A DNA stretch of 64,000 bases from Craspedostauros australis (lineage: Eukaryota > Bacillariophyta > Bacillariophyceae > Mastogloiales > Achnanthaceae). The position numbers and the translations under genes are program-made. A model generated the notes under the pieces. It saw only the letters and a program-made list of their open reading frames with translations. It was not told where the DNA came from and did no database searches. Positions 1 to 64,000 of the stretch are shown here, piece after piece; position 1 is the first letter of the stretch; every line of letters begins with the position of its first letter. The stretch spans positions 1,029,001 to 1,093,000 of the forward strand of contig JAMXDE010000009.1 in NCBI GenBank assembly GCA_026770025.1, in the 5' to 3' direction.

Positions 1-44
1 TATACATCCGTATTCATGTCCACGTTTTCACCGTGTTTCTCTTC

Positions 45-1835
45 TCACTCCGCCTTTGCACGCTTGGCTGTGGGTCCCGCAACATCAGTGCCGGCAGGTT
101 TCTTGTCTCCATCGACTGCGCCTGCTTCGGTCGTCAGTGGCTGCCGTTTCTTCTTCTTCTTCTTGACAACCATCATTTGCTTCGGGCTGGCCTCCGCCGT
201 CTTCGGGGATGCGTTGTTGGCCCACGGATTGTAAGCCGCGGATGCTGGAGACGTTGCCACCGTGGGCTTCCCAAATCCAATCTGCGTCGTGGAACCGTCC
301 GGTCCGACGGACACGACGCCACCCACGGCAGCTGCTTTCTGGGCTTGCGCGCGGATCACGGAAGCCTCCCGCACTGCCTGCTCGGCTTGAGCTGCGGAGT
401 CCACGGTCTCTTGCAATTCATCGAGGAATTCCTTGAGATCAGCCACGGTGGCGGCGCCCTTCACGTCGATGGCACTCAAGTTGGCGACGGCCTTTCTGAG
501 GTTGGACAGCTGCTGTGATGCCTTCGTCGATCCGTTCGATGGCATCTTGCCGTAGTCCGCATCTTCCAATCCGGTAGTCTTCAGTCCTGCTGCGGCAGGT
601 TTTCCTTCCGCTGTTGCGGCATCGTCTTTGCTCTTGTCCGAGGTCGTGACGTCACAGGTTGAGAGGATGACATCCGGATCTTTGCCCGAAAGGATCGCGA
701 TCCTTGCGGAAAGCACCTTGGCGCACTCCACGTAATGCCGAATTCCGTTCGTGCGATGCTCCAGGCTCTTGGCTTGACGGGTTGCCTCATCCATCCGCGG
801 CTGTGCGGATGGTTCCGGTGCTGACGAATCTGGCTCCTTCTGCAGTTCGCTGGCGTACGACAGATTGGACAAGCCCAAATTGTAATACACGTCCGCAATC
901 TTGCGATTGTAGCTGGACTGCTCGATATTCTGTGCGTTGGTTGGCTCGTTGGCAGTCATCTCTTGCAGCTGCTTTCGAAGGACGAGGCAGGAATGGTAGT
1001 CTTCGATGGCGGCATCGTACCGTCCATTGAAGCGCTGCAAGTCTCCTTCGCGCAGCAGTATCTGCGCTTTGTCGGCCAGGTACTTGAAGAGCTTGGCGGA
1101 ATCGCCGGTACCTGTCGCTTCAAGTAGCCTGTCGAGGATGGCACGGGCGGCGTCCAGATTCTCCCAGGCAATCTCCATGTCATCTGCCGTGGCAGAATCG
1201 GCAGGGCTGGCAGCAGCTGCGGCAGCAATGGCAGCAACGCCGCTTCCATCAACTGGTGTATCTGCGTTCGTCAGCTGTGCCACCAGCGCCAGGGTGGCTG
1301 CCTCGTTGGGATCTTGGGATTGATGATTGTCTGCAGCGTCTGCCTTCGTTGAGTTCCTGGCAGGCGCGCTGGCCGAGGCAGCGGTGGGCGCTGACGCCGC
1401 TTCAGAGTTCGGCGCATCGTCCTCAGGTTCAGGCTGACGCTCCCCGACCGTCATTTGCTGCTGCATGTCCGTCGATTCTTCGATGGAGTAGAGCAAGGTG
1501 GTGCCGTACAGGTAGTGGAAGGGAGCGAGAGATTCATGCAGGTCAACTTGATCTGCAGTCAGCGAATTTCCCTGTTCGTCCGACATCTGCATGAGACGTT
1601 GCTTCGTGCGTTCCAGACCTTCCGCGATGAGGTCCATTGCAGGTTCAAAGTCCCCTGACTGCATCAGCGCCTTTCCTGTCACGAAGTGCATGCTCATCTC
1701 GGAGGACTCGTACGTTGGCGATTCCGCAATGCTGGAGTTGGCATCTTCTGCAGCTGCTGCATCCCGCGACGAAGAATTAGCCTCTGTGGATGCCGCAGGC
1801 GGGGCCTTCTTCAATTCGGTCGTTTCAGCCATCAT
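45..1835 (-). CDS. NASP/Hif1/Sim3-type SHNi-TPR histone chaperone
   Basis: Single-exon gene of 596 codons from the ATG at 1835; the open frame reaches 1877 but the Met-Met-Ala-Glu start is the natural one. The layout matches NASP proteins, which bind H3-H4 and H1 and feed histones to the nucleus and assembly factors. An N-terminal acidic/Ser-rich stretch is followed by a TPR (MHFVTGKALMQSGDF), then the family signature HESLAPFHYLYGTTLL. A long low-complexity Ala/Asp insert comes next, then the EIAWENLDAARAILDRLL helix. Two more TPR/SHNi-TPR helices follow (REGDLQRFNGRYDAAIEDY; ADVYYNLGLSNLSYASE). A C-terminal helix and a lysine run (KKKKKKR) look like a nuclear localisation signal. The function is family knowledge; the domain order is seen directly. 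The nearest neighbour is on the same strand 684 bp upstream, so there is no sign of a shared promoter. Confidence 0.85.
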   Translation of the reverse strand: MMAETTELKKAPPAASTEANSSSRDAAAAEDANSSIAESPTYESSEMSMHFVTGKALMQSGDFEPAMDLIAEGLERTKQRLMQMSDEQGNSLTADQVDLHESLAPFHYLYGTTLLYSIEESTDMQQQMTVGERQPEPEDDAPNSEAASAPTAASASAPARNSTKADAADNHQSQDPNEAATLALVAQLTNADTPVDGSGVAAIAAAAAASPADSATADDMEIAWENLDAARAILDRLLEATGTGDSAKLFKYLADKAQILLREGDLQRFNGRYDAAIEDYHSCLVLRKQLQEMTANEPTNAQNIEQSSYNRKIADVYYNLGLSNLSYASELQKEPDSSAPEPSAQPRMDEATRQAKSLEHRTNGIRHYVECAKVLSARIAILSGKDPDVILSTCDVTTSDKSKDDAATAEGKPAAAGLKTTGLEDADYGKMPSNGSTKASQQLSNLRKAVANLSAIDVKGAATVADLKEFLDELQETVDSAAQAEQAVREASVIRAQAQKAAAVGGVVSVGPDGSTTQIGFGKPTVATSPASAAYNPWANNASPKTAEASPKQMMVVKKKKKKRQPLTTEAGAVDGDKKPAGTDVAGPTAKRAKAE

Positions 1836-2519
1836 CTTCTGTTCGTTCTGGTGTGAGTATGAGATGAGCGCAAGCACAAGCGTGAGCCAGATACTCTGCG
1901 TGATGGTGATGTTCGAACCACGTTTGCCTGATTGATTGATTTATTGATTGATTCGATGGTTGTTCAGCGACTTGACTTGGTTCGCAGTTGAGTGAGTCGC
2001 GCGTTGTCTTGTTGTGGCGGAGATTGTGGTTGCGGTTGTGGTTGAATGAAATTGTGCGACTTCTGGCGATTGATCGCTTGTTGGAGATGCGCATTTCAGC
2101 GAAAGCGCGCCAAAAATGGGATCGACACGCGTTCGCGGACAAGAATCAATAGAACAGTCCAAGATGTGCACCACGCACCCGCCATCACAGCCAGAATTGC
2201 AACCCAACATCAATCCCGCAGTCGTGACTGAACTGTTCAATCACGTTCGACACTCCGATTTTGCCGAACGTTGAAATATCTCTCGACCGTTCTAATTGGA
2301 TAAAACACGGTTTTTGACAGATATCATGGTACTTGGTAAGTCCTCGTTTTACTTGTTGGAGGAACGATCATTGAACATCGCCGAATGTCACCGATCGGCC
2401 AACCATGTGTGTGGCGACTCAAGGAACTTCATCGATGTCTAATACTCTTCTTATTTTTATTTTTACATTTTCTGCTACTTGTATCGACCGAGATCATGGA
2501 TGAGGACTGCATCCTCTCA
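1836..2519. other. Intergenic, 684 bp
   Basis: Upstream of the NASP-like gene and downstream of the next minus-strand gene. It contains a short ATT/GATT-rich run (about 1928-1955) and no credible reading frame; short frames lack family similarity. It presumably holds the NASP promoter and the 3' end of the neighbour. Confidence 0.5.
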
Positions 2520-5500
2520 TCACTTCGCTTGCATCGTATTGGCTCTGGGAGACGGCTTGTGCCTGTCCCACTCATCCAGAGGCGGTTCCTCCTTGTGCGT
2601 GTCATGAAAGCAACGGCGGCAGAGTCTCACGGGATTCTCATCTTGTTTCCGTGGAAAAATTGTGCATTGACGACAGCAGCCGCCGCGCACCTTCATGATG
2701 CGGAGGTGGTGACCTTCCTTCAGGAACCGGTCCTTCTCGTCCTGCGATGCCCAGTACCAGCATCGTTCGCAGGCGCCTCTGGATCCGTGCAAGCTCGGCG
2801 TGAATTTGAAGTGGCAGATGGGGCCCTTCTTCGGTTGTTGCGATGGCCGGCGGACGTACAGTGGGACCGTCTTCAGAGGCTTGGGTTTGGGCTTCACGAC
2901 CGGTTCGGATCTTCGATTTCTGCGCGTTCGTACCTGGTCCCTCTTCTCCGAGCGTGCGATGGGTGCCGAGACCCGCTTTTTTCGAGTTGAGATTCCCTTC
3001 GGAGATTTCTCGTGGCGTTGATCAGGGGCCTTCTTCTTTGGCGGAGGCGAAGCCTCTACGATGCGTCCGTTAATGTATCGGACGGATGCAAGGGAGGCCG
3101 GGCTGGAGGTTGCCAGCGGAGACGTCAATCCGCCTGGAACGCCGATCGTCTGCCTGCGGTTCTTATCGATGCGACTTCTCGTTTTGTTCTTGCGCTTGAT
3201 GGAGCCAAACAGGTACTGTGTTGAATCCAGCGACTCTGGAGAATCAGAGGGCGACACCCCAGGCGGTTGCGTCTTAGATGGCGTCGTGTACGGCGATCTT
3301 TGCTGCTGCCCTCTTCGCATTTGGTCGTATTTCAGCCGTCTCGACGTGGAGCTGTTTGGATCCAGCGACGGAGACGCTGATGAAATTGAGCGTGCCGGCG
3401 ATGGTCTGCGAGAGGAGCTGGTTGCTTTGGATGAAGCTTGTGGGGAACTTGAATGAGTCGTCGATGGCGACGAGACGACGCTGATTGATGCTGACATCGA
3501 CATGGACTTGGCATGCGATGTTGGTGTGGCCGATGATGGAAACGGGTGCTCGGCATCGACAACATCGCCACAAAGCAGAAAGTCCAGATCATTTTCCAAA
3601 TCGTCATGGCTGGCATCGATGTCTTCCGCTGGCCTCGAGATGACAAAGGGAATTTCATCATTCGGTTCTGGTCTAGGATCAGCCTTCGACGGAGTCTTCA
3701 CGCTTTCTTCAGGGAGCTTGTTGTCCAGAACACATTCCACATCGTTGCCATCATCCGTTTCCTGAACGTCAACGTTGTCGGTATCGTGCGAATCACCACC
3801 ATCGGCAGCATTCCCATTCCCGTCAACATCATGTGTGATGCTCTTGTCGTCTTCCACCGCTTCTGTTTCCAGCAAATTGATATCCTTCACCAATGATTTA
3901 GCAGCATCTCCGGCGATCTCAACCGCCTTTTGCGGCGAGGGAGACGGAGATTCAGGCAGTGGCACTCTGAGGGCTTCCTGCAGACGCAGCTCCAACACGC
4001 GGTGAATGACGGAAATGTCAGGTAGCGACCCGATGGAGTCTGCCATGCTTCTGTCCGGTGACGGCGGGTTGGATGCCGAGGTGGACTTCGGTGAGCCGTT
4101 AGTGGGGGTGGGGCGGGTGATGCTGGAGAAGCCATGCTCGGCAACTTTCGCCTCGATGTCAGTACAAATGTCATCCACAATGGGCTGGCCATTGGTTGCA
4201 TTGGAGTCATCGTGATTGCCTGCGCCGTTTCGGTGGAGCGCGGTTGAAGATGAGGACAGCGGCGAGGCATCTTCGTTGAGGTAGTCCTTTCCGTCTCTGC
4301 TTCTGTCTGGCGACGATGACTGGGATCGATTCTGTGAGTCGGGTCTGTAGTTGTGAAGCGACTCCATCGTCTTTCTGCGTTCCTTCTGCAAGGATTTTTG
4401 CATGGAACGCTGCTGACGGAAGAACATATCGATTTCCGCCATCGTTGCATAGGCTGGTGGTGCAGAGGAGTACGAAGATTCGGAGAAGTCGTCACCACCT
4501 CCGGTTACTGTTGCCGGTGATGACGATAGTTGGTGTCGTTTCTTCTTGCGTGCGATGACAATATCATTGGCTCGGAAGCTGTGGAGGAGGGCCTGGGCAG
4601 CGCGCTCGTTTTGGCGTCGCTCCTGGTGCTGCTCTTTCTGCTTGTGGAAGAAGTCGGCCATCTCCTTTGGAGCCTCTGCATTGTGTAGCTTGGCAGCTGT
4701 TGTTTTTCGCAATAGTGGTGGCCATGGCGAAGATGATGCCATGATATTATTGACCGAGGTGTTGTGAGCATTCATCACCAATTGTCGTGGAACAGCGTGG
4801 TGCGGTGCGAAGACAGGTGAGAATGTTTGCATTCGGGGGTGATTGAAAGACAGAAAGAAGGGCGTGTTAGTGATGTGTGTGCGTCCACCATAGTTTGTGT
4901 AATACCTGTATTCTTGTGCAAACTCGTACGTAGCATGGCGAGATCGATGGTGGCATACCGCACACCATGAGGCACGAACTGGAGATACTCCCACTTACCT
5001 TGTGGTTTGACCTGACTGCGTTTGCGTAGGGCTTCGAGTTCGGCCTTGACACCTTGCGCCTTGGTTTTGGCGTCAACGTGGTGGATGAACTTCGGCGGTG
5101 ATTTGAAGGCCGTAGTGAAAAGGTTTGACCCAGACAGCTGTCCATCGCCTGCATCCTTGCTGGGTGTCTTTGCAGGCAGCTGGCCCTTCGTTGCCGGGGT
5201 GGCTTGAGTGGCTTGGGTTGCATCGATTTTGTGCTCAGCTTGTTCAGGTTGATCAAGCTCGGCAGATTGCTGCTCCTCGGCCAGATCTGAAGACTGAGGT
5301 TCTTCGTCAGCGGCAGCTTCAGCTTTAGCGTCGGTGGCAGCATCTGGACCTGCATTAACAACGCCTCCGCTGTTTAGCGATTCTATTCCTGCATCGGAAT
5401 CTGTCACCTCTTCCACCACACCCTCATCCGTTGTCTCCGCAGTATCTTCTGGTGTTGCAGCGCTCTTGGCTGCGTCGCTATCTGTGCCAATGTCGGTGGC

Positions 5501-6187
5501 AAGACTTGGTGTAGTAGTGCCTGTCGTGGTTGTGGCCGCCAGAGCGTCTACCGAATCTTCATGAACGCTGCTGGCTGCGCTTGCTCGACTGACATCGGAG
5601 CCACGGTCGTCGTAGGTCTCATCCACGTCGTGCTTCTCATCGGAGAATGAGGTTGGGTCGCCATTCCTGCTCTCGACATTCGCTTCTGTCTGATTCGTCG
5701 TCTCAGCCATGCCTGACAGTTGCTGCTGTTGCTCTTCTTGCTGCTGGCCCTTGATTCTGCCATGACGAGGACTTCCTTCCTTGCCTCCATTGCCCACGTC
5801 GACCTCGATGGTCGATCCCGCCTCGGAATCAGAGGCCGCATCCAGATCGTCTGCGTTGATCTCTGCCGCAGCATTCGCATCTCCATCATCGGCACCCAGG
5901 GAATCCGTATCTGCACGGCTGACTGCTTCCGTTTCTCCTCCCGCCGAATCGTCGGTCTGCGATTCCGAAGCAACGAGATCCATCATCGATTCTGCGCCAA
6001 CCACAGGTGCTGTCAGCAGTCTGCCTTCCGAGTTCCGCGGTTGTTCTTGCTGCTGCATCTGCGGCTCCGCTGTCATCATCGTCGTCATCGACGCCATTGC
6101 CGCCATGGTGTCGTTGTTGTTGCGAGGGTTGCTGCCGATTGCTCCGCCGACCATTGGTCCGCACAGATCGTCGAAGAAGGTGAGCAT
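2520..6187 (-). CDS. Unrecognised two-exon protein with C-terminal CxxC cluster (tandem paralogue A)
   Basis: Exon 1 runs 6187-4999 and exon 2 runs 4675-2520. The donor is AAG|GTAAGT (GT at 4998-4997) and the acceptor is TGCAG|AG (AG at 4677-4676). The spliced frame is exactly 1115 codons. Exon 1 encodes an acidic Ser/Thr/Ala/Glu-rich disordered region, ending in KAELEALRKRSQVKPQ. Exon 2 opens with EAPKEMADFFHKQ and carries SFRANDIV and ERRKTMESLHNYR, then a long disordered Ser/Pro region. The last 80 residues hold three close cysteine pairs (ACERCW, CCRQC, LCRRC), suggesting zinc binding. The modules in the middle recur in the same order in the gene at 7037-9901, so the two are tandem paralogues, but only this copy has the cysteine tail. 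I do not recognise the family. A nuclear or scaffold role would be a guess. Confidence 0.7.
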
Positions 6188-7036
6188 GGTGGCAGATCAC
6201 CCTCTCCAGATCACCTTCTGCCAAGGAGCGCTTTGCTGATGCGTGTGCAAATACCACCGCACGACCAACAACCAAGAACCAACAAACCAACAACACAAGC
6301 GGAGGCAGAGACAGACGGCGGCCAAGAAAGAGAGAAACAAGCCACGAACAGGATTGGCCGCAACTGCGTGGTGCCGTGATGTTTTACGTGGCGTGTCCCT
6401 GATTCCTCCTCTTTCTCCGCAGAATCGTGATTCTATGCCAACGTCGACTCACACGGACCTCGTCGTCGCCTCTTGTCTCCACGACACGCCGCGAAAAAAG
6501 CGAAAGTTTGCCCAGATGAAGCGGAGGATTTCCTTTCTTGTTTCCAACCATCGGCAGCAGTCACGTGGCAACTCAGCGCCGACCTTGTCGTTCGAATAAC
6601 GGTCCCGGCAAATATCGCCACTCGCGCGTGCACGCACGGCATAGGTGCAGCATTCAAACCATGTCGCAAATAACGGCCGACATTCCGTTCCTTCCCTTGT
6701 GTTCGCTCACACGTGTCAGTATGTCCGGACAATGGGTGTGTCATGCTTCGGCTATTTCCGAGGAGACTATTTCAAAACGTGTTTCCAAAGGATACTCGTG
6801 AATGGAAGCATCTACCCACTCGTGAATGAATGGTTCGATTCTGTGTTGTTTCGGCGTATCCCTCTGCGAAGCCGGAACATGGGGATGATGACGGCGTGAC
6901 GATCACGAGTGCTCAACAACAACAACAATAACAGAGACAGCAAAAACTGGTCGAGTCGAGCACTCTGCTAAGTTCATGGATTGTGCTGTCTCTTTGTCCA
7001 TCTCTCGCGATTGTGGTTACTGCTCCAGTCGCGGAC
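6188..7036. other. Intergenic, 849 bp
   Basis: Lies between the two tandem paralogues, both on the minus strand, so it should hold the promoter of paralogue A. No reading frame here has protein-like composition. A CAACAACAACAACAAT run sits near 6915-6935. Confidence 0.5.
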
Positions 7037-9901
7037 TCATCTTGAAATGTACTTTCTCGTCACAAACATGCCACCGATGCCAAAGATCGCCGATGATGCA
7101 CGGTCTGCCCAGCTCTGTTGCGGTTGCTGCTGCTGTTCTTGTCCTCGCCGCCGCCGTCGTCGTCGTTGTTGCTGTTGTTGGGCCTGACGTTGTGGGCTGC
7201 TGGCAGATCTGTTTGCATTGGTCTGATCGATCCGTTGCTGGCCTTCCTCTCGTCGAGCGGATTGCAAAAGACTCGCATTGCTGACATTGCTGCTGTCGTT
7301 GTTGATTCTGCCGTCATCGCCGAGATTCTCGTCGTCTTTTACGCCGAAGATTTCGCGGATGCAGACGATTGACTCTTCGCTCGACAGAAGCGACGCAGAT
7401 CGTGCGTGCGCTTCGTCTCTTGCATTGAGAGGCGATTCCAAAATCACTTCTTTGCTCTGCGGAATGAGATGGCGGAATTCGGTGTGCACCATGCCGTCGC
7501 GGCATCCTGTCGAGACGGATTGTCCCGATACCTGCCTCTGGTGTCCATTCTTCGCCTGGACGGACGCAGATGCGGATGCTGCATGTGCATCCACATCATG
7601 TCCATGGTTCTCCATCTTGAGCACGTTGGAAGTCTCATTGGTCAGTTGGTTTTGTTCGCTTCGTTCGCCTTGCTTCTGGAGTTGGCCTTCGTGCTTGTGC
7701 TTGTCCTCCACTCGTTGCTCCTCGTCTTCACCTTCGTCGGTGGCATGGGGATCGGCAGTATCAAATGTGGCGCTAGCCTGAGGATGCTGGCCTTTCATGG
7801 CTGTAAGATTGTCACCACTACTGACACCGCCAGCAATGCCATCGATGGCATCATTGCCATCGCCTGTTGGAAGTGGTGTGCGGGCGTCGTCTTGGGATCG
7901 CTCTTCGAGGCCGTCCTTGACTTCCTGAAATGGTGGAAGTGCAGTTCCAAACTCCGCTGCCATGACTAGTTGAGAGTCGTTCACAGCTCCTTTGGTTTCC
8001 ACCGTGCTAACTGCCGCACGACTCGAGGATTTCGCAGCTGGCGAGTTTGGCTGTGACGCAGACAACGCCGAAGACGACGGCGGAGGGGCGTGCGAACTAT
8101 CAACGTGGTCGAACTCTGTGGTGGCTGCGTAATCCACACTGCCCATTTCTGTTCTGTAGAATTGGCTTCGGACATTGATGAATGAGTTTGATATCATCGA
8201 CGGCATCTGCTTGGATGTTGGACTCGTGGCACCTCTGTATGTATGCAATGAATCGAACGTCTTGCGTCGTTCGTTGTCCTGCATTTTGCGCTGCCGATGT
8301 TGGGAGGAATGGAATGCATCGATCTCTGACGAGGCGGCGTTGGGTGACGACTCTGCTGCATGGACCGAGCTATGTGCATCCGCAGACACGCGCCGTTGAC
8401 GCTGGCTTTGGTGTTGAGGTGCGTACTTGGACTTTTCCTTCTCTATCGTCTTGGCCAGAACAGTGTCGTTGTCTGTGTTCGCGCGGAAGGAGTGCCATTC
8501 CTCCATGGTGCTGTTGAGATGCTTGCGCTGCACTTGGTAGCTGAGGCTGCGCTGCTGGTTGAAGAAGGCCTCCTTCTCCAACGGCGCTTCGGCCTGCTGC
8601 AGCCGCTCCGCATGCGGTTTGGTGAGATGCCTTTGCCGCAACGCATCTAGTTCTGCCTTGCGTTGATCTGCGATCGACTTGTAGTCCTTGCAATGCACAA
8701 CAGCCAACGGTCCAGGCGCAGATGTTGTTTCTTTCACCGACGCTGCTACTGATGCTGATTCTGCTGTTGTGGCTGGTGCAGGCGCCGTTTTGCTTGTTGG
8801 GGTGGTCGGAGATGGGGACGAAGGCTGATCAGAGTCAGTGAGCTCCGGTGGATTGGGCTGCGGAGGTTGCTCGTCGCTGTGAAGAGAGCTTGATCCCGCA
8901 GAGTGATCCACTTGGTTCTTCTCTTGGATTGCATTTGAAACAGATGGAGACGTCGCTGATGAGACGGACTGGGTTGGCGTTGAAGGTGCATCCATCTGCT
9001 GTTGTTGTTGCTGCTGCTTCGTCGGGTCCTGAGGGTTGCACTCATCCAAATCATTGCTCGTCACCCCTTCTGCTGCGATGGGTTCATCCTGGATCTTGCG
9101 CTCGGTGTTGGTGAGATCATCGTGATTTCTTTGCTCTGGAATGGAGCTGTTTGAGTCGAACTTTGACTCTGCTCCTGTTTGATCTTGTGAAGTGCTCGTA
9201 ACCTCGCTGGTCTTCTGGAGGTTGCTTTCTTCCGGACCATCAGCATGATCAGGCACTTCGTCTTTGGCTTCGCCTTCACCTTCGTTCTCATTCCTATTCT
9301 CGTCTCGTTCCGTGTTGCTGTCTTGGGTCTCATCGGCAGTCTGAACTCCCTCCGTCCCCTTGGCATTGTTTTCGCCATCGCTGATACTGCTGCGATCGTC
9401 ATCCTGATCCTCGTCTTCCGACGCACGCGCATGCGACGATACAGATTCATCCTGACTTTGCTCGACTTGATGATGGTCTTCTTCTTCATGATCTGCAACA
9501 GCAACAACATTCGAGCCAGCACCGTTGCTGTCCGCGGATTCCTTGTTCGCACTGCCTCCTCCCTCCATGCTGCTGGGCTCGACCGTTGTGGGGATCGTGC
9601 TATCGAGTTCTGCATCGTTGTCCGTATTGGTGTTCGTGTTGGTGATAGGACTGGCACTGACACTGCCACTGTTGCTTCTGGTGCCTTCGTTAATGTTGAG
9701 GCTGCCGTTGGAGCCCACGATTGCGTTTGCGCTCATTTCTGTATCTTCGACAGGAGCAGCTTCACCACGATGATTTTCAGTCTCAACGGCTACATCCTCG
9801 TGGCCTTCCTCATGTGATGCTTGCGGTTCTCCGTTCTCATGCTCGTGGACCCCTTCCGTCATCTCTGCTTCATCAGCAGCACTCTTCGTTGATTCTTCCA
9901 T
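7037..9901 (-). CDS. Unrecognised large acidic/disordered protein (tandem paralogue B)
   Basis: Single open frame of 954 residues from the ATG at 9901. The N-terminal ~400 residues are acidic and rich in Ser, Glu, Asp and Gln. The centre holds modules shared with the gene at 2520-6187: KAELDALRQRHLTKP, EAPLEKEAFFNQQ, SFRAN, and EIDAF...ERRKTFDSLHTYR. The C-terminal part is Ser/His/Gln-rich and ends in a basic Gln/Arg run and SWADRASSAIFGIGG. It lacks the CxxC cluster of paralogue A. No intron is needed. A 10.76-kb transposon begins at 9991, 89 bp upstream of the start codon, so the original upstream region of this gene now probably lies beyond 20757. Function unknown. Confidence 0.7.
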   Translation of the reverse strand: MEESTKSAADEAEMTEGVHEHENGEPQASHEEGHEDVAVETENHRGEAAPVEDTEMSANAIVGSNGSLNINEGTRSNSGSVSASPITNTNTNTDNDAELDSTIPTTVEPSSMEGGGSANKESADSNGAGSNVVAVADHEEEDHHQVEQSQDESVSSHARASEDEDQDDDRSSISDGENNAKGTEGVQTADETQDSNTERDENRNENEGEGEAKDEVPDHADGPEESNLQKTSEVTSTSQDQTGAESKFDSNSSIPEQRNHDDLTNTERKIQDEPIAAEGVTSNDLDECNPQDPTKQQQQQQQMDAPSTPTQSVSSATSPSVSNAIQEKNQVDHSAGSSSLHSDEQPPQPNPPELTDSDQPSSPSPTTPTSKTAPAPATTAESASVAASVKETTSAPGPLAVVHCKDYKSIADQRKAELDALRQRHLTKPHAERLQQAEAPLEKEAFFNQQRSLSYQVQRKHLNSTMEEWHSFRANTDNDTVLAKTIEKEKSKYAPQHQSQRQRRVSADAHSSVHAAESSPNAASSEIDAFHSSQHRQRKMQDNERRKTFDSLHTYRGATSPTSKQMPSMISNSFINVRSQFYRTEMGSVDYAATTEFDHVDSSHAPPPSSSALSASQPNSPAAKSSSRAAVSTVETKGAVNDSQLVMAAEFGTALPPFQEVKDGLEERSQDDARTPLPTGDGNDAIDGIAGGVSSGDNLTAMKGQHPQASATFDTADPHATDEGEDEEQRVEDKHKHEGQLQKQGERSEQNQLTNETSNVLKMENHGHDVDAHAASASASVQAKNGHQRQVSGQSVSTGCRDGMVHTEFRHLIPQSKEVILESPLNARDEAHARSASLLSSEESIVCIREIFGVKDDENLGDDGRINNDSSNVSNASLLQSARREEGQQRIDQTNANRSASSPQRQAQQQQQRRRRRRRGQEQQQQPQQSWADRASSAIFGIGGMFVTRKYISR

Positions 9902-9990
9902 GTTGTGTGATGCTCACAGTTTGTGATCCGAGAGAGCAACTCCACCAACGCTGATCTGTCGTTCGCGTTGAACTCGTGTTCTGTGATCTG

Positions 9991-10204
9991 GGGCGCACGG
10001 TAAATTGTCCCCAGTAGGCCCAAACGAGAAGGTACTTAGATAGACCTATAATATTTTAGGCCTATGATGCGCGCCAGCCAGTCGAGGAACGCGCCGGCAT
10101 GGCCATGTGCTCACTATCCGTGTCTCACCGAACTGGCAGAGTTACGCGTACGACCTGCACTCAATGTAAAACGGTGTCGCGATAGCACTAGTTGTGGAGT
10201 GTTT
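9991..10204. repeat. Left terminal inverted repeat of the 10.76-kb element
   Basis: About 214 bp, starting GGGCGCACGGTAAATTG. It contains a direct pair, CGCGCCAG at 10070 and CGCGCCGG at 10090, whose starts are 20 bp apart. The same pair with the same spacing occurs in the foldback element at 19707-20593. Confidence 0.9.
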
Positions 10205-12367
10205 TTTTGAGTTTTACTCGTGATGAGTCGTGATAAAGTAGACTAAAATAGAGCACACCCAAAACCATCCAAACAACTGCTTATGATGTTATATCTCAAC
10301 AACACACCATTTAAAATTAAAACTAGACAGTTCATTCGGACGCTTGGCTATCGTTTATTCTGAATATCGAAGTTAAATTTGTATGAACTTTATTTTTAAT
10401 GTCGTTTTGGCTTGCTGTCAGTCAGGTGGTGGGTGGCAAAAATTCTCGATGGCACCATGCTGCCCTCCCTTCAGCACCCATGATCACCATTATCATCCCT
10501 GGCATTTTCACAATCTGCGCACCACATTAGCTCCGCATACCCCCCATCTGTCCATCCCATGAAGCTTCTCCACGGATAGCCGCATCTCATACTCCAAACT
10601 GTCCCTGCACTGAAAAGCAGAAATTTTGAAAACACGATTTCGATGCTGATGCCATTCGGATTTGGATCCGTATCTCGTCGATACGATCCTTGCAGCTCCT
10701 CCACATGCCCCTCATGCGTTCCCACATTCTCTGGCGACACACTGATGTGTTCAGAATGGGTTGGGAGTTCGTACCTCCAAAGGTACACCTCCATGTGCTG
10801 ATGTCACCATGGAGTTTTTGCGATACCCCAAAAAACCCATTTTGTGTGCATCCCACCTTGCAGCCTCTTACAGACCGTATCCGTGGAGAAGGCTCCGCCC
10901 TGGTCATCTTGAGTTGATTCCGAACACATCTTGTATGGGTGGCTTTGCGATTTGGGTGACTTGCCAATGGCACCCATCACGAGCGAAGTCACGTGGTGTG
11001 TCCGCCGCCACCCACCAAAAAACTCTTGCCCTCCACTTGTTTCTTGCGGAGGGCACCTTCCAGGCCACCCCCGACCCTCAAACTTCGTGTGCATCTTCAT
11101 CGTATCCTCTTGGATGCGTCTTGCTCATCAATAGTCGTTGGAATGGCCTGTGCATTCCAGGCAGAGACCATATCCAACGAGCAGATGTTCCTCTGAATCG
11201 TGTCGCTTGCGCGTGGGCCTGCCACGGCCCCAAATCAACCACTCCGGCATCACCCTCTCGCTCATCCACCAATATTTACATGGCGGTTCCGCCTATGCCC
11301 TCGGATCTTGCAATGGACCGCTGGTTGCTGCAGTGCCGTCGATGCCGTTCGACGGCGCTTGAGGAGTTTTGTTGTGTTTCTCCATTGTCGTGTCGTTGTG
11401 TTGTGTTTGGTGTTCTCAAACAGTTTTTGCTGTTGGGGGCCATGGAGATTAATCACAATTCTACCGAATGTGCCCATCAATGAGAACACTTTGCGAGTCC
11501 CGAATTGCAAATCCATTCCACAACGATACAGCGGAGGCACAAAATCCTCCTCACAAAGTTGACAGAGGAAACACAGCGCATCTCAAACAAGTTCCTCCTG
11601 TTTCGCTGCTGCTTGTAGCCATTGCTTGTACAACAATGTAGAATGACTGTGACCTTCCCACAAAGGAAAAAGTAGATGGTACAAGGCACCTTGTGACCAT
11701 CCTCCTGTGTTGTCCATGCCGTTCTGTGGTGCGCTGCGCCGTGCTGCGCGTCAATGACTGGTGATGCGCTGTGCTGTGCTGTTCTCCTTGTGTGCCTGAT
11801 GTGCGTCATGACCAGCCAATCTCGTACAATCAGCTTGCAACCTCTATTGGCACACAGCTAGTATTCACCATGAGTTCCCTTGTTGTTAGACCATGTGTGC
11901 TGAATCAATCCAATCGTTGTTCGAGTTTTGAGTCCTTTGTGTCAATCACGCTTCGATTCGAAAGATCCAAGAAAACTACTCGATAGAATTCGGAAAATGT
12001 GATGCGGGTTTCAGACCCAAGACAAAATTAGGAAGATGATCCAAGAGGATCAAAGAGACTCTATTAGACCTCCAAACATGTGTCATAGCACATGTTTGGA
12101 CGCAGATACACTAATTAGCAGGAGTAACCAGCAGTTTGGCATGGTTACAACACGATGGACAATGGTGAATAGCACCTTTAGTGGAGCCAAGAAGTAGAAA
12201 ACAGGAAGATGATGAGCTCTTATTGATGAGCTCATAATCTCAACAAACTTAACTTTGTAAACCATCACTTCAAACAAACACACACAATAACACAGTTCTA
12301 TCAACCTTCACCAACATTGGACGTAGTTGTATCATCCTGCAACCACTGAACTCTTCACGTTGCAAGC
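10205..12367. other. Non-coding or decayed interior of the 10.76-kb element
   Basis: Several overlapping short frames exist on both strands (largest 10761-11483, + strand), but none shows a recognisable fold and all are interrupted. A perfect hairpin with 12-bp arms and a 6-bp loop lies at 12071-12100 (arm TCCAAACATGTG), about 270 bp before the transposase start. Confidence 0.5.
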
Positions 12368-14917
12368 ATGCTGCGCGCTGGTGATTGTGTGAAGGTGGCA
12401 CCCCACCAACACTCAGGTGGCAAGCTCCGTGACCTGGGCGTATGTCATGTTGAGTTTGCAATGAAGCAGACCACGGATGGTGCTACAGTCAAACGCGATG
12501 GGCCTCTTGCACCAGGAGAGGTGGCAATGGTCATGGTGACCCCAGTGATGGGGCAGAGCCGAATGTACGTTGTTTGTGAGGATCTGTGCGCGCCACACAG
12601 CCTCGCTACCTTCGCACGGACTCGCACTGCTGGTGGCCTTGCTAAGCCTTCCCTCCTTTCTCCCCAGCATCACTCCGTCGCTGTTACGCGTGTCAACAAC
12701 AAGGCTAAGCCCCCCACACCATCCCCAACTACCACGGAATCGCAAGAAGCCAGCATCGCTGCTTTTCTCAAGGTCTCATGCCGGCAGAAGGAAACAGCAA
12801 TCGACCGTCTCACGAAGCAGATGAAGAAAGGCGCGAAAACAAAAGGATGGTTGCGAAAGGATGGAGGGCGTAGCAACACTAAGCCCACCAATAGAAAGAA
12901 ACAACTTGATACGCAAGACAAGCACAACTACATCGTTCTCTACTTCAACTTGGGTGCGATCCCAGCCAACACAAAATTGATCGCCCATGCTTGGGATATT
13001 GGTGCCACCACTGTTGCAAGCAACATCAAGAAATTCCAAAAGAACAAGCTGGAACGGAAGAAGCGCAGTGATGCAGGCAGCACCATCTTCACCTGCCCCA
13101 AGAAGCAACAGCAATACTTCACGCCGCGTGCCATCTTCGCGAAACAACTGCAGCTCAAACATCCACAACAACGGTTGCCGCCTGAAGACATCTCTTATGC
13201 CTATGCCTCTGCTTCTCCTGAAGAGCTGGCATCCGCAAAATCCCTGTCTGATTCATGGTTGGAGCGTGGTCCGTTCCTGCAATTTGAGCTCCAGGATGTG
13301 TTGCAACGATGCAATGGCGCAATCTCGTGGGACGATATTGCATGCGAACTAGCAGGAAGGGGCAATGTCCAATGCGTTTGCGCGAACACCATTCGAACAT
13401 ACGTGATGGGATTGGAGGGCAGCAACTACCGTTCTACAACGATGCTCCCCAAGATCAAGGGCGACATCAAGGTGAAGCGCGACAGGTGGGCCAAGGACTT
13501 CTGTGTGTTCTGGGAATCAGCGGAGCTGTTCCTGAAAACGCAAGTTGTTGTTGTCCACATGGACGAAAAGTGGTTCTACTCTATTGTCGCTCGGCGCAAC
13601 CTCAAACATGTGCCCCAGATGGGAGTTAAGCCTGTTGACCATGCTGTGCACCACAAGTGCCACATTGAAAAGACCATGGCGATTGCATCAACAGCGTTCG
13701 CCCCAACAAATAACTGTTTTGCGAAAGGAGGAAAGGCGTATCGGGTCAGCTTTGAACGTGTTGGGCGCATGGTCCCAGCGCAGAAGAATATGTACCAGCG
13801 AACTTGGGTCTCGCCAACCAAGTACAAGCACCTTCCTGATCCCAACAAAATCTCTCGTGTGAAGGGTGAACTGTACTTCCAAGCACTGGAGATCACAGGC
13901 AGCAAGGAAACAGATGGTCGTCTTGATAAGCCCAAGCCGAAATACAGCCTCAAGAAATTCTTCCGCGAAAAAGAACTCCCCGCACTGGATTCGCTCGCCA
14001 ACAAAATCAGGGACGAAACGGGCAAGAACGTGGTGATTCGGTACCAGATGGATGGCGCAGGGCCACACAGAGACACGGAACTACTCAGGTTCATCAACGA
14101 GGAGTTCGACAGTCGCGGATGGCATCTACGATTTCAACCATCGAATTCTCCCATCACGAACGTGAAAGACGATGCGATATTCCCAGCGATGTCGAAACAC
14201 GTGTCAGCACATCAAGGTAAGCACCACGGGAGTCGCATGTTCACCACTGATGCGTTGTGGGAAGCTTGCAAAACCTGTTGGGAGCAATTTGGGCTGGACA
14301 AGCTGGCGCGTGCGTATGTTCGTCACCATCAGATCGCCTACGCAATTTGTGCTGCGGAAGGAGGTGACGAATTTGTGACAGAGCGCAAGGGACTGAGCAT
14401 GAATGTGCGGAAACAAACGTTCACTGAAACTGACAAGGACGGCAACGAGATCGGTGTGACTGTGTCTCACATGGACTTCGCGTTGGAGGAGGATGATGAT
14501 GAGGCAACCAACACGACCACCAAGAAACCAACTGCAACAGGCAAGAAAGACAAATCAGCTGGCTTCAAATACGCCAAGCCCGACATCAAAGGTATGTACA
14601 ATGATGCCCTCAAGGTGATGGCTGTCAGTGGTCTGCAATGCCTGAAAACGAACCTGCCAACAACCAGCAGCCTCATTCCGTTGCTGGAGAAGCAAATCGT
14701 TGCGACAACCAAAGCCAATGAGGAGGCTGAACACCAGAAGAAAGGCAAGAAGAAGAAGACGCCCAGCAAGAGCAAAGCCGAGATCATTGAGCCTCGCAAC
14801 AGCAATAGCAAAGCCAAAGCAGCACCCACCATGAACACATTCGACGTGGCCATGTTCGCTGGCAAGGACGAGCATCACAGCAAAGCAGAGGAGGATACCA
14901 ACACAGCAGAGGTGTAG
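12368..14917 (+). CDS. Mariner-type (DD38/39D) transposase, uninterrupted ORF
   Basis: An open frame of 849 codons from the ATG at 12368. The catalytic core is of IS630/Tc1/mariner type. First Asp is D399 in VVVHMDEKWFY. Second is D562 in YQMDGAGPHRD. Third acidic is D601 or D602 in QPSNSPITNVKDD, giving 38-39 residues between the second and third, as in plant and heterokont DD39D mariners. The usual S-P-D-L-N is S-P-I-T-N here. An N-terminal half of ~390 residues includes a basic, helix-rich presumed DNA-binding region (residues ~180-320). A basic/acidic Lys-rich tail follows the core. The family normally cuts and pastes into TA. I could not identify short mariner TIRs around the gene. The frame is intact, so it may be active. 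Confidence 0.85.
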   Translation: MLRAGDCVKVAPHQHSGGKLRDLGVCHVEFAMKQTTDGATVKRDGPLAPGEVAMVMVTPVMGQSRMYVVCEDLCAPHSLATFARTRTAGGLAKPSLLSPQHHSVAVTRVNNKAKPPTPSPTTTESQEASIAAFLKVSCRQKETAIDRLTKQMKKGAKTKGWLRKDGGRSNTKPTNRKKQLDTQDKHNYIVLYFNLGAIPANTKLIAHAWDIGATTVASNIKKFQKNKLERKKRSDAGSTIFTCPKKQQQYFTPRAIFAKQLQLKHPQQRLPPEDISYAYASASPEELASAKSLSDSWLERGPFLQFELQDVLQRCNGAISWDDIACELAGRGNVQCVCANTIRTYVMGLEGSNYRSTTMLPKIKGDIKVKRDRWAKDFCVFWESAELFLKTQVVVVHMDEKWFYSIVARRNLKHVPQMGVKPVDHAVHHKCHIEKTMAIASTAFAPTNNCFAKGGKAYRVSFERVGRMVPAQKNMYQRTWVSPTKYKHLPDPNKISRVKGELYFQALEITGSKETDGRLDKPKPKYSLKKFFREKELPALDSLANKIRDETGKNVVIRYQMDGAGPHRDTELLRFINEEFDSRGWHLRFQPSNSPITNVKDDAIFPAMSKHVSAHQGKHHGSRMFTTDALWEACKTCWEQFGLDKLARAYVRHHQIAYAICAAEGGDEFVTERKGLSMNVRKQTFTETDKDGNEIGVTVSHMDFALEEDDDEATNTTTKKPTATGKKDKSAGFKYAKPDIKGMYNDALKVMAVSGLQCLKTNLPTTSSLIPLLEKQIVATTKANEEAEHQKKGKKKKTPSKSKAEIIEPRNSNSKAKAAPTMNTFDVAMFAGKDEHHSKAEEDTNTAEV

Positions 14918-16202
14918 CTGCAAATCGAAGTAGTAGTAGTATATGTTATAGGCACACCTGTGATTGGAGTGCCCGTGTGCGCATCGTCTGTTTGATGGCA
15001 TGGAGGATTGTGATGTGTGGTGTGTGATGTTTGTTTTGTGTTTGTATTTTGTGTATTGTGATGAGAGATGTGATTTTGTGACGCAGACCGTTATTTTTGT
15101 GTCGTGAATGGTGTGCGTCGTGGAGCCATCGCGTTGTGTTGTGCTGCTCTGGTCCGAAAAATTCCAGCCGAACCACACACAAAAACGCTCCAAGGCCTCA
15201 ACTGCGTCGATCGGAGCGCCAGCACAATCGGTGTGTGTTGCACAAACCAATCGAATGGCAAAGGCTCCTCTTTGTTGGTACCGCACTCGTACGTCTGTAC
15301 CACATCGTGCCATGCCAGTACTCCACTTCCTTTTCATCACACATGTGCAACCCTCGCGATCATTGCTGCCATCAAGTCCACGCGTCTGTACTCGTCACTG
15401 GAGCACCAACGATGCATCCTCTGATCATTCATCTCTGCTCATGCCCTGCCGACGGCACTGCCACTAGCACGATCGCCATGTATTGGTGGAGCAGAGGAGA
15501 GTAGAGTAGAGCAGAGCGCAACGAATCCACACCATACAATGCTCGTATGCTATACTATGCTATGTTGTGATGTGCTAGTGCAGCTCCTATAATATGTTAC
15601 ATTCGATGAGCTATTCCGTCGTCTGCGTGCTGAAGACGAACACGCAGGACGCCCCCTTCTGCAGATACAGACGTTCTGGGTAACCAAACGTGGCATCACC
15701 GAGTCTTCGTTTTAGTTCGCACCTAACGTTTCCTCGCTGAGCTGGCCTCGAACAAGACAAGTTTAGAATACTCGACAAGTTGTACGACAAGAACGCAAGT
15801 GCACTCGTATGGATGTCTGGACGGAGTGGTTGAGACTGCAGTCAAGTTGTGTGGTTCATCTTTGGATATGCTCCCTTGAAGTCATGGGCAAAGGTACCAT
15901 ATCATACTATACTAGCACATGGAAGTACGAGAATGCACAACTGGCAAGGCGCGGCGCAGCACAGGATGCAAACAATTGTTACACGACCATATTGTAACAT
16001 GTATTTTATTCTTGGATCATCGTGCCATATGCAACGATGGAGTTGAGTTGCGCCATTCGTTCTGAATATGGATCGCATCCGTGCTGTCTTGCCGCTGCGG
16101 AAGATGCGACCGTATGAGCATGGGCGTACATGTGGACATGTCGTGATGTTTGTACTCCCACGCCTGTTCGCGCCCTGAGAGTGCGGTCTGCCATTTCATT
16201 TT
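14918..16202. other. Non-coding interior of the 10.76-kb element
   Basis: Lies between the transposase stop and the end of the SPT-repeat pseudogene. It is rich in GT/TG runs just after the transposase (about 15000-15080), which may be its 3' untranslated region. I see no protein-like frame. Confidence 0.45.
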
Positions 16203-18965
16203 TCAAGAGCATGCATCGTTATTTTGTCCAGGGCAGTCGTTGGATGGGCTGTCGATGGTGTAGGTCCGGCCAGGAGAGCTGCTGCACATGTCTGTCGCCA
16301 TGCAGTCCTGGCAGCTGCTTGGAGCCACGCAGGTGTTCGCCGCGATGACCAGATCATCAACCACCAAGTTGGAGTTTGCAACACCGTTGCAGCTGTCTTG
16401 TGGCAAGCATGTGCCACTGTCGATGGTGATGCCACCGAGAGTCTTGAACGGGCCAGCGTGAACATTCTGACAAGCACATTGTCCCTGACAAGTGTTCATC
16501 CCCATGCTGATGTTGGCAAGCGTAGGTGTGGCGATACCGGGAGACTGGGCGGCACGAATTCCAAGGCCTTTGCAGCCGTCCCCGCCATTTCATCCTGCAT
16601 GGTGGGTCCGGATGTTACCATAGATGTTCTGCCCAAGGTTCTCGCAGCTGTTTGTGCTGGTGCATGCGGCTGGCCCAATGATGTGGTAGCCAATGGCGGC
16701 CGTGGTGGCGGGAGGGCTGGAAAAAGATCCAAGATTCTTGCAGGAATTTAGTCCAAGACAGCTGCCAAGGATGATGGCATTCTTTGAAACCCCTTCGCAG
16801 GAACTATCGCTTGCACACGAGTCCGGGGTGATGGTGATGATGTCGCTCCTGAGAGTGCAACCAAGAGTTCCTTGGCAGCAGGCCCCGCCCACAGCACCGC
16901 ATCTCATGGATAGGCTTGCGGCGTTCGCAGTGAGAAGGATGCCATCACCTTCGAGAGCAGTGAGGATGGCTACGATTGCTCGGGGGTCATTCTTGATGTG
17001 ATCGAATCGTACCTGCGCCTGTTGCTGCGACGCCTGGCTGCCTTGGTCGTCATCGCATCCGAAGATGCTTTTCACGAACCTGTCCTTGTTTGTTGGGAGA
17101 GACTCGATGTCGTTGACGAATTGTGTGCATGTGCCCACATCGTCATCACAGAGGATGACTGGTCTGGAGGTGAAGCCTGCAGCAACCTCCCCAGCCTCAT
17201 TCAAGCAAAGGGTCTGCAGGGTGGTGTTGTTGATGGTCGGGGAGTTTGTTGGAACAAAAGTTGGCAGATCGGATGGCTGCTCTGTCGGAATCATTGTTGG
17301 GGTATCGCTTGCCAGCGGAGTAGGGGGCGAAAGTCGGGCAATCTGTTGGGCGTTGATCATTGTTGATGCAGAATTGATCGACCCTTTCGACCCTTACATA
17401 ACCATCCACGTCTTTGGGGCAGGTGACAGCAGCATCGTAGATAATGAAGACTTCGTCGCTGCCGCAGTTGGTTTTTGTCATGCATTCGTAGCACGCGCCG
17501 CCGCTGTCACAGCCATATTCTGGCACAATGATGTCAGTCGTCATTGAGTCACCGAATTCCAATCCTGCGCAAGCGTAGGCTGCGGCGCAGGCATTGTCGC
17601 CGATGATCAAGCTGCCCTGGATCTTCCCAGCTGACGGCAACGGTGTGCATGCGCAGTCGTAGTAAAAGCTCACATGTGCTCCGCCGTATGCATGATCACC
17701 AAGGCATGCGTTGGACCCAATTCTGATGTGGCTCCGGGAGTGGCTGGCCCGGTTCTGTTCAATGCAGAAGCCAATGCCCGCACGGGCGTAGGGTCCAACG
17801 CAGGCGCCGCTTTGTGTGATGGCGTCTCTGTAGGGATATTCACCAGCGACGGTGCAGGAAAGAGAATCAGTGCAGGCCAGTTGACCAATGAAGGTGACAC
17901 CGTACGTTCGGTGAGGACCATAGCAATCGGAAACATAAAGAGAGTTCATGCTGGCACATGCCCCTTCGCTGGTACAGGATGAATCCAGGACCAATGGGTT
18001 TAGTCCCATCCTGTCGCAAGATCCAGACCCAATGCAGGCAGTGGTGGCAATGGTCATGAAACTGTAACCGTCAGCGCTGGTACAGTGATACTCCTCTGCA
18101 CAGCATGGAGCCCCGGCGTCCTGGCACGCGTACTAGATGTCCTCGCCACCGAGAGCTGTGAGCAGAGTGGTGCTGGCGGCGGACAATAGCGTCAGCTCCT
18201 CAGCTAGCAAGGGGTTGGACGCATATCGGTTGAATAGCTTGCGCACATCCCCCTCGGTCAAGAGGCCAGCGCATGCGAAGTAATTCTGCAATCCTGGTGT
18301 GCTTCGAACAGCATTGACGGCCTCGCGGCACGATGTCTTGGATGGATTGCAGATGATGGTCTTCGGCTCGGATGCCTCCGGCGGAAAGCATGGCGGCGCA
18401 ACATCTGGCTTGCAGGCCACGGAGATGCTGGAATCAAATGCAAACGAGGTGGTAGTTGATGCAGATGTAGGCCCCGATGTCGGCATGGAAGTTGGATCTC
18501 GCGTCGGCATGCTGGTTGCTCTGCCTGTTGGCTGGTCGGTCGGTGATGAGGTAGGCCTCAAGGTTGGATTGCTGGTCGCCAATGCAACTGGCAACCCAGT
18601 TGGCCTTGAAGTTGGTGCCCCAGTTGGTGGCGAGGTTGGTGTAGAAGTCGGTGTTGTCGTCATTATTCCAGCCAATGCAGTTGGTGCCAATGTAGGAGAG
18701 CTGGTAGGCGAACTGGTTGGTGCCACACTGGGATTGCTGGTTGGACTGTTGGAGGGTGCTCCCGTCTGTTGGTGCCCTTGATTTTCTTTGGGATGAAACC
18801 GCTGTCGGCCTTCAGCAGTCTGGTTGCCTGCATCGCAACATGAAGTTCTTTGGTTGGGTCAACCAATCTACAGCCATGAAGGATGGCATCAATCGTCTTG
18901 CGTTTGGCGAGCAAGATCACCATGATGGTCGCTGCCTTGAAGTTGAGCATCTTCGGTTTCCACAT
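16203..18965 (-). pseudogene. Decayed secreted-type protein: S-P-T repeat stalk plus cysteine-rich repeats
   Basis: The reading runs from an ATG at 18965 with a short hydrophobic segment (AATIMVILLA). A stalk of repeats such as PTSSPTSSPTLAPT and PTSMPTSGPT follows (about 18440-18760). Next comes a globular part with helices (18133-18430). Then there is a long series of ~30-residue cysteine-rich repeats of the kind CIGSGSC, CLGDHA, CAAAYACAG and CVAPSSC, typical of parallel beta-helix secreted proteins in heterokonts. A second P-T stretch lies near 17290-17330. The gene is broken: frame changes near 18780 and 17330, an in-frame TAG at 18133-18135, and an in-frame TGA at 16590-16592. It lies wholly inside the 10.76-kb transposon, so it is probably captured host sequence. 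The ligand and role are unknown; a cell-surface or wall protein is likely. Confidence 0.72.
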
Positions 18966-19654
18966 GGTCTTTGCTTGGTTGTGGTTTGCTGGAATGCTGT
19001 TTCTTTCCTCTCTAATTCGGATGAGCGGTCTACTATTGCTCGTATTTGCTTTGAGGCTCCTTCACACTCGTGGCTGGATCGATACTTTCGGTTGTGTTGA
19101 TGTCGTCCCTTGCGCCTTGGCGTTCTTGCAGGAGGATCGTGCTGCACGGTTGCGCAGGATGCATACCGTACCACGTTGATCATGTGCGCACCGCATGTTA
19201 TCGGAGAAGAAAATTGGAAACAGCAACAGTGGCAAGAATGTGGATTGGCTGAGCTGTGCATGCATCATTCACAGGATTGGCAGCCGAGGTGAAGACGATG
19301 TCGTGGTGATTGGCGAAGCACTGTCGTCTGCGTCGTACAGATCGCCAATGCGCTTCGTCGTATTCCGAGACGATTGGATGTTGCTGGTTTCCATTGTGAG
19401 ATTGGTTGACGCGGACTCATGTTGGCTGTCCTGGCATGGCACATTCTGTTGTTGCTGCACACGGTCATCACGTTGTCTTGTGGAGGAAGAGCCACACGAT
19501 GTCTCTTCCTCTGTTGTGACTCGTTTCTCATGACGTGGAATCCGTTCCCTGTGACGTAGACGACGGATCAGCGAGAGTAAACACGAAATAGCTCTAAATA
19601 TACAATCGCCGTTTCTCCCAAAAGCAAGCAAACCAGTGGCAACAAGGGGCCAAA
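18966..19654. other. Non-coding interior of the 10.76-kb element
   Basis: Between the start of the SPT-repeat pseudogene and the inner edge of the right terminal repeat. Short frames only; nothing recognisable. Confidence 0.45.
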
Positions 19655-20753
19655 ACTCTACAACTAGTGCTATCGCGACACCGTTTTACATTGAGTGCAG
19701 CTAGTATTTGTGGTATCATCGATATTCACATTTGGGTCTATGAAAGTACCATGCTACCCACATATAACGTCACGCGCCAGCCCGCTCTTCTTCGCGCCGG
19801 CATGGCTGCGCGTGTTGCATCCGAATACACGTGACTGAATGTCCCCCTCGACGTCCACCTGAATGTCCCCCTTCGCTTTTTTGTCCCCCTCAATGTCCCC
19901 CTCGATGTCCCCCTTCGCTTTTTTGTCCCCCTCAATGTCCCCCTCAACGTCCCCCTTCGCTTTTTTGTCTCCCTCAATGTCCCCCTCAATGTCCCCCTTC
20001 GCTTTTTTGTCCCCCTCAATGTCCTCCTTGGATCTTTCCCTTGCGGCAGCTTGCAGTTGTCATGTGTAACTTGCACATCCGCACGTTAACAATGCGCCGG
20101 ATTAATGAGATTCCCTACACCTCTCCTCGCCACACTTACACGATTTTGATGCTGATGTTCATGCCAACTGTTTCTCTCTCTTCCTCTTGAGCCAACAAGA
20201 AAGCAATTGAAGATGAACAACAGCAGCGATCATCACTCCTGATGACAAACCAAATACTGTCAGGGGACATTCGATGGACACGGAGGAGGACAAAAAAGCG
20301 AAGGGGGACACTGAGGGGGACATTGAGGGAGACAAAAAAGCGAAGGGGGACGTTGAGGGGGACATTGAGGGGGACAAAAAAGCGAAGGGGGACATCGAGG
20401 GGGACATTGAGGGGGACAAAAAAGCGAAGGGGGACATTCAGGTGGACGTCGAGGGGGACATTCAGTCACGTGTATTCGGATGCAACACGCGCAGCCATGC
20501 CGGCGCGAAGAAGAGCGGGCTGGCGCGTGACGTTATATGTGGGTAGCATGGTACTTTCATAGACCCAAATGTGAATATCGATGACACCACAAATACGCGT
20601 AACTCTGCCAGTTCGGTGAGACACGGATAGTGAGCACATGGCCATGCCGGCGCGTTCCTCGACTGGCTGGCGCGCATCATAGGCCTAAAATATTATAGGT
20701 CTATCTAAGTACCTTCTCGTTTGGGCCTACTGGGGACAATTTACCGTGCGCCC
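19655..20753. repeat. Right terminal inverted repeat, interrupted by a foldback element
   Basis: The inner part (19655-19704) and outer part (20596-20753) together mirror 9991-10204. The 887-bp foldback element at 19707-20593, flanked by TA, splits the arm. Confidence 0.88.
19707..20593. mobile_element. 887-bp foldback (MITE-like) element inserted in the right terminal repeat
   Basis: The ends read TTTGTGGT...ACCACAAA with TA on both sides (19705-19706 and 20594-20595). Two inverted arms of about 300 bp are nearly identical. They contain a GC-rich part with the CGCGCCAG/CGCGCCGG pair (19773 and 19793), then tandem C-rich units. Those units alternate AATGTCCCCCTC-type 12-mers with TTCGCTTTTTTGTCCCC blocks. 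The loop (~20040-20265) has no gene. Translated arms give artefactual K-K-A-K-G-D repeats. The element is non-autonomous. A TA duplication fits mobilisation by a mariner-type enzyme such as the one at 12368-14917, which is inference. Confidence 0.85.
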
Positions 20754-20756
20754 CTG

Positions 20757-21368
20757 GGAAGGATGATGAACGCAAAATGACATGTGGAGATTGACGGCGA
20801 CGTTGCGAAGAAGAGAGGCAGAAAGAGAGGAAGATGCAACATGTTGCGGATTCCTCACATCTCCTTCGCATCCACATCAACAACACTGCCAGGCAGAACA
20901 CTGACATCACTGCCGCCACCACCACCATCGCCAATTTCGGGTTCGTTGTTGTTCGAATTTATCGACGCTGAGAAACTCGTGACTCAGGACACATCTTTCT
21001 CCATTTCGAGTCTTGTCTTGTGTTCGCGCACAAAGTATGAGTAGACAAGGTTACCCCCATTTCTAACATCGTATTGTGTTTAGACCAATAGCAACATAGT
21101 AGAAGTAGAAGGAATGAACCGTGGCAGAGGAGAGTGATAGCACCATTGCTCAAGCTGTTTTTATTACAGGTGTACGGCACTACACAATGACTTGCATGTA
21201 CCCCAGCTCGTAGATTTTTGGTACCATGCGTATTCTAAAAACAAGAGTCAGTTCGTATCCCTTGTCAGGCATGATAGTTCCAACATTCGTCGCTCTGCGA
21301 CTGTCGCTACATCGCCTCGCTGCGTCCCTTCGTCCACAACCATGGAGAGTAATGGTGTGTGCGTCTGC
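20757..21368. other. Intergenic; probably the displaced upstream region of the 7037-9901 gene
   Basis: This flank would join directly to 9990 before the 10.76-kb insertion, so it was probably the 5' region of paralogue B. It also holds the 3' end of the nucleotidase-like gene. No convincing frame. Confidence 0.5.
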
Positions 21369-23702
21369 TCAGGTTGTCGCCGTTGTCGAAGATGCTGCTG
21401 TTGCCGTTGCGCCACCGAGAGCAGACTTCTTGAATTGCAAACGCCACTTGTCACGTTCGTAGGTTTCGTCCATCTCGGCGCAGAACTGCTCAAAGTCTCT
21501 CAGCGTCACCACCCCATCACCTGTCGTGTCGGCGAAGGAATGAACGAATTGCGCCAACGACAACTCACGATCGTCAACGGAGAAGTCCAGCAGCTCCTTC
21601 AGGGCGAGCTGGATCTCTTCAACTGTCACGGTGCCGTCGCCGTTCTGGTCCAACACCGCCAACCGCCCTTCCGGGTCGCAGGTGTTCACGTCGCATTCGT
21701 CTTCACCGTCCAGTTCTTCGGTGATGGCATCCCACAGCTTCCTCCATAGATTCCTCGCGAAGTACGCCATCAGCTCGGCATGGATATTGATGTACGCACC
21801 CTTGGGCGGGATGAATTCGGGATGGTCGGTGTAGTACTTCGTCCATGGTGGGCATTGGCCGTTCGTCAGGTCGGAAATCTTCGTGCCCACGCGGTAGATG
21901 CGGTCCGGATCCAGAGGTTCGCCGTCCACGTGCGTAACGGTGTTGGTCTCGGCATCTTCGATCACGCCCTGATCATACTGCAGCCATCCGGGGATGGGTT
22001 CCCCTGCGTGCGTGGCTGCGATGCCCTCCGCCAGCAACCAACCCGGCATGGGCAGGACGGCGATCACTTCATCCGGCTTCACCTCCGCCTCCAGCGCTTC
22101 CAACGAAAAGAAGCTGCCGAGCGGGTAATCGGCGTTGCCGCGCACGTTGCCGCCCATCAGGAGGATCGCATCCAGCTTGTGGCTGCGTTGGCGTCGCGCG
22201 ACGTTCATGGAGGAACGGATCAGCGAGCACAGGTAGATACCCATCGTGCAGACGCTGCCGCGGCTGTTGTTGGAGGACAGCGGCTCGAATCGTGGCGGGA
22301 CGCGCGCCAGCTCCGTGTTGCGCAGCGGCTCCAGCACGTCGTACGCGCGTTCGTTGGTCTCCTCCAGCGCCTCGTCGACGGGCCAGTCCTCGCATTTTAC
22401 GAACTTGGCGCGAATCCGCGGTTTCTCGTCCTCCTTTGCCTTCCATGAAATCTCCAGCATCGTGGCGTACACCGCATTCATGCCAGGTTTCAGCAGCCTC
22501 GTGCCTTCGATGACTTCGTCGACGCGATGATGATCATGACCCGACAGGACGATTGGGAAATCGAATGTTCGGCAGGTGATTTCATCGTCGGGAACGTAGA
22601 GATGCTGCAGAGGGATGACCATGTCGCAGCTGTGCGGGTCGTCTTCCAGTATGGCCTTGTACTTTCGCAGCGTGTCCCACGGATTTGTCAATGTGGCACC
22701 GCCGAATGCTCCGGGCGACTTGAAATGCGCGTAGAGAGCGGGGTCGTCGGACAGCACCGCGATGAGGCCGACCTTGCGCGTCTGGCTTTGATCCGGCGAC
22801 GGGATTTCGATGACCTCGTATTCCTGCTGGTGCTCCATCTCGTCATGATCGAGCATGTTGGAATTGATCCAGGTGCCCTTGAAATTGCGAACGTGACGGC
22901 ACACCGCGCGGTGATCGATGTCTGCCTCGTGGTTGCCCCAAGTGAGGTAATCGAGGGGAATGGAATTCAAGGCGTTCATCATGCCGGCGCCGCGATCGAT
23001 GCCGGAGAGCAGGTAGGGGCTGAGGAAATCGCCGGTCAGCATGGAGACGACCTTGGCACCTGGATTCTGGCGCTTGGTCTCCTCAATCAATGTCTTGAAG
23101 GAAGCAAAGTTCTCGAGCGTGTACACGTCCGTGATCTGCAGGATGATGAGACGCGATTCCGTGGGCAACGGCGAGCGTGAGATGGAGGCTCTTGGTGCAG
23201 CCGAATGCTTGTCGGAGCCATCTGCTGCGCTGTCTTCAATGGCGTCGTCATCTTCCTCGTCATAATCAGGAATGAAGGTGACCTTGTCCTCTTGGCTGGG
23301 TGCACGTCCACCTCCTCTGGCGTTCCTCATGGCCATGAGGGCTGTGAGCGTGAGACCAGCGAATGCCTCAACGGAAGTGTCTGGTGCGATGGATGTGGCA
23401 GGCAGTAGGATGCCGAGGCACAGCAGCGCAAGTGCGGTAGTTGGTAGCAATGTACGAGTATTGACCTTGCTCCTCCTGAACGCCCTGCGGGTGGTGTGGC
23501 GTTTGAAGCTACTTCGTGATGGACTACTTGCACCGATGCTCCCGATTGGGCATGGATGTGAACGTGCATGTGATGCTTGATAGTCGTTGGTGCGACTGCA
23601 ATTGCGAGTGTAGTTGCAATGGCGACAAGGATCGGAATCAGAATGGCAATTGCTTTCGCGACCTCCAGCGCAGCCACGGTCGCAGGAGATTGTGGATGTC
23701 AT
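21369..23702 (-). CDS. 5'-nucleotidase-like metallophosphatase with C-terminal EF-hands
   Basis: From the only in-frame ATG ahead of the membrane segment (23702) the product is 777 residues; the frame is open further upstream but without an ATG. A basic/Ser-rich N-terminus is followed by a hydrophobic segment (about 83-103, LLPTTALALLCLGILLPA), probably a signal anchor. The calcineurin-like phosphoesterase domain starts near 184. Its motifs are LQITDVYTLENF, LTGDFLSPY, WGNHEADID and SGHDHHRVDEV, with the C-terminal nucleotidase domain after them (VRGNADYPLG). The usual D-x-H of motif I is D-x-Y. The tail has two canonical EF-hand loops, DQNGDGTVTVEE and DTTGDGVVTLRD, so calcium control is likely. 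Family members hydrolyse nucleotides or related phosphoesters; the substrate here is unknown. Confidence 0.85.
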   Translation of the reverse strand: MTSTISCDRGCAGGRESNCHSDSDPCRHCNYTRNCSRTNDYQASHARSHPCPIGSIGASSPSRSSFKRHTTRRAFRRSKVNTRTLLPTTALALLCLGILLPATSIAPDTSVEAFAGLTLTALMAMRNARGGGRAPSQEDKVTFIPDYDEEDDDAIEDSAADGSDKHSAAPRASISRSPLPTESRLIILQITDVYTLENFASFKTLIEETKRQNPGAKVVSMLTGDFLSPYLLSGIDRGAGMMNALNSIPLDYLTWGNHEADIDHRAVCRHVRNFKGTWINSNMLDHDEMEHQQEYEVIEIPSPDQSQTRKVGLIAVLSDDPALYAHFKSPGAFGGATLTNPWDTLRKYKAILEDDPHSCDMVIPLQHLYVPDDEITCRTFDFPIVLSGHDHHRVDEVIEGTRLLKPGMNAVYATMLEISWKAKEDEKPRIRAKFVKCEDWPVDEALEETNERAYDVLEPLRNTELARVPPRFEPLSSNNSRGSVCTMGIYLCSLIRSSMNVARRQRSHKLDAILLMGGNVRGNADYPLGSFFSLEALEAEVKPDEVIAVLPMPGWLLAEGIAATHAGEPIPGWLQYDQGVIEDAETNTVTHVDGEPLDPDRIYRVGTKISDLTNGQCPPWTKYYTDHPEFIPPKGAYINIHAELMAYFARNLWRKLWDAITEELDGEDECDVNTCDPEGRLAVLDQNGDGTVTVEEIQLALKELLDFSVDDRELSLAQFVHSFADTTGDGVVTLRDFEQFCAEMDETYERDKWRLQFKKSALGGATATAASSTTATT

Positions 23703-24478
23703 CTCCCCAGCAGGCCTTTTTGCTATTATGTGATCTTCAGCGTTGCTCACTTCCACCTGCTCGGATGTTTTCGGCAGAAGGATCTGGTTGGTGATGAATC
23801 TTCGTCGTCCAATGTCAGAAGTTGGGGAGTTCCTGCGAGCACGGTTGCGGGATCGCGGGCTTCGGAATGGATGATGCCCAAGTGACGTTCTCTTTTTTGA
23901 TGCTGCGTTCGGAGCCAACACCGGTGATACCGTCGATACCGATGCCCGGAGGGACCGCCCCTGCGAGAATTGGTTGCGCGAAAGGTCGGTTGGATGGACT
24001 GAATGCAAGAAGAAGAATGTACAAGACGAGGGGTATTCTACACCTTGAATGAATGAGGCAGGACGTTGATTGCTGATGGCGGAGTTGCAAACAAATGCCC
24101 ACACTCGTGATGGCTTGCCGGGTTCTTGCTTGTCTCTTTTTGTTTTGGTTGATGGGCGATGAGCGATGGACAGCAATGGTGATGACACCAACGAACAATG
24201 CGGTGGGGGGAGTCATTCATTGGAATTGGTTGACATCGTGTGGGTGATGACAGGAGGTGAGTTGCGTGCGTCGAAGTGCCAGGGGGGCAGTTCAAAATGC
24301 AATAATTGGCTCTATTTCATAGCGTTTAAGTCATAAATCGCTTGTTTCCGCCTAGTTCTTATCCTCGACGGAATAATATGGCATTTTCGTTCTTTTTTGG
24401 ATAATTGGTGCTTTCCCCCCAAAATTCGCCCGAGTTGCTTTCGCTCTTCGTCATTGCTCCATTTCCCCACTTTACACT
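23703..24478. other. Upstream region of the nucleotidase-like gene
   Basis: The frame remains open to 24191 without an ATG (its first codon is TTG), so an unseen 5' exon or non-AUG start cannot be excluded. The left end of the first Harbinger element begins near 24479. Confidence 0.4.
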
Positions 24479-24481
24479 GTG

Positions 24482-24575
24482 TCGGTGTTTGCTGAGCGTG
24501 TTTTCGTCTCCGGTCCGCGCAAAACAAGGCTGGGAGTTGTCGGAAAAGGAGAAAAGCTTACTTTTTATGTCGGAA
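24482..24575. repeat. Left terminal inverted repeat of H1
   Basis: Contains TTGTCGGA at 24537-24544 and ATGTCGGA at 24567-24574. It pairs imperfectly with 30533-30625. Confidence 0.7.
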
Positions 24576-24920
24576 TTGGCAAGACTAAGTACTTGATTAG
24601 ACATAAATATGTGGTTTGCACCCATCATGGTACTTTGTTTGTTCCTACTACTATTGAGTACTTAGTTAGTTCTCTCCTTTGTGTTTCTGTTTCTGTTGTT
24701 TTCGTTGTTTTTTGGTGTTTGTTTTGGTTTTGTTCGTACTGTTGTCGTTATTCTGTGTGATCTACTCTGGGGAGTAGTGCTCTCTGTCTGTGATTTCTGT
24801 GTGCTTTGCTGCTTCTCGTGTGATGTTTCTGGTGTTGACGCATTCACGCTGATGCGGTGATTTTGTTGTTGTTGTTGTTGACGCATCCAGGCTGATGCGG
24901 TGTGCTGCGTTGCGCTGCAC

Positions 24921-27035
24921 TTAGGCGTTCACAGTGTGCCCTGTTGCATCGGCAGACACAACACTGCCATTCACTCCATCAGGCATTCCTGCTGCAGCCC
25001 CGCCTGATACCTCATCCACTTTCAGGCGGAGCACATCATCACGACGCGGGGCGTCCTCACCATTGCGGGGGCGCACAGAACCCGTCAGAGGTGTCATCTC
25101 CATCTCGACAGTGGGGATGGAGCTCCCAGCACTGCTGGATTGAGAAGAGCTCCAGACTGGGTCGGGAACGCCACCACCAGGCAACCCGCTGGAGCTGTGG
25201 GCAGCCAGGGATGCGTTGGTGTGAGCTTGAAGGAGCTGCGCCTCAAGCTCAGCCAGCCGGGCCTGCGCATGCTGCTCACGAGCAAGAGCTTCGTTGCGCA
25301 TGGCCTCGAACTGGGTTCGAGCTTCATGCTCAATTCGGGCCTTGGCCTGGGCATCAAGCTGGGAGCGCTCTTTTGCCGCACGCAAGAGAGCCTCGCATTC
25401 GGCCCGTTCCTTGCGAGCTAGCTCTTGCGCTCGAGCAACTTGGGCCGCGGCCTCGCGCTCCATCTGCTGGCGAATCGCAGCAGTCTGGGCAGCATTCTGG
25501 GTGGTTGCTGCAGGGCTGGCAAACCCGCCACCAGAATTGGGAATCGGAGATCCAAACGGAGCAGGATGATGGTTGCCGCTGGCGCCGCCTGGTTGGGTTG
25601 GAGCAGGATGGCCAAAGGGGTGGGATCCGAATCCTTGTGCGGTTGGGGCTGCAGGCAAAGGCATGGTGGGATTGAAGGAGTACACCATCCCATCCAAGCC
25701 TCGGACGCCACGACGACCAGCCGTCCCAAACTGCTGCTGATTGAAGCTCTCTTGAAAAAAGCAGAATGTCACCAGTGTGGTGGTGCCGAGATAGTTCTCA
25801 ACTATCTCAAAGTTGGGCTCCTCGAGGTCCTTGGTCTTGACATTGCGGAAGAGACTGTCGATCTTCCTTGGGAGGCTGAACTGGCAGCTGACGACGAGCT
25901 CGCCTGCATCATCGGTGACCTTTCGAGCGAGGTCCTGGAAATAATTCTTAGCTGCCGCAAGGCTTGTAGAAAAATCCTTATCATAACCATAGACTCCGTA
26001 GATGCACTCTGCTGTGAAGTACATCTTTGGCACTTTGTAGGTCAGCTTCAGTGTCCATCCTTCATCCTCTGTAGACAGTGCCACAGAATCTGGATCCACC
26101 TTTGCGTCCAGGACCACAAACATGTGAATCCCCTCCCGGTAGCGCCCTGTTCCATTTGCAGCTGTCAATGGATCAAAAGCACGTTCAGTGAATGATCCGA
26201 GCTTGACCATGTCCAGTGCAGGGCTCATGGCGCGATCTGCACTACGGATTCCCATCTTGCCCATGGCATCCACGATGGTCTTGTCGTTGGGTGTGGCGTC
26301 GCGCTTGGGGGCAGGAGGAGGTGTTGGTTTGTTCACGTCTCGGACAGGGGGTCCACGAGGGCCTTGAACTCCACGACGAGGCATAATGAATGGTGGGGTA
26401 GCTTGAGAGAGATCGTCGTCAACGAATCCTGGGTCGAGCTCCAAGCTGTCTGAAGATACAGCAGAACCGAGACGATCAGAATGAACAGAAGGAAGGTAAC
26501 TTTCGTCGTCGTCCGAAGAAGAACCGCGAGCAAGATCAGCAGCAGGAGGGTGATTGGCATTGGTGTTGTTGACAGCGCCTTGTGCTGGTCGGTAGTTGAG
26601 GTTGATCCCGCGTTCTTGACGCAACTCTGCGAGGCGTTCTGTGGAATCCAGACCGCACCTCTTGCGAAAATCAGATCCAAATCCTGTGCACAGCGAAGCA
26701 AATCAGAGCTGTGTGAGAAGAGATTTGGTTCACGAGCATGTCAGGACAGTCGGCGATCACAATAATAGTCACAACAGAGAACATCACAAAACGGACGCAC
26801 CTTTTCCACTCTCGAGGAACTTCAGCAGACGGGCCCAACAATTGAGAAAATTCTTCTTCGTGTTCTTTTGGCTGTAGAGACTGTGCCACTCGACGTGCGA
26901 CTCCCAGAAGTTCGAGAAGCCTTCCTTGGTTGGTTGGAAGCGAGGAGGATTGGAGATGAAGCCTTTGATGATGTAAGCAGCGTGATCTCCTGCGGGTGAC
27001 CACCTTTGAGCTCGAGCAACTTGGATTTGTGCCAT
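24921..27035 (-). CDS. Harbinger partner protein: Myb-like exon 1, Hsp20-like middle, coiled coil
   Basis: Exon 1 is 27035-26801 and exon 2 is 26683-24921, with donor AAAG|GTGCGT and acceptor GCACAG|GATTTGG. The spliced product is 665 residues. Residues 1-78 are a helical, Trp/Phe-rich Myb/SANT-like domain (RWSPAGDHAAYIIKGF, FWESHVEWHSLYSQKN, NCWARLLKFLES). A disordered Ser/Pro stretch follows. Residues ~263-395 form a beta-rich module (DPDSVALSTEDEGWTLKLTY; CQFSLPRKIDSLF) whose strand pattern resembles alpha-crystallin/Hsp20 domains, which is inference. Residues ~480-577 are an Ala/Glu/Gln coiled coil. Myb-like partners of Harbinger transposases bind the termini and import the transposase into the nucleus. 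The gene at 35639-38215 has the same layout and intron position. Confidence 0.75.
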
Positions 27036-28245
27036 CTTGGAGGTAAGCTGAATTGTGGGCTTGTGATGGACACCCCTGTTACAGCAGATACTGCGAGTGC
27101 AACGCTGCAAACAACTTGACCAATGCTGGGAGATGGTATCATCGATCGATCAATCAGCTGTCTATTCAATTCAAACACGCAGGTAGGAGCAACGCAGCCA
27201 GACTACGGCAAGCATCCAGGCTGTCACATCCGTCATTGCCTGTTTCAATCAGCAGTATTGCACAGATGAGGAGGATCGTGGTGCGTACATGAGGGCATGA
27301 GGTGCCATCATCCTGTTTGGTTTGGAATGCAACTTCCTCGTGGGTCGAATTTGCTTTTTGTGGGAGCTCAGTTGGATTTGGTGAGCATACTCAGCTTCAT
27401 GTGCTTTGGACGGCTCGCTTGGAATGATGTCTTCAAATCTGTATATTGACCCTCCGACAAGAAATTCTTAGGAACCGACGGTATTCGTTTTTGGGGGGAC
27501 AAGTACCTGGTTTTCGCCGACAAGTCTCATGTGTGCTTTCCTACGCAACAGTCAGTAGTAGCTCACGTAGAAAACAAAAGACAGAATTTGTGGTTCACAA
27601 TTTCTGGTCCGACGAGTCAAAAGTTCTAGTCCGACGGTTACAAAAACGTTACTTTCCTTGCCTATTTAGTATCTGTCGGATGGAAATCGTGTACTTGTCG
27701 GATGCGGATTGTGTACTTGTCGGACGCCTTTTTGAAATGGTGTGGAGTGGAGTACTCGACTCTACTTGTCATTGGCTTGTGTCGAAGCCAGTCCCACCAA
27801 ACAGCATGTTGACCCTGTCGCACGACAGCTCATCGCAGAGGTGCGCTTTGGCCGATCGGCCTGTTCTCCGATTTGCGTTGCCACATGCAATGGAAGCAGA
27901 CACACGAACCAGGGGTGGTGCTTCACAACAACGATTCAAGTTGAGCACCAACATCTCTTGCTCCTCTCTCCTGCGTTGAGTTCAGACAAAGGGAGAACAC
28001 CATCCAACCCTTCCGGAGGTGGTCTCTTGGTGGAGGACATCATCTACTGGGATGTTCTGGTCAACGCAGAACCATGCTCTTCGGTTTTCGCATCGCCATC
28101 ATCACACAGCCAACATCAACCAAAGGCTACGAACACAACGTGATGCTCTGCTTCCAACGATTCAAATGTAGAGGGATGCGAATGGCTCCATGCCAGTGGC
28201 TGCATCTACTGGTGCAAGCCAGCAACCATTTACAGAAGAGAACAG
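27036..28245. promoter_or_regulatory. Divergent promoter of H1 with a TGTCGGA motif array
   Basis: The region between the two divergent genes carries at least seven copies of a (C/T)TGTCGGA-type motif in both orientations. On the minus strand they are at 27453, 27516 (one base off), 27608 and 27630 (variants). On the plus strand they are at 27673, 27695 and 27717. The last two sit in repeated TGTACTTGTCGGA units 22 bp apart. The same core occurs twice in each terminal repeat, so it is a plausible binding site of the Myb-like partner or the transposase. The remainder up to 28245 has open frames that may include an untranslated or additional 5' exon of the transposase. Confidence 0.6.
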
Positions 28246-29365
28246 ATGAAGCAAACAACTTCATCATTGGACACGGATTCTCCCAAGTCAGTTGGCCGAT
28301 CCTTCATGATTTGGAGAGGCAGGGACAGCCATCACTTCAGCTTCAACTTCTTCCTTCGATCCAATACCCAACCAATGTTGAATGGCGCCTACGATCAGCG
28401 ATACTCCATCGGCAGCGTGCAAGACTTTCTTGATCTTGCGCGCTACATCCTTCTCACCCCTGGTCAGTGCATCACCAATCTACGATGCCGATCAGGTGCA
28501 TTCGGGGAGGACTTTACCGTTGCATTTGGGATTTCGCCTCATCTCTGCTCTGTGCTGTGGGCACTTGCAGCACGTCGTGGGGACCTGAAGCCAAAGCATC
28601 TCCTTTGGGCCCTTTACTACATGCGGCACTACCCATCCGTGCGCATGGCATGCGTCTTCCTTCGGACCACAGATAAGACTCTCAAGCTCCATATCTGGTC
28701 AGCCATCAAGGCTGTAGCGGATTTGAAAAATGATGTGGTAAGTCCAAGGGGAATGCATTTCACTCACAATTGATTCAGCAACAAACAAGCTCACATCTTT
28801 TGCACTGCTTGTCTCTCTTCGACGTCACCATGAAAAGATCCTGTGGGAGAACCGATACTCAGGCGATTTGAACAGATCGTGCCTGGTCACTGTTGATGGC
28901 ACTGATTTCAAGATCAACGAGCCAACCCCATTTGACCGCAAGTGGTATTCGCACAAGTTCCGATCGGCTGGAATCAGATATGAGATCGCTGTGTCGATCC
29001 AAAAGGGGGATATCGTATGGATGAATGGTCCGTTTGCTTGTGGGCGGCACCCAGACCTCAAGATCTTTCGCTCTTTGCTGAAACAGTACTTGGATGATGG
29101 TGAGATGGTGGAGGCTGATCGTGGATACCGCGGTGACGAAGCTGTCCGAACATCCGATGATTTTGTTACAGAGGCGGAGAAGCAAGCCAAAAGCCAAGCT
29201 CGTGCTCGCCATGAGACTGTGAATGGCCGCTTCAAGAATTGGAAGATCCTGGAGCATCGTTTCCGCCATGACCTGATGTTGCACAAGCATGTGATGAAAG
29301 CAATTGTCACTATAACCCAGCTTCAAATCGAACATGGCAACTCTCTATTCCAAGTACAATACTAG
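28246..29365 (+). CDS. PIF/Harbinger DDE transposase (H1)
   Basis: Exon 1 is 28246-28737 and exon 2 is 28838-29365 (donor GTG|GTAAGT, 100-nt intron, acceptor AAAAG|ATC, phase 0), giving 339 residues. Exon 1 holds the helical N-terminal part typical of algal/oomycete copies (FGISPHLCSVLWALAARRG; KPKHLLWALYYMRHYPSV). Exon 2 holds the DDE domain: first Asp in LVTVDGTDFKI, the WYSHKFRSAGIRYEIAV stretch, second Asp in EADRGYRGDEA, and catalytic Glu in RARHETVNGRFKNW. The triad and the conserved RW/GYRG context are intact. The ATG at 28246 is the first in this frame after a stop; an upstream exon is possible. The enzyme cuts and pastes into three-base targets (TWA or CWG in the family). Confidence 0.85.
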
Positions 29366-30532
29366 ATCATACAAGTTTCAACAATACTGAGGGATTCGTG
29401 GTCTGGAACGCATCTTGCAACAGCAACCAGGAGATTGAATCGCGTCGAATCCGGCAAATAGAAGAGCACTGCACCACCACTCATATACTATAATTGCATT
29501 AGATCTATTCTCAACTATTCTATTGACCAGATACACCACACCTTGTCCTAAACTGTGAGACAATGCAGCAATTCTGGGATGGGTAGGACGTCAACGAGCA
29601 CGTAAGCGCAGCACGATGAGAAAGCGCTGCACTACTCTGTGTGCGCCAAATTGTGTGCGCTCTTCAGACAGTCAACTCGAGAACAAAGCGCAGCGAAGGA
29701 GACCCAATCGAGGAACCCCTTTCGCTTGAGTGTGTACAACATTGCTTCGTATTCAACGATACGAGACTCAACAACGCGACCATGGAGGTACGATCTCTCT
29801 CTCTCTCTCTCTCTCCAGAGGGAGTATGCTGCGGTGTGCGTGCGCGGTCTGCACATGTTGCAACAAAATGTAGCGTGTTGGCGCGTGATCAGCTCTGACA
29901 TCATTGCATGGGACAAGGCTTCATACTCTATCAACATCGATTGGGCTGCTACTCCTTGAGTCTGCTGCTATCAATGTTGCACAAAGATGGATGAGAGTGA
30001 CACCCAGTGCATAACGATGTGAAGAGTGACGATTGGTGGTTGGTCATCAGGCCACCTCGCATTGTGGTGATTTTTTGCCGTGCGATACTGCTGGTGGATT
30101 CCTTGCACTCTACCCTACAGGCAACTCTCACTGATGGGAATCAAACGCATCACATCGTCAAGAAGGTAAATGGCGTGGGGTCAGGAACGATACTCGATCG
30201 TCCCTGGTGGGCTTTTGATGAGTTCAATATAACAGTAGTACAAGCCAACAAACCAGAAGACAAGGACTTGTTCTGCCAACCAAGACGACAGTGCGCTTTC
30301 CGGACCACCGCAGCAAAGTGTGACGAGAATGAGCAACACCAAAACACCGCCGCAGCGAGGAAATCCCATCTCCACACACGCCACAATGCGGGACTCAGAA
30401 ATGATCGTTTGCTCTCGTGAACCAACTCGGCATTCTTGTAGTAGTCGTATGAGTCGAACATCTCGAATCGAGTGCGCTCCATCACGTGTGGCGAACTGGC
30501 AACTGGCAGTTTCTTGTCATTTGTGAACAGAC
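29366..30532. other. 3' region of H1
   Basis: No credible gene. A CT dinucleotide run lies at about 29794-29815. Short frames on both strands look random. Confidence 0.45.
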
Positions 30533-30625
30533 TCCGACACAAAAAACGCGATTTTCTCTTTTTCCGACAACTCCCTGCTGTCTTGGGCCAGCGCAGAGCA
30601 CACAAAACTCACAACCCCAACACTC
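30533..30625. repeat. Right terminal inverted repeat of H1
   Basis: TCCGACAC at 30533-30540 and TCCGACAA at 30563-30570 mirror the two motifs of the left end with the same 30-bp spacing. Confidence 0.7.
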
Positions 30626-31673
30626 TCCACAGAGATCATTGCTCCACAGAGCACTTCGTTCCTGTTACAATCACAATCACAACCACAACCACAACCACAA
30701 CAATAACAACAACAACAGGTACACCAACATCACCACTGCAACAGTGTTTCGTCCATGGGTGGCTCCTGTATGCGATGCAACTGGAATTCATCTTTTCGAA
30801 CAGTTCTTCCTGCACCAGCAATGATGTCCGGTGAATTAGTTGCTTGGTTGCCACTGTGCCACAGCAACAATGGAATGCTTGGCTGTAGTTCGTTGTATAC
30901 CTCAATTTGTGTTTGATACACGTTGTGTTCGCCCATCATGCAGATCGAACAAGGGGCTTCCTGTGGGTGGCTGCATTCCCTCCATGCACATGACTGTCCA
31001 TTTGCTTGCACTCCTTGTCCTGGTCTCCGGATGACCAGGACCGCCATGGTAGGATCGCAACCGAGGTGATTTTCTCCACACCTTTTCTCTCTGGATTTTG
31101 GTGTCCTTCTTTTGTTGTTGTCAGGTGTGTTGGTACAGCCGTTCGTTCCTTTGTTGACATGTCAATGACTATCCTTTGTTGTTGGGAATGAGGTTCATGT
31201 GCATGCTCGTATTGTCGGTTCTGTTGAGATCATCAACATACAGTGGGGCATTTTAGTGTCGACCTTCTAGGCAACGCAAAAACACTCCCAAGCTGGTGGG
31301 GATGCCAAGCTCCTTTTCGTACATCCGCATTATCTACATGCCACCCTCAAGCAAGGTGCATTGCAGTGAACAGCTAAACATGCATTGTGTTGTGGAACCA
31401 TAACAGTGTTGTGTTGGCCATTCGTGCTACATGGTTGTTGTAGTCTTTTCTCTGGAGGTGCCTGTGTTGTTTTCCGTTTTCCTTCTCACAGCATGGGTGC
31501 TCGCACATGCATGCACGCTCTTCCGCAATTCACTGACAGCCACAACAAACTCCATTGCGGGTAGCACCAACGCAAATGACAAACAACAACGCAGCTACTT
31601 GTGCAACACCAGATGAACGATACGACATTGAGGTAGGGACTATGTGAGAAAATTATATTATGCACCAGACGGC
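30626..31673. other. Region between H1 and H2
   Basis: Holds an ACAACC-type simple repeat (about 30667-30720). A small hairpin, TCCTGGTC/GACCAGGA with a 7-bp loop, lies at 31018-31040. No gene is visible. The left end of H2 should lie here, but I could not match it to the right side. Confidence 0.45.
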
Positions 31674-32910
31674 TCACTCCCGTCCAGAGCTGCTGTCATC
31701 GCTGCTTGCACTGCCACTCGTCGGGCTGCTGCTGACGCTCCCACTTGTTGTGCTGCCACTCATGCCCTCGCTTGTTGTGCTGTCGTCCATGCCCTCGCTC
31801 GTTGTGCTTTTGCTCTTGTCGCTTCTGGCTGCTTCCTCCACCATTTCCTCCATATCCACCTCCCGTGAGGCGGCTGCTCCTGAGGGGGGCGCCAGTGATG
31901 CCACCCAATTCTCCATTTCCCTGATATCCGCCATGGTCTCCTGCAGGTCAAACAAAGGATTTTCATCCTGCAGGTCAAACAAAGGATTTTCATCCTGCAG
32001 TTCGAATTGTGTGATAGCTGCGATGGCATACATTGCCAATTGGTGTTTGCAAAGTTGGTGCCGCCACTCCACCCGCAAGCACTTCCAGTTTTTGAAGCGT
32101 TTGTGAACTGTTTCGTGCCTTGCACGTATCACTCCATTGTATCTGGTCCTCTCAATGCAACACGAAGGCTCACCCCTGTAGCCTTGATCCGCAATCACCT
32201 GCTCCCCTTCGTCCAGTTCCTGCCTCAGCTTGCGTCGAAAAATGGTTACATCATTCCACTCCCCACATGGAAATGGACCCTCGACCCAAACAAGATGGCC
32301 AGTCTGAATGCACACACCAGTCTCGTATCTGAGGCCTGCTCCATTGAATTTGTGAGAGTACCAATCTGTGTCGAAAGGATTGGGCTCCACAATCCGAAAG
32401 TCGGTGCCATCCACGGACATGAAAACAGTGTTGTGACCAACACTGCCATTCTTGCGTTCCTCTATTCTGATCTGCAGTGATACAAAAAGGAACTTGAGCA
32501 TGTGCAAGGGATGTGAGTCATGTCAGGCAAGCACACGCATTCAAGTCATCTCCACACACAGCACCAAGTTCACTCACCTTTGTTCTGCTCAGTCGTGCAA
32601 TGCCTTCCAAAACAAGCCATGTCCACTTCATTAATGTTCTGCGATCCCTATTCAGCATCACTGAAAGAATCTCCCATGGAACGTATTGCTTCAGGAACAC
32701 GAGTGCACCAAGCATGTGGTTGATTGTGGTGTTGCCTGGTAGCAGCCCGTCTTGTGTCAGTGCTGTCCATACTGCAGAAGCCACTGCGATGCTGGTCCCA
32801 TACGTCCTGCAGAAAAGGATGGTGAGCCATGGGAGTTGCTCCATGCAAGTGAGCATGTCCACGTTGCGACCCACAATTTGCATACCAGAGTGGGCAATCT
32901 CAACCTCCAT
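31674..32910 (-). CDS. PIF/Harbinger DDE transposase (H2)
   Basis: Exon 1 is 32910-32578 and exon 2 is 32471-31674 (donor AAG|GTGAGT, 106-nt intron, acceptor CTGCAG|ATC, phase 0), giving 376 residues. Exon 1 carries the helical N-terminal region (GNTTINHMLGALVFLKQYVP; RRTLMKWTWLVLEGI). Exon 2 has the DDE motifs SVDGTDFRI, WYSHKFNGAGLRYETGV, VIADQGYRG and RARHETVHKRFKNW, so all three acidic residues are present. Near the C-terminus a perfect 27-bp tandem duplication (about 31942-31998) repeats LFDLQDENP. A low-complexity Ser/Thr/Gly tail follows that the H1 enzyme lacks. Confidence 0.87.
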
Positions 32911-33454
32911 CGTCTTCTGAATGAGTCATTGCGAGGTGGAGCAAGTTGATGCGCAATGTAGTGGATTGGATGTTGGCTTGATGGTGGATCGGATACTGTC
33001 GTGGGCAGGTATTGTGAGAAGTAGTTGATTCGGTTGCTTGCGTGTGATTGTTGGCCGTAGTTGTTGTTGACGCCAATACTTTGTTGGCATCAGGCGGCAT
33101 GTGAGTTGCTGTCGAGGTGCAGCCGATGGCCATCGCACATTGATGCTGACATCTCGAGAAGCAGAGTCCGCCATTTGCTGCATTGCACAGCAATCACTTG
33201 CAATACACGGTGATGCAGAACACAAAGATTTCCGTGTTTGTCTCCGCGATCTGTTGGCTGGTGGGAGTATTCGCGCGCTGTTCTCTCAACGCGAGTTGGT
33301 CTTGGGTCATGTTCCTCGGCTTCCTCAGACATTCCACAGAACACTCACTGACATCGACATCATTCACGAACATCCATGCAAGGTGTCCGTAAGACAAATC
33401 GAGGCTTATAACATGGATACATATTCAGTCCCTTTCCGCGCAAGCCATCCATTT
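32911..33454. other. Upstream region of the H2 transposase
   Basis: 544 bp before the minisatellites. No gene; probably the transposase promoter. Confidence 0.45.
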
Positions 33455-34035
33455 GGTTGAAACATAGTATATCAATGACACAGGAGCGTTCCGATTCATA
33501 CAAGCCCTCCATTTGGTTCAAAAAGCGTTTATCAACAGCACAGATTAGTTCTTATCCATACAAGCCCTCCATTTGGTGGAAAAACGTTTACTACAGATGC
33601 AGATTAGTTGTTATCCATACAAGCCCTCCATTTGGTTCAAAGAGCGTTTATAATGACACAGATCCGGTCTTATCCGTACAAGCCCTCCATTGGGTGGAAA
33701 GAGCGTTTATCAATGGCACAGATCAGTTCTTATCCATACAAGCCCTCCATTTGGTTCATAGAGCATTCACTACCGGATAAGATTATTTCTTATCCGTATA
33801 AGCCATCTGCTTATGTTCATAGAGCATTCACTACCGGATAAGATTATTTCTTATCCGCATAAGCCATCTGCTTATGTTCATAGAGCATTCACTACCGGAT
33901 AAGATTATTTCTTATCCGCATAAGCCATTTGCTTATGTTCATAGAGCATTCACTACCAGATAAGATTATTTCTTATCCGCATAAGCCATCTGCTTATGTT
34001 CATAGAGCATTCACTACCGGATAAGATTTGTTCTT
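33455..34035. repeat. Minisatellite with 60-bp then 61-bp units
   Basis: About five units of 60 bp (containing TTATCCATACAAGCCCTCCA and GGTTCAAAGAGCG) pass into about four units of 61 bp (containing TTCATAGAGCATTCACTACC and TTATCCGCATAAGCC). The two unit types share TTCTTATCC and the (A/C)AAGCC(C/A)TC core, so one evolved from the other. Each 61-bp unit includes a small palindrome, GGATAAGATTATTTCTTATCC. Frames through the units are accidental. Confidence 0.93.
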
Positions 34036-34619
34036 ATGGTGCTATTCATATGGATAAAACTGCGCCTATCACATAAACATAGGTGCAAATCTGCCCTTAT
34101 AAGCCCGCGTTAAAGCAATATTGGCGGCTATGGGCCAGAATCAGATGCATTTCTGACCCTTATGCGCTATCCATAAGGACGCGATGAGTCTTACAACATA
34201 GGCTCAATTTTGTTTCGTCCTCACAGCAGTTATGCATAAGACGCAAATAGTGCTTTTGAAGCCGTCCATAAGGCCAAAACAGCGCTTATAATTCTATCCA
34301 TAGAGGTGTTTTCGACACTATGGAGCCGTCATAAGACTGAATTGGATGTTACGACTACTTCGACTCAATATGAAGCACTATGCCTATCCAATGTGACCAA
34401 CACGCCGTATTCGTAAGTCCAATATATTCCTTATCACACAGGCATCATTTTAAGTGCTTCATGACACCAATCCAAACGGTGAATATTACCCTTATGGAGT
34501 GGTCATAACGCAATTTTCACCCTCAAAAAGTGATTCATAAGGCCAAATTAGCCCTTGTGAACCCGGCATAGACGTTAATTCATCCTTTCCCGCGCTCCAT
34601 ACACTCAAATATTGCGTAT
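34036..34619. repeat. Degenerate repeat zone between the two minisatellites
   Basis: Recurrent CTTATxxG/CATAAG words at roughly 50-70-bp intervals suggest decayed copies of the neighbouring 60/61-bp unit. Alignment is weak. No gene. Confidence 0.5.
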
Positions 34620-35060
34620 GAAGAGGACCGATTATGCCTTTAACAGAAGCGCAAAAGTGCGTTATGATCGTAGGACCGATTATGCCTTTAACAGAAGCGC
34701 AAAAGTGCGTTATGATTGTAGGACCGATTATGCATTTAACAGAAGCGCAAAAGTGCGTTATGATTATAGGACCAAGTATGCCTTTAACAGAAGCGCAAAA
34801 GTGCATTATGATTGTAGGACCGATTATGCATTTAACAGAAGCGCAAAAGTGTGTTATGATCATAGGACCAAGTATGCCTTTAACAGAAGCGCAAAAGTGC
34901 GTTGTGATCGTAGGACCAAGTATGCCTTTACCAGAAGCGCAAAAGTACGTTGTGATCGTAGGACCGATTATGCCTTTAACAGAAGCGCAAAAAGTGCGTT
35001 GTCACCGTAGGACCAAGTACGCTTTCAACGCAAGCGTAAAAAGTGCCTTGTGAACGAAGG
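34620..35060. repeat. 48-bp minisatellite, about nine units
   Basis: The unit begins AGGACCGATTATGCCTTTAA and continues with CAGAAGCGCAAAAGTGCGTT. Because 48 is a multiple of three, several frames on both strands are open through the whole array (R-T-D-Y-A-F-N-R-S-A-K-V type). I regard these as accidental. Confidence 0.93.
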
Positions 35061-35638
35061 ACCGATGCTGTACCTACGCATTGTGGTTCCGAAGACGAAC
35101 ATTGGCCCTCCTTCGCGTTGTCGCCATCCCGCGAATGGCTTTTCGCGCTTGCAGCAACTTGGTTACGCCCCTTTGACATTGGCCATTGTTACAGTTTGTA
35201 CGGGGAACAGTACACCCTTCTTGGGCACCGGTGTCTTTCGCCACGGACAGGAACACAAAAAACACTTCAAGCCAATGCAAGTATCTCCTGACATTTCTTT
35301 TCTGATGTTCAGATGGCCACGAATTACAATCGTTGTACGTGTGTGTGCAAGACACCAACACGCGTCACCAGCGCATGTAATGCGTCGTCGGCAAGAAATT
35401 GCTGCGATGGTTGTTTGCTCGTTGCAAAGCACAGCATCTTCCATGTCCTTGGCAACCACACAGCAGCACCCCATGGCCAACTCTGCGAATGAGGACGACA
35501 CAAACCGCATCACGCCAACGTACACACATCCATTGCGCCAAACACTGCTGCTCTCTCGCAGGTGCACTTCAATGGAGCCTTGAGTTGAGCAGAGGTGCCC
35601 TTTGTCACACAAATCAGAAACACAACCAACCACCGATC
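35061..35638. promoter_or_regulatory. Upstream region of the H2 partner gene
   Basis: 578 bp between the 48-bp array and the ATG at 35639. The reading frame of the gene is open upstream to 35399, but the ATG beginning MTPPRKRAP is the best start by comparison with the H1 partner. Confidence 0.45.
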
Positions 35639-38215
35639 ATGACGCCACCAAGGAAACGAGCCCCTTGCTTCATGAAAAGGGGAGTCGACGCCAAGCTCCT
35701 CATCCGTGAGCTTGCAGCTGATCCCAACTTGTGGATGTGGGAGCCTCGCCACATCCGAGACAAGTATCCGACCCTCGCAAAGTATCCAGCAAAGAACTTC
35801 ATCAAAGGGTATGTGATGCTGAAGAAAACGCTCGTGAAGAACAAGATCTTCTTTGGTAAGTCAACTCCAATGCAGGCAACGTGTGGGCCCGACCACTCGG
35901 TGGACACATTCGTTTGGGGTGGTGGCGATTGCCCTGTTGCATTTCTTGTCCTCAAACTTTGCTTTGATCATGCTGCACAAACACATCACAACTCACAAGC
36001 AACCACTCGATCTCTTCATCTGTTTGCTTTTGTGAGGGTTTTGGCAGCAAATGGACGCTTCAATCCAGACGCATCAGGTAACTTGGGCATGCATCTTCGC
36101 CCCATCGATGAGCCAGAGGGCTTCGACAACACAAAGCCCTCGAAATCTCCTCCTGCAAAGGCCGTCGCAGAAACCACAACAACACCCACAATGACAGCAC
36201 TCTCCGAAAACGCTGCCACCAACACAGACAAGAGCTGCCATGGAGAAGGGGATCAAAACCCATCTTCGCAAATGGCATCAAGCACCAATGGGTCGGTCCC
36301 AAATGTTGCCTTCCTCAATGATGACTGGGCCATGGGCGACTTTGGCGAGGAAATTTCATCAGTGTTTGGTCGAGAAATGGACTTCGATGATGACATTGAA
36401 GTTGTGGGCATGACAGGCCCTCCACCATACAACTCACTGACAGCAAGATATGGTCATTTCTTTGACATGGCCGAGAACTCTCGCGTCGCCCAGTTCTCTT
36501 CCATCCCAACACATGTGGACGTCTTCTACACTACACAATTGTGGAAGCCGAAGGGAGAGGCATTCCGGATGATCAGCATCGACTTCTACATGCCTGCAGC
36601 CACCATCCAGCAGGATACACAGCTGACCATTCAATATCGCGAAGTGGGTGGGGTGCCTCGGCCCTTTGTGGTGCTGAAGTATCGGCCTCCAGTGGCCATT
36701 GGAGCAAAGGGGGGTATTGCAAAGGCCATTTGCAACCTTCAGGCGACCCGCTTTGTCGATGCAGCACAGAAGGCACAGGCACACGACCTGCAAATGCAGA
36801 AGGCCGGTTTTGCAAAGGGGCACTGGTGCGAAATGCTCGTGCCGATGCCCTTTGCTATCGACACCATGTTCTGCCCATCCGCTTGCGGCACGCTGGGGGG
36901 CGTTGTCTGGCTCAATCATGTGATGCCAGACAACAATGGGCAACCACGTAAAGTCCTCATCTTGTCGACGAGGGTGAAGGAGAAGACAAAGACTGTGGGA
37001 ATGACGTGCAAGTTTTCAAAAATGCACGCACTTGGTTTCAACTCAGGCGGAACCAATGCCATCGACAAAGGGGCCAAGTCACAAATGCTACCTTCACAGT
37101 CACACAGAATCCCCCAATACACGGACAACAACAGCAACTCCAGCAACCCGCCATCTGCCAGCAATGCCCAGAAGGTGACCCCATGGCCACAACCCTTACA
37201 ACCCAGGAGCCCAATGGGCAGCCGCATTCAACAACGCTTCCGATCGGCAAGAACGACAAAGAATCTCCGCACCTTTGGAGCACGCAACATGCTTCATGGA
37301 GACGATCAATCAGTCACGACGCAGGTGACTCAGGTGTTGGAAGCCCAACTCGAATGCCAGGTTGAGAGGGTGGCCGAACTTGAGCTGAGGGTGGCACTGC
37401 GAAAGCAGGCTGCCAGAGAAAGGGCAGAGCTGAGACGGCAAGGACAGCTCAACCAGAGCCGTCCGGGAATGGTGGTGACTGGTGGTACAGCTTCTGACGA
37501 GGCTGCCAGAAACCTTCCTGATGGCGTCTTCAACAAAATGGACGACCTCACCAGACCGTATTTCGTAAAGGGCCAAGGATCAGTCCAGCACCCGGCAATG
37601 ATGCAGAATGGTCAGACTGGGACGGGCAACATGCAGTCGACGAATCCGCAGCAACTCAGCACAGGACAGATCCTTCCGCACGGACGGGAGGAAGGAATAT
37701 CGGCAACAACAACAGCTCAGATGTCTCCTCCACCACCACGAGATGTTGATCCATGTGAAGGAATGCTGGTCCTTGCGGACCAAGCCAACAAACTGACAGA
37801 GGCAGCAGCGGTGGGAGCAGCAGCAGCAGAAGCAACCAACCTTGCAACTGCAACAACCACCATCACAGCGGGGTCCACAGCTGTAAATACGAATCAGAAT
37901 CTGGAAGGAGAGAATGTAAGGCAATTCGCAGGCAGTGCAGGAGCTCAGATGACCAGTCAGGAGGCGCCAAACCAACCTGAAGGCGGAGGGGATGGGCCAA
38001 CAACCAACTACTCCTTGGTCGAAGATGTTGAGATACTGCAGGACCCAACAGCACCATTGAATGTTGATGAGGCACCATTGAATGTTGACGAGGCACCATT
38101 GAATGTTGACGAGGCACCATTGAATGTTGACGAGGCAATGGACATGACCGGAGATGGAGAGAGGCAGGGTGACAATGGAGGCAGTGACGGAAACGAGCAT
38201 GACACAACAAACTAA
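35639..38215 (+). CDS. Harbinger partner protein (H2): Myb-like, Hsp20-like middle, coiled coil
   Basis: Exon 1 is 35639-35855 and exon 2 is 36048-38215 (donor TTTG|GTAAGT, acceptor TTGGCAG|CAAATGG, phase 1), giving 794 residues. The 192-nt intron has no stop and is a multiple of three, so retention would add 64 residues. Residues 1-72 are a basic helical Myb/SANT-like domain (KRGVDAKLLIRELAADPNLW; ARYPTL-type turn; FIKGYVMLKKTLVKNK). Residues ~227-375 match the H1 partner's beta-rich module in pattern (DTQLTIQYREVGG; EMLVPMPFAIDTMF; VLILSTRVKEK). A coiled coil covers ~494-540. Near the C-terminus a 21-nt unit (A-P-L-N-V-D-E) is repeated four times, followed by an acidic end. Role: probably transposase partner for terminus binding and nuclear import. 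Confidence 0.78.
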   Translation: MTPPRKRAPCFMKRGVDAKLLIRELAADPNLWMWEPRHIRDKYPTLAKYPAKNFIKGYVMLKKTLVKNKIFFGKSTPMQATCGPDHSVDTFVWGGGDCPVAFLVLKLCFDHAAQTHHNSQATTRSLHLFAFVRVLAANGRFNPDASGNLGMHLRPIDEPEGFDNTKPSKSPPAKAVAETTTTPTMTALSENAATNTDKSCHGEGDQNPSSQMASSTNGSVPNVAFLNDDWAMGDFGEEISSVFGREMDFDDDIEVVGMTGPPPYNSLTARYGHFFDMAENSRVAQFSSIPTHVDVFYTTQLWKPKGEAFRMISIDFYMPAATIQQDTQLTIQYREVGGVPRPFVVLKYRPPVAIGAKGGIAKAICNLQATRFVDAAQKAQAHDLQMQKAGFAKGHWCEMLVPMPFAIDTMFCPSACGTLGGVVWLNHVMPDNNGQPRKVLILSTRVKEKTKTVGMTCKFSKMHALGFNSGGTNAIDKGAKSQMLPSQSHRIPQYTDNNSNSSNPPSASNAQKVTPWPQPLQPRSPMGSRIQQRFRSARTTKNLRTFGARNMLHGDDQSVTTQVTQVLEAQLECQVERVAELELRVALRKQAARERAELRRQGQLNQSRPGMVVTGGTASDEAARNLPDGVFNKMDDLTRPYFVKGQGSVQHPAMMQNGQTGTGNMQSTNPQQLSTGQILPHGREEGISATTTAQMSPPPPRDVDPCEGMLVLADQANKLTEAAAVGAAAAEATNLATATTTITAGSTAVNTNQNLEGENVRQFAGSAGAQMTSQEAPNQPEGGGDGPTTNYSLVEDVEILQDPTAPLNVDEAPLNVDEAPLNVDEAPLNVDEAMDMTGDGERQGDNGGSDGNEHDTTN

Positions 38216-39351
38216 GCAGCAACCACGTGAGAAATAGATACACACCTTTGAAGAATCTATTGTGGATGTAGTGTGCTCATGATAGTCGGAACAAACGAGG
38301 AAGTACTGAATGGTTGATTTGTACCACAAGAAGAATGACATTGTGTGGGTAGTGGGAGAGTAGAAGGAAGCACAAGTTGGCCATGACAATGAGGAATGTC
38401 CGGACAACACACACGATCAGGCAACAGGGTGTAAAAGTCAAAAATGGAGCCACGAATCTGGGTTTTGCATAAATCAGGATGATTGTGCAAACAACTGACA
38501 GGAAGAAGGCTGAAAGATGGCAAATTTTCAGTTTGGTTTTTGACTTTTGAACTGCTGATTATGGAAGAAACTGTTGTTGCCTTATCATGGGAAATGAAAA
38601 ATTACCGTCTTTCCCCCCCCCCCCCCAGAAGACGGAAAAAGGAACTTGGTCCGTCGCGGGCACTTCACGCGCGTGAAATTGTTCGTCGGTTGTTGAGGAT
38701 GGAGCGAACGGTCTGCCCATCTGTCCGTTGACACCCAACGACATCACTTGATTGCGGAACATCATTGACATTTCTTGTGTTCTTCGAAGAAATTCGATTC
38801 CTTTGATGTTCGACCACCGTGACCACATAGATTCCAATCAGTCGAATATCTGAGTTCGCGCTATTTTTCGGACGGTTGGAAGTTTGCGCCAAGACAGTCG
38901 GATGGTGTTGACAAATTGCATCACGCACGATGGACGCGATTCGAGAATGGAAGGAGGAACGAGGTTCGCTACGCAAGAGCAGAACGCATTGCGCGAAGGC
39001 GCACTCGTATTGGCGTGTGATACCACACACTTGGAACAAGAGACAGGAGAGGGATGAGGTGAAACATCGCATCATTCCATTGCCATTTGGCTGATTCGCA
39101 CCGAAACAAGAAGGAGAAGAAGGCAACACGAAGTGGGAGCAGGAAGCAGGTGCGAAGAGAGGAGGAGACAACAAGGAAAGCGCAACCAACGCAACCAACG
39201 CAAACAAGTGCAAAGAAGCGCAAACCAGAGGTGGAAGCCGAAGCAGGACGTTGGCAACGGCGCCCACCGAAGCAAGAAGAGAGCAACAAGGTGTCGCAAC
39301 CAAGCATCGAAGCAAGTATCCAACCAAGCACACAAAATATCAACACAGAAG
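38216..39351. other. Intergenic between H2 and PDS5
   Basis: 1.1 kb with a 14-C homopolymer at 38613-38626 and no recognisable gene. It should include the right end of H2 and the PDS5 promoter. A long minus-strand frame (39072-39560) overlaps PDS5 exon 1 and is its shadow. Confidence 0.45.
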
Positions 39352-42300
39352 ATGGCAAGGACAAGATCCTCGCTGCAAGGCAAGGCGAAGGATGGTGCGA
39401 CGGTCGTGAACGGCGACGGTGACAGTGACGTTGACGCACCTGATGGCGTTGACAAGGAGCAAGACGGCAGCGGCAAGGTATCGACAGGCACGAGACGGAG
39501 GTCTGGAAGAATCAGGGGAGTAGCTTCAGCGACGCAACAGGAAACCAAGAAGAAGGACAAGGATCACACCAACACCAAGAAAGGACGCGGCAAGCGTCGT
39601 TCCTCAAGCAGATTGGCAAAGGAGTCCGCGAAATCGAATGCAAGTAGCCAAGACGATCAAGATGACAGCCAAGACGGACATGACGGCAGCGCAACGACCG
39701 CAGACCAAGAACGTCACGACCAGAATCAGCCTCAGACTGAAACCAATGCCAACGAAGACAGTGACAATGAAGCCAAGAGCAAGGGCAATAGTGATGGCGA
39801 TGGCGATGAGGGTGACGATACAGTCACATCCGACTTGCCCGTCCGCAGAGACACGAGACGCGCCCTCTCCATGCCAGGATCATCTTCGTTGGCCTCATCA
39901 ATCGTCACCACCGCTACCAACCCGATAAATGCGCAACCACAGCACCAACCACCGCAGCAAGACAGACCTGCGATCACAGATCCTCGTCTGGTTCTTTCGA
40001 GACGTTTCCTGGATGAAGACAAGACCGCCGTGAGTTCTTCATTACTCTACTCCATGCATGCTTGCGTCGAAGGTTCCTTCATTTCATTTTTGACGGGTGG
40101 GGCGTTGCTCATTCCGACATGCGTCGTTGCTCACAGCAGTGGTACTTCATTCGTACCAGTATGTGCTTGTCCGTATTATATTTTCTAACTTCGTCCTTGT
40201 GTAATTCATCAACTTTCTTGTATCGTGCTCCTGACCTCCCGTCGTATCACATGCCATCATGCCATGTCATGTCCTTCGGATGACCCCGTTGAACACTAAA
40301 AAATACACACAGAGTGGCCTGGCGAGACGGTTGGACTACATTGTTGCGGTGGTGCAAGATATAGAATCTGGCGTCAACCTCAACGATCTGTACCCCAGCA
40401 TCAACGGTCTTTGCCATGCGCTCATCAAGCATTTGTCGCATCCAGACAAGCAAGTCAGATTGAACACGGTCCTTGCCTGTATGGAACTCATCAGTGTGGT
40501 ACGTCGCGTTCGATCCAATCCAGTTCATTCCAAGATGTCTGCTCTCGCTTTGCCGCATGCCGCATAGTATTGATGCTCACACTCTGCAATCCATCCTCTC
40601 TCTCCTCTGCCAATAATGAGCTCAACCTCACTACACTCTCCATCATTCTCCGCACTACTCGTACTTGCGTCTTGTTCGCAATCATCATCATCATTGCCAT
40701 ACGGCTCAAATCAACAGTACGCACCTTTTTCACCGTGGGACAAGCAAGAAACTCTAGCGATCGTAAGTCAAACGTGAACTCCATCACCCCCCACAGCATA
40801 CCCTCGCCAATCATCCGCCCATGCACCGATCCGTCCATCTGCGCATGTACTCTAACCTCGCATCCTCCAATTCACTTGCCGTACACACAACCCCAATCAC
40901 ATCATACCACTACCACCACATGCCACACCCCTCCAACTCAATCTGCAGTTCCGACAAACCATCCGCCAGCTCGCGAATCTGTCAGTGCAAAAACAGCTGC
41001 GCCAACCATCCAACTTCGAACGGTACCTTTGCATCTTGGAGCTGCTCGCGAAGGTAAAGATCGGCGCCATCGTCGTTGAAATCGCCGAGGGTGCCGGTGA
41101 CGACCTTCTCGATGATATGAGCTCCCATGGCAGCGATGACGATAATGATGACGACGACGACAACAACGACAACGACACAGTCAATGAGAAAGGCACCGCC
41201 ACCATCAGTCGCAACAACAGAAGCACCAGAAAGAAAACTTCCGGCAAGACGAGCGAAAGACACACCTCGTTGGCCGACGAAGCCTTGCAGATCCTTTGCG
41301 ACTTGGTCCACACAATGCTGCATGCCGTGCAGCTCGACCATCCTGCCAACGTTTCCATCTACATCCAGGAGGCCATCTGCGCATGCGTGAAGGAGTACCA
41401 CGAGGGAGTGCTGCTGCCAATCCCTTTGCTCGACGAGCTGCTCCTGTGCATCGGGCAAGGTCCCGAAGTTCTCGTCCTCAATCCCAAGCTCCAAATCGCC
41501 GATCATCACGAACCCAAGGCGAAACCTGGCGAAGGTCAGGGACAAGCGCAATCACGGCAGCTCCAGCTTGCGCAGATCAAAAAGCTGGTCCCGCGCGCAA
41601 ATCCATCTTACTTGGTTGCAGCCATGGTGCTGCGCAAATCCATGGACCGCCTGTCGGAACCAATCGCAGCACTCATCAACGGCCTGCTGAACGGCGACGA
41701 TCACGTCGTGGCGAAATCCAAAATCACGACAGAATCGCTGCACGCAATCGGAGTGGCACGCTCCGAAGACCGGTCCGCCGTGTCTGATATCTGGGGAGTC
41801 ATCTACGAGCTGCGCCGTGTCGCGCCAAGCATGCTCACAACCGTCATGGGCAACATCACTAGCAAGCTGCCAGATCCGATCCTGAAACGTCGGCTTCTGA
41901 TCACGAAGCTCTTAGGCAAGCTATTCCTCATGCCACCGCAGCAGGGGTCATCAGTGTCTTTCGTCGAACAGTTCCGTCCTTGCTATCGCGATTGGTTGCG
42001 CCGAGCGAAAGACAAGGAGGTAGAAATACGCTTGACGATGGTCCGATATGTGATCAACATGGTGCACCAAAGTACCATGAGCACACACGCATCGGTTGCC
42101 GAACGATCGCAGATCCGCAAGGAAGGCCAACTTGAGGCCGGCCACGTTGCGAGGCCAACCATGATGACTCAAGATGAAGATGTGGGGACGCAGGAAAATG
42201 ATGGGACAAAGGGCAAGGGTGCTATCGACGGTGGCGAAGCCGAAGATGTGGACGTAGAGGAGTCCCGTGAGGGGCAGGGTCAACTCCAAGTGGCGGATGT

Positions 42301-45300
42301 GGAGATGGACATTGACATTGACATCCAAGAGCTGTCGATTGAGACCATCACGAAGTCCTTCCTGGTGGATACTGATGCAGACGTGCGCATGCAAACCGTC
42401 CTCATGATTTGCGACCTGTTTCACAGCAACCCCAACGCTCTGCCAACGCAGGTATTGCAGGCGACGGCGAATCGTGTCATGTCGAAGCACAAGGAGGAGC
42501 GCCGCAGGACGCTGACGGGGCTGGGGAATCTGTACCTGCGCCACTTTATCCGTCCCAATTTGAGGGAGGTGGAGAAGCATGGTGACGACTGCGACATTGG
42601 TCACATCTCCGACGCCATCCATCACTGCATCTACGAGTACGATCAGCCGCTGGTGGAACGCTTCCGTTGGATCCCGTCCAAGGTGTTTGAATGCGCCTTC
42701 TACAGCGACGCGGTCGATTCCGCCATGCACAGTCGTGTTTACAGAGTCGTCGATGAGATGCTGCTGGGCAGCGATGCGCCGAAGTCAACAACCCGCATGT
42801 CAGCGACAACGAGAGCAACTGGATTGGCCATGATCGTGGCATCCATCCAACCCGATATCAAATCGATCCTCACCGGCGACGATCAACCCACGTTGCCATG
42901 TCGCTGGATGCTGCACTTGTTCCAAACGCGTTCCAAGCTGCAGAAGATGGTGCGCCGGTACGTCGAGACACGTCGGCGCATGGGAGACCTGCCCATCAAT
43001 TCTGAGGAGCGCATGGTAGCGAGCACCGAAGCGATGGAAGCGTTGGAAAGTGTGGCGAAGCTCACGGCTGCACCAGGAGGCGGCATCCCGGATGGCAAGC
43101 AACAGCATCCCGTGTTGGAGGCCTTTCATGGTGCAAAAGATCGCAAGATCGTCCAACTCCTTTCCGCCATCGCCACTCCACTTCACACTGTGGAGGATGG
43201 TGTGAAGGTCATAAGTGAACTCCCGCAGCGGCTCAAGAGCCAAGGCAATGCTGTTGCTACGTGGGCAGAAACATTGGCCCGTCGGTGCGCCATGAGCAGC
43301 TTCATGAACGCGCAGATGGTGTACCATTGCGTGCTGCTGGCGCTGGAGGCATGCCGCGAGGAGGACAGCGTGCTGTGTGGTCTGTTCCTGGCATGCGTCA
43401 AAGTTGCAGTCACGCATTTCCCGGAGCTTTGCGCCACAAAGCAATGCTTCAAGACCATCGTTGAGCTGTTCTGCGAGGCAAGGTCTGCGGAAACAGAGCA
43501 GTTCAAGAAGGACATGGACTATGCCGGCATCATCACCTGCCTTAGTTCCATTCTGGCGCAGGCGGCTCCTGCAAGGCGAACACTGGTAAGTCCTGTCTCT
43601 CTCTCTCTCTTTCGAGTCCGTTGATGTTCGTTTACTGCGTGTACCATGCTCTCCTCGTCGTGCCACTCGCACGCATGCAGCCTCTGTCTCAACAGATATC
43701 AATCTACTTTATTCAATTTGTGGACGAATCCACTTGCACCGACTCATCACTCCACTAACATCTCTTCTTGACACTCTTCGTTTTGTAACATGTGATTATC
43801 CCCGCGCATGTGCACAACAACAACACTTGCAGCAACAGCAACAGCAAAACAAACCAGGCAATGCCAAGAGTTACGCAACTCAGATTCTGGATGCGGATGT
43901 TGAAGAGCAGCTGCTTGAGTTGTGCACCAGGGATGGAACTCCGTACCAGGCACGGCATGCGGTCAGCACCATGGCAGCATTGATCAATCCAGAATCGAGC
44001 AGTCTGACACAGGCGCAGCACGATGCTTTCTTGCCGTTGCTGACCGAGCTCGCGTCTCCTGCCAAACTCAACTGCGATCACGATCATGACAATAGCAGCA
44101 ACACCGCCAAATCATCTCAATCAGCCAAACTCATCAGCGTGCTGGCATCTCTCGCGGAACTTGCCACGTGCGCATCATCTGTATTTTCTGAACCGGAAGG
44201 ACAGAGGGCGCTGTCATTTGCGATCAACCTGGTGAAGAGCGGAGGTCGAAACGGCGACTCTGCACAAGCCAACCATTATACCACTCATCAAGGCACTGAC
44301 TTGATGGATGTGGAGAGCAAGCATAGTTCTGGCGACGTGGACAAAGCAGACGCTGGGGGAGTCGGCAACAAAAAGGGTGGTAATGAAGGCGGCATCGACG
44401 CGGATGAGAAAGAGGAGGGGCACAATTCGGAAAACGAGAGCCGACGCAGCAGAACAAGCCCGTCGCGCAAGCGCCGTTCCAAACAAACAACGAAGACCAA
44501 GACCAAAACGAAGGGCAGAAGCTCCACAAGCAGCCGTCTATCATCAACGCCGAATGCGTACACCCATATTCACATGCTGGAGGATACGACGCTGTCCATT
44601 CCATGCCGTGTCGTGTGCGCTGCCATCGAATTCCTCGTGTGTTACATTAGCTCATTCATGCGATCAGGGTCGACAGCGTGCGCATTGGCGTCGAAGCATG
44701 GCACGGATGATGAGGCTGACGAGAACGACAACAACCGCCACACCGACGCCAACACCAACGCTGCGAATCAAACTGGGAAATCTGATCCAGCCAAGACCAG
44801 GCGGGCGGTTGCGCAGCCACCGAGTATCACCAATGACGTCTTCCAGATGCTCTCCGATATCATGAGGGACGAAGGATGTGTGTCGTCATCACAGCCGTCG
44901 CCACCATTGCCAGCTCAATCTGCAGCGACATCCCCACATCATCAACCTGGAGCAGCTCTCATTTCAAAACCTGGGGATCGTTCCGCGTTGAGAGAATGCG
45001 CCGCATTGAGCATGATTCGGCTGTGCGATTCCTCCCTGTACTTGGAATCCAAATTCCTGACCATCGCCAGATGGCACACCCTGGCCGCGATGTTCCTTGA
45101 TGATGATCGTGACGTCCGCGCGAGAGTGATGGACGAATTGAGCATGATGCTCGCTGGGAGAGGCAGCTACGCCTGCGTTTCCGGCCCGCAGGTGGCGCCC
45201 AGTTTACGATTCCTGTCCTTGCTGGTGCTGTGCGTTGATGGTGATCACGGAACCCACCACGCTGCCAGCAATGGCGGTGCAGCGAACGTGGGTAGGAAGG

Positions 45301-47531
45301 TCCACGAACTCAAGGCTGATGCCACCACGTGCATCAAGCAGCTCCGGGTCCTGTTCAAGATGAGCTCCGTGCGGTACGAATCCATGGGGCCGAAGGCCAT
45401 GAAACACTTCCAAGCGAAGCTCCAGAACAAGATCATGCCAGAGTACGCCATGCCCTATGCATTCCACCTGCTTGCGTACCGTGCGGAGACGCCGTACGCG
45501 GGTGCCGCGGCGCTGTCCAAGTCCACAGGCCTGACTCAGGCATCGCAATCGGATGCGATGATCGCGATGGACGAAGGTCAACATCGCACGTTGCGGAAGC
45601 GGCTCAGGATGATATTGGATCCACTGATCGAGAGTCTGGGTGACAGCGCTGACAACCTCTCCTTCCTCATGCGCCTGACGGAGCTCACTGCGAAGCATTT
45701 CTCACCATCGTTTGGCGACCAGCCGCCCATGATGGTGGAGATTGCGGCCCAACATGCATCTCCAAACCATGGGAATGCCAGTCCTTCCGGACAAAAGAAT
45801 CGCAGCCTGAGCAGAGCCGACGTGAACGACGCCAAGGACGTCGCAAATGCACGGCTCAAGATCGTCTGTGCTGCTGCGCGTGAGGTCTTGCTGTCGCATG
45901 TGAAGATGGACGGGAACTTCGTCGATCATCCCGGTCGCATCGTGTTCCCTCCAACATACTTCAGCATCAACTCTGAATACAGACTCCGTCGCAAGCGTCG
46001 GTTGGAGACGCTGAAGGATGGCGAGGGGCGACGACAGTCCGAGGAGAAGTTGGAACGAAAGCGCCGTCGAAGCGAGAGGAAGAGCAGGGAGAAAAATCGC
46101 CAAACAGATGATGCGGGTCGGACTGCAGACGCGAGTACCAATGTTGGTGGTGATGTTGCGGGAGTGGAGAGTGGCAAGGATCAACGTGGTGAACAACGGC
46201 CACAGAGCAGCTCCGAGGTCGACTCGCCGTCATTTCAGGATCCATCCACGCCAACTAGACGCAGGAGTGGTACTTCACACAGTGATGGCCAGACTCACCA
46301 AAACGCGCTTCTTTCCCAGTCAACAGGCAATGAAGACGTTGCGTCCGAGATACCGATCCCTCCACCGGATTCGCCAACAGTCGATAATGTGCATGCTGAT
46401 ACTCTTGCTGATGCTGATGCCAGCATGGGTGGTCTCGGCGACTTGGGTGATGATGAAGCCGAAGCTGGATCGAACGTAACGGGAGGGGCGGAGATCGACG
46501 ATGCGTTGATGGATATGTCACCGATTGCGAAGGTTCGATCACCACTTTCACGAAATGCCAATTCTGATGGAAATGCTAGCGTTCCAACGCGAGGGGCCAC
46601 TCCACCCTCGTACATGAATGGTATGGCGATGTCGTCAGGTGCGAGTAGAGCATCAACTGCCGGGCCTCACGTGGCACGAAGCCAATCACAAACGCAGACA
46701 CAAACACAGCGTGATGCTGCAAGTGACAGCCAAACCCAGACACAAGTTTTCACCCAGTCGCAGACACAACCTAACAACAACAACAACAACAAGAGGGGGG
46801 CTGATGGTCTCACAAAACCAGCTGAGAATGGACATCAAGGCAACAACCGCAAGGCTAATGCTCGGGCGATTGAAAATGGCAAGGCACCGACGAATTTCAC
46901 CACATCCCAACAAAATGGCAGGAACGCCAACAACAGAGATCGGAACACTGATGTGGCTGTCACCAATGGCGACCAATCCCGACGTGAAGATCAGCAGAAG
47001 CGTGCGTCGGGCAGCAGCGGAAGACGTGCAAGAGCGCAGCCGTCCACTCCTACTCGTGGCACAGCAACATCTCCCCAACGATCTCCATCAAGGCCGAAAG
47101 ATCGATCGTCGAGGAAGCGAAGCCACGACAGGCCCATCCCCACCATTATCCAGATCACGCGAGAAAAGCTGTCGACCGATGCGGATGACAAGGAGAAGCT
47201 TGGCAAGAACAGACACCGGAACCAGAGCGATGATGTCATTCCGACCACCCTGTCCATCAAACGAACGCTGCGCCCGAGACGCCAGCGTCAGGTGAAGGCG
47301 TCACAGGAGAGTTCTTCGTCAGTCCCCACGCTCTTGGATGACAGCAGAGTGGATGGAGGCTCGAAACGGAGGAGCGGAAAACAATCCAGTGGCATGGGTG
47401 CGAACTACGAAGACGGCAACGATGATGACAACATGTCATTTGACGTTGGCGAATCCAAGGAGCCAAAACGAAGGAGGACGAATCCGAGACGCAAATCCAC
47501 CAAACGAACCCCAACCAGACGGCGGAGCTGA
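39352..47531 (+). CDS. PDS5: Sister chromatid cohesion protein PDS5
   Basis: Five exons, all joined in phase 0: 39352-40029, 40313-40498, 40718-40762, 40949-43585 and 43833-47531; product 2414 residues. PDS5 is a HEAT-repeat regulator that sits on cohesin with Wapl/SCC3 and controls ring loading and release. Residues 1-226 are disordered. The conserved region starts in exon 2 (DLYPSINGLCHALIKHLSHPDKQVRLNTVLAC, split here: 20-residue start then KQVRLNTVLAC). It runs through exon 3, a 15-codon microexon (YAPFSPWDKQETLAI) matching the family's I-Y-A-P-x-x-P-Y motif, and through exon 4 HEAT repeats (SDIWGVIYELRRVAPSML; RFRWIPSKVFECAFY near 876). The tail (~1900-2414) is disordered and basic, with an SQ/TQ cluster near 2132-2170. 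The last acceptor lies in a CAG-rich run, so its exact site may slip by multiples of three. Usual length is 1200-1600; the excess is disordered. Confidence 0.87.
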
Positions 47532-47860
47532 GGCAGCTAATACTTCCCCACACGACGTTCAGAGAGCGTTACCCCAAGAGATGGTGCCTTTCGGTCCCTA
47601 TACGATGCTCTGTTGCGACACAATACAAATCAGCGCCACCTCGACCACCAGCATGCAAACACGAGTACCACACGAATGAGGAGGGTGCCGCGATTATAAC
47701 CATACCTCAATAAGTCCCCAGATAGAATGAACAGATTAGTTTTACAAAACTTGCCCTACTCGACTCGCAGAGCAGGTTACTATGCTTGGCCCCGCAAGTT
47801 ATCAATAGAGACTGAGCTGTTGTGAGCTACTACTTTACCCCGCTGCACTCGACTTTCTTA
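47532..47860. other. Convergent 3' region
   Basis: 329 bp between the stops of PDS5 (+) and the CWF19-like gene (-). It is AT-richer with possible polyadenylation words, and has no gene. Confidence 0.5.
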
Positions 47861-49354
47861 TCATCCATCCAACTGGAGCGTCCAATCGTAGTCCTTCCAG
47901 CTATCTAGGAATGCCGAAATATCCTTGCGCTCCTGGGACTTGTCGAAGCGTCGCTTGCGGCTGAATCGCACGGGGTCCAGCTCGAGCATGCTGGCGAGGG
48001 TGTCCAATCCAAAATCGTGCCGGAAGGACGACGATTCGATGATTTGCGCGTAGCCCGTGTTAGCGGAGGTCTGCACGGATCCCCACTCGATGTAGAAGTA
48101 GGGGAAGTTCTTGGGCACGACCGCGATGAGCGGTTTGGTGGGGGTCGTGGACAAGATCTTGTTATGCGTGCCCCAGTCCTCCGTCTGATCCAGCATGGCG
48201 GATTTGAAGAAGATGGGCGCATCCTGCAGGACGTTGTTGGGGACTGGGATGACCTCCAGCTTGGTCTGCCAAAGGCCCTTCTTGTTGGGCATCACGGTCT
48301 CCATGAAGACGATGCCTTTGTCATCCTTGGCGAACATGCGCTTGAGGCTGCTGAGGAAGCGACGCACTTCGTCCCACACGCTGGAATCGCACGTCGTGAA
48401 AGACTCGGCATACTTGACAGGCACGAGGTAGAAGTGATTGCCAGGCTCCAGCGATGCGTTGGGCGGCGCGATGACCAAGGCCACGTAATCGCCCAGCGCG
48501 ATGAGACGATGCTTCGCGAAGCTTGAGGATTCCATCCACCACGAGCACTTGTCGGTGACCTTCTCCTGCTTGTTGTATTGCGCCAGAGCTCTGTGTTCCT
48601 CTCGCTGCTTCGCTCTGGTCTCATCGCGCAGCTGACGCGCTGTCGGTGGTCTGTCGGATGACGCCCCCGACTTCTTGCGTGCGACTTCGCCAGGCAGCAA
48701 TTTTTGCAACCGCTTGACCTCGTCGTCGCTGTCATCGTTCTTGCCGATCTTGCGACGGCGCTTGCGTCCAACGCGGACCAGATTGCGCATCATCTGCTCG
48801 TCCAACGACATGCCCTGTTCCGTCTGCCGACGCTCCTGTGCCGCCAGTTCCGCCGCGGTCATGTCCTCCTCCTTCTTGTTGCTGTTCGATCCGAGATGGA
48901 AAATGACCGGGCCTTGCTCGTCTTCGTCATCGCTGCCGTCATCCTCGCCTTTGGATCTCTTGCTCTTCGCAGCCAGGACCCGATCGATGCGGCCTCTGCT
49001 CTCCAGATGATCCACCGCATCTCCCCCATCATCCGTGCGGCGGGACTTCTTGCTGCGCTTGCTGCCATCGCGGTGGCGGCTTTTTCCAAATTGGCTCTTG
49101 GACGCAGCCGGTGCGGACAGGGCCGTCATGTCACCCGACAACAGGCTTTGTCGCAGCTGATCTGCGATGGAGGCGTTGTATGACCCTTTGCTCGACGGAG
49201 CAGACGGAGCAGATCGTGAATCAGATGCACCTGATGCGGCGGCAGGCGATTGCACCGACTTTGCGGTTGTCACATTGTCAGCATCGGATGGCCGCTCCGC
49301 TTTTGACTTAGACTTCGACTTTTTCTTTTTGCCTCTTTTTATTCCTGACAACAT
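47861..49354 (-). CDS. CWF19: CWF19-like spliceosome disassembly/debranching factor
   Basis: 497 residues from the ATG at 49354 (the upstream open part lacks an ATG). The N-terminal half is Lys/Ser-rich with KKKKSKSKSK and a helical charged segment (ELAAQERRQTEQGMSLDEQM). CwfJ C-terminal domain 1 (~262-385) starts at DKCSWWMESSSFAKHRLIAL and includes PGNHFYLVPVKY, a HIT-like fold. CwfJ domain 2 (~395-497) includes NFPYFYIEWG and ends with ISAFLDSWKDYDWTLQLDG. The family acts with the debranching enzyme and late spliceosome (yeast Drn1, human CWF19L1/2). The extended N-terminus is closer to the CWF19L2/Cwf19 type. No intron. Confidence 0.9.
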   Translation of the reverse strand: MLSGIKRGKKKKSKSKSKAERPSDADNVTTAKSVQSPAAASGASDSRSAPSAPSSKGSYNASIADQLRQSLLSGDMTALSAPAASKSQFGKSRHRDGSKRSKKSRRTDDGGDAVDHLESRGRIDRVLAAKSKRSKGEDDGSDDEDEQGPVIFHLGSNSNKKEEDMTAAELAAQERRQTEQGMSLDEQMMRNLVRVGRKRRRKIGKNDDSDDEVKRLQKLLPGEVARKKSGASSDRPPTARQLRDETRAKQREEHRALAQYNKQEKVTDKCSWWMESSSFAKHRLIALGDYVALVIAPPNASLEPGNHFYLVPVKYAESFTTCDSSVWDEVRRFLSSLKRMFAKDDKGIVFMETVMPNKKGLWQTKLEVIPVPNNVLQDAPIFFKSAMLDQTEDWGTHNKILSTTPTKPLIAVVPKNFPYFYIEWGSVQTSANTGYAQIIESSSFRHDFGLDTLASMLELDPVRFSRKRRFDKSQERKDISAFLDSWKDYDWTLQLDG

Positions 49355-49900
49355 CCTGTTGTTGGTTAGTTCGGGTAGCGTAAGTTCGGTGTGCTGTATG
49401 ATATGTCTGGCACAGAGTAGCTGCAAGATTGTGGCATGCAACAGCGTGTATAATAGTCGTAATACGATGGATTGTGAGCTTCTTCTGTTGAGCGGCAGAA
49501 CACATTGTCATCGTTTTCTGGTTTGCCATCACGGAAATGGCGCAACGCGCGTGGTTGGCGATGGTGGGCGGTATCAAACTGGCGAAGGACGGACGGACGG
49601 ACGGGAATGGTGGAAACAACGTGAACTCTCCACGTAGACTTCATAGTAGTAGGTACATCGAGATTCTACAGAGACAGAGCGCAATCATTGTCTTTCATTC
49701 GATGTGATTAGAGTTAAATGATATTATAATACTTCCCAGAGAGTGCACTCGCTTGTGTTTCAGTGCAAGGATTGCAATAGTCGCATGTGTCCATCGAATA
49801 TCGTTGATGCCATTGCTCCTCTTCGTACGAGTGCTCATACGATGCACGATGCATCCCAGAATACATTGCACTCAACGTACAATACTCGTCGTCACATTTG
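49355..49900. other. Intergenic, 546 bp
   Basis: Upstream of the CWF19-like gene and downstream of the next minus-strand gene. No convincing frame; presumed promoter. Confidence 0.45.
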
Positions 49901-51232
49901 TCAAATGGTGTTCGTGCCACTCGCGACGTGCACTTTCCAGATCTTATCCATGGCAAGGAGCCTTTGTGTCTTGGCATCTATCTGGCGCATGTAGGCGATG
50001 CGTTCTGGTCCAGGTGCGAACTTCATCGCATTTGTCATGAAGACTTGGCTTGCCTTGCGAGCTTCTTCCAGTTTCCTGTTCCGTTCCTGCGCTGGCATCG
50101 ACGTCAGTTCGTCGATGATGGACTTTTGCAAGGTAACTGCTTCGCTGGCCAAACGAATCTGCTGCTTTCTGCTCGCGTCGTCCAGCGCCTGCTGCTGTTG
50201 TGGTGAAGCTAACGACGGCGAAGATGACGCTGCTGATTGAATTCCTGCATCCGTCATTCGCTTGGTTGTCGGCGCCGCACCGCTTGCACCAGCTGCTGAT
50301 GTCGGTCCGTCACCGTTGCCACCACTGTTGCCACCAACCTCTGAAAAGTTGACGGACACAACCCGCGTCACGCCACCATCTGAAACATCCGAAAGACGGT
50401 TGTTGGTGATGTAGAGCGAGGCGCTGGCTACGACTGCGTTCATCTGCGCGATCAGCTCCGCAAACATGGACTTGACCTGCTCGTCGCTGGAGAACTCGTT
50501 GTTGCCGGATGTCTTCTTGTCGAAGAAGATGCGCATCAGCTCTGCAGTGACATGGGTCGGTTCGTAACCAACGGCTCTCGCCACCATGCACTGGATGCGT
50601 TCCAAACGATTCTGCGGCATCTTCTGAGCGGTCCACTCCTCCTTCAATTGGATGTCTTCGAAAATCCATTTGCCTGAATTCAGGAATTGCAGGGTTTCTG
50701 GTAGGTTGATAGCGGCTTGATTCAGTGCGATGAATTCGATGAGCTTGGACCGTTGGATGTGCTCCTGTGCTTCCAGGTGACGCTTGGGCTTGAGGGAGCG
50801 TTGAGCGTTTGGCTTGGGCGCTTCGACCCCGCTTTGTGACGTGCCTCTCTCCTTCTGCTGCTGCTGATCCTGTTGGTCATGATTGGATTCGATGTAGAGG
50901 ACCAGGCGGACAAGGGCGAGCCTCGCGGCCTCGTCCATCTCCTCCATCGCCGTCAGCACCTGCCTGGAAACCGAGTCGTCGCCACGCAACGACGCCAACC
51001 GCTGCTGAACCTTAGCTTGGTCCATCTGCATCGAATTTGCTTCGTTGTAATCGTAGACCGCACGCGACAATGTGGACAGCTGCCTGTCCAGCAACCTCTG
51101 GCGACAATCCGCGATGGACATCAGGCCGTCCTCGCACTGCACTGCGCAGTCCAGCTCCTTCAGCATCGTCGTCGCACAGCGGAAGAATAGCAGCAGAGCT
51201 TCATCGGGAATCGGTGCTTGGATTTGGGACAT
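49901..51232 (-). CDS. Unrecognised mostly helical protein, 443 residues
   Basis: Single exon from the ATG at 51232. The first ~270 residues are helix-rich without low complexity (ELDCAVQCEDGLMSIADCRQ; FIALNQAAINLPETLQFLNS) and contain a short Gln run (~121-127). A Gly/Ser/Ala linker lies at ~305-355. A conserved-looking C-terminal helical segment follows (LQKSIIDELTSMPAQERNRK; ERIAYMRQIDAKTQRLLAMD). I cannot name the family. The start codon is 600 bp from that of the gene at 51833 on the other strand, so they may share a promoter. Confidence 0.6.
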   Translation of the reverse strand: MSQIQAPIPDEALLLFFRCATTMLKELDCAVQCEDGLMSIADCRQRLLDRQLSTLSRAVYDYNEANSMQMDQAKVQQRLASLRGDDSVSRQVLTAMEEMDEAARLALVRLVLYIESNHDQQDQQQQKERGTSQSGVEAPKPNAQRSLKPKRHLEAQEHIQRSKLIEFIALNQAAINLPETLQFLNSGKWIFEDIQLKEEWTAQKMPQNRLERIQCMVARAVGYEPTHVTAELMRIFFDKKTSGNNEFSSDEQVKSMFAELIAQMNAVVASASLYITNNRLSDVSDGGVTRVVSVNFSEVGGNSGGNGDGPTSAAGASGAAPTTKRMTDAGIQSAASSSPSLASPQQQQALDDASRKQQIRLASEAVTLQKSIIDELTSMPAQERNRKLEEARKASQVFMTNAMKFAPGPERIAYMRQIDAKTQRLLAMDKIWKVHVASGTNTI

Positions 51233-51832
51233 CGTGTGGCGTCAATGCAAGTGTGGGTAGCACCGCTATTGGCAGGGTGGAGTGGATTATTGTGAGGAGT
51301 ATGAAAGGTGGCGGAGGCAAGCGCGAAAGTGCGGAGGTCGGGGGTTTGTGAACTGATCGTCGGCCAGAGACGCTTCGATCTTTGCCAAAAGAGCCTCCTC
51401 GCCACGGACACGGCGAAGAAAACGAGAAGCGAAAAACAGCAGTTTATTCGTGGATGCAGCGACGGTGAGTCTTGTTTGTTTGCGTTTTTCTCTTCGTTTT
51501 GACTCGTGCTTTTCCTAATTGCCCAATTAGAATCGGACGAGTCACAACCGATCATTCCGATGCCAAACGCAATCAACCAACAAAACACATCAACTTCAGC
51601 GATACAGCACAACACAACGCACACGAGTCCCTGAACAGAGCTGATGTCATCGACGCCAACTTCATCATCGCTTTCATCACCTCCACCATCACCACCATTA
51701 TCACACACGGATGCCTCTGGACAAACACCAACACTCGTGAGGCATTCATTGCTGACAGCCAATAAACCAAAATAGAGTAGAGCACCGAAAGCAACGACTG
51801 CTCCAACAAATACGCGGAGAACGGCAGACAGC
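51233..51832. promoter_or_regulatory. Divergent intergenic region
   Basis: 600 bp between two start codons facing away from each other; no clear motif array. A CACCATCACCACCAT run lies near 51680-51700. Confidence 0.45.
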
Positions 51833-52576
51833 ATGGCATCGGACACACCGCCAGCGCAACCGGAACAACAGCAACAGCAGGAACCACAAGATGAGGGATT
51901 GTCACCGGAAGCGATCCAATTCACGAACGCGTTCAATGCGCAACGCATGACGCTGGCCGGATTCGCACGATGCGCCAACCAGCAGGAGCTGGATGTTGTT
52001 CGCGATGGCTTTTACTTGGGCCTGGCGCGGGATCTGTGCCCCATCGAATACGACCCCGTGCGCGAGCAGATCGTGACGGATGCCGACGTTGCCTCATCGA
52101 CGAAGACCAAGAACGCCTTCGAAACGATGATCCAATCCGCACGTAAATCGCCTGGTTGGGAAGCCATGGTCCGAGCCGTCCTAACCAAGGCCGCCTTCGT
52201 GGGCAGCGATTTGGAGAACATATGGCAGACGCTGGAGCAGGGGAGGTTGCGATGGTTGAAGGCTGCTAGCTTGGCGCATGGAATCAAGATGGTGCTGAAG
52301 GAAGCGCTGGAGAAGGATGGCAAGCACACGGAGGGCGACGTCAGCGACGCCATGATGGTTTGGATATACGCGGTGGCGTTGAACATGCCTGGTCTGGAGG
52401 ATGCCGTCAAGGCATGGCAGGGGATCGTGAAGATGGACCGGCCCGACAACCCTCTGTCTGGTTACAAGCCAGAGCTGTGGGACCCGCGGAAACCGGAATG
52501 GAGACCGTTGGACATTGGCGTGCAGGAAGCTGCCGAACGGGGCGGATCGAATCTGAAGGATGCCTGGGAGGCCTGA
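51833..52576 (+). CDS. Unrecognised 247-residue helical protein
   Basis: Single exon from the ATG at 51833. A Gln/Pro-rich N-terminus (~1-20) precedes a uniform helical domain (LDVVRDGFYLGLARDLCPIE; NIWQTLEQGRLRWLKAASLA; ALNMPGLEDAVKAWQGIVKM). No signal peptide or membrane segment is seen. Composition is that of a real soluble protein; the family is not recognised. Confidence 0.62.
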   Translation: MASDTPPAQPEQQQQQEPQDEGLSPEAIQFTNAFNAQRMTLAGFARCANQQELDVVRDGFYLGLARDLCPIEYDPVREQIVTDADVASSTKTKNAFETMIQSARKSPGWEAMVRAVLTKAAFVGSDLENIWQTLEQGRLRWLKAASLAHGIKMVLKEALEKDGKHTEGDVSDAMMVWIYAVALNMPGLEDAVKAWQGIVKMDRPDNPLSGYKPELWDPRKPEWRPLDIGVQEAAERGGSNLKDAWEA

Positions 52577-53572
52577 TGAGAGAAGACAAATCGAAATGCA
52601 ATGCAATGGAATGGAATGGAACATAAATTACATCAATACGCTGCAATGCAACACAATGATAGGAATCGTCATGCGGATTGATTCGTCTCGGTTTGAGTGT
52701 GAGGCGAGATAGAGCGAAGCCATTTCTTTCGCAGATCCACGGCAATTGTGTCAGGGATGAAAAGGAAAAGACAAGAGAGAGAGAAAGAGATGCTGTTGGA
52801 ACTGTTTCGTATTGATCATTACGCACTGTCAATCATGCTTCTGCAACTCCTCCCGGAGTATAGTCTTGTTCATTTCACGTGAAAGAGCACAATCTAGATT
52901 CGACGATCTGGTAAATAACATTGAACGATTCACCCTCATATAAAGGGACACACTACAAGTTCAACAATAAATATCAAACGGGACTGAAAAGTTGTTCAAA
53001 CAGACAGACACATATTGTTGTCTGAACAACTGTTTGCATTGATTCACAGACAGACAAAGTATATTAGCTTTTTATTGTAAATCACCGCAACCCCTTTTCT
53101 GACATTTTCTATAACTCAGATAATACAAGTATTACCGCAGATACGAATGAGATCACATCAACGCTCTGGTGTTCACCTCCACTGATTAGTTGTACGCATC
53201 TCTGCAGATGCCACCACCACCACCAGCATCATCAATACCTACAGCTGGTGCTATCGGTTTGCAGAGTGAGTGAGGTGGAAGGTACGAGCAACAGCAACAC
53301 GCTCAAGTTGTCATAATCGAATGCCTCTAGCAGTACTGAACTAATATACATCCAAATAGAGTACACATGTTCATGATTGCGCACGTTTTGACAGAGCGCC
53401 CTTGATTTGGTTAGTAATCGACCCGGCCCTCTCTTACAGCAGAGTAGAGCATAGTATGCCTGGTAAATTCTCTACCTCACTACGAGGATTACAGTTTGCT
53501 TTGACGCAAGGCGGCTTTGGTTTGGTTTGGATCGGTCCAAGATGAGCGATGGACTGCTGGTGGATGCGAGAG
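52577..53572. other. Intergenic, about 1 kb
   Basis: Contains a short GAATG/CAATG pentanucleotide run just after the upstream gene (about 52594-52620) and a GAGAGA stretch near 52770-52790. It also has CAGACAGACA words on both sides of a small inverted repeat (about 52995-53055). No gene. Confidence 0.5.
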
Positions 53573-54451
53573 TCACGACGACTTGGTGGTGCTGGTGACG
53601 GCAGCATCGCGGTCGACAACCCAGATGAGACGATGCTCAGAACTGCTGCCGTCACCATCAGCCTGCATTGGACGCACCATGGAGCAGGGATAGGGCGCCG
53701 GATCTGCCAGCGGCGTCTCGAATGCAGTTGCGGTGGCATCTTCCAATTGATTCTGCCACGCAGCTTGGATGATTGGGAGTTTGGATGCGCCTGCGCCGCA
53801 GAACACAACATACCGTGTGTGCTCGTTGAGCATGGGCAGCGTGAGAGTGATGCGATTCGGCGGTGGCTTTGGCGAATCCGTGATCGACGTGACCCACTTC
53901 TCCTTCTCCTGCAGCAGCAGATGGTTCGGGAACAAGCTGCAGGTGTGACCATCCGGTCCAAATCCCAGCACCGCCACGTCGAGCATCCCGCCCGATTTGG
54001 TCAGCACGTCCCTGACGATGGCTTCGTACCGTTCTGCGATGAGTGCTGTGGAACCCGCAACATCGTATGGGGCGCCACCTTCCTCCTTGTCTGGACTATT
54101 CTGCTGCAGCAGAGTCTCGTCGATGCCGTGGATTTGCGCTGTTGGGACGGGTATCGTGGAAAACAGCTTCGTTTGCAGCGAGCCCAGATTGGAATCGTCG
54201 TGCGTGGATGGCACGCAGCGCTCATCTGCGAGGATGACGTGCCACTTGTCGTAGCTGGGTTCGATGTTGAGCTTCTGGAAGGTCTCGTCCATGGTCGAGA
54301 GGAAGCTCGGCAGAGATCCGCCGCTTAGGGCAATTGTGAATGCATTGCGGGCGGTGATGGCCTTGGCGCAGATGTTCGCGATCGTTGGATTGAGATACGT
54401 TGGGACCTCCGCCTTGGTCGGAGCGATGTGCACTTTGGCTGTGTAAGTCAT
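53573..54451 (-). CDS. PGLS: 6-phosphogluconolactonase
   Basis: 292 residues from the ATG at 54451. It hydrolyses 6-phosphoglucono-delta-lactone in the oxidative pentose phosphate pathway. Family motifs are all present: the sugar-phosphate loop ALSGGSLPSF (41-50), ILADERCVP (74-81), and GFGPDGHTCSLFP (163-175) with the catalytic histidine. PLADPAPYPCSMVRP corresponds to the family's C-terminal P-A-x-x-V/L region. Length is slightly above the usual 230-270 because of insertions near 115-130 and a short polar tail. No targeting peptide is obvious, so it is probably cytosolic. Confidence 0.95.
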   Translation of the reverse strand: MTYTAKVHIAPTKAEVPTYLNPTIANICAKAITARNAFTIALSGGSLPSFLSTMDETFQKLNIEPSYDKWHVILADERCVPSTHDDSNLGSLQTKLFSTIPVPTAQIHGIDETLLQQNSPDKEEGGAPYDVAGSTALIAERYEAIVRDVLTKSGGMLDVAVLGFGPDGHTCSLFPNHLLLQEKEKWVTSITDSPKPPPNRITLTLPMLNEHTRYVVFCGAGASKLPIIQAAWQNQLEDATATAFETPLADPAPYPCSMVRPMQADGDGSSSEHRLIWVVDRDAAVTSTTKSS

Positions 54452-55073
54452 GATGCGATGCTCAGTGTTGCTTTTATGATGCTTTATGATGCTTCTTTCG
54501 AGTCGGTCTGGCACATTTGTGGTGCTGATCTGTTCTCAACTGCGATGGGAGTGGTAGTGCGATTGTATGGTATTCGTGCCTGCTCCATCCAACAAGGTGG
54601 AGTACTCGTACGTGAACGAGCCGTGATGGTGTCGAAGGACAACACACACACCACAACAATGGAAGCAAAAGGAAAGATACGTTTTTGTTGGAGCTCCAAG
54701 TACTTCGCCGAAAGCAGAGACCCAAACATGCGGGAAAGCGGGATCTGCCTGCGCAGTTTTCACTATTCCAACATACTGCCCGCGGAGAGCATGGTCCCTT
54801 GCTGCATGATCCCTTGCTGCATGATCCCTTGCTGCATGGTGCGAGTGTGCTGTAGCTGGGCAGACTGTCATGTAATAGGTCGTGCGTAGAGCAGTTGAAC
54901 ATTGGGGCAGAATCGCACTCTGGCAACAATACTATTATATGACAGGAGGCTATGCGTAGGTAGGCGTATTAATGTTGTGTATTTGTATAATATATTCATG
55001 ATATGTATTTTGCCATCGTGCATGAGCCACCGCATGCACTCGCGACTGGAGTGTCACCACGCAGAGTGTTGCT
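54452..55073. other. Intergenic, 622 bp
   Basis: Upstream of the lactonase gene. A 15-bp unit (CCTTGCTGCATGATC) is repeated three times near 54795-54840. No gene. Confidence 0.5.
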
Positions 55074-56150
55074 TCATCTCAACCCGCAGTTGACGTTGAC
55101 GTTGCCACCGCCGCTACTTCCGTCATGAATGCCTGTGTCGTTGGCATAGAATGGGTTGGGAGCCAAGAAGCTGAGGATATGGCGGAAGATGTCATCAGGG
55201 CAATCGCAGAGCTGCTGCCAGACGTAGTGCAGCATGCGTGTATCCTTCACCCTCTTGCGGCCAAAGATGGATTGCAGGACCTGCAGGTCGTCGTCGGAGC
55301 AGTGCACGAGGCCCGAGTCATGCTGGATGCACGCCCGGCCGTAACGCTCGAGCTCTCGCACGCAGATCATGTCCTTGAGGTAGCTCCAGTTCGACATCTC
55401 TGTCGCGACGAAGCCAACGCGGTGCAAGAATGCGGGAGCTTCGCCGATCAGGCTGGCCCATTGGTACTGATGCACGAACGCTAGCACGCGCACGAAGGGG
55501 CGTCGTGGCGACCGTTTCATGCACTGCGACCGCCCATGCGGTGCGCTGCCATTGATGGATGGCAGTGGCGAACTCGAGAAGGGCGAGGCGGTCTGCACGC
55601 CGTCGAACCCGCCACCGTCTTGGCCGCCTTGTTGATTCTGTGGCGATTGCTGCGCCGATGATTGCAATCTCTCTCTGCCGGTCCCGAAGAACACGGAGTA
55701 TCCCGTGTTTATCGTGAGCAGCAGCCCCTGCACGAACTGTCCGCTGTGATCGATGGTCCATTGCACGTCGCGGATGAATTCACCAGGTTGCAGGGTGAAC
55801 CTCGTCTGCAGCACTCTGTCGTTGGGATGATCATCGAAGTACTCTGACGAGCAGCACGGAGCATGGGAGTTGGCCGCAGCCGTTGCCACGCGCCCGTCCT
55901 CGAAGGTGGATCGGTAGGAAGGCCTGATGTCGTATACGTGCGTGCCATGGCGGACGTCGACGTGGCTGATCTCTACGTTGGTGCAGATGTGCCTCGATTT
56001 CAGATCCCTGTACAAGGGCACATCGGAAACGATTGGCCCGGAGTCGTTGATGGCGGCATGCTCGTGCTGCAGGCGCTGGATTTCTTGCACATCGTCGATG
56101 CAATCGAACGACGTCGTTTCGCTGTCGAAGTTCACGAGGACGGTATCCAT
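55074..56150 (-). CDS. Unrecognised protein with a possible jacalin-like beta segment
   Basis: 358 residues from the ATG at 56150, single exon. The stretch RFTLQPGEFIRDVQWTIDHS followed by VQGLLLTINTGYSVFFGTG resembles the repeated strand pattern of jacalin-type or similar beta-prism domains. This is weak. A Gln/Gly/Ser linker (~165-200) precedes a C-terminal part with DDDLQVLQSIFGRKR and CPDDIFRHILSFLAPNPF, which looks like a degenerate F-box helix. Function unknown. Confidence 0.62.
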   Translation of the reverse strand: MDTVLVNFDSETTSFDCIDDVQEIQRLQHEHAAINDSGPIVSDVPLYRDLKSRHICTNVEISHVDVRHGTHVYDIRPSYRSTFEDGRVATAAANSHAPCCSSEYFDDHPNDRVLQTRFTLQPGEFIRDVQWTIDHSGQFVQGLLLTINTGYSVFFGTGRERLQSSAQQSPQNQQGGQDGGGFDGVQTASPFSSSPLPSINGSAPHGRSQCMKRSPRRPFVRVLAFVHQYQWASLIGEAPAFLHRVGFVATEMSNWSYLKDMICVRELERYGRACIQHDSGLVHCSDDDLQVLQSIFGRKRVKDTRMLHYVWQQLCDCPDDIFRHILSFLAPNPFYANDTGIHDGSSGGGNVNVNCGLR

Positions 56151-57060
56151 GATGCCAGTTCTTGTGTTAGTGTCTCTCTGTGTTTATCTCCTTGTTTCCG
56201 AGTAATAGTACAGTATGCTCGTCCCTGACAAGTGTGCCTCCGTTGGAAGAGAAAGCGAAGCAATACGTGGATGCCGTTAAAGCGGCTGTCGGAGCACCTT
56301 CTGATGCGAGTACGTATGGAGGCGCTCTTGTTGTTGTCGTTGTTGCTGCTGCGGTTGTGAAACCGCCTGTTAACCTCGACGACGACGACGACGATGATGA
56401 TGATGACGACGATGATGGTACGAGATGCAATGTATGAGTAGAGTACCACACGATGAGGGGTAACCAAGAAGAGACGAAGGAATGAATAGTCGGCGTGAAG
56501 AAGGGCGGGCAGTAGTGGACTCGTACGTAAGTATAGTATGTCACCAGGGCGCTCGGCTCTCTACCTACACCATGCCAATGCAACGAGTGGAACAAATGAA
56601 TGCGGCCAAAGAAAAGGTGAAGGTGAAGGGCAGAAGGAGAAGTGCGACAGCGTGACAGGTACCACACGCGTCAGAATCTATGCAGTGGCTCGTCGTAGTG
56701 GAGGGAATCTGTAGAAGGCACGAGAACAAGCACAACACACAAGGAGGGAACGCGACAAAACGGAACCTTCTTCTGCGCGGCAAGAACAAGCGTTGGCGCC
56801 ATCCTCCCGCAATCGTTCACATCTTCGGTTGAATCGGTTGGGCGGACATCTTTCCATCAATCATGTCTCCACAGCTTCTCGTGTGTGGCGAAGAAGCGTT
56901 GGCACGACTGGAAGCAAACGTGGATTACAGTTGACGCTAATTCAGAACTGTCTAATCGCTACTATTTTCACTCTGTTTGGATGTCAACCCAACCACGTAA
57001 AAAGAGGCTCCAACCTTGATTCCAACGCTTCTGCTCTAATACCAGTATACAAGTAGTATG
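56151..57060. other. Intergenic, about 0.9 kb, with a GAC/GAT microsatellite
   Basis: A pure GAC/GAT triplet run lies at about 56378-56416. The open frame through it (56180-56437) is accidental. No other feature. Confidence 0.55.
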
Positions 57061-57759
57061 CTACAAGGTGCTCTTGTTGTATTTCGCAATGATATCATCG
57101 ATCTGCGCATTGATGCTCTCGACCGACGATCCCGTGGCGATGTCGGTGGCGATGGGCGCTGACGGGTCCTTCAAACCGAGCATGGTGAGGTTCTGGTGCA
57201 AGAATTCCATGTCTTCCATGGTCTTGGCGATTGGGGGTGCTGTGGCTGCCTCCGATGATCCCGTCGTGTCTCCGCCACTGTTGATGCTGAAATTCGCCTT
57301 GAAGTGCGAATGCTTGCGTTTGTTGTTGGTGCTGGTGCTGTAAGTGATGCTTGTACTGCCCATGTCATCACCGCTATTGCGATCGCAGGGCTCGCCGAAC
57401 TGAAATTGCAGGTTGCTGTGGTAGTATTGCTGAAGCTGCTGATCCATCTCCGTCTGCAGCTGCTCATCGAGCTGCCGTTGCAAGTCGTCCTCGATCTCGC
57501 GCTGCTGCGCATCCATCATCTCCTGGTACTGCTCCTCGATTTCGGCATCCAGCTCCTTTTGGATTTCTTTCAGAACGTAGTCATCGTAGGCGTCATTCTC
57601 GTCACTTGAATCAGTGCTGCGATCGTCGGCCCAACTGGGGCTTGGATCATGTTCTTGCTCCATCATCGATACGTTCGCGTCCTCGTGCGCCTGGGCCTGC
57701 GCCTGTGTTGTGAATGTGGCGGGCATTTCTCCACGTCCAACACTTTCGGCTCTGATCAT
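57061..57759 (-). CDS. Unrecognised acidic coiled-coil protein
   Basis: The frame is open from 57843, but its first codon there is TTG; the first ATG is at 57759, giving 232 residues. A 5' exon upstream is possible. The centre is a strong Gln/Glu coiled coil (KEIQKELDAEIEEQYQEMMD; QRQLDEQLQTEMDQQLQQYY). The C-terminus has a short conserved-looking helix (MEDMEFLHQNLTMLGLKD) and ends ...DDIIAKYNKSTL. Function unknown. Confidence 0.58.
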   Translation of the reverse strand: MIRAESVGRGEMPATFTTQAQAQAHEDANVSMMEQEHDPSPSWADDRSTDSSDENDAYDDYVLKEIQKELDAEIEEQYQEMMDAQQREIEDDLQRQLDEQLQTEMDQQLQQYYHSNLQFQFGEPCDRNSGDDMGSTSITYSTSTNNKRKHSHFKANFSINSGGDTTGSSEAATAPPIAKTMEDMEFLHQNLTMLGLKDPSAPIATDIATGSSVESINAQIDDIIAKYNKSTL

Positions 57760-57843
57760 TTCAACTTTGCGATCTTCCTCGCTGGTGTGCTCTGCTGTCC
57801 TCTGTTGTGGTGCATTTGTGCCTCCATGTGCCAATCCACTCAA

Positions 57844-59469
57844 GTCGTTGATGGAACGGCGCCACGAGCATCCACTCCTGTGCAGTGAGGTTGTTGGATG
57901 GAGGTTTTGGCCGCGTTTCTGCCTCTCCTTCTCCGCATCTTCCTTGATTTCGGTTTGATCATGTCACATCTTCTTGTTCGTGTTTTATGACCCACTCGAG
58001 TGAACGAAGGTGCAGTCGTGCCTGATCGTGACTTAAACTTTAGCAAAATAAGTACATATTCGGAATCTACGTAAAATTTTGTCGAGGGATACTTAATTTA
58101 AAAATCGGGAGAGTTGTGGATCAAAAGTTATAGACCTTGCAATAGTTTTGGTCTTCGGGCATTGTAGACCTTCCTTAGACTTCGCTGGGTATCGCCAAAA
58201 CTCGCTGATGATGTCACACCTGTTCCTATTTTGAATTATTTGTCGCTTGCTATCTGGTTCTGACACGATTCACAATTTTCCACGTCACATTTTCCTTCAA
58301 TGTTTCTGCACTTTCGACTGTTTGTTTTGCCGCACGTGGATGCAAATCATCGTGGGTTTGCTCCAAATTCTCGTCTTCCTTGGCTTTGCACCGTCCAAAT
58401 TCTTCTTCGTCACAACCAGAATCATTCAGCGTTGGTTGCGCACTGGCGCTCGCAGTCATACTTACCATTGTGCACTCCATCGTTTCAGCGGTTTTTGACT
58501 TCTTTTCTTGTTCTTTTTTGACCTTGAGATAGTCCGTGATGAGGTATGTTTTTACTCTAAGTGGTGATACGTGTAGTTGAGCGTGCGAGTCTGTTTTCAC
58601 CCGTTCCATCGTCATCAGTTGTTGGCGTGCGTCGTACTCCGACATTCTGTTCCTTGAGTCATGGCAAGCAAGTACGCAGATTTTGATCAGCTCTGCCAAC
58701 ACATAGTCAGGATAGGCTCAAACGATTGAGTCTTCTTTGCGGCGCAACCCGGTGTTGTAACAGGAGGAAGATCCATAGCAGCAGTTGTATCCTTCCACAT
58801 TGTGTCGTGACCAGCAGTTTCCATGAGGTTGTTGCAGAGGGCTGTTTTTAATACATTCGCTTCACTCTGTTTCCCACTCTTCTGGGCTTTATGCCTCATC
58901 TTTGCCTTTTTGTATCCACTGGTACTGGTTGGGGTGACTACTTGTGGTCTTCCTTCACCGTCGCGCCAAGTTCGTGCACAACGGAGCACTCCCAAGCCTC
59001 TTCCTCCACCAAATTTGTCATCGGTGACATTCGAAGCTTCAATTAGCCAAGCTTTCTCATTCTTGTATTGGATCTTGTGAGTGTTGGGAACACCAAGCAT
59101 GTTTGCAGCCCATTGAGGTCTTGGGATCGTACAGTGAGTCAGCCACTTGCCCTTCAATAGGGAAGCATCAACCAGCAACATTGTGGTGCCTTTGATGTCT
59201 CCAAATTGCAGGGCTTTCAAGATGATCGCCGTCCCTTCCATCGCTGTCGCCGTCACCTGTTGTCTCATCACCATTGCCATCCTTGCTGTCAAAGTGCACA
59301 AGTAACTACTGAAGACATATTGGCCTGTTGTTGCGTGCCCTGGTCGGAGCTCTTGATCTTTTATTGTGAGTTGTCCAAAGACAATCCCCTGACCAGTATT
59401 TTGACTAATATGATTAGTAGAGAGGTAAAAAGTACAGAGAAAGCTGTCATTCCCCTTGATCTCAAGGTG
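57844..59469. other. AT-richer region downstream of a copia element
   Basis: No convincing host gene. The end of the neighbouring retroelement's pol region is near 59470, so its 3' terminal region is expected here, but I could not recognise a long terminal repeat because the other copy lies outside the window. An open stretch from about 59496 to 58687 has no ATG at its start. Confidence 0.4.
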
Positions 59470-62400
59470 GACCCCCGTAGAACAGGGTTGTGGCAAGAAG
59501 TGTTAGTGTTGGCCTCACCAATGCCTTGATGAGCATGTCAGTGAAGTTCTGAGCTGATGGGACGTGGACTGGAACCATTGTCCCAGCTCCCACAGCCTCA
59601 CGGACTCAGTGAAATGATATTGCCACATGCTTCTTCTGCAATGGGCTGTCTGCGATCGTCGTTTTCGAGATCACCACATTGTTGTCACAGAATGTGACCG
59701 TCGGTGATTGGACGCGGACTCCCAGCGATCGGAGTGCATATCGGAGTGCAATGATTTCTTCCGTCACTGATCGCATTGCGTTGAATTCTGCTCCATATGT
59801 AGACGTTGTGACTGATGTCTGCCGCTTGCTTGAGAAGTACACAGGCGTCCTGCCAAGGAAAAAGATGATCCTGGTGTTTGATCGGCGTGTGACAAGATCG
59901 TGCGCATGGTCAGCATCGACGAATGCATACATCGGCAGCTCCGGATAGATTGACTTTGGTGACCGGTCGTCGACGTCCTCCTGTGCCTCAGGGTATTCTT
60001 CCTTCATTTGCGCCACCAATTCTAGGTTGGACGGTGTCGAGTTGAAGTTGTCGAATATCATGGGTCTGGAGTCGATTTGTGTTCTGAGTGTGGACATACT
60101 CTTGAGATAGCCCCATATCTTGAGTGCTCTTGCTAGATGTCCTTTCCATTGTGATGCAGTGAATTGAGAGAGTAAAGAAGTTGCAAAAGTGACGCCGAAG
60201 CGTCCAAGTTGAATGACCCAGTTCAGCATGCCGATGAGCTGCTGGAACTGTTGGTGTTCGTCTGGTGTGAGTAGTTTGGAGTCATCCGTTTCCGGATGGT
60301 CCTTGTCCCACATGGGAACATGCTGGTCATGGTGTGTTCCATGCTGCCGTTCGACGTTATCCATCGCGTTTGCGATGTATTTGTCACATCCAATGCTCCA
60401 TTTGCCTTTCACATTCCTGGAGTCGTTGTTGCCCAGATAGTATTTGGGTGGTCCAATGTCATTGATGGTGTAGACTTGCTGGATGACCTTCATGTATTGG
60501 TCTGGTTCTTTTGCCATGATCTTGAAGTCATCAACATGCATGCATATGTAGTCATACCCAGTGTCATCCCTCCACTTGATCCATATGTCCTGGTCATGCC
60601 ATGATGGAGAGAACCCCATGGATGAGAGTGTGTTTACAAAGTGAGCATGGAAGCTTTGCGCACTCGATTGGAGTCCATACAATGCCTTCCTGAGTACGAT
60701 TGTCTGACCCTTTCGGAAATCTCTCTTTTCCTGCCCTCACGTACATCTTCTCGTTGATGTAGGCATTGACGAATGCATTCCCCACGTTGCCGCAGAGTTG
60801 CTTCAGCTTTTTTGCGTCCATGATGACATCGAGTATCCGTATACTGGTTGATTTGACGGTTGATGAGTATACTCTGATGTTGTCAGCGAGTTCGATGAGG
60901 TGACCGCCGGCTACCAGCCGCCCCTTGCGCCGCAGATCCTGTTTCACAGCGAAGATGAGCCAGAGCTTGGTGCTCTGGTAGTACGATGAAGGTCGGTGAG
61001 TGGATGGATGGAATTCAAAGCAATCGAGGTCAATCAGAGCGTCGATCTCTTTCTTTGCTGCGTCCTTCCACCATGTGTTGCCATTGGCTTCGTCAAGTTG
61101 GAGTGTGTGTCGCATGTTGCGTGGCACTTCTACACCATATTGGAATACTGTAGCGAAGAAGTCCTTGTTTGGCTTCTTCTTTCCTGGTCGTATGCGCCTC
61201 AGGATGGCAATGCTGTCGTTGTTGTCGACTGTGAAGATGTGGATGCGCTCGGTTCGTCGCATGTGTCTGCGTATCGCGCGAACAGCGTGCTTTGCCCATT
61301 TCAGTATTGTCATTGACTGTGGATTGTGCCTGTCATGCCGTTTTGGCTCGTTGGCAATGATGTATCGCGCCACGAGCTCGGGATGGTCTGCCCTCAGGAT
61401 GTTGTATCGGAACCATTGAGTTTTGTTGTTGTCCCATTTCACATTGAGATGGAGATGTCCGTCTTGGAAGGAGTGGCCTGCGATGGATGTAATTGCTGGG
61501 TCGTTCGTATCGTCTGTTGTGATCTGATTTTGGAACATCTATTCATGCTCGCTCAGCCAGAGTGTCGATACGCCCCTGAATCCGCTGCTGGGGAGGATCT
61601 GGAATCCTCACTGCTTCATAGTCATCAGATTCTCTCGAGATGTCTGCAGTTGAGAGCTTGTCTTCCCCTTTGCCATTGGATATCATGCTCGTAGGCTTGC
61701 TGTTGTGGTTGTCGTTGTCGTCAATGATGACATTCTGCTGACCGAACCATCAGTCGTCATGCGGAATAGCATTTTTGTTGACCACGACGCCCCTGGTCTC
61801 CAGTTGTCCCTCCTCAGGAATGCGAGCAGCCGCCCCCAACTGCACGGGAATCGCGCCGATGGCCTCACAGACCTGTCAAGCGAGTTGCACCGACATCGTC
61901 TTGGTTCGCGCTCGTTGCCCCAAGTTGTCTCTGGTAGTAGTGTGTATGAGATCGAGGCGTGCAATGCGCTGAACTTCCTTGTTGGTGATTTGCGGAGCGC
62001 TTGCGTCTTCTGCAATTCGTGGTTCCACAATGTTCTGTACCAGGGCGGTGCCTTTGGTTACATCGTCGCCCCATGGCAATCATATGTTGTACGTGAAAGG
62101 GTCTCCATGGTCCCATGAGATTCCCAGGAAGTAACCTAGTTTGAATGGGTGATGTGGAAACTTGGCCATTGGCTCGAAATACCAGACCTGTTGAAAGAAC
62201 GTGAACCTGAACATGGAGATGTCCAGAGTGTTCCCACGGAGCAGTTCAATGAGATTCTTCCATTGGATGCTCTCCTTCGCCATGTAGTTCAATACATTGA
62301 TGGCGTGTTGTACCGTGTAGCACCAGAAGGCGAGCGGTACGGACGCCGCCCAAAGCAATTTGTATGCGTGTCGCTTGAGGTCGCTGATCGCCCGCTCCGC

Positions 62401-64000
62401 TCGGTTTTGATTCTGATTCATGGAAGCAGTGAAGGAGTGTTTGATCATGTACCGCATCGCCACAGCCTTCCATGCCTTGACGGTTTGGACCTGTGAGTAG
62501 TCTGAGATGAGTACGTTTGGTGCCCTGACCTGCACGATGAAGCCGGTGAGCGTCCCTGGCGCCATTGCCTCTCGTCGGAGCGGCTTGACCCAGATGAATT
62601 TGGACTCACTGTGTGCAAAGAGCTGGAAGCACTTGTAGTGTCAAATGGATGGGACCGTGGAGAAGAATAGATCGGTTTCCACTCTCCCCTTGATTCAGTG
62701 TGGCCGTAGCGCGCCCGCTCGCTGCGCACGGTACTGCCTCGGGATGAGTCTTGACTCCGCCTCGATGGGAGTATCGGCCAGCTGTGTCGATGCTGCTTTC
62801 GTTTTCTCGACCACCTGTTGTGGGAGATGCCAGAAGACCTTGTTGAAGTCAACACTGGTGTTGGATCGCCGAAGGCGTCTGTGTCTGTTGCATATAGTAA
62901 TATGCTTAGTTTGTGCTAGCTTGCAAGCTGTCAGTTTACGAATTGGGATGCGCAGGGTATTGCCGTCATGATTGACCAGCGGGATGCTGATGTCGCCAGA
63001 TGATATCCGTTGCTGCCTGTCGTATTGTCGAAGCCAATCGTAGATGCTGATGTCAGACGTGCGCATGTGGTGTGTATTGAACAACGACTCCATCTGCCGT
63101 GGATGCTTGTCGAGAGCCACGTAATATGCCTTGATGAGGATCACTCCGCCTTCTGGCGGGTCGTACGCTGCCGCTGCATCAACCACCGGAAACGTCTCGA
63201 TTTGCGAGTCCACTGTCGCCCCTCGGGGTGGAACTGCTGCTGGTGATTTTGGGCAACCGCCCATCCAGACTCATGAACAATGGTGCCGTCCGCGCCTGAG
63301 TCTAGAATGATATAGCCATGGCTACTATTCGTTACTCTTGCCCGTCGAATCGTGTGCTCTGTATGCGGGTCGGCGCCTCTTGGACGCGACTCTCGTAGCG
63401 TATCCGGGGTCGTATGCCCTGGCCCGCTCTCCACGGCCTTTTGCGTCAAGTCCACACTGTCTTGGTCCTTGATGCATATGGCGACCTCTGACTGCTGGCA
63501 CGAAGTGCCCATCATTGGTTGTCAGGAGCAATTGTCACATGGTCCATACTTCTTGGTTCGATTGGTCTTGTTGCCAAATCTGGTGCGCTTGTTGGGTTTG
63601 CGCTGAGTGTGATGCTCCTGGGTCTTCGCGCACTCAGCGGGTTTGTTGCGCTTGAACGTCTCCTTGCTGATGAGCTCTCCTGTCTTGCGGAAGTGACGCG
63701 AGGATTCCACCACAATCACTTGTGCGGGGGTGGGAAGGCTACAGAATACAATATCTGGTAGTCGGTACATCGGTGGTTTCTTGCGATCCCCGGATGTAGA
63801 TTCAAACGGTCGCTTGCGGTCCGTTCGCCTGTCCTTCTGGTGTGCGCGTCGATTGCGCCGTGGAGATCTGTCGATCTCCGCGTTGGAGAGGACCTTGTTG
63901 TGCTTCATGAGAGTCTCGCAGACCCAATTGAAGGACTCTTCTGTCTCTTGGAGGCGAGAGACCGTACTGGTGAATCGCTCATCGCGAATGTTGTGGAAGA
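59470..64000 (-). mobile_element. Ty1/copia (CoDi-like) LTR retroelement, broken, partial in window
   Basis: A minus-strand fossil running off the right edge; gag and the 5' end are outside. Parts seen in order are an aspartic protease motif (ILDSGADGTI, near 63300), an integrase core region (about 62.1-62.9 kb), reverse transcriptase (about 60.3-61.5 kb), and RNase H (about 59.5-59.95 kb, with YGAEFNAM). The order integrase before reverse transcriptase places it in copia, and the reverse transcriptase resembles diatom CoDi lineages. It is broken in several places (at least about four to six). It is an old copy compared with the clean DNA transposons in this window. Confidence 0.88.

Follow-up and report, generated by a model that had tools for sequence, protein, structure and literature searches.

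Two nested two-gene elements

The window (the whole analysed stretch of Craspedostauros australis DNA, 64,000 nucleotides) contains two two-gene elements, which are assigned to PIF/Harbinger by their transposases, their target duplications and the presence of two genes in each. The outer element, E2 (24282..38624, no strand assigned), has GGGGGG...CCCCCC ends and is flanked by the 3-bp target duplication CCA (24279-24281 and 38625-38627); the inner one, E1 (24533..30574, likewise without a strand), has GGAGTTGTC...GACAACTCC ends and the duplication CTG (24530-24532 and 30575-30577). As E1 sits inside E2, the two are not neighbours. The inverted arms of E1 (24529-24574/30533-30578) are 46 nt long and match at 83%, the match to E1 breaks off within 24529-24533 in 27 of the 30 related loci, and the empty site, AAGGCTGCTGTC, is uninterrupted in three other copies of E2. 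Three other E2 copies (L118/L119, L120/L121 and L122/L123), the match of which to the window breaks off within 4-6 bases of the E2 ends, are flanked on both sides by TGT, CAT and CAA. A 3-bp duplication is present in all four E2 copies examined, but TGT is the one unambiguous case; the C-run makes the right end of E2 and the triplets CAT, CAA and CCA uncertain by at least one base. As candidate terminal inverted repeats, E2 has the G-run/C-run and a 19-nt inverted pair inside the ends (24287-24305/38537-38555) and nothing more, and the interior of the element carries long repeats. The near-identical copies and matching duplications suggest recent activity, which would ease experiments.

The transposase DDE exon of E1 lies at 28742..29365 on the plus strand, its DDE_Tnp_4 domain (28892-29314; genome match C7:1057892-1058314) scoring 45 bits against PF13359, with a cut-off of 24.8. 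The DDE exon of E2 is on the minus strand (31674..32522) and has the domain at 32013-32414 (C7:1061013-1061414), with 31.6 bits at the same cut-off. Candidate preceding exons were read by eye as the open frames 28144-28773 (E1) and 32518-32925 (E2), neither of which has a Pfam match.

The partner gene of E1, P1, occupies the minus strand. Its exon 1 (26801..27035), encoding a short N-terminal segment, was delimited by the open reading frame and splice sites and is 83% identical to that of a related locus, L034; it is followed by a phase-1 intron (26684..26800; GTGCGT donor, CACAG acceptor), within which, at 26784, the exon-1 frame stops. Exon 2 (24921..26683, within an open frame of 593 aa at 24921-26702) encodes a linker, the central module (IHMFVVLDAKVDPDSVAL...SLPRKIDSLF...TTLVTFCF; 25728..26150), a Pro-rich part, a helical, coiled-coil-like part (25188..25511, with 108 residues free of Pro and Gly) and a tail, the predicted protein comprising 665 aa. 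The partner gene of E2, P2, is on the plus strand and starts with an exon for a short N-terminal segment (35639..35855; open reading frame and GGTAAGT donor), followed by a phase-1 intron of 192 nt (35856..36047; GTAAGT donor, GGCAG acceptor), through which the frame stays open, so that read-through of this intron is possible. Its exon 2 (36048..38215, open frame to 38215) contains the central module (FRMISIDFYMPAATIQQDTQLTIQY...PMPFAIDTMF...VLILSTRVKEK; 36509..37003), delimited in a 17-member family alignment, and a short helical, coiled-coil-like stretch of 47 residues without Pro or Gly (37301..37441); the predicted protein has 794 aa. The phase-1 intron directly after the N-terminal exon and the two motifs, which a sequence-only reading of the locus had noted, were found again, and the C-terminal coiled coil noted there has a counterpart in the coiled-coil-like stretches, the splice sites being read by eye and the coiled-coil-like stretches being called from a simple Pro/Gly count and a crude heptad score.

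A module shared by five partner families

Three further partner families of the same genome, P3, P4 and P5, bridge P1 and P2; the five were grouped into two lineages, T1 (P1, P3 and P5) and T2 (P2 and P4). In all of them the module is preceded by a short N-terminal exon with a phase-1 donor, which for P3-P5 was read by eye from the sequence context (the acceptor was read for P3 only). After merging of match pieces, P1 was represented by 47 loci (58 exon-2 matches), P2 by at least 58 (at least 66 exon-2 matches, with 62 of 82 candidates scored), P3 by 37 (47), P4 by 72 (78) and P5 by 8 (11); eight weak matches (E above 0.1), one with E 0.458 and two P3-like ones from the P5 search had been dropped before counting. 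L060 of P2 (two stops) and L083 of P3 (one stop) were left out of the alignments, that of P4 omits the near-duplicates L075, L077, L079 and L084, and L043-L045 were cut ahead of a frame change and excluded from the merged T1 profile. The viral contigs contained no relatives of the P1 or P2 families, and the prokaryote contigs none of P2, the one family searched there.

Direct comparison of the P1 and P2 family profiles revealed no homology (4 of 60 shuffles reached the score), and the joins within T1 are weak: P1-P3 scored 20.2 (null maximum 20.1), P5-P1 22.0 (21.8) and P5-P3 23.1 (19.1), the P5 profile also picking up loci that resemble P3 (E 0.0075 and 0.012). Both the missing P1-P2 signal and the weak T1 joins would be expected if unrelated beta-rich segments had been paired by eye and their similarity were due to chance. 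Chance, on the other hand, would hardly account for the clear homology of the P2 and P4 modules (probability 91.9, E 7.2e-7), for the plan of exon and phase-1 donor in five of five families, or for the alignment of the merged T1 and T2 profiles, which extends over 96 columns, places SLPRKIDSLF opposite PMPFAIDTMF and scores 32.0, twice the best of 60 shuffles (15.7), none of which reached it; merging by lineage was chosen after the single-family comparisons gave nothing. This merged alignment largely refutes chance similarity of the P1 and P2 modules, which we consider very improbable. The dN/dS values of the module are 0.08-0.26, and in P1, compared with L034, the module has the lowest value among six regions tested (0.084, against 0.46 for the linker and 0.29 for the coiled coil).

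Partner loci and transposase genes are closely linked in this genome. Among the matches listed, a DDE_Tnp_4-type match lies within 15 kb of 195 of the 222 partner loci (P1 42/47, P2 52/58, P3 30/37, P4 63/72 and P5 8/8), counts that overstate independent events, since copies within a family are not independent, and in 178 of the 195 linked loci the two genes are divergently oriented. Random placement gave a mean of 10.9% and a maximum of 15.9% (200 draws; 19 of 90 contigs). The DDE set comprised at least 278 loci, with 150 of 227, 138 of 337 and 150 of 357 candidates scored; the matches that looked distinct were entered by hand, and the remaining 79, 14 and 64 all fell within the 278. The one inspected DDE locus found by Pfam only (L001) has a 444-aa frame and no partner in its 1.5 kb flanks. 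The proposal that one module is kept in the diverged partners of two Harbinger elements was supported and extends beyond these two, and the outcome named as refuting it, homologues that never lie near Harbinger transposases, does not hold for this genome: with high confidence, a single module is shared, and transposon-linked, across diverged Harbinger partners.

Fold of the module

The module had been proposed to have an alpha-crystallin/Hsp20 fold, for which its first strand pair gives some support. The T2 profile scored 28.0 against CS and 21.4 against HSP20, with 0 of 300 shuffles reaching either score (maxima 18.1 and 19.8, respectively), as compared to 13.7 against a C2 decoy, reached by 1 of 60 shuffles; the HSP20-CS positive control gave 37.7. 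The signal comes from the first half of T2, which matched CS with a probability of 64.9 (E 6.1e-5) and HSP20 with 23.5 (E 8.7e-4), with 0 of 40 shuffles in each case, so that CS/p23 outscores Hsp20 proper for the T2 modules. The first half of T1 matched marginally at the same place (HSP20 16.5, null maximum 16.1; CS 16.6, null maximum 14.2), and against the C2 decoy the first half gave no match. The profiles were built from 9 of 12 CS matches, 10 of 10 HSP20 matches together with two bacterial Hsp20 loci retrieved by an Hsp20 query, which found none among the viral contigs, and 10 of 23 C2 matches.

The superfamily signal spans 24-35 columns and the N-terminal strand pair only; the second halves of T1 and T2 did no better than shuffles against HSP20, CS or C2, their motif order alone being consistent with the fold. 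The P1 or P2 family alone gave an unclear signal against HSP20 or CS (3-24 of 60 shuffles reached the score), whole T1 aligned with HSP20 at a different place over 14 columns (17.7, null maximum 17.3), and the probability of the P4-HSP20 match depended on the alignment (18.3, then 4.5 on realignment). None of the 10 genes of this genome that match Pfam HSP20 (PF00011) is a partner locus, and Pfam searches with the partners and module families, as well as PDB sequence searches with the P1, P2 and P4 module profiles, returned nothing relevant. Single-sequence AlphaFold models were of low confidence (pLDDT 48.9 for P1 and 40.3 for P2); that of P1 runs from three strands through an 11-residue helix to four further strands, and Foldseek gave no match to it with E below 0.1. 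Altogether, membership of the HSP20 superfamily is partly supported by these comparisons, with limited support.

It is possible, though we consider it somewhat doubtful, that the module is instead a beta domain specific to Harbinger, with a different or even a new fold, its CS/Hsp20-like pair being a local convergence on a generic strand-LPxG-strand hairpin; the module would then still be the part of the partner that binds the transposase or itself. Such a fold would agree with the confinement of the signal to one hairpin, with the silent second half, with the outcome of the Pfam, PDB and Foldseek searches, and with the roughly 60 residues that separate the two strand groups of P1 and P4, a longer spacing than in Hsp20. 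It fits less well with the fact that the separately built T2 and, marginally, T1 profiles hit one place in CS and HSP20 and none in C2, and with the same motif order. The reading we favour is that the module most likely has a divergent HSP20-like fold, which would be closer to CS/p23 than to the small heat-shock proteins and would contain a helical insertion separating its two strand groups.

Role of the partner and comparison with known systems

The sequence-only reading had described exon 1 as Myb-like, which the searches did not confirm. For none of the five families did Pfam at E<=10 (the HMMER filters discarding most matches above E about 0.1 despite this limit) list a Myb, SANT or MADF family in the N-terminal exon; comparisons with a Myb profile built from 14 of the 29 Myb repeat matches in this genome remained at shuffle level (29/60 and 17/60 shuffles reached the score), and a PDB sequence search with the T1-lineage exon-1 profile gave nothing relevant. 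The exon may encode a very divergent three-helix domain and is regarded as putatively DNA-binding. As it has no recognisable Myb profile, DNA contact could lie outside it, and the module might be a domain for DNA binding or end recognition that acts on subterminal repeats together with the N-terminal exon. That Harbinger partners bind element ends according to the excerpts of one source (PMC9710019), and that E2 has long internal repeats, would speak for this role. The module families, however, contain by eye many hydrophobic strand residues and are not conspicuously basic, and the module matches no DNA-binding family; we find this role improbable.

The top superfamily match of the module, CS (p23/SGT1/NudC type), would also suit a true co-chaperone, which recruits host Hsp90/Hsp70 or itself keeps the transposase soluble. 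If so, this Harbinger lineage would carry a built-in p23/SGT1-like co-chaperone domain that matures or assembles the transposase before DNA binding, and a co-chaperone step, possibly via host Hsp90, would couple transposition to the state of host stress proteins. CS and Hsp20-like folds, however, frequently serve as plain protein-binding domains, and we regard both the co-chaperone function and such a built-in domain as unlikely.

The explanation we favour is a docking module in a large two-gene PIF/Harbinger lineage of this genome, the ORF1-type partners of which share a plan that is probably ancestral. A short exon, putatively for DNA binding, is followed by a phase-1 intron, then by the conserved module with its predicted beta strands, and last by a tail that ranges from low-complexity to helical. 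Presumably, the module binds the element's own transposase or allows oligomerisation of the partner; the N-terminal segment could then deliver the catalytic subunit to the ends of the element, and this subunit would also reach the nucleus, as in zebrafish Harbinger3. The joint reading of an HSP20-superfamily fold with a docking role has, in our estimate, an even chance of being right. The conserved module marks a possible site of transposase contact or complex assembly; were it CS/Hsp20-like, a DNA transposon would be using a chaperone-type fold as one of its functional parts, and deletion of the module makes the step of nuclear import and assembly directly testable.

According to the excerpts of the sources, Harbinger transposition requires two proteins (PMC2836001; PMC9710019), and the zebrafish partner binds the transposase and is required for its nuclear location (PMC9710019; PMC2836001). 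Co-expression of the rice Ping proteins in yeast did not significantly change the location of either of them, and on this result import into the nucleus is not a general function of the partner (PMC2836001, in excerpt). Harbinger elements were also reported in diatoms, with Thalassiosira pseudonana as the species compared, their partner structure not being described in the excerpt of that source (PMC2806351); one signal-like sequence suggests that the present genome, too, may be that of a diatom or related alga. Among the matches listed in open-access literature, no paper described an Hsp20, CS, p23 or alpha-crystallin part in a Harbinger partner. With CS/p23 (PF04969; p23, SGT1 and NudC) the modules share the first strand pair of T2, whereas the Pfam model misses the partners, the pair is followed by a longer stretch that probably includes a helix, and the second half is unmatched; with HSP20/alpha-crystallin (PF00011), which also misses them and matches less strongly than CS, the same T2 strand pair aligns, and the hairpin, the LP turn and the closing strands come in the same order by eye. 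Like zebrafish Harbinger3_DR and rice Ping/Pong, the elements have a DDE_Tnp_4 transposase, a separate partner gene, 3-bp duplications and, in E1, inverted ends. Unlike these systems as the excerpts describe them, the partners carry, downstream of their N-terminal exon, a conserved module rich in beta strands, and unlike the Harbinger partners characterised there chiefly by a Myb-like domain, they have an exon 1 that matches no Myb/SANT/MADF profile. The elements are of a known transposon kind, PIF/Harbinger, and differ from the described systems chiefly in the partner.

Partner genes, their families and linkage to the transposase

Both two-gene Harbinger elements, E1 and E2, carry a partner gene where the sequence-only reading had placed it: P1, the partner protein of E1, is encoded by exons 27035-26801 and 26683-24921 of the minus strand (665 aa), and P2, the partner of E2, by exons 35639-35855 and 36048-38215 of the plus strand (794 aa), the splice sites of both being set by eye. 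The phase-1 intron directly after a short N-terminal exon was likewise recognized by eye in P1 and P2, and both transposases of the window exceeded the Pfam DDE_Tnp_4 cut-off. Towards its end the P2 gene holds about four copies of a 21-base unit (38051-38137), which give a C-terminal PLNVDEA repeat, and a 27-base direct repeat lies within the E2 transposase frame (31939-32000).

Searches of the genome (74.8 Mb, 90 contigs), in which the window occupies 1029001-1093000 of contig C7, yielded 58 matches for P1 and at least 66 for P2. Four transposase neighbourhoods without a P1- or P2-type partner were opened, and at three of them (L063, L064 and L106) a new partner built on this plan lay in divergent orientation, giving the families P3, P4 and P5 (47, 78 and 11 genome matches, respectively, two of the last being P3-like). 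At the fourth, L107, no partner was found within the 5.5 kb taken; a P5 copy is located some 10 kb from it. The neighbour gene in L063 is, by eye, a triosephosphate isomerase-like frame with a signal-like start bearing GSEAF, a stretch which we take to resemble plastid signals of diatoms and their relatives.

In P3, P4 and P5, too, the N-terminal segment is followed by a phase-1 GT donor. The plan of this exon is common to the families, and it aligns among P1, P3 and P5, where 11 columns are invariant over four sequences. Its description as Myb-like was not borne out: no Myb, SANT or MADF model was listed for it in Pfam, and its profile matched 14 Myb repeats of the same genome at chance level. 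The label is still an inference, drawn from the pattern known for Harbinger elements.

When partner pieces were merged to loci and linkage was defined as a distance of no more than 15 kb from one of at least 278 loci matching the transposase (DDE loci), which cover every match listed, 195 of the 222 partner loci were linked (P1 42/47, P2 52/58, P3 30/37, P4 63/72, P5 8/8), as compared with a mean of 10.9% and a maximum of 15.9% in 200 draws of random placement without P5. Since copies of the same element do not count as independent events, the five partner families are a safer count than the locus numbers. The linked pairs were divergent in 178 cases, tandem in 11 and convergent in six. Tandem order was found in eight of the 42 linked P1 loci, and a P1-like subgroup (L040-L042 and L043-L045; contigs C6, C16, C39, C2, C4, C32, C15 and C7) has partner and transposase in tandem, not divergent; in L043-L045 the frame of the central module changes after its first half. 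In the reverse direction, a partner was near 191 of the 207 DDE loci among the matches listed for the two window transposases, and near only 8 of the 71 added solely by the Pfam search, again among the matches listed; these Pfam-only loci may use another partner or none. A second DDE_Tnp_4 group (L001-L008) has frames of 433-444 aa.

Homology and fold of the central module

The module is the central beta-rich part of partner exon 2. In profile comparisons, P1 against P2 alone gave no significant match, with a probability of 0.8 and a score reached by 4 of 60 shuffles. P2 and P4 matched clearly over 151 collinear columns (probability 91.9, E 7.2e-7), and after realignment none of 60 shuffles reached their score. 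P5 matched P3-like loci in the genome search (E 0.0075 and 0.012), and the scores for P5-P3, P5-P1 and P1-P3 were 23.1, 22.0 and 20.2 at null maxima of 19.1, 21.8 and 20.1. The lineages T1 (P1, P3 and P5) and T2 (P2 and P4), merged only after single families had proved insufficient, matched each other over 96 columns with a score of 32.0 (probability 30, E 5.5e-4; maximum of 60 column shuffles 15.7). This alignment places LPRKIDSLF opposite MPFAIDTMF, so that the pairing of SLPRKIDSLF (P1) with PMPFAIDTMF (P2), proposed previously by inspection, was recovered by the program unprompted.

The module had been read as an alpha-crystallin/Hsp20-like fold. T2 was compared with a CS profile of nine domains from the same genome and an HSP20 profile of ten own genes and two bacterial ones; it matched CS (28.0; shuffle maximum 18.1) more strongly than HSP20 (21.4; maximum 19.8), with neither score reached in 300 shuffles, and a C2 beta-sandwich decoy gave 13.7, reached by one of 60 shuffles. 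The first half of T2 alone gave probabilities of 64.9 with CS (E 6.1e-5) and 23.5 with HSP20 (E 8.7e-4), the matched part being a strand-LPxGT-strand hairpin. The first half of T1 was barely above the null maximum with both CS (16.6; maximum 14.2) and HSP20 (16.5; maximum 16.1), and with the insertion columns removed 1 of 40 shuffles reached the T1-HSP20 score. Whole T1 aligned with HSP20 over 14 columns at a different place, the P4-HSP20 probability depended on the alignment used (18.3 with one, 4.5 with another), and the second halves of T1 and T2 stayed at shuffle level against HSP20, CS and C2. AlphaFold, run on single window stretches of P1 and P2, gave low pLDDT (48.9 and 40.3); the low-confidence P1 model, a hint only, comprised three strands, a helix and then four strands, in addition to three 4-residue helices, and had no significant Foldseek match. 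The Hsp20 reading is partly supported: by the first strand pair of T2, marginally by that of T1, and in neither lineage by the second half. Judged from these profiles, the module likely has a fold of the HSP20-like superfamily, with CS/p23 rather than the small heat-shock proteins as its likely nearer relative.

Nested elements and their borders

Comparison of 30 P1-related loci with the window showed that matching ends at 24529-24533 in 27 of them, the next triplet being C-N-G in 24 of the 27; of the remaining three, one is the copy in the window, one continues to match for another 13 bases, and one has a separate match that extends to the left end of E2. In three other E2 copies the site AAGG-CTG-CTGTC is uninterrupted, while in the window E1 stands there between two CTG triplets. 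From these border stops and the empty site, E1 extends over 24533-30574 and is nested within the left subterminal region of E2, with a 3-bp duplication. E2 itself spans 24282 to about 38624 (the right border being uncertain by a few bases owing to a C-run) and is flanked by CCA at either end; the corresponding triplets of the three further copies are TGT, CAT and CAA, each again present at either end. Long tandem arrays between the two E2 genes (33441-35066; units of about 60, 61 and 48 bases) are possibly binding repeats. The left end of E2 lies 70 bases past the upper end of a long open frame on the minus strand (21369-24212), which by eye resembles a 5'-nucleotidase with EF hands, and the insertion of E2 may touch the promoter or leader of that frame.

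Selection on the module and its possible role

Between P1 and the related locus L034, dN/dS was lowest in the module (0.084), followed by the Pro-rich part (0.17), the stretch preceding the module (0.22), the tail (0.28) and the coiled coil (0.29), and was highest in the linker (0.46), which overlaps the stretch preceding the module; no other part of exon 2 is as constrained in this one tested pair. Nine further pairs of module stretches (P2, P3, P4) gave 0.09-0.21, and window P2 against L046 gave 0.26, all these ratios being rough, as dS exceeded 1 in several pairs. CS and Hsp20-like folds often serve in protein binding. We infer a docking role for the module; chaperone action is only a possibility.

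Among diatoms, Harbinger elements are described in Thalassiosira (PMC2806351). For the rice Ping proteins expressed in yeast, location is described as not significantly altered by co-expression (PMC2836001). The zebrafish Harbinger partner is described as binding both the transposase, whose nuclear location requires it, and the DNA of the element ends (PMC9710019, PMC2836001). On the zebrafish model, the partners described here would hold DNA by the N-terminal exon and pair through the coiled coil, and the module, under the strongest constraint of any exon-2 part in the pair tested, would be the foremost candidate for holding the transposase.
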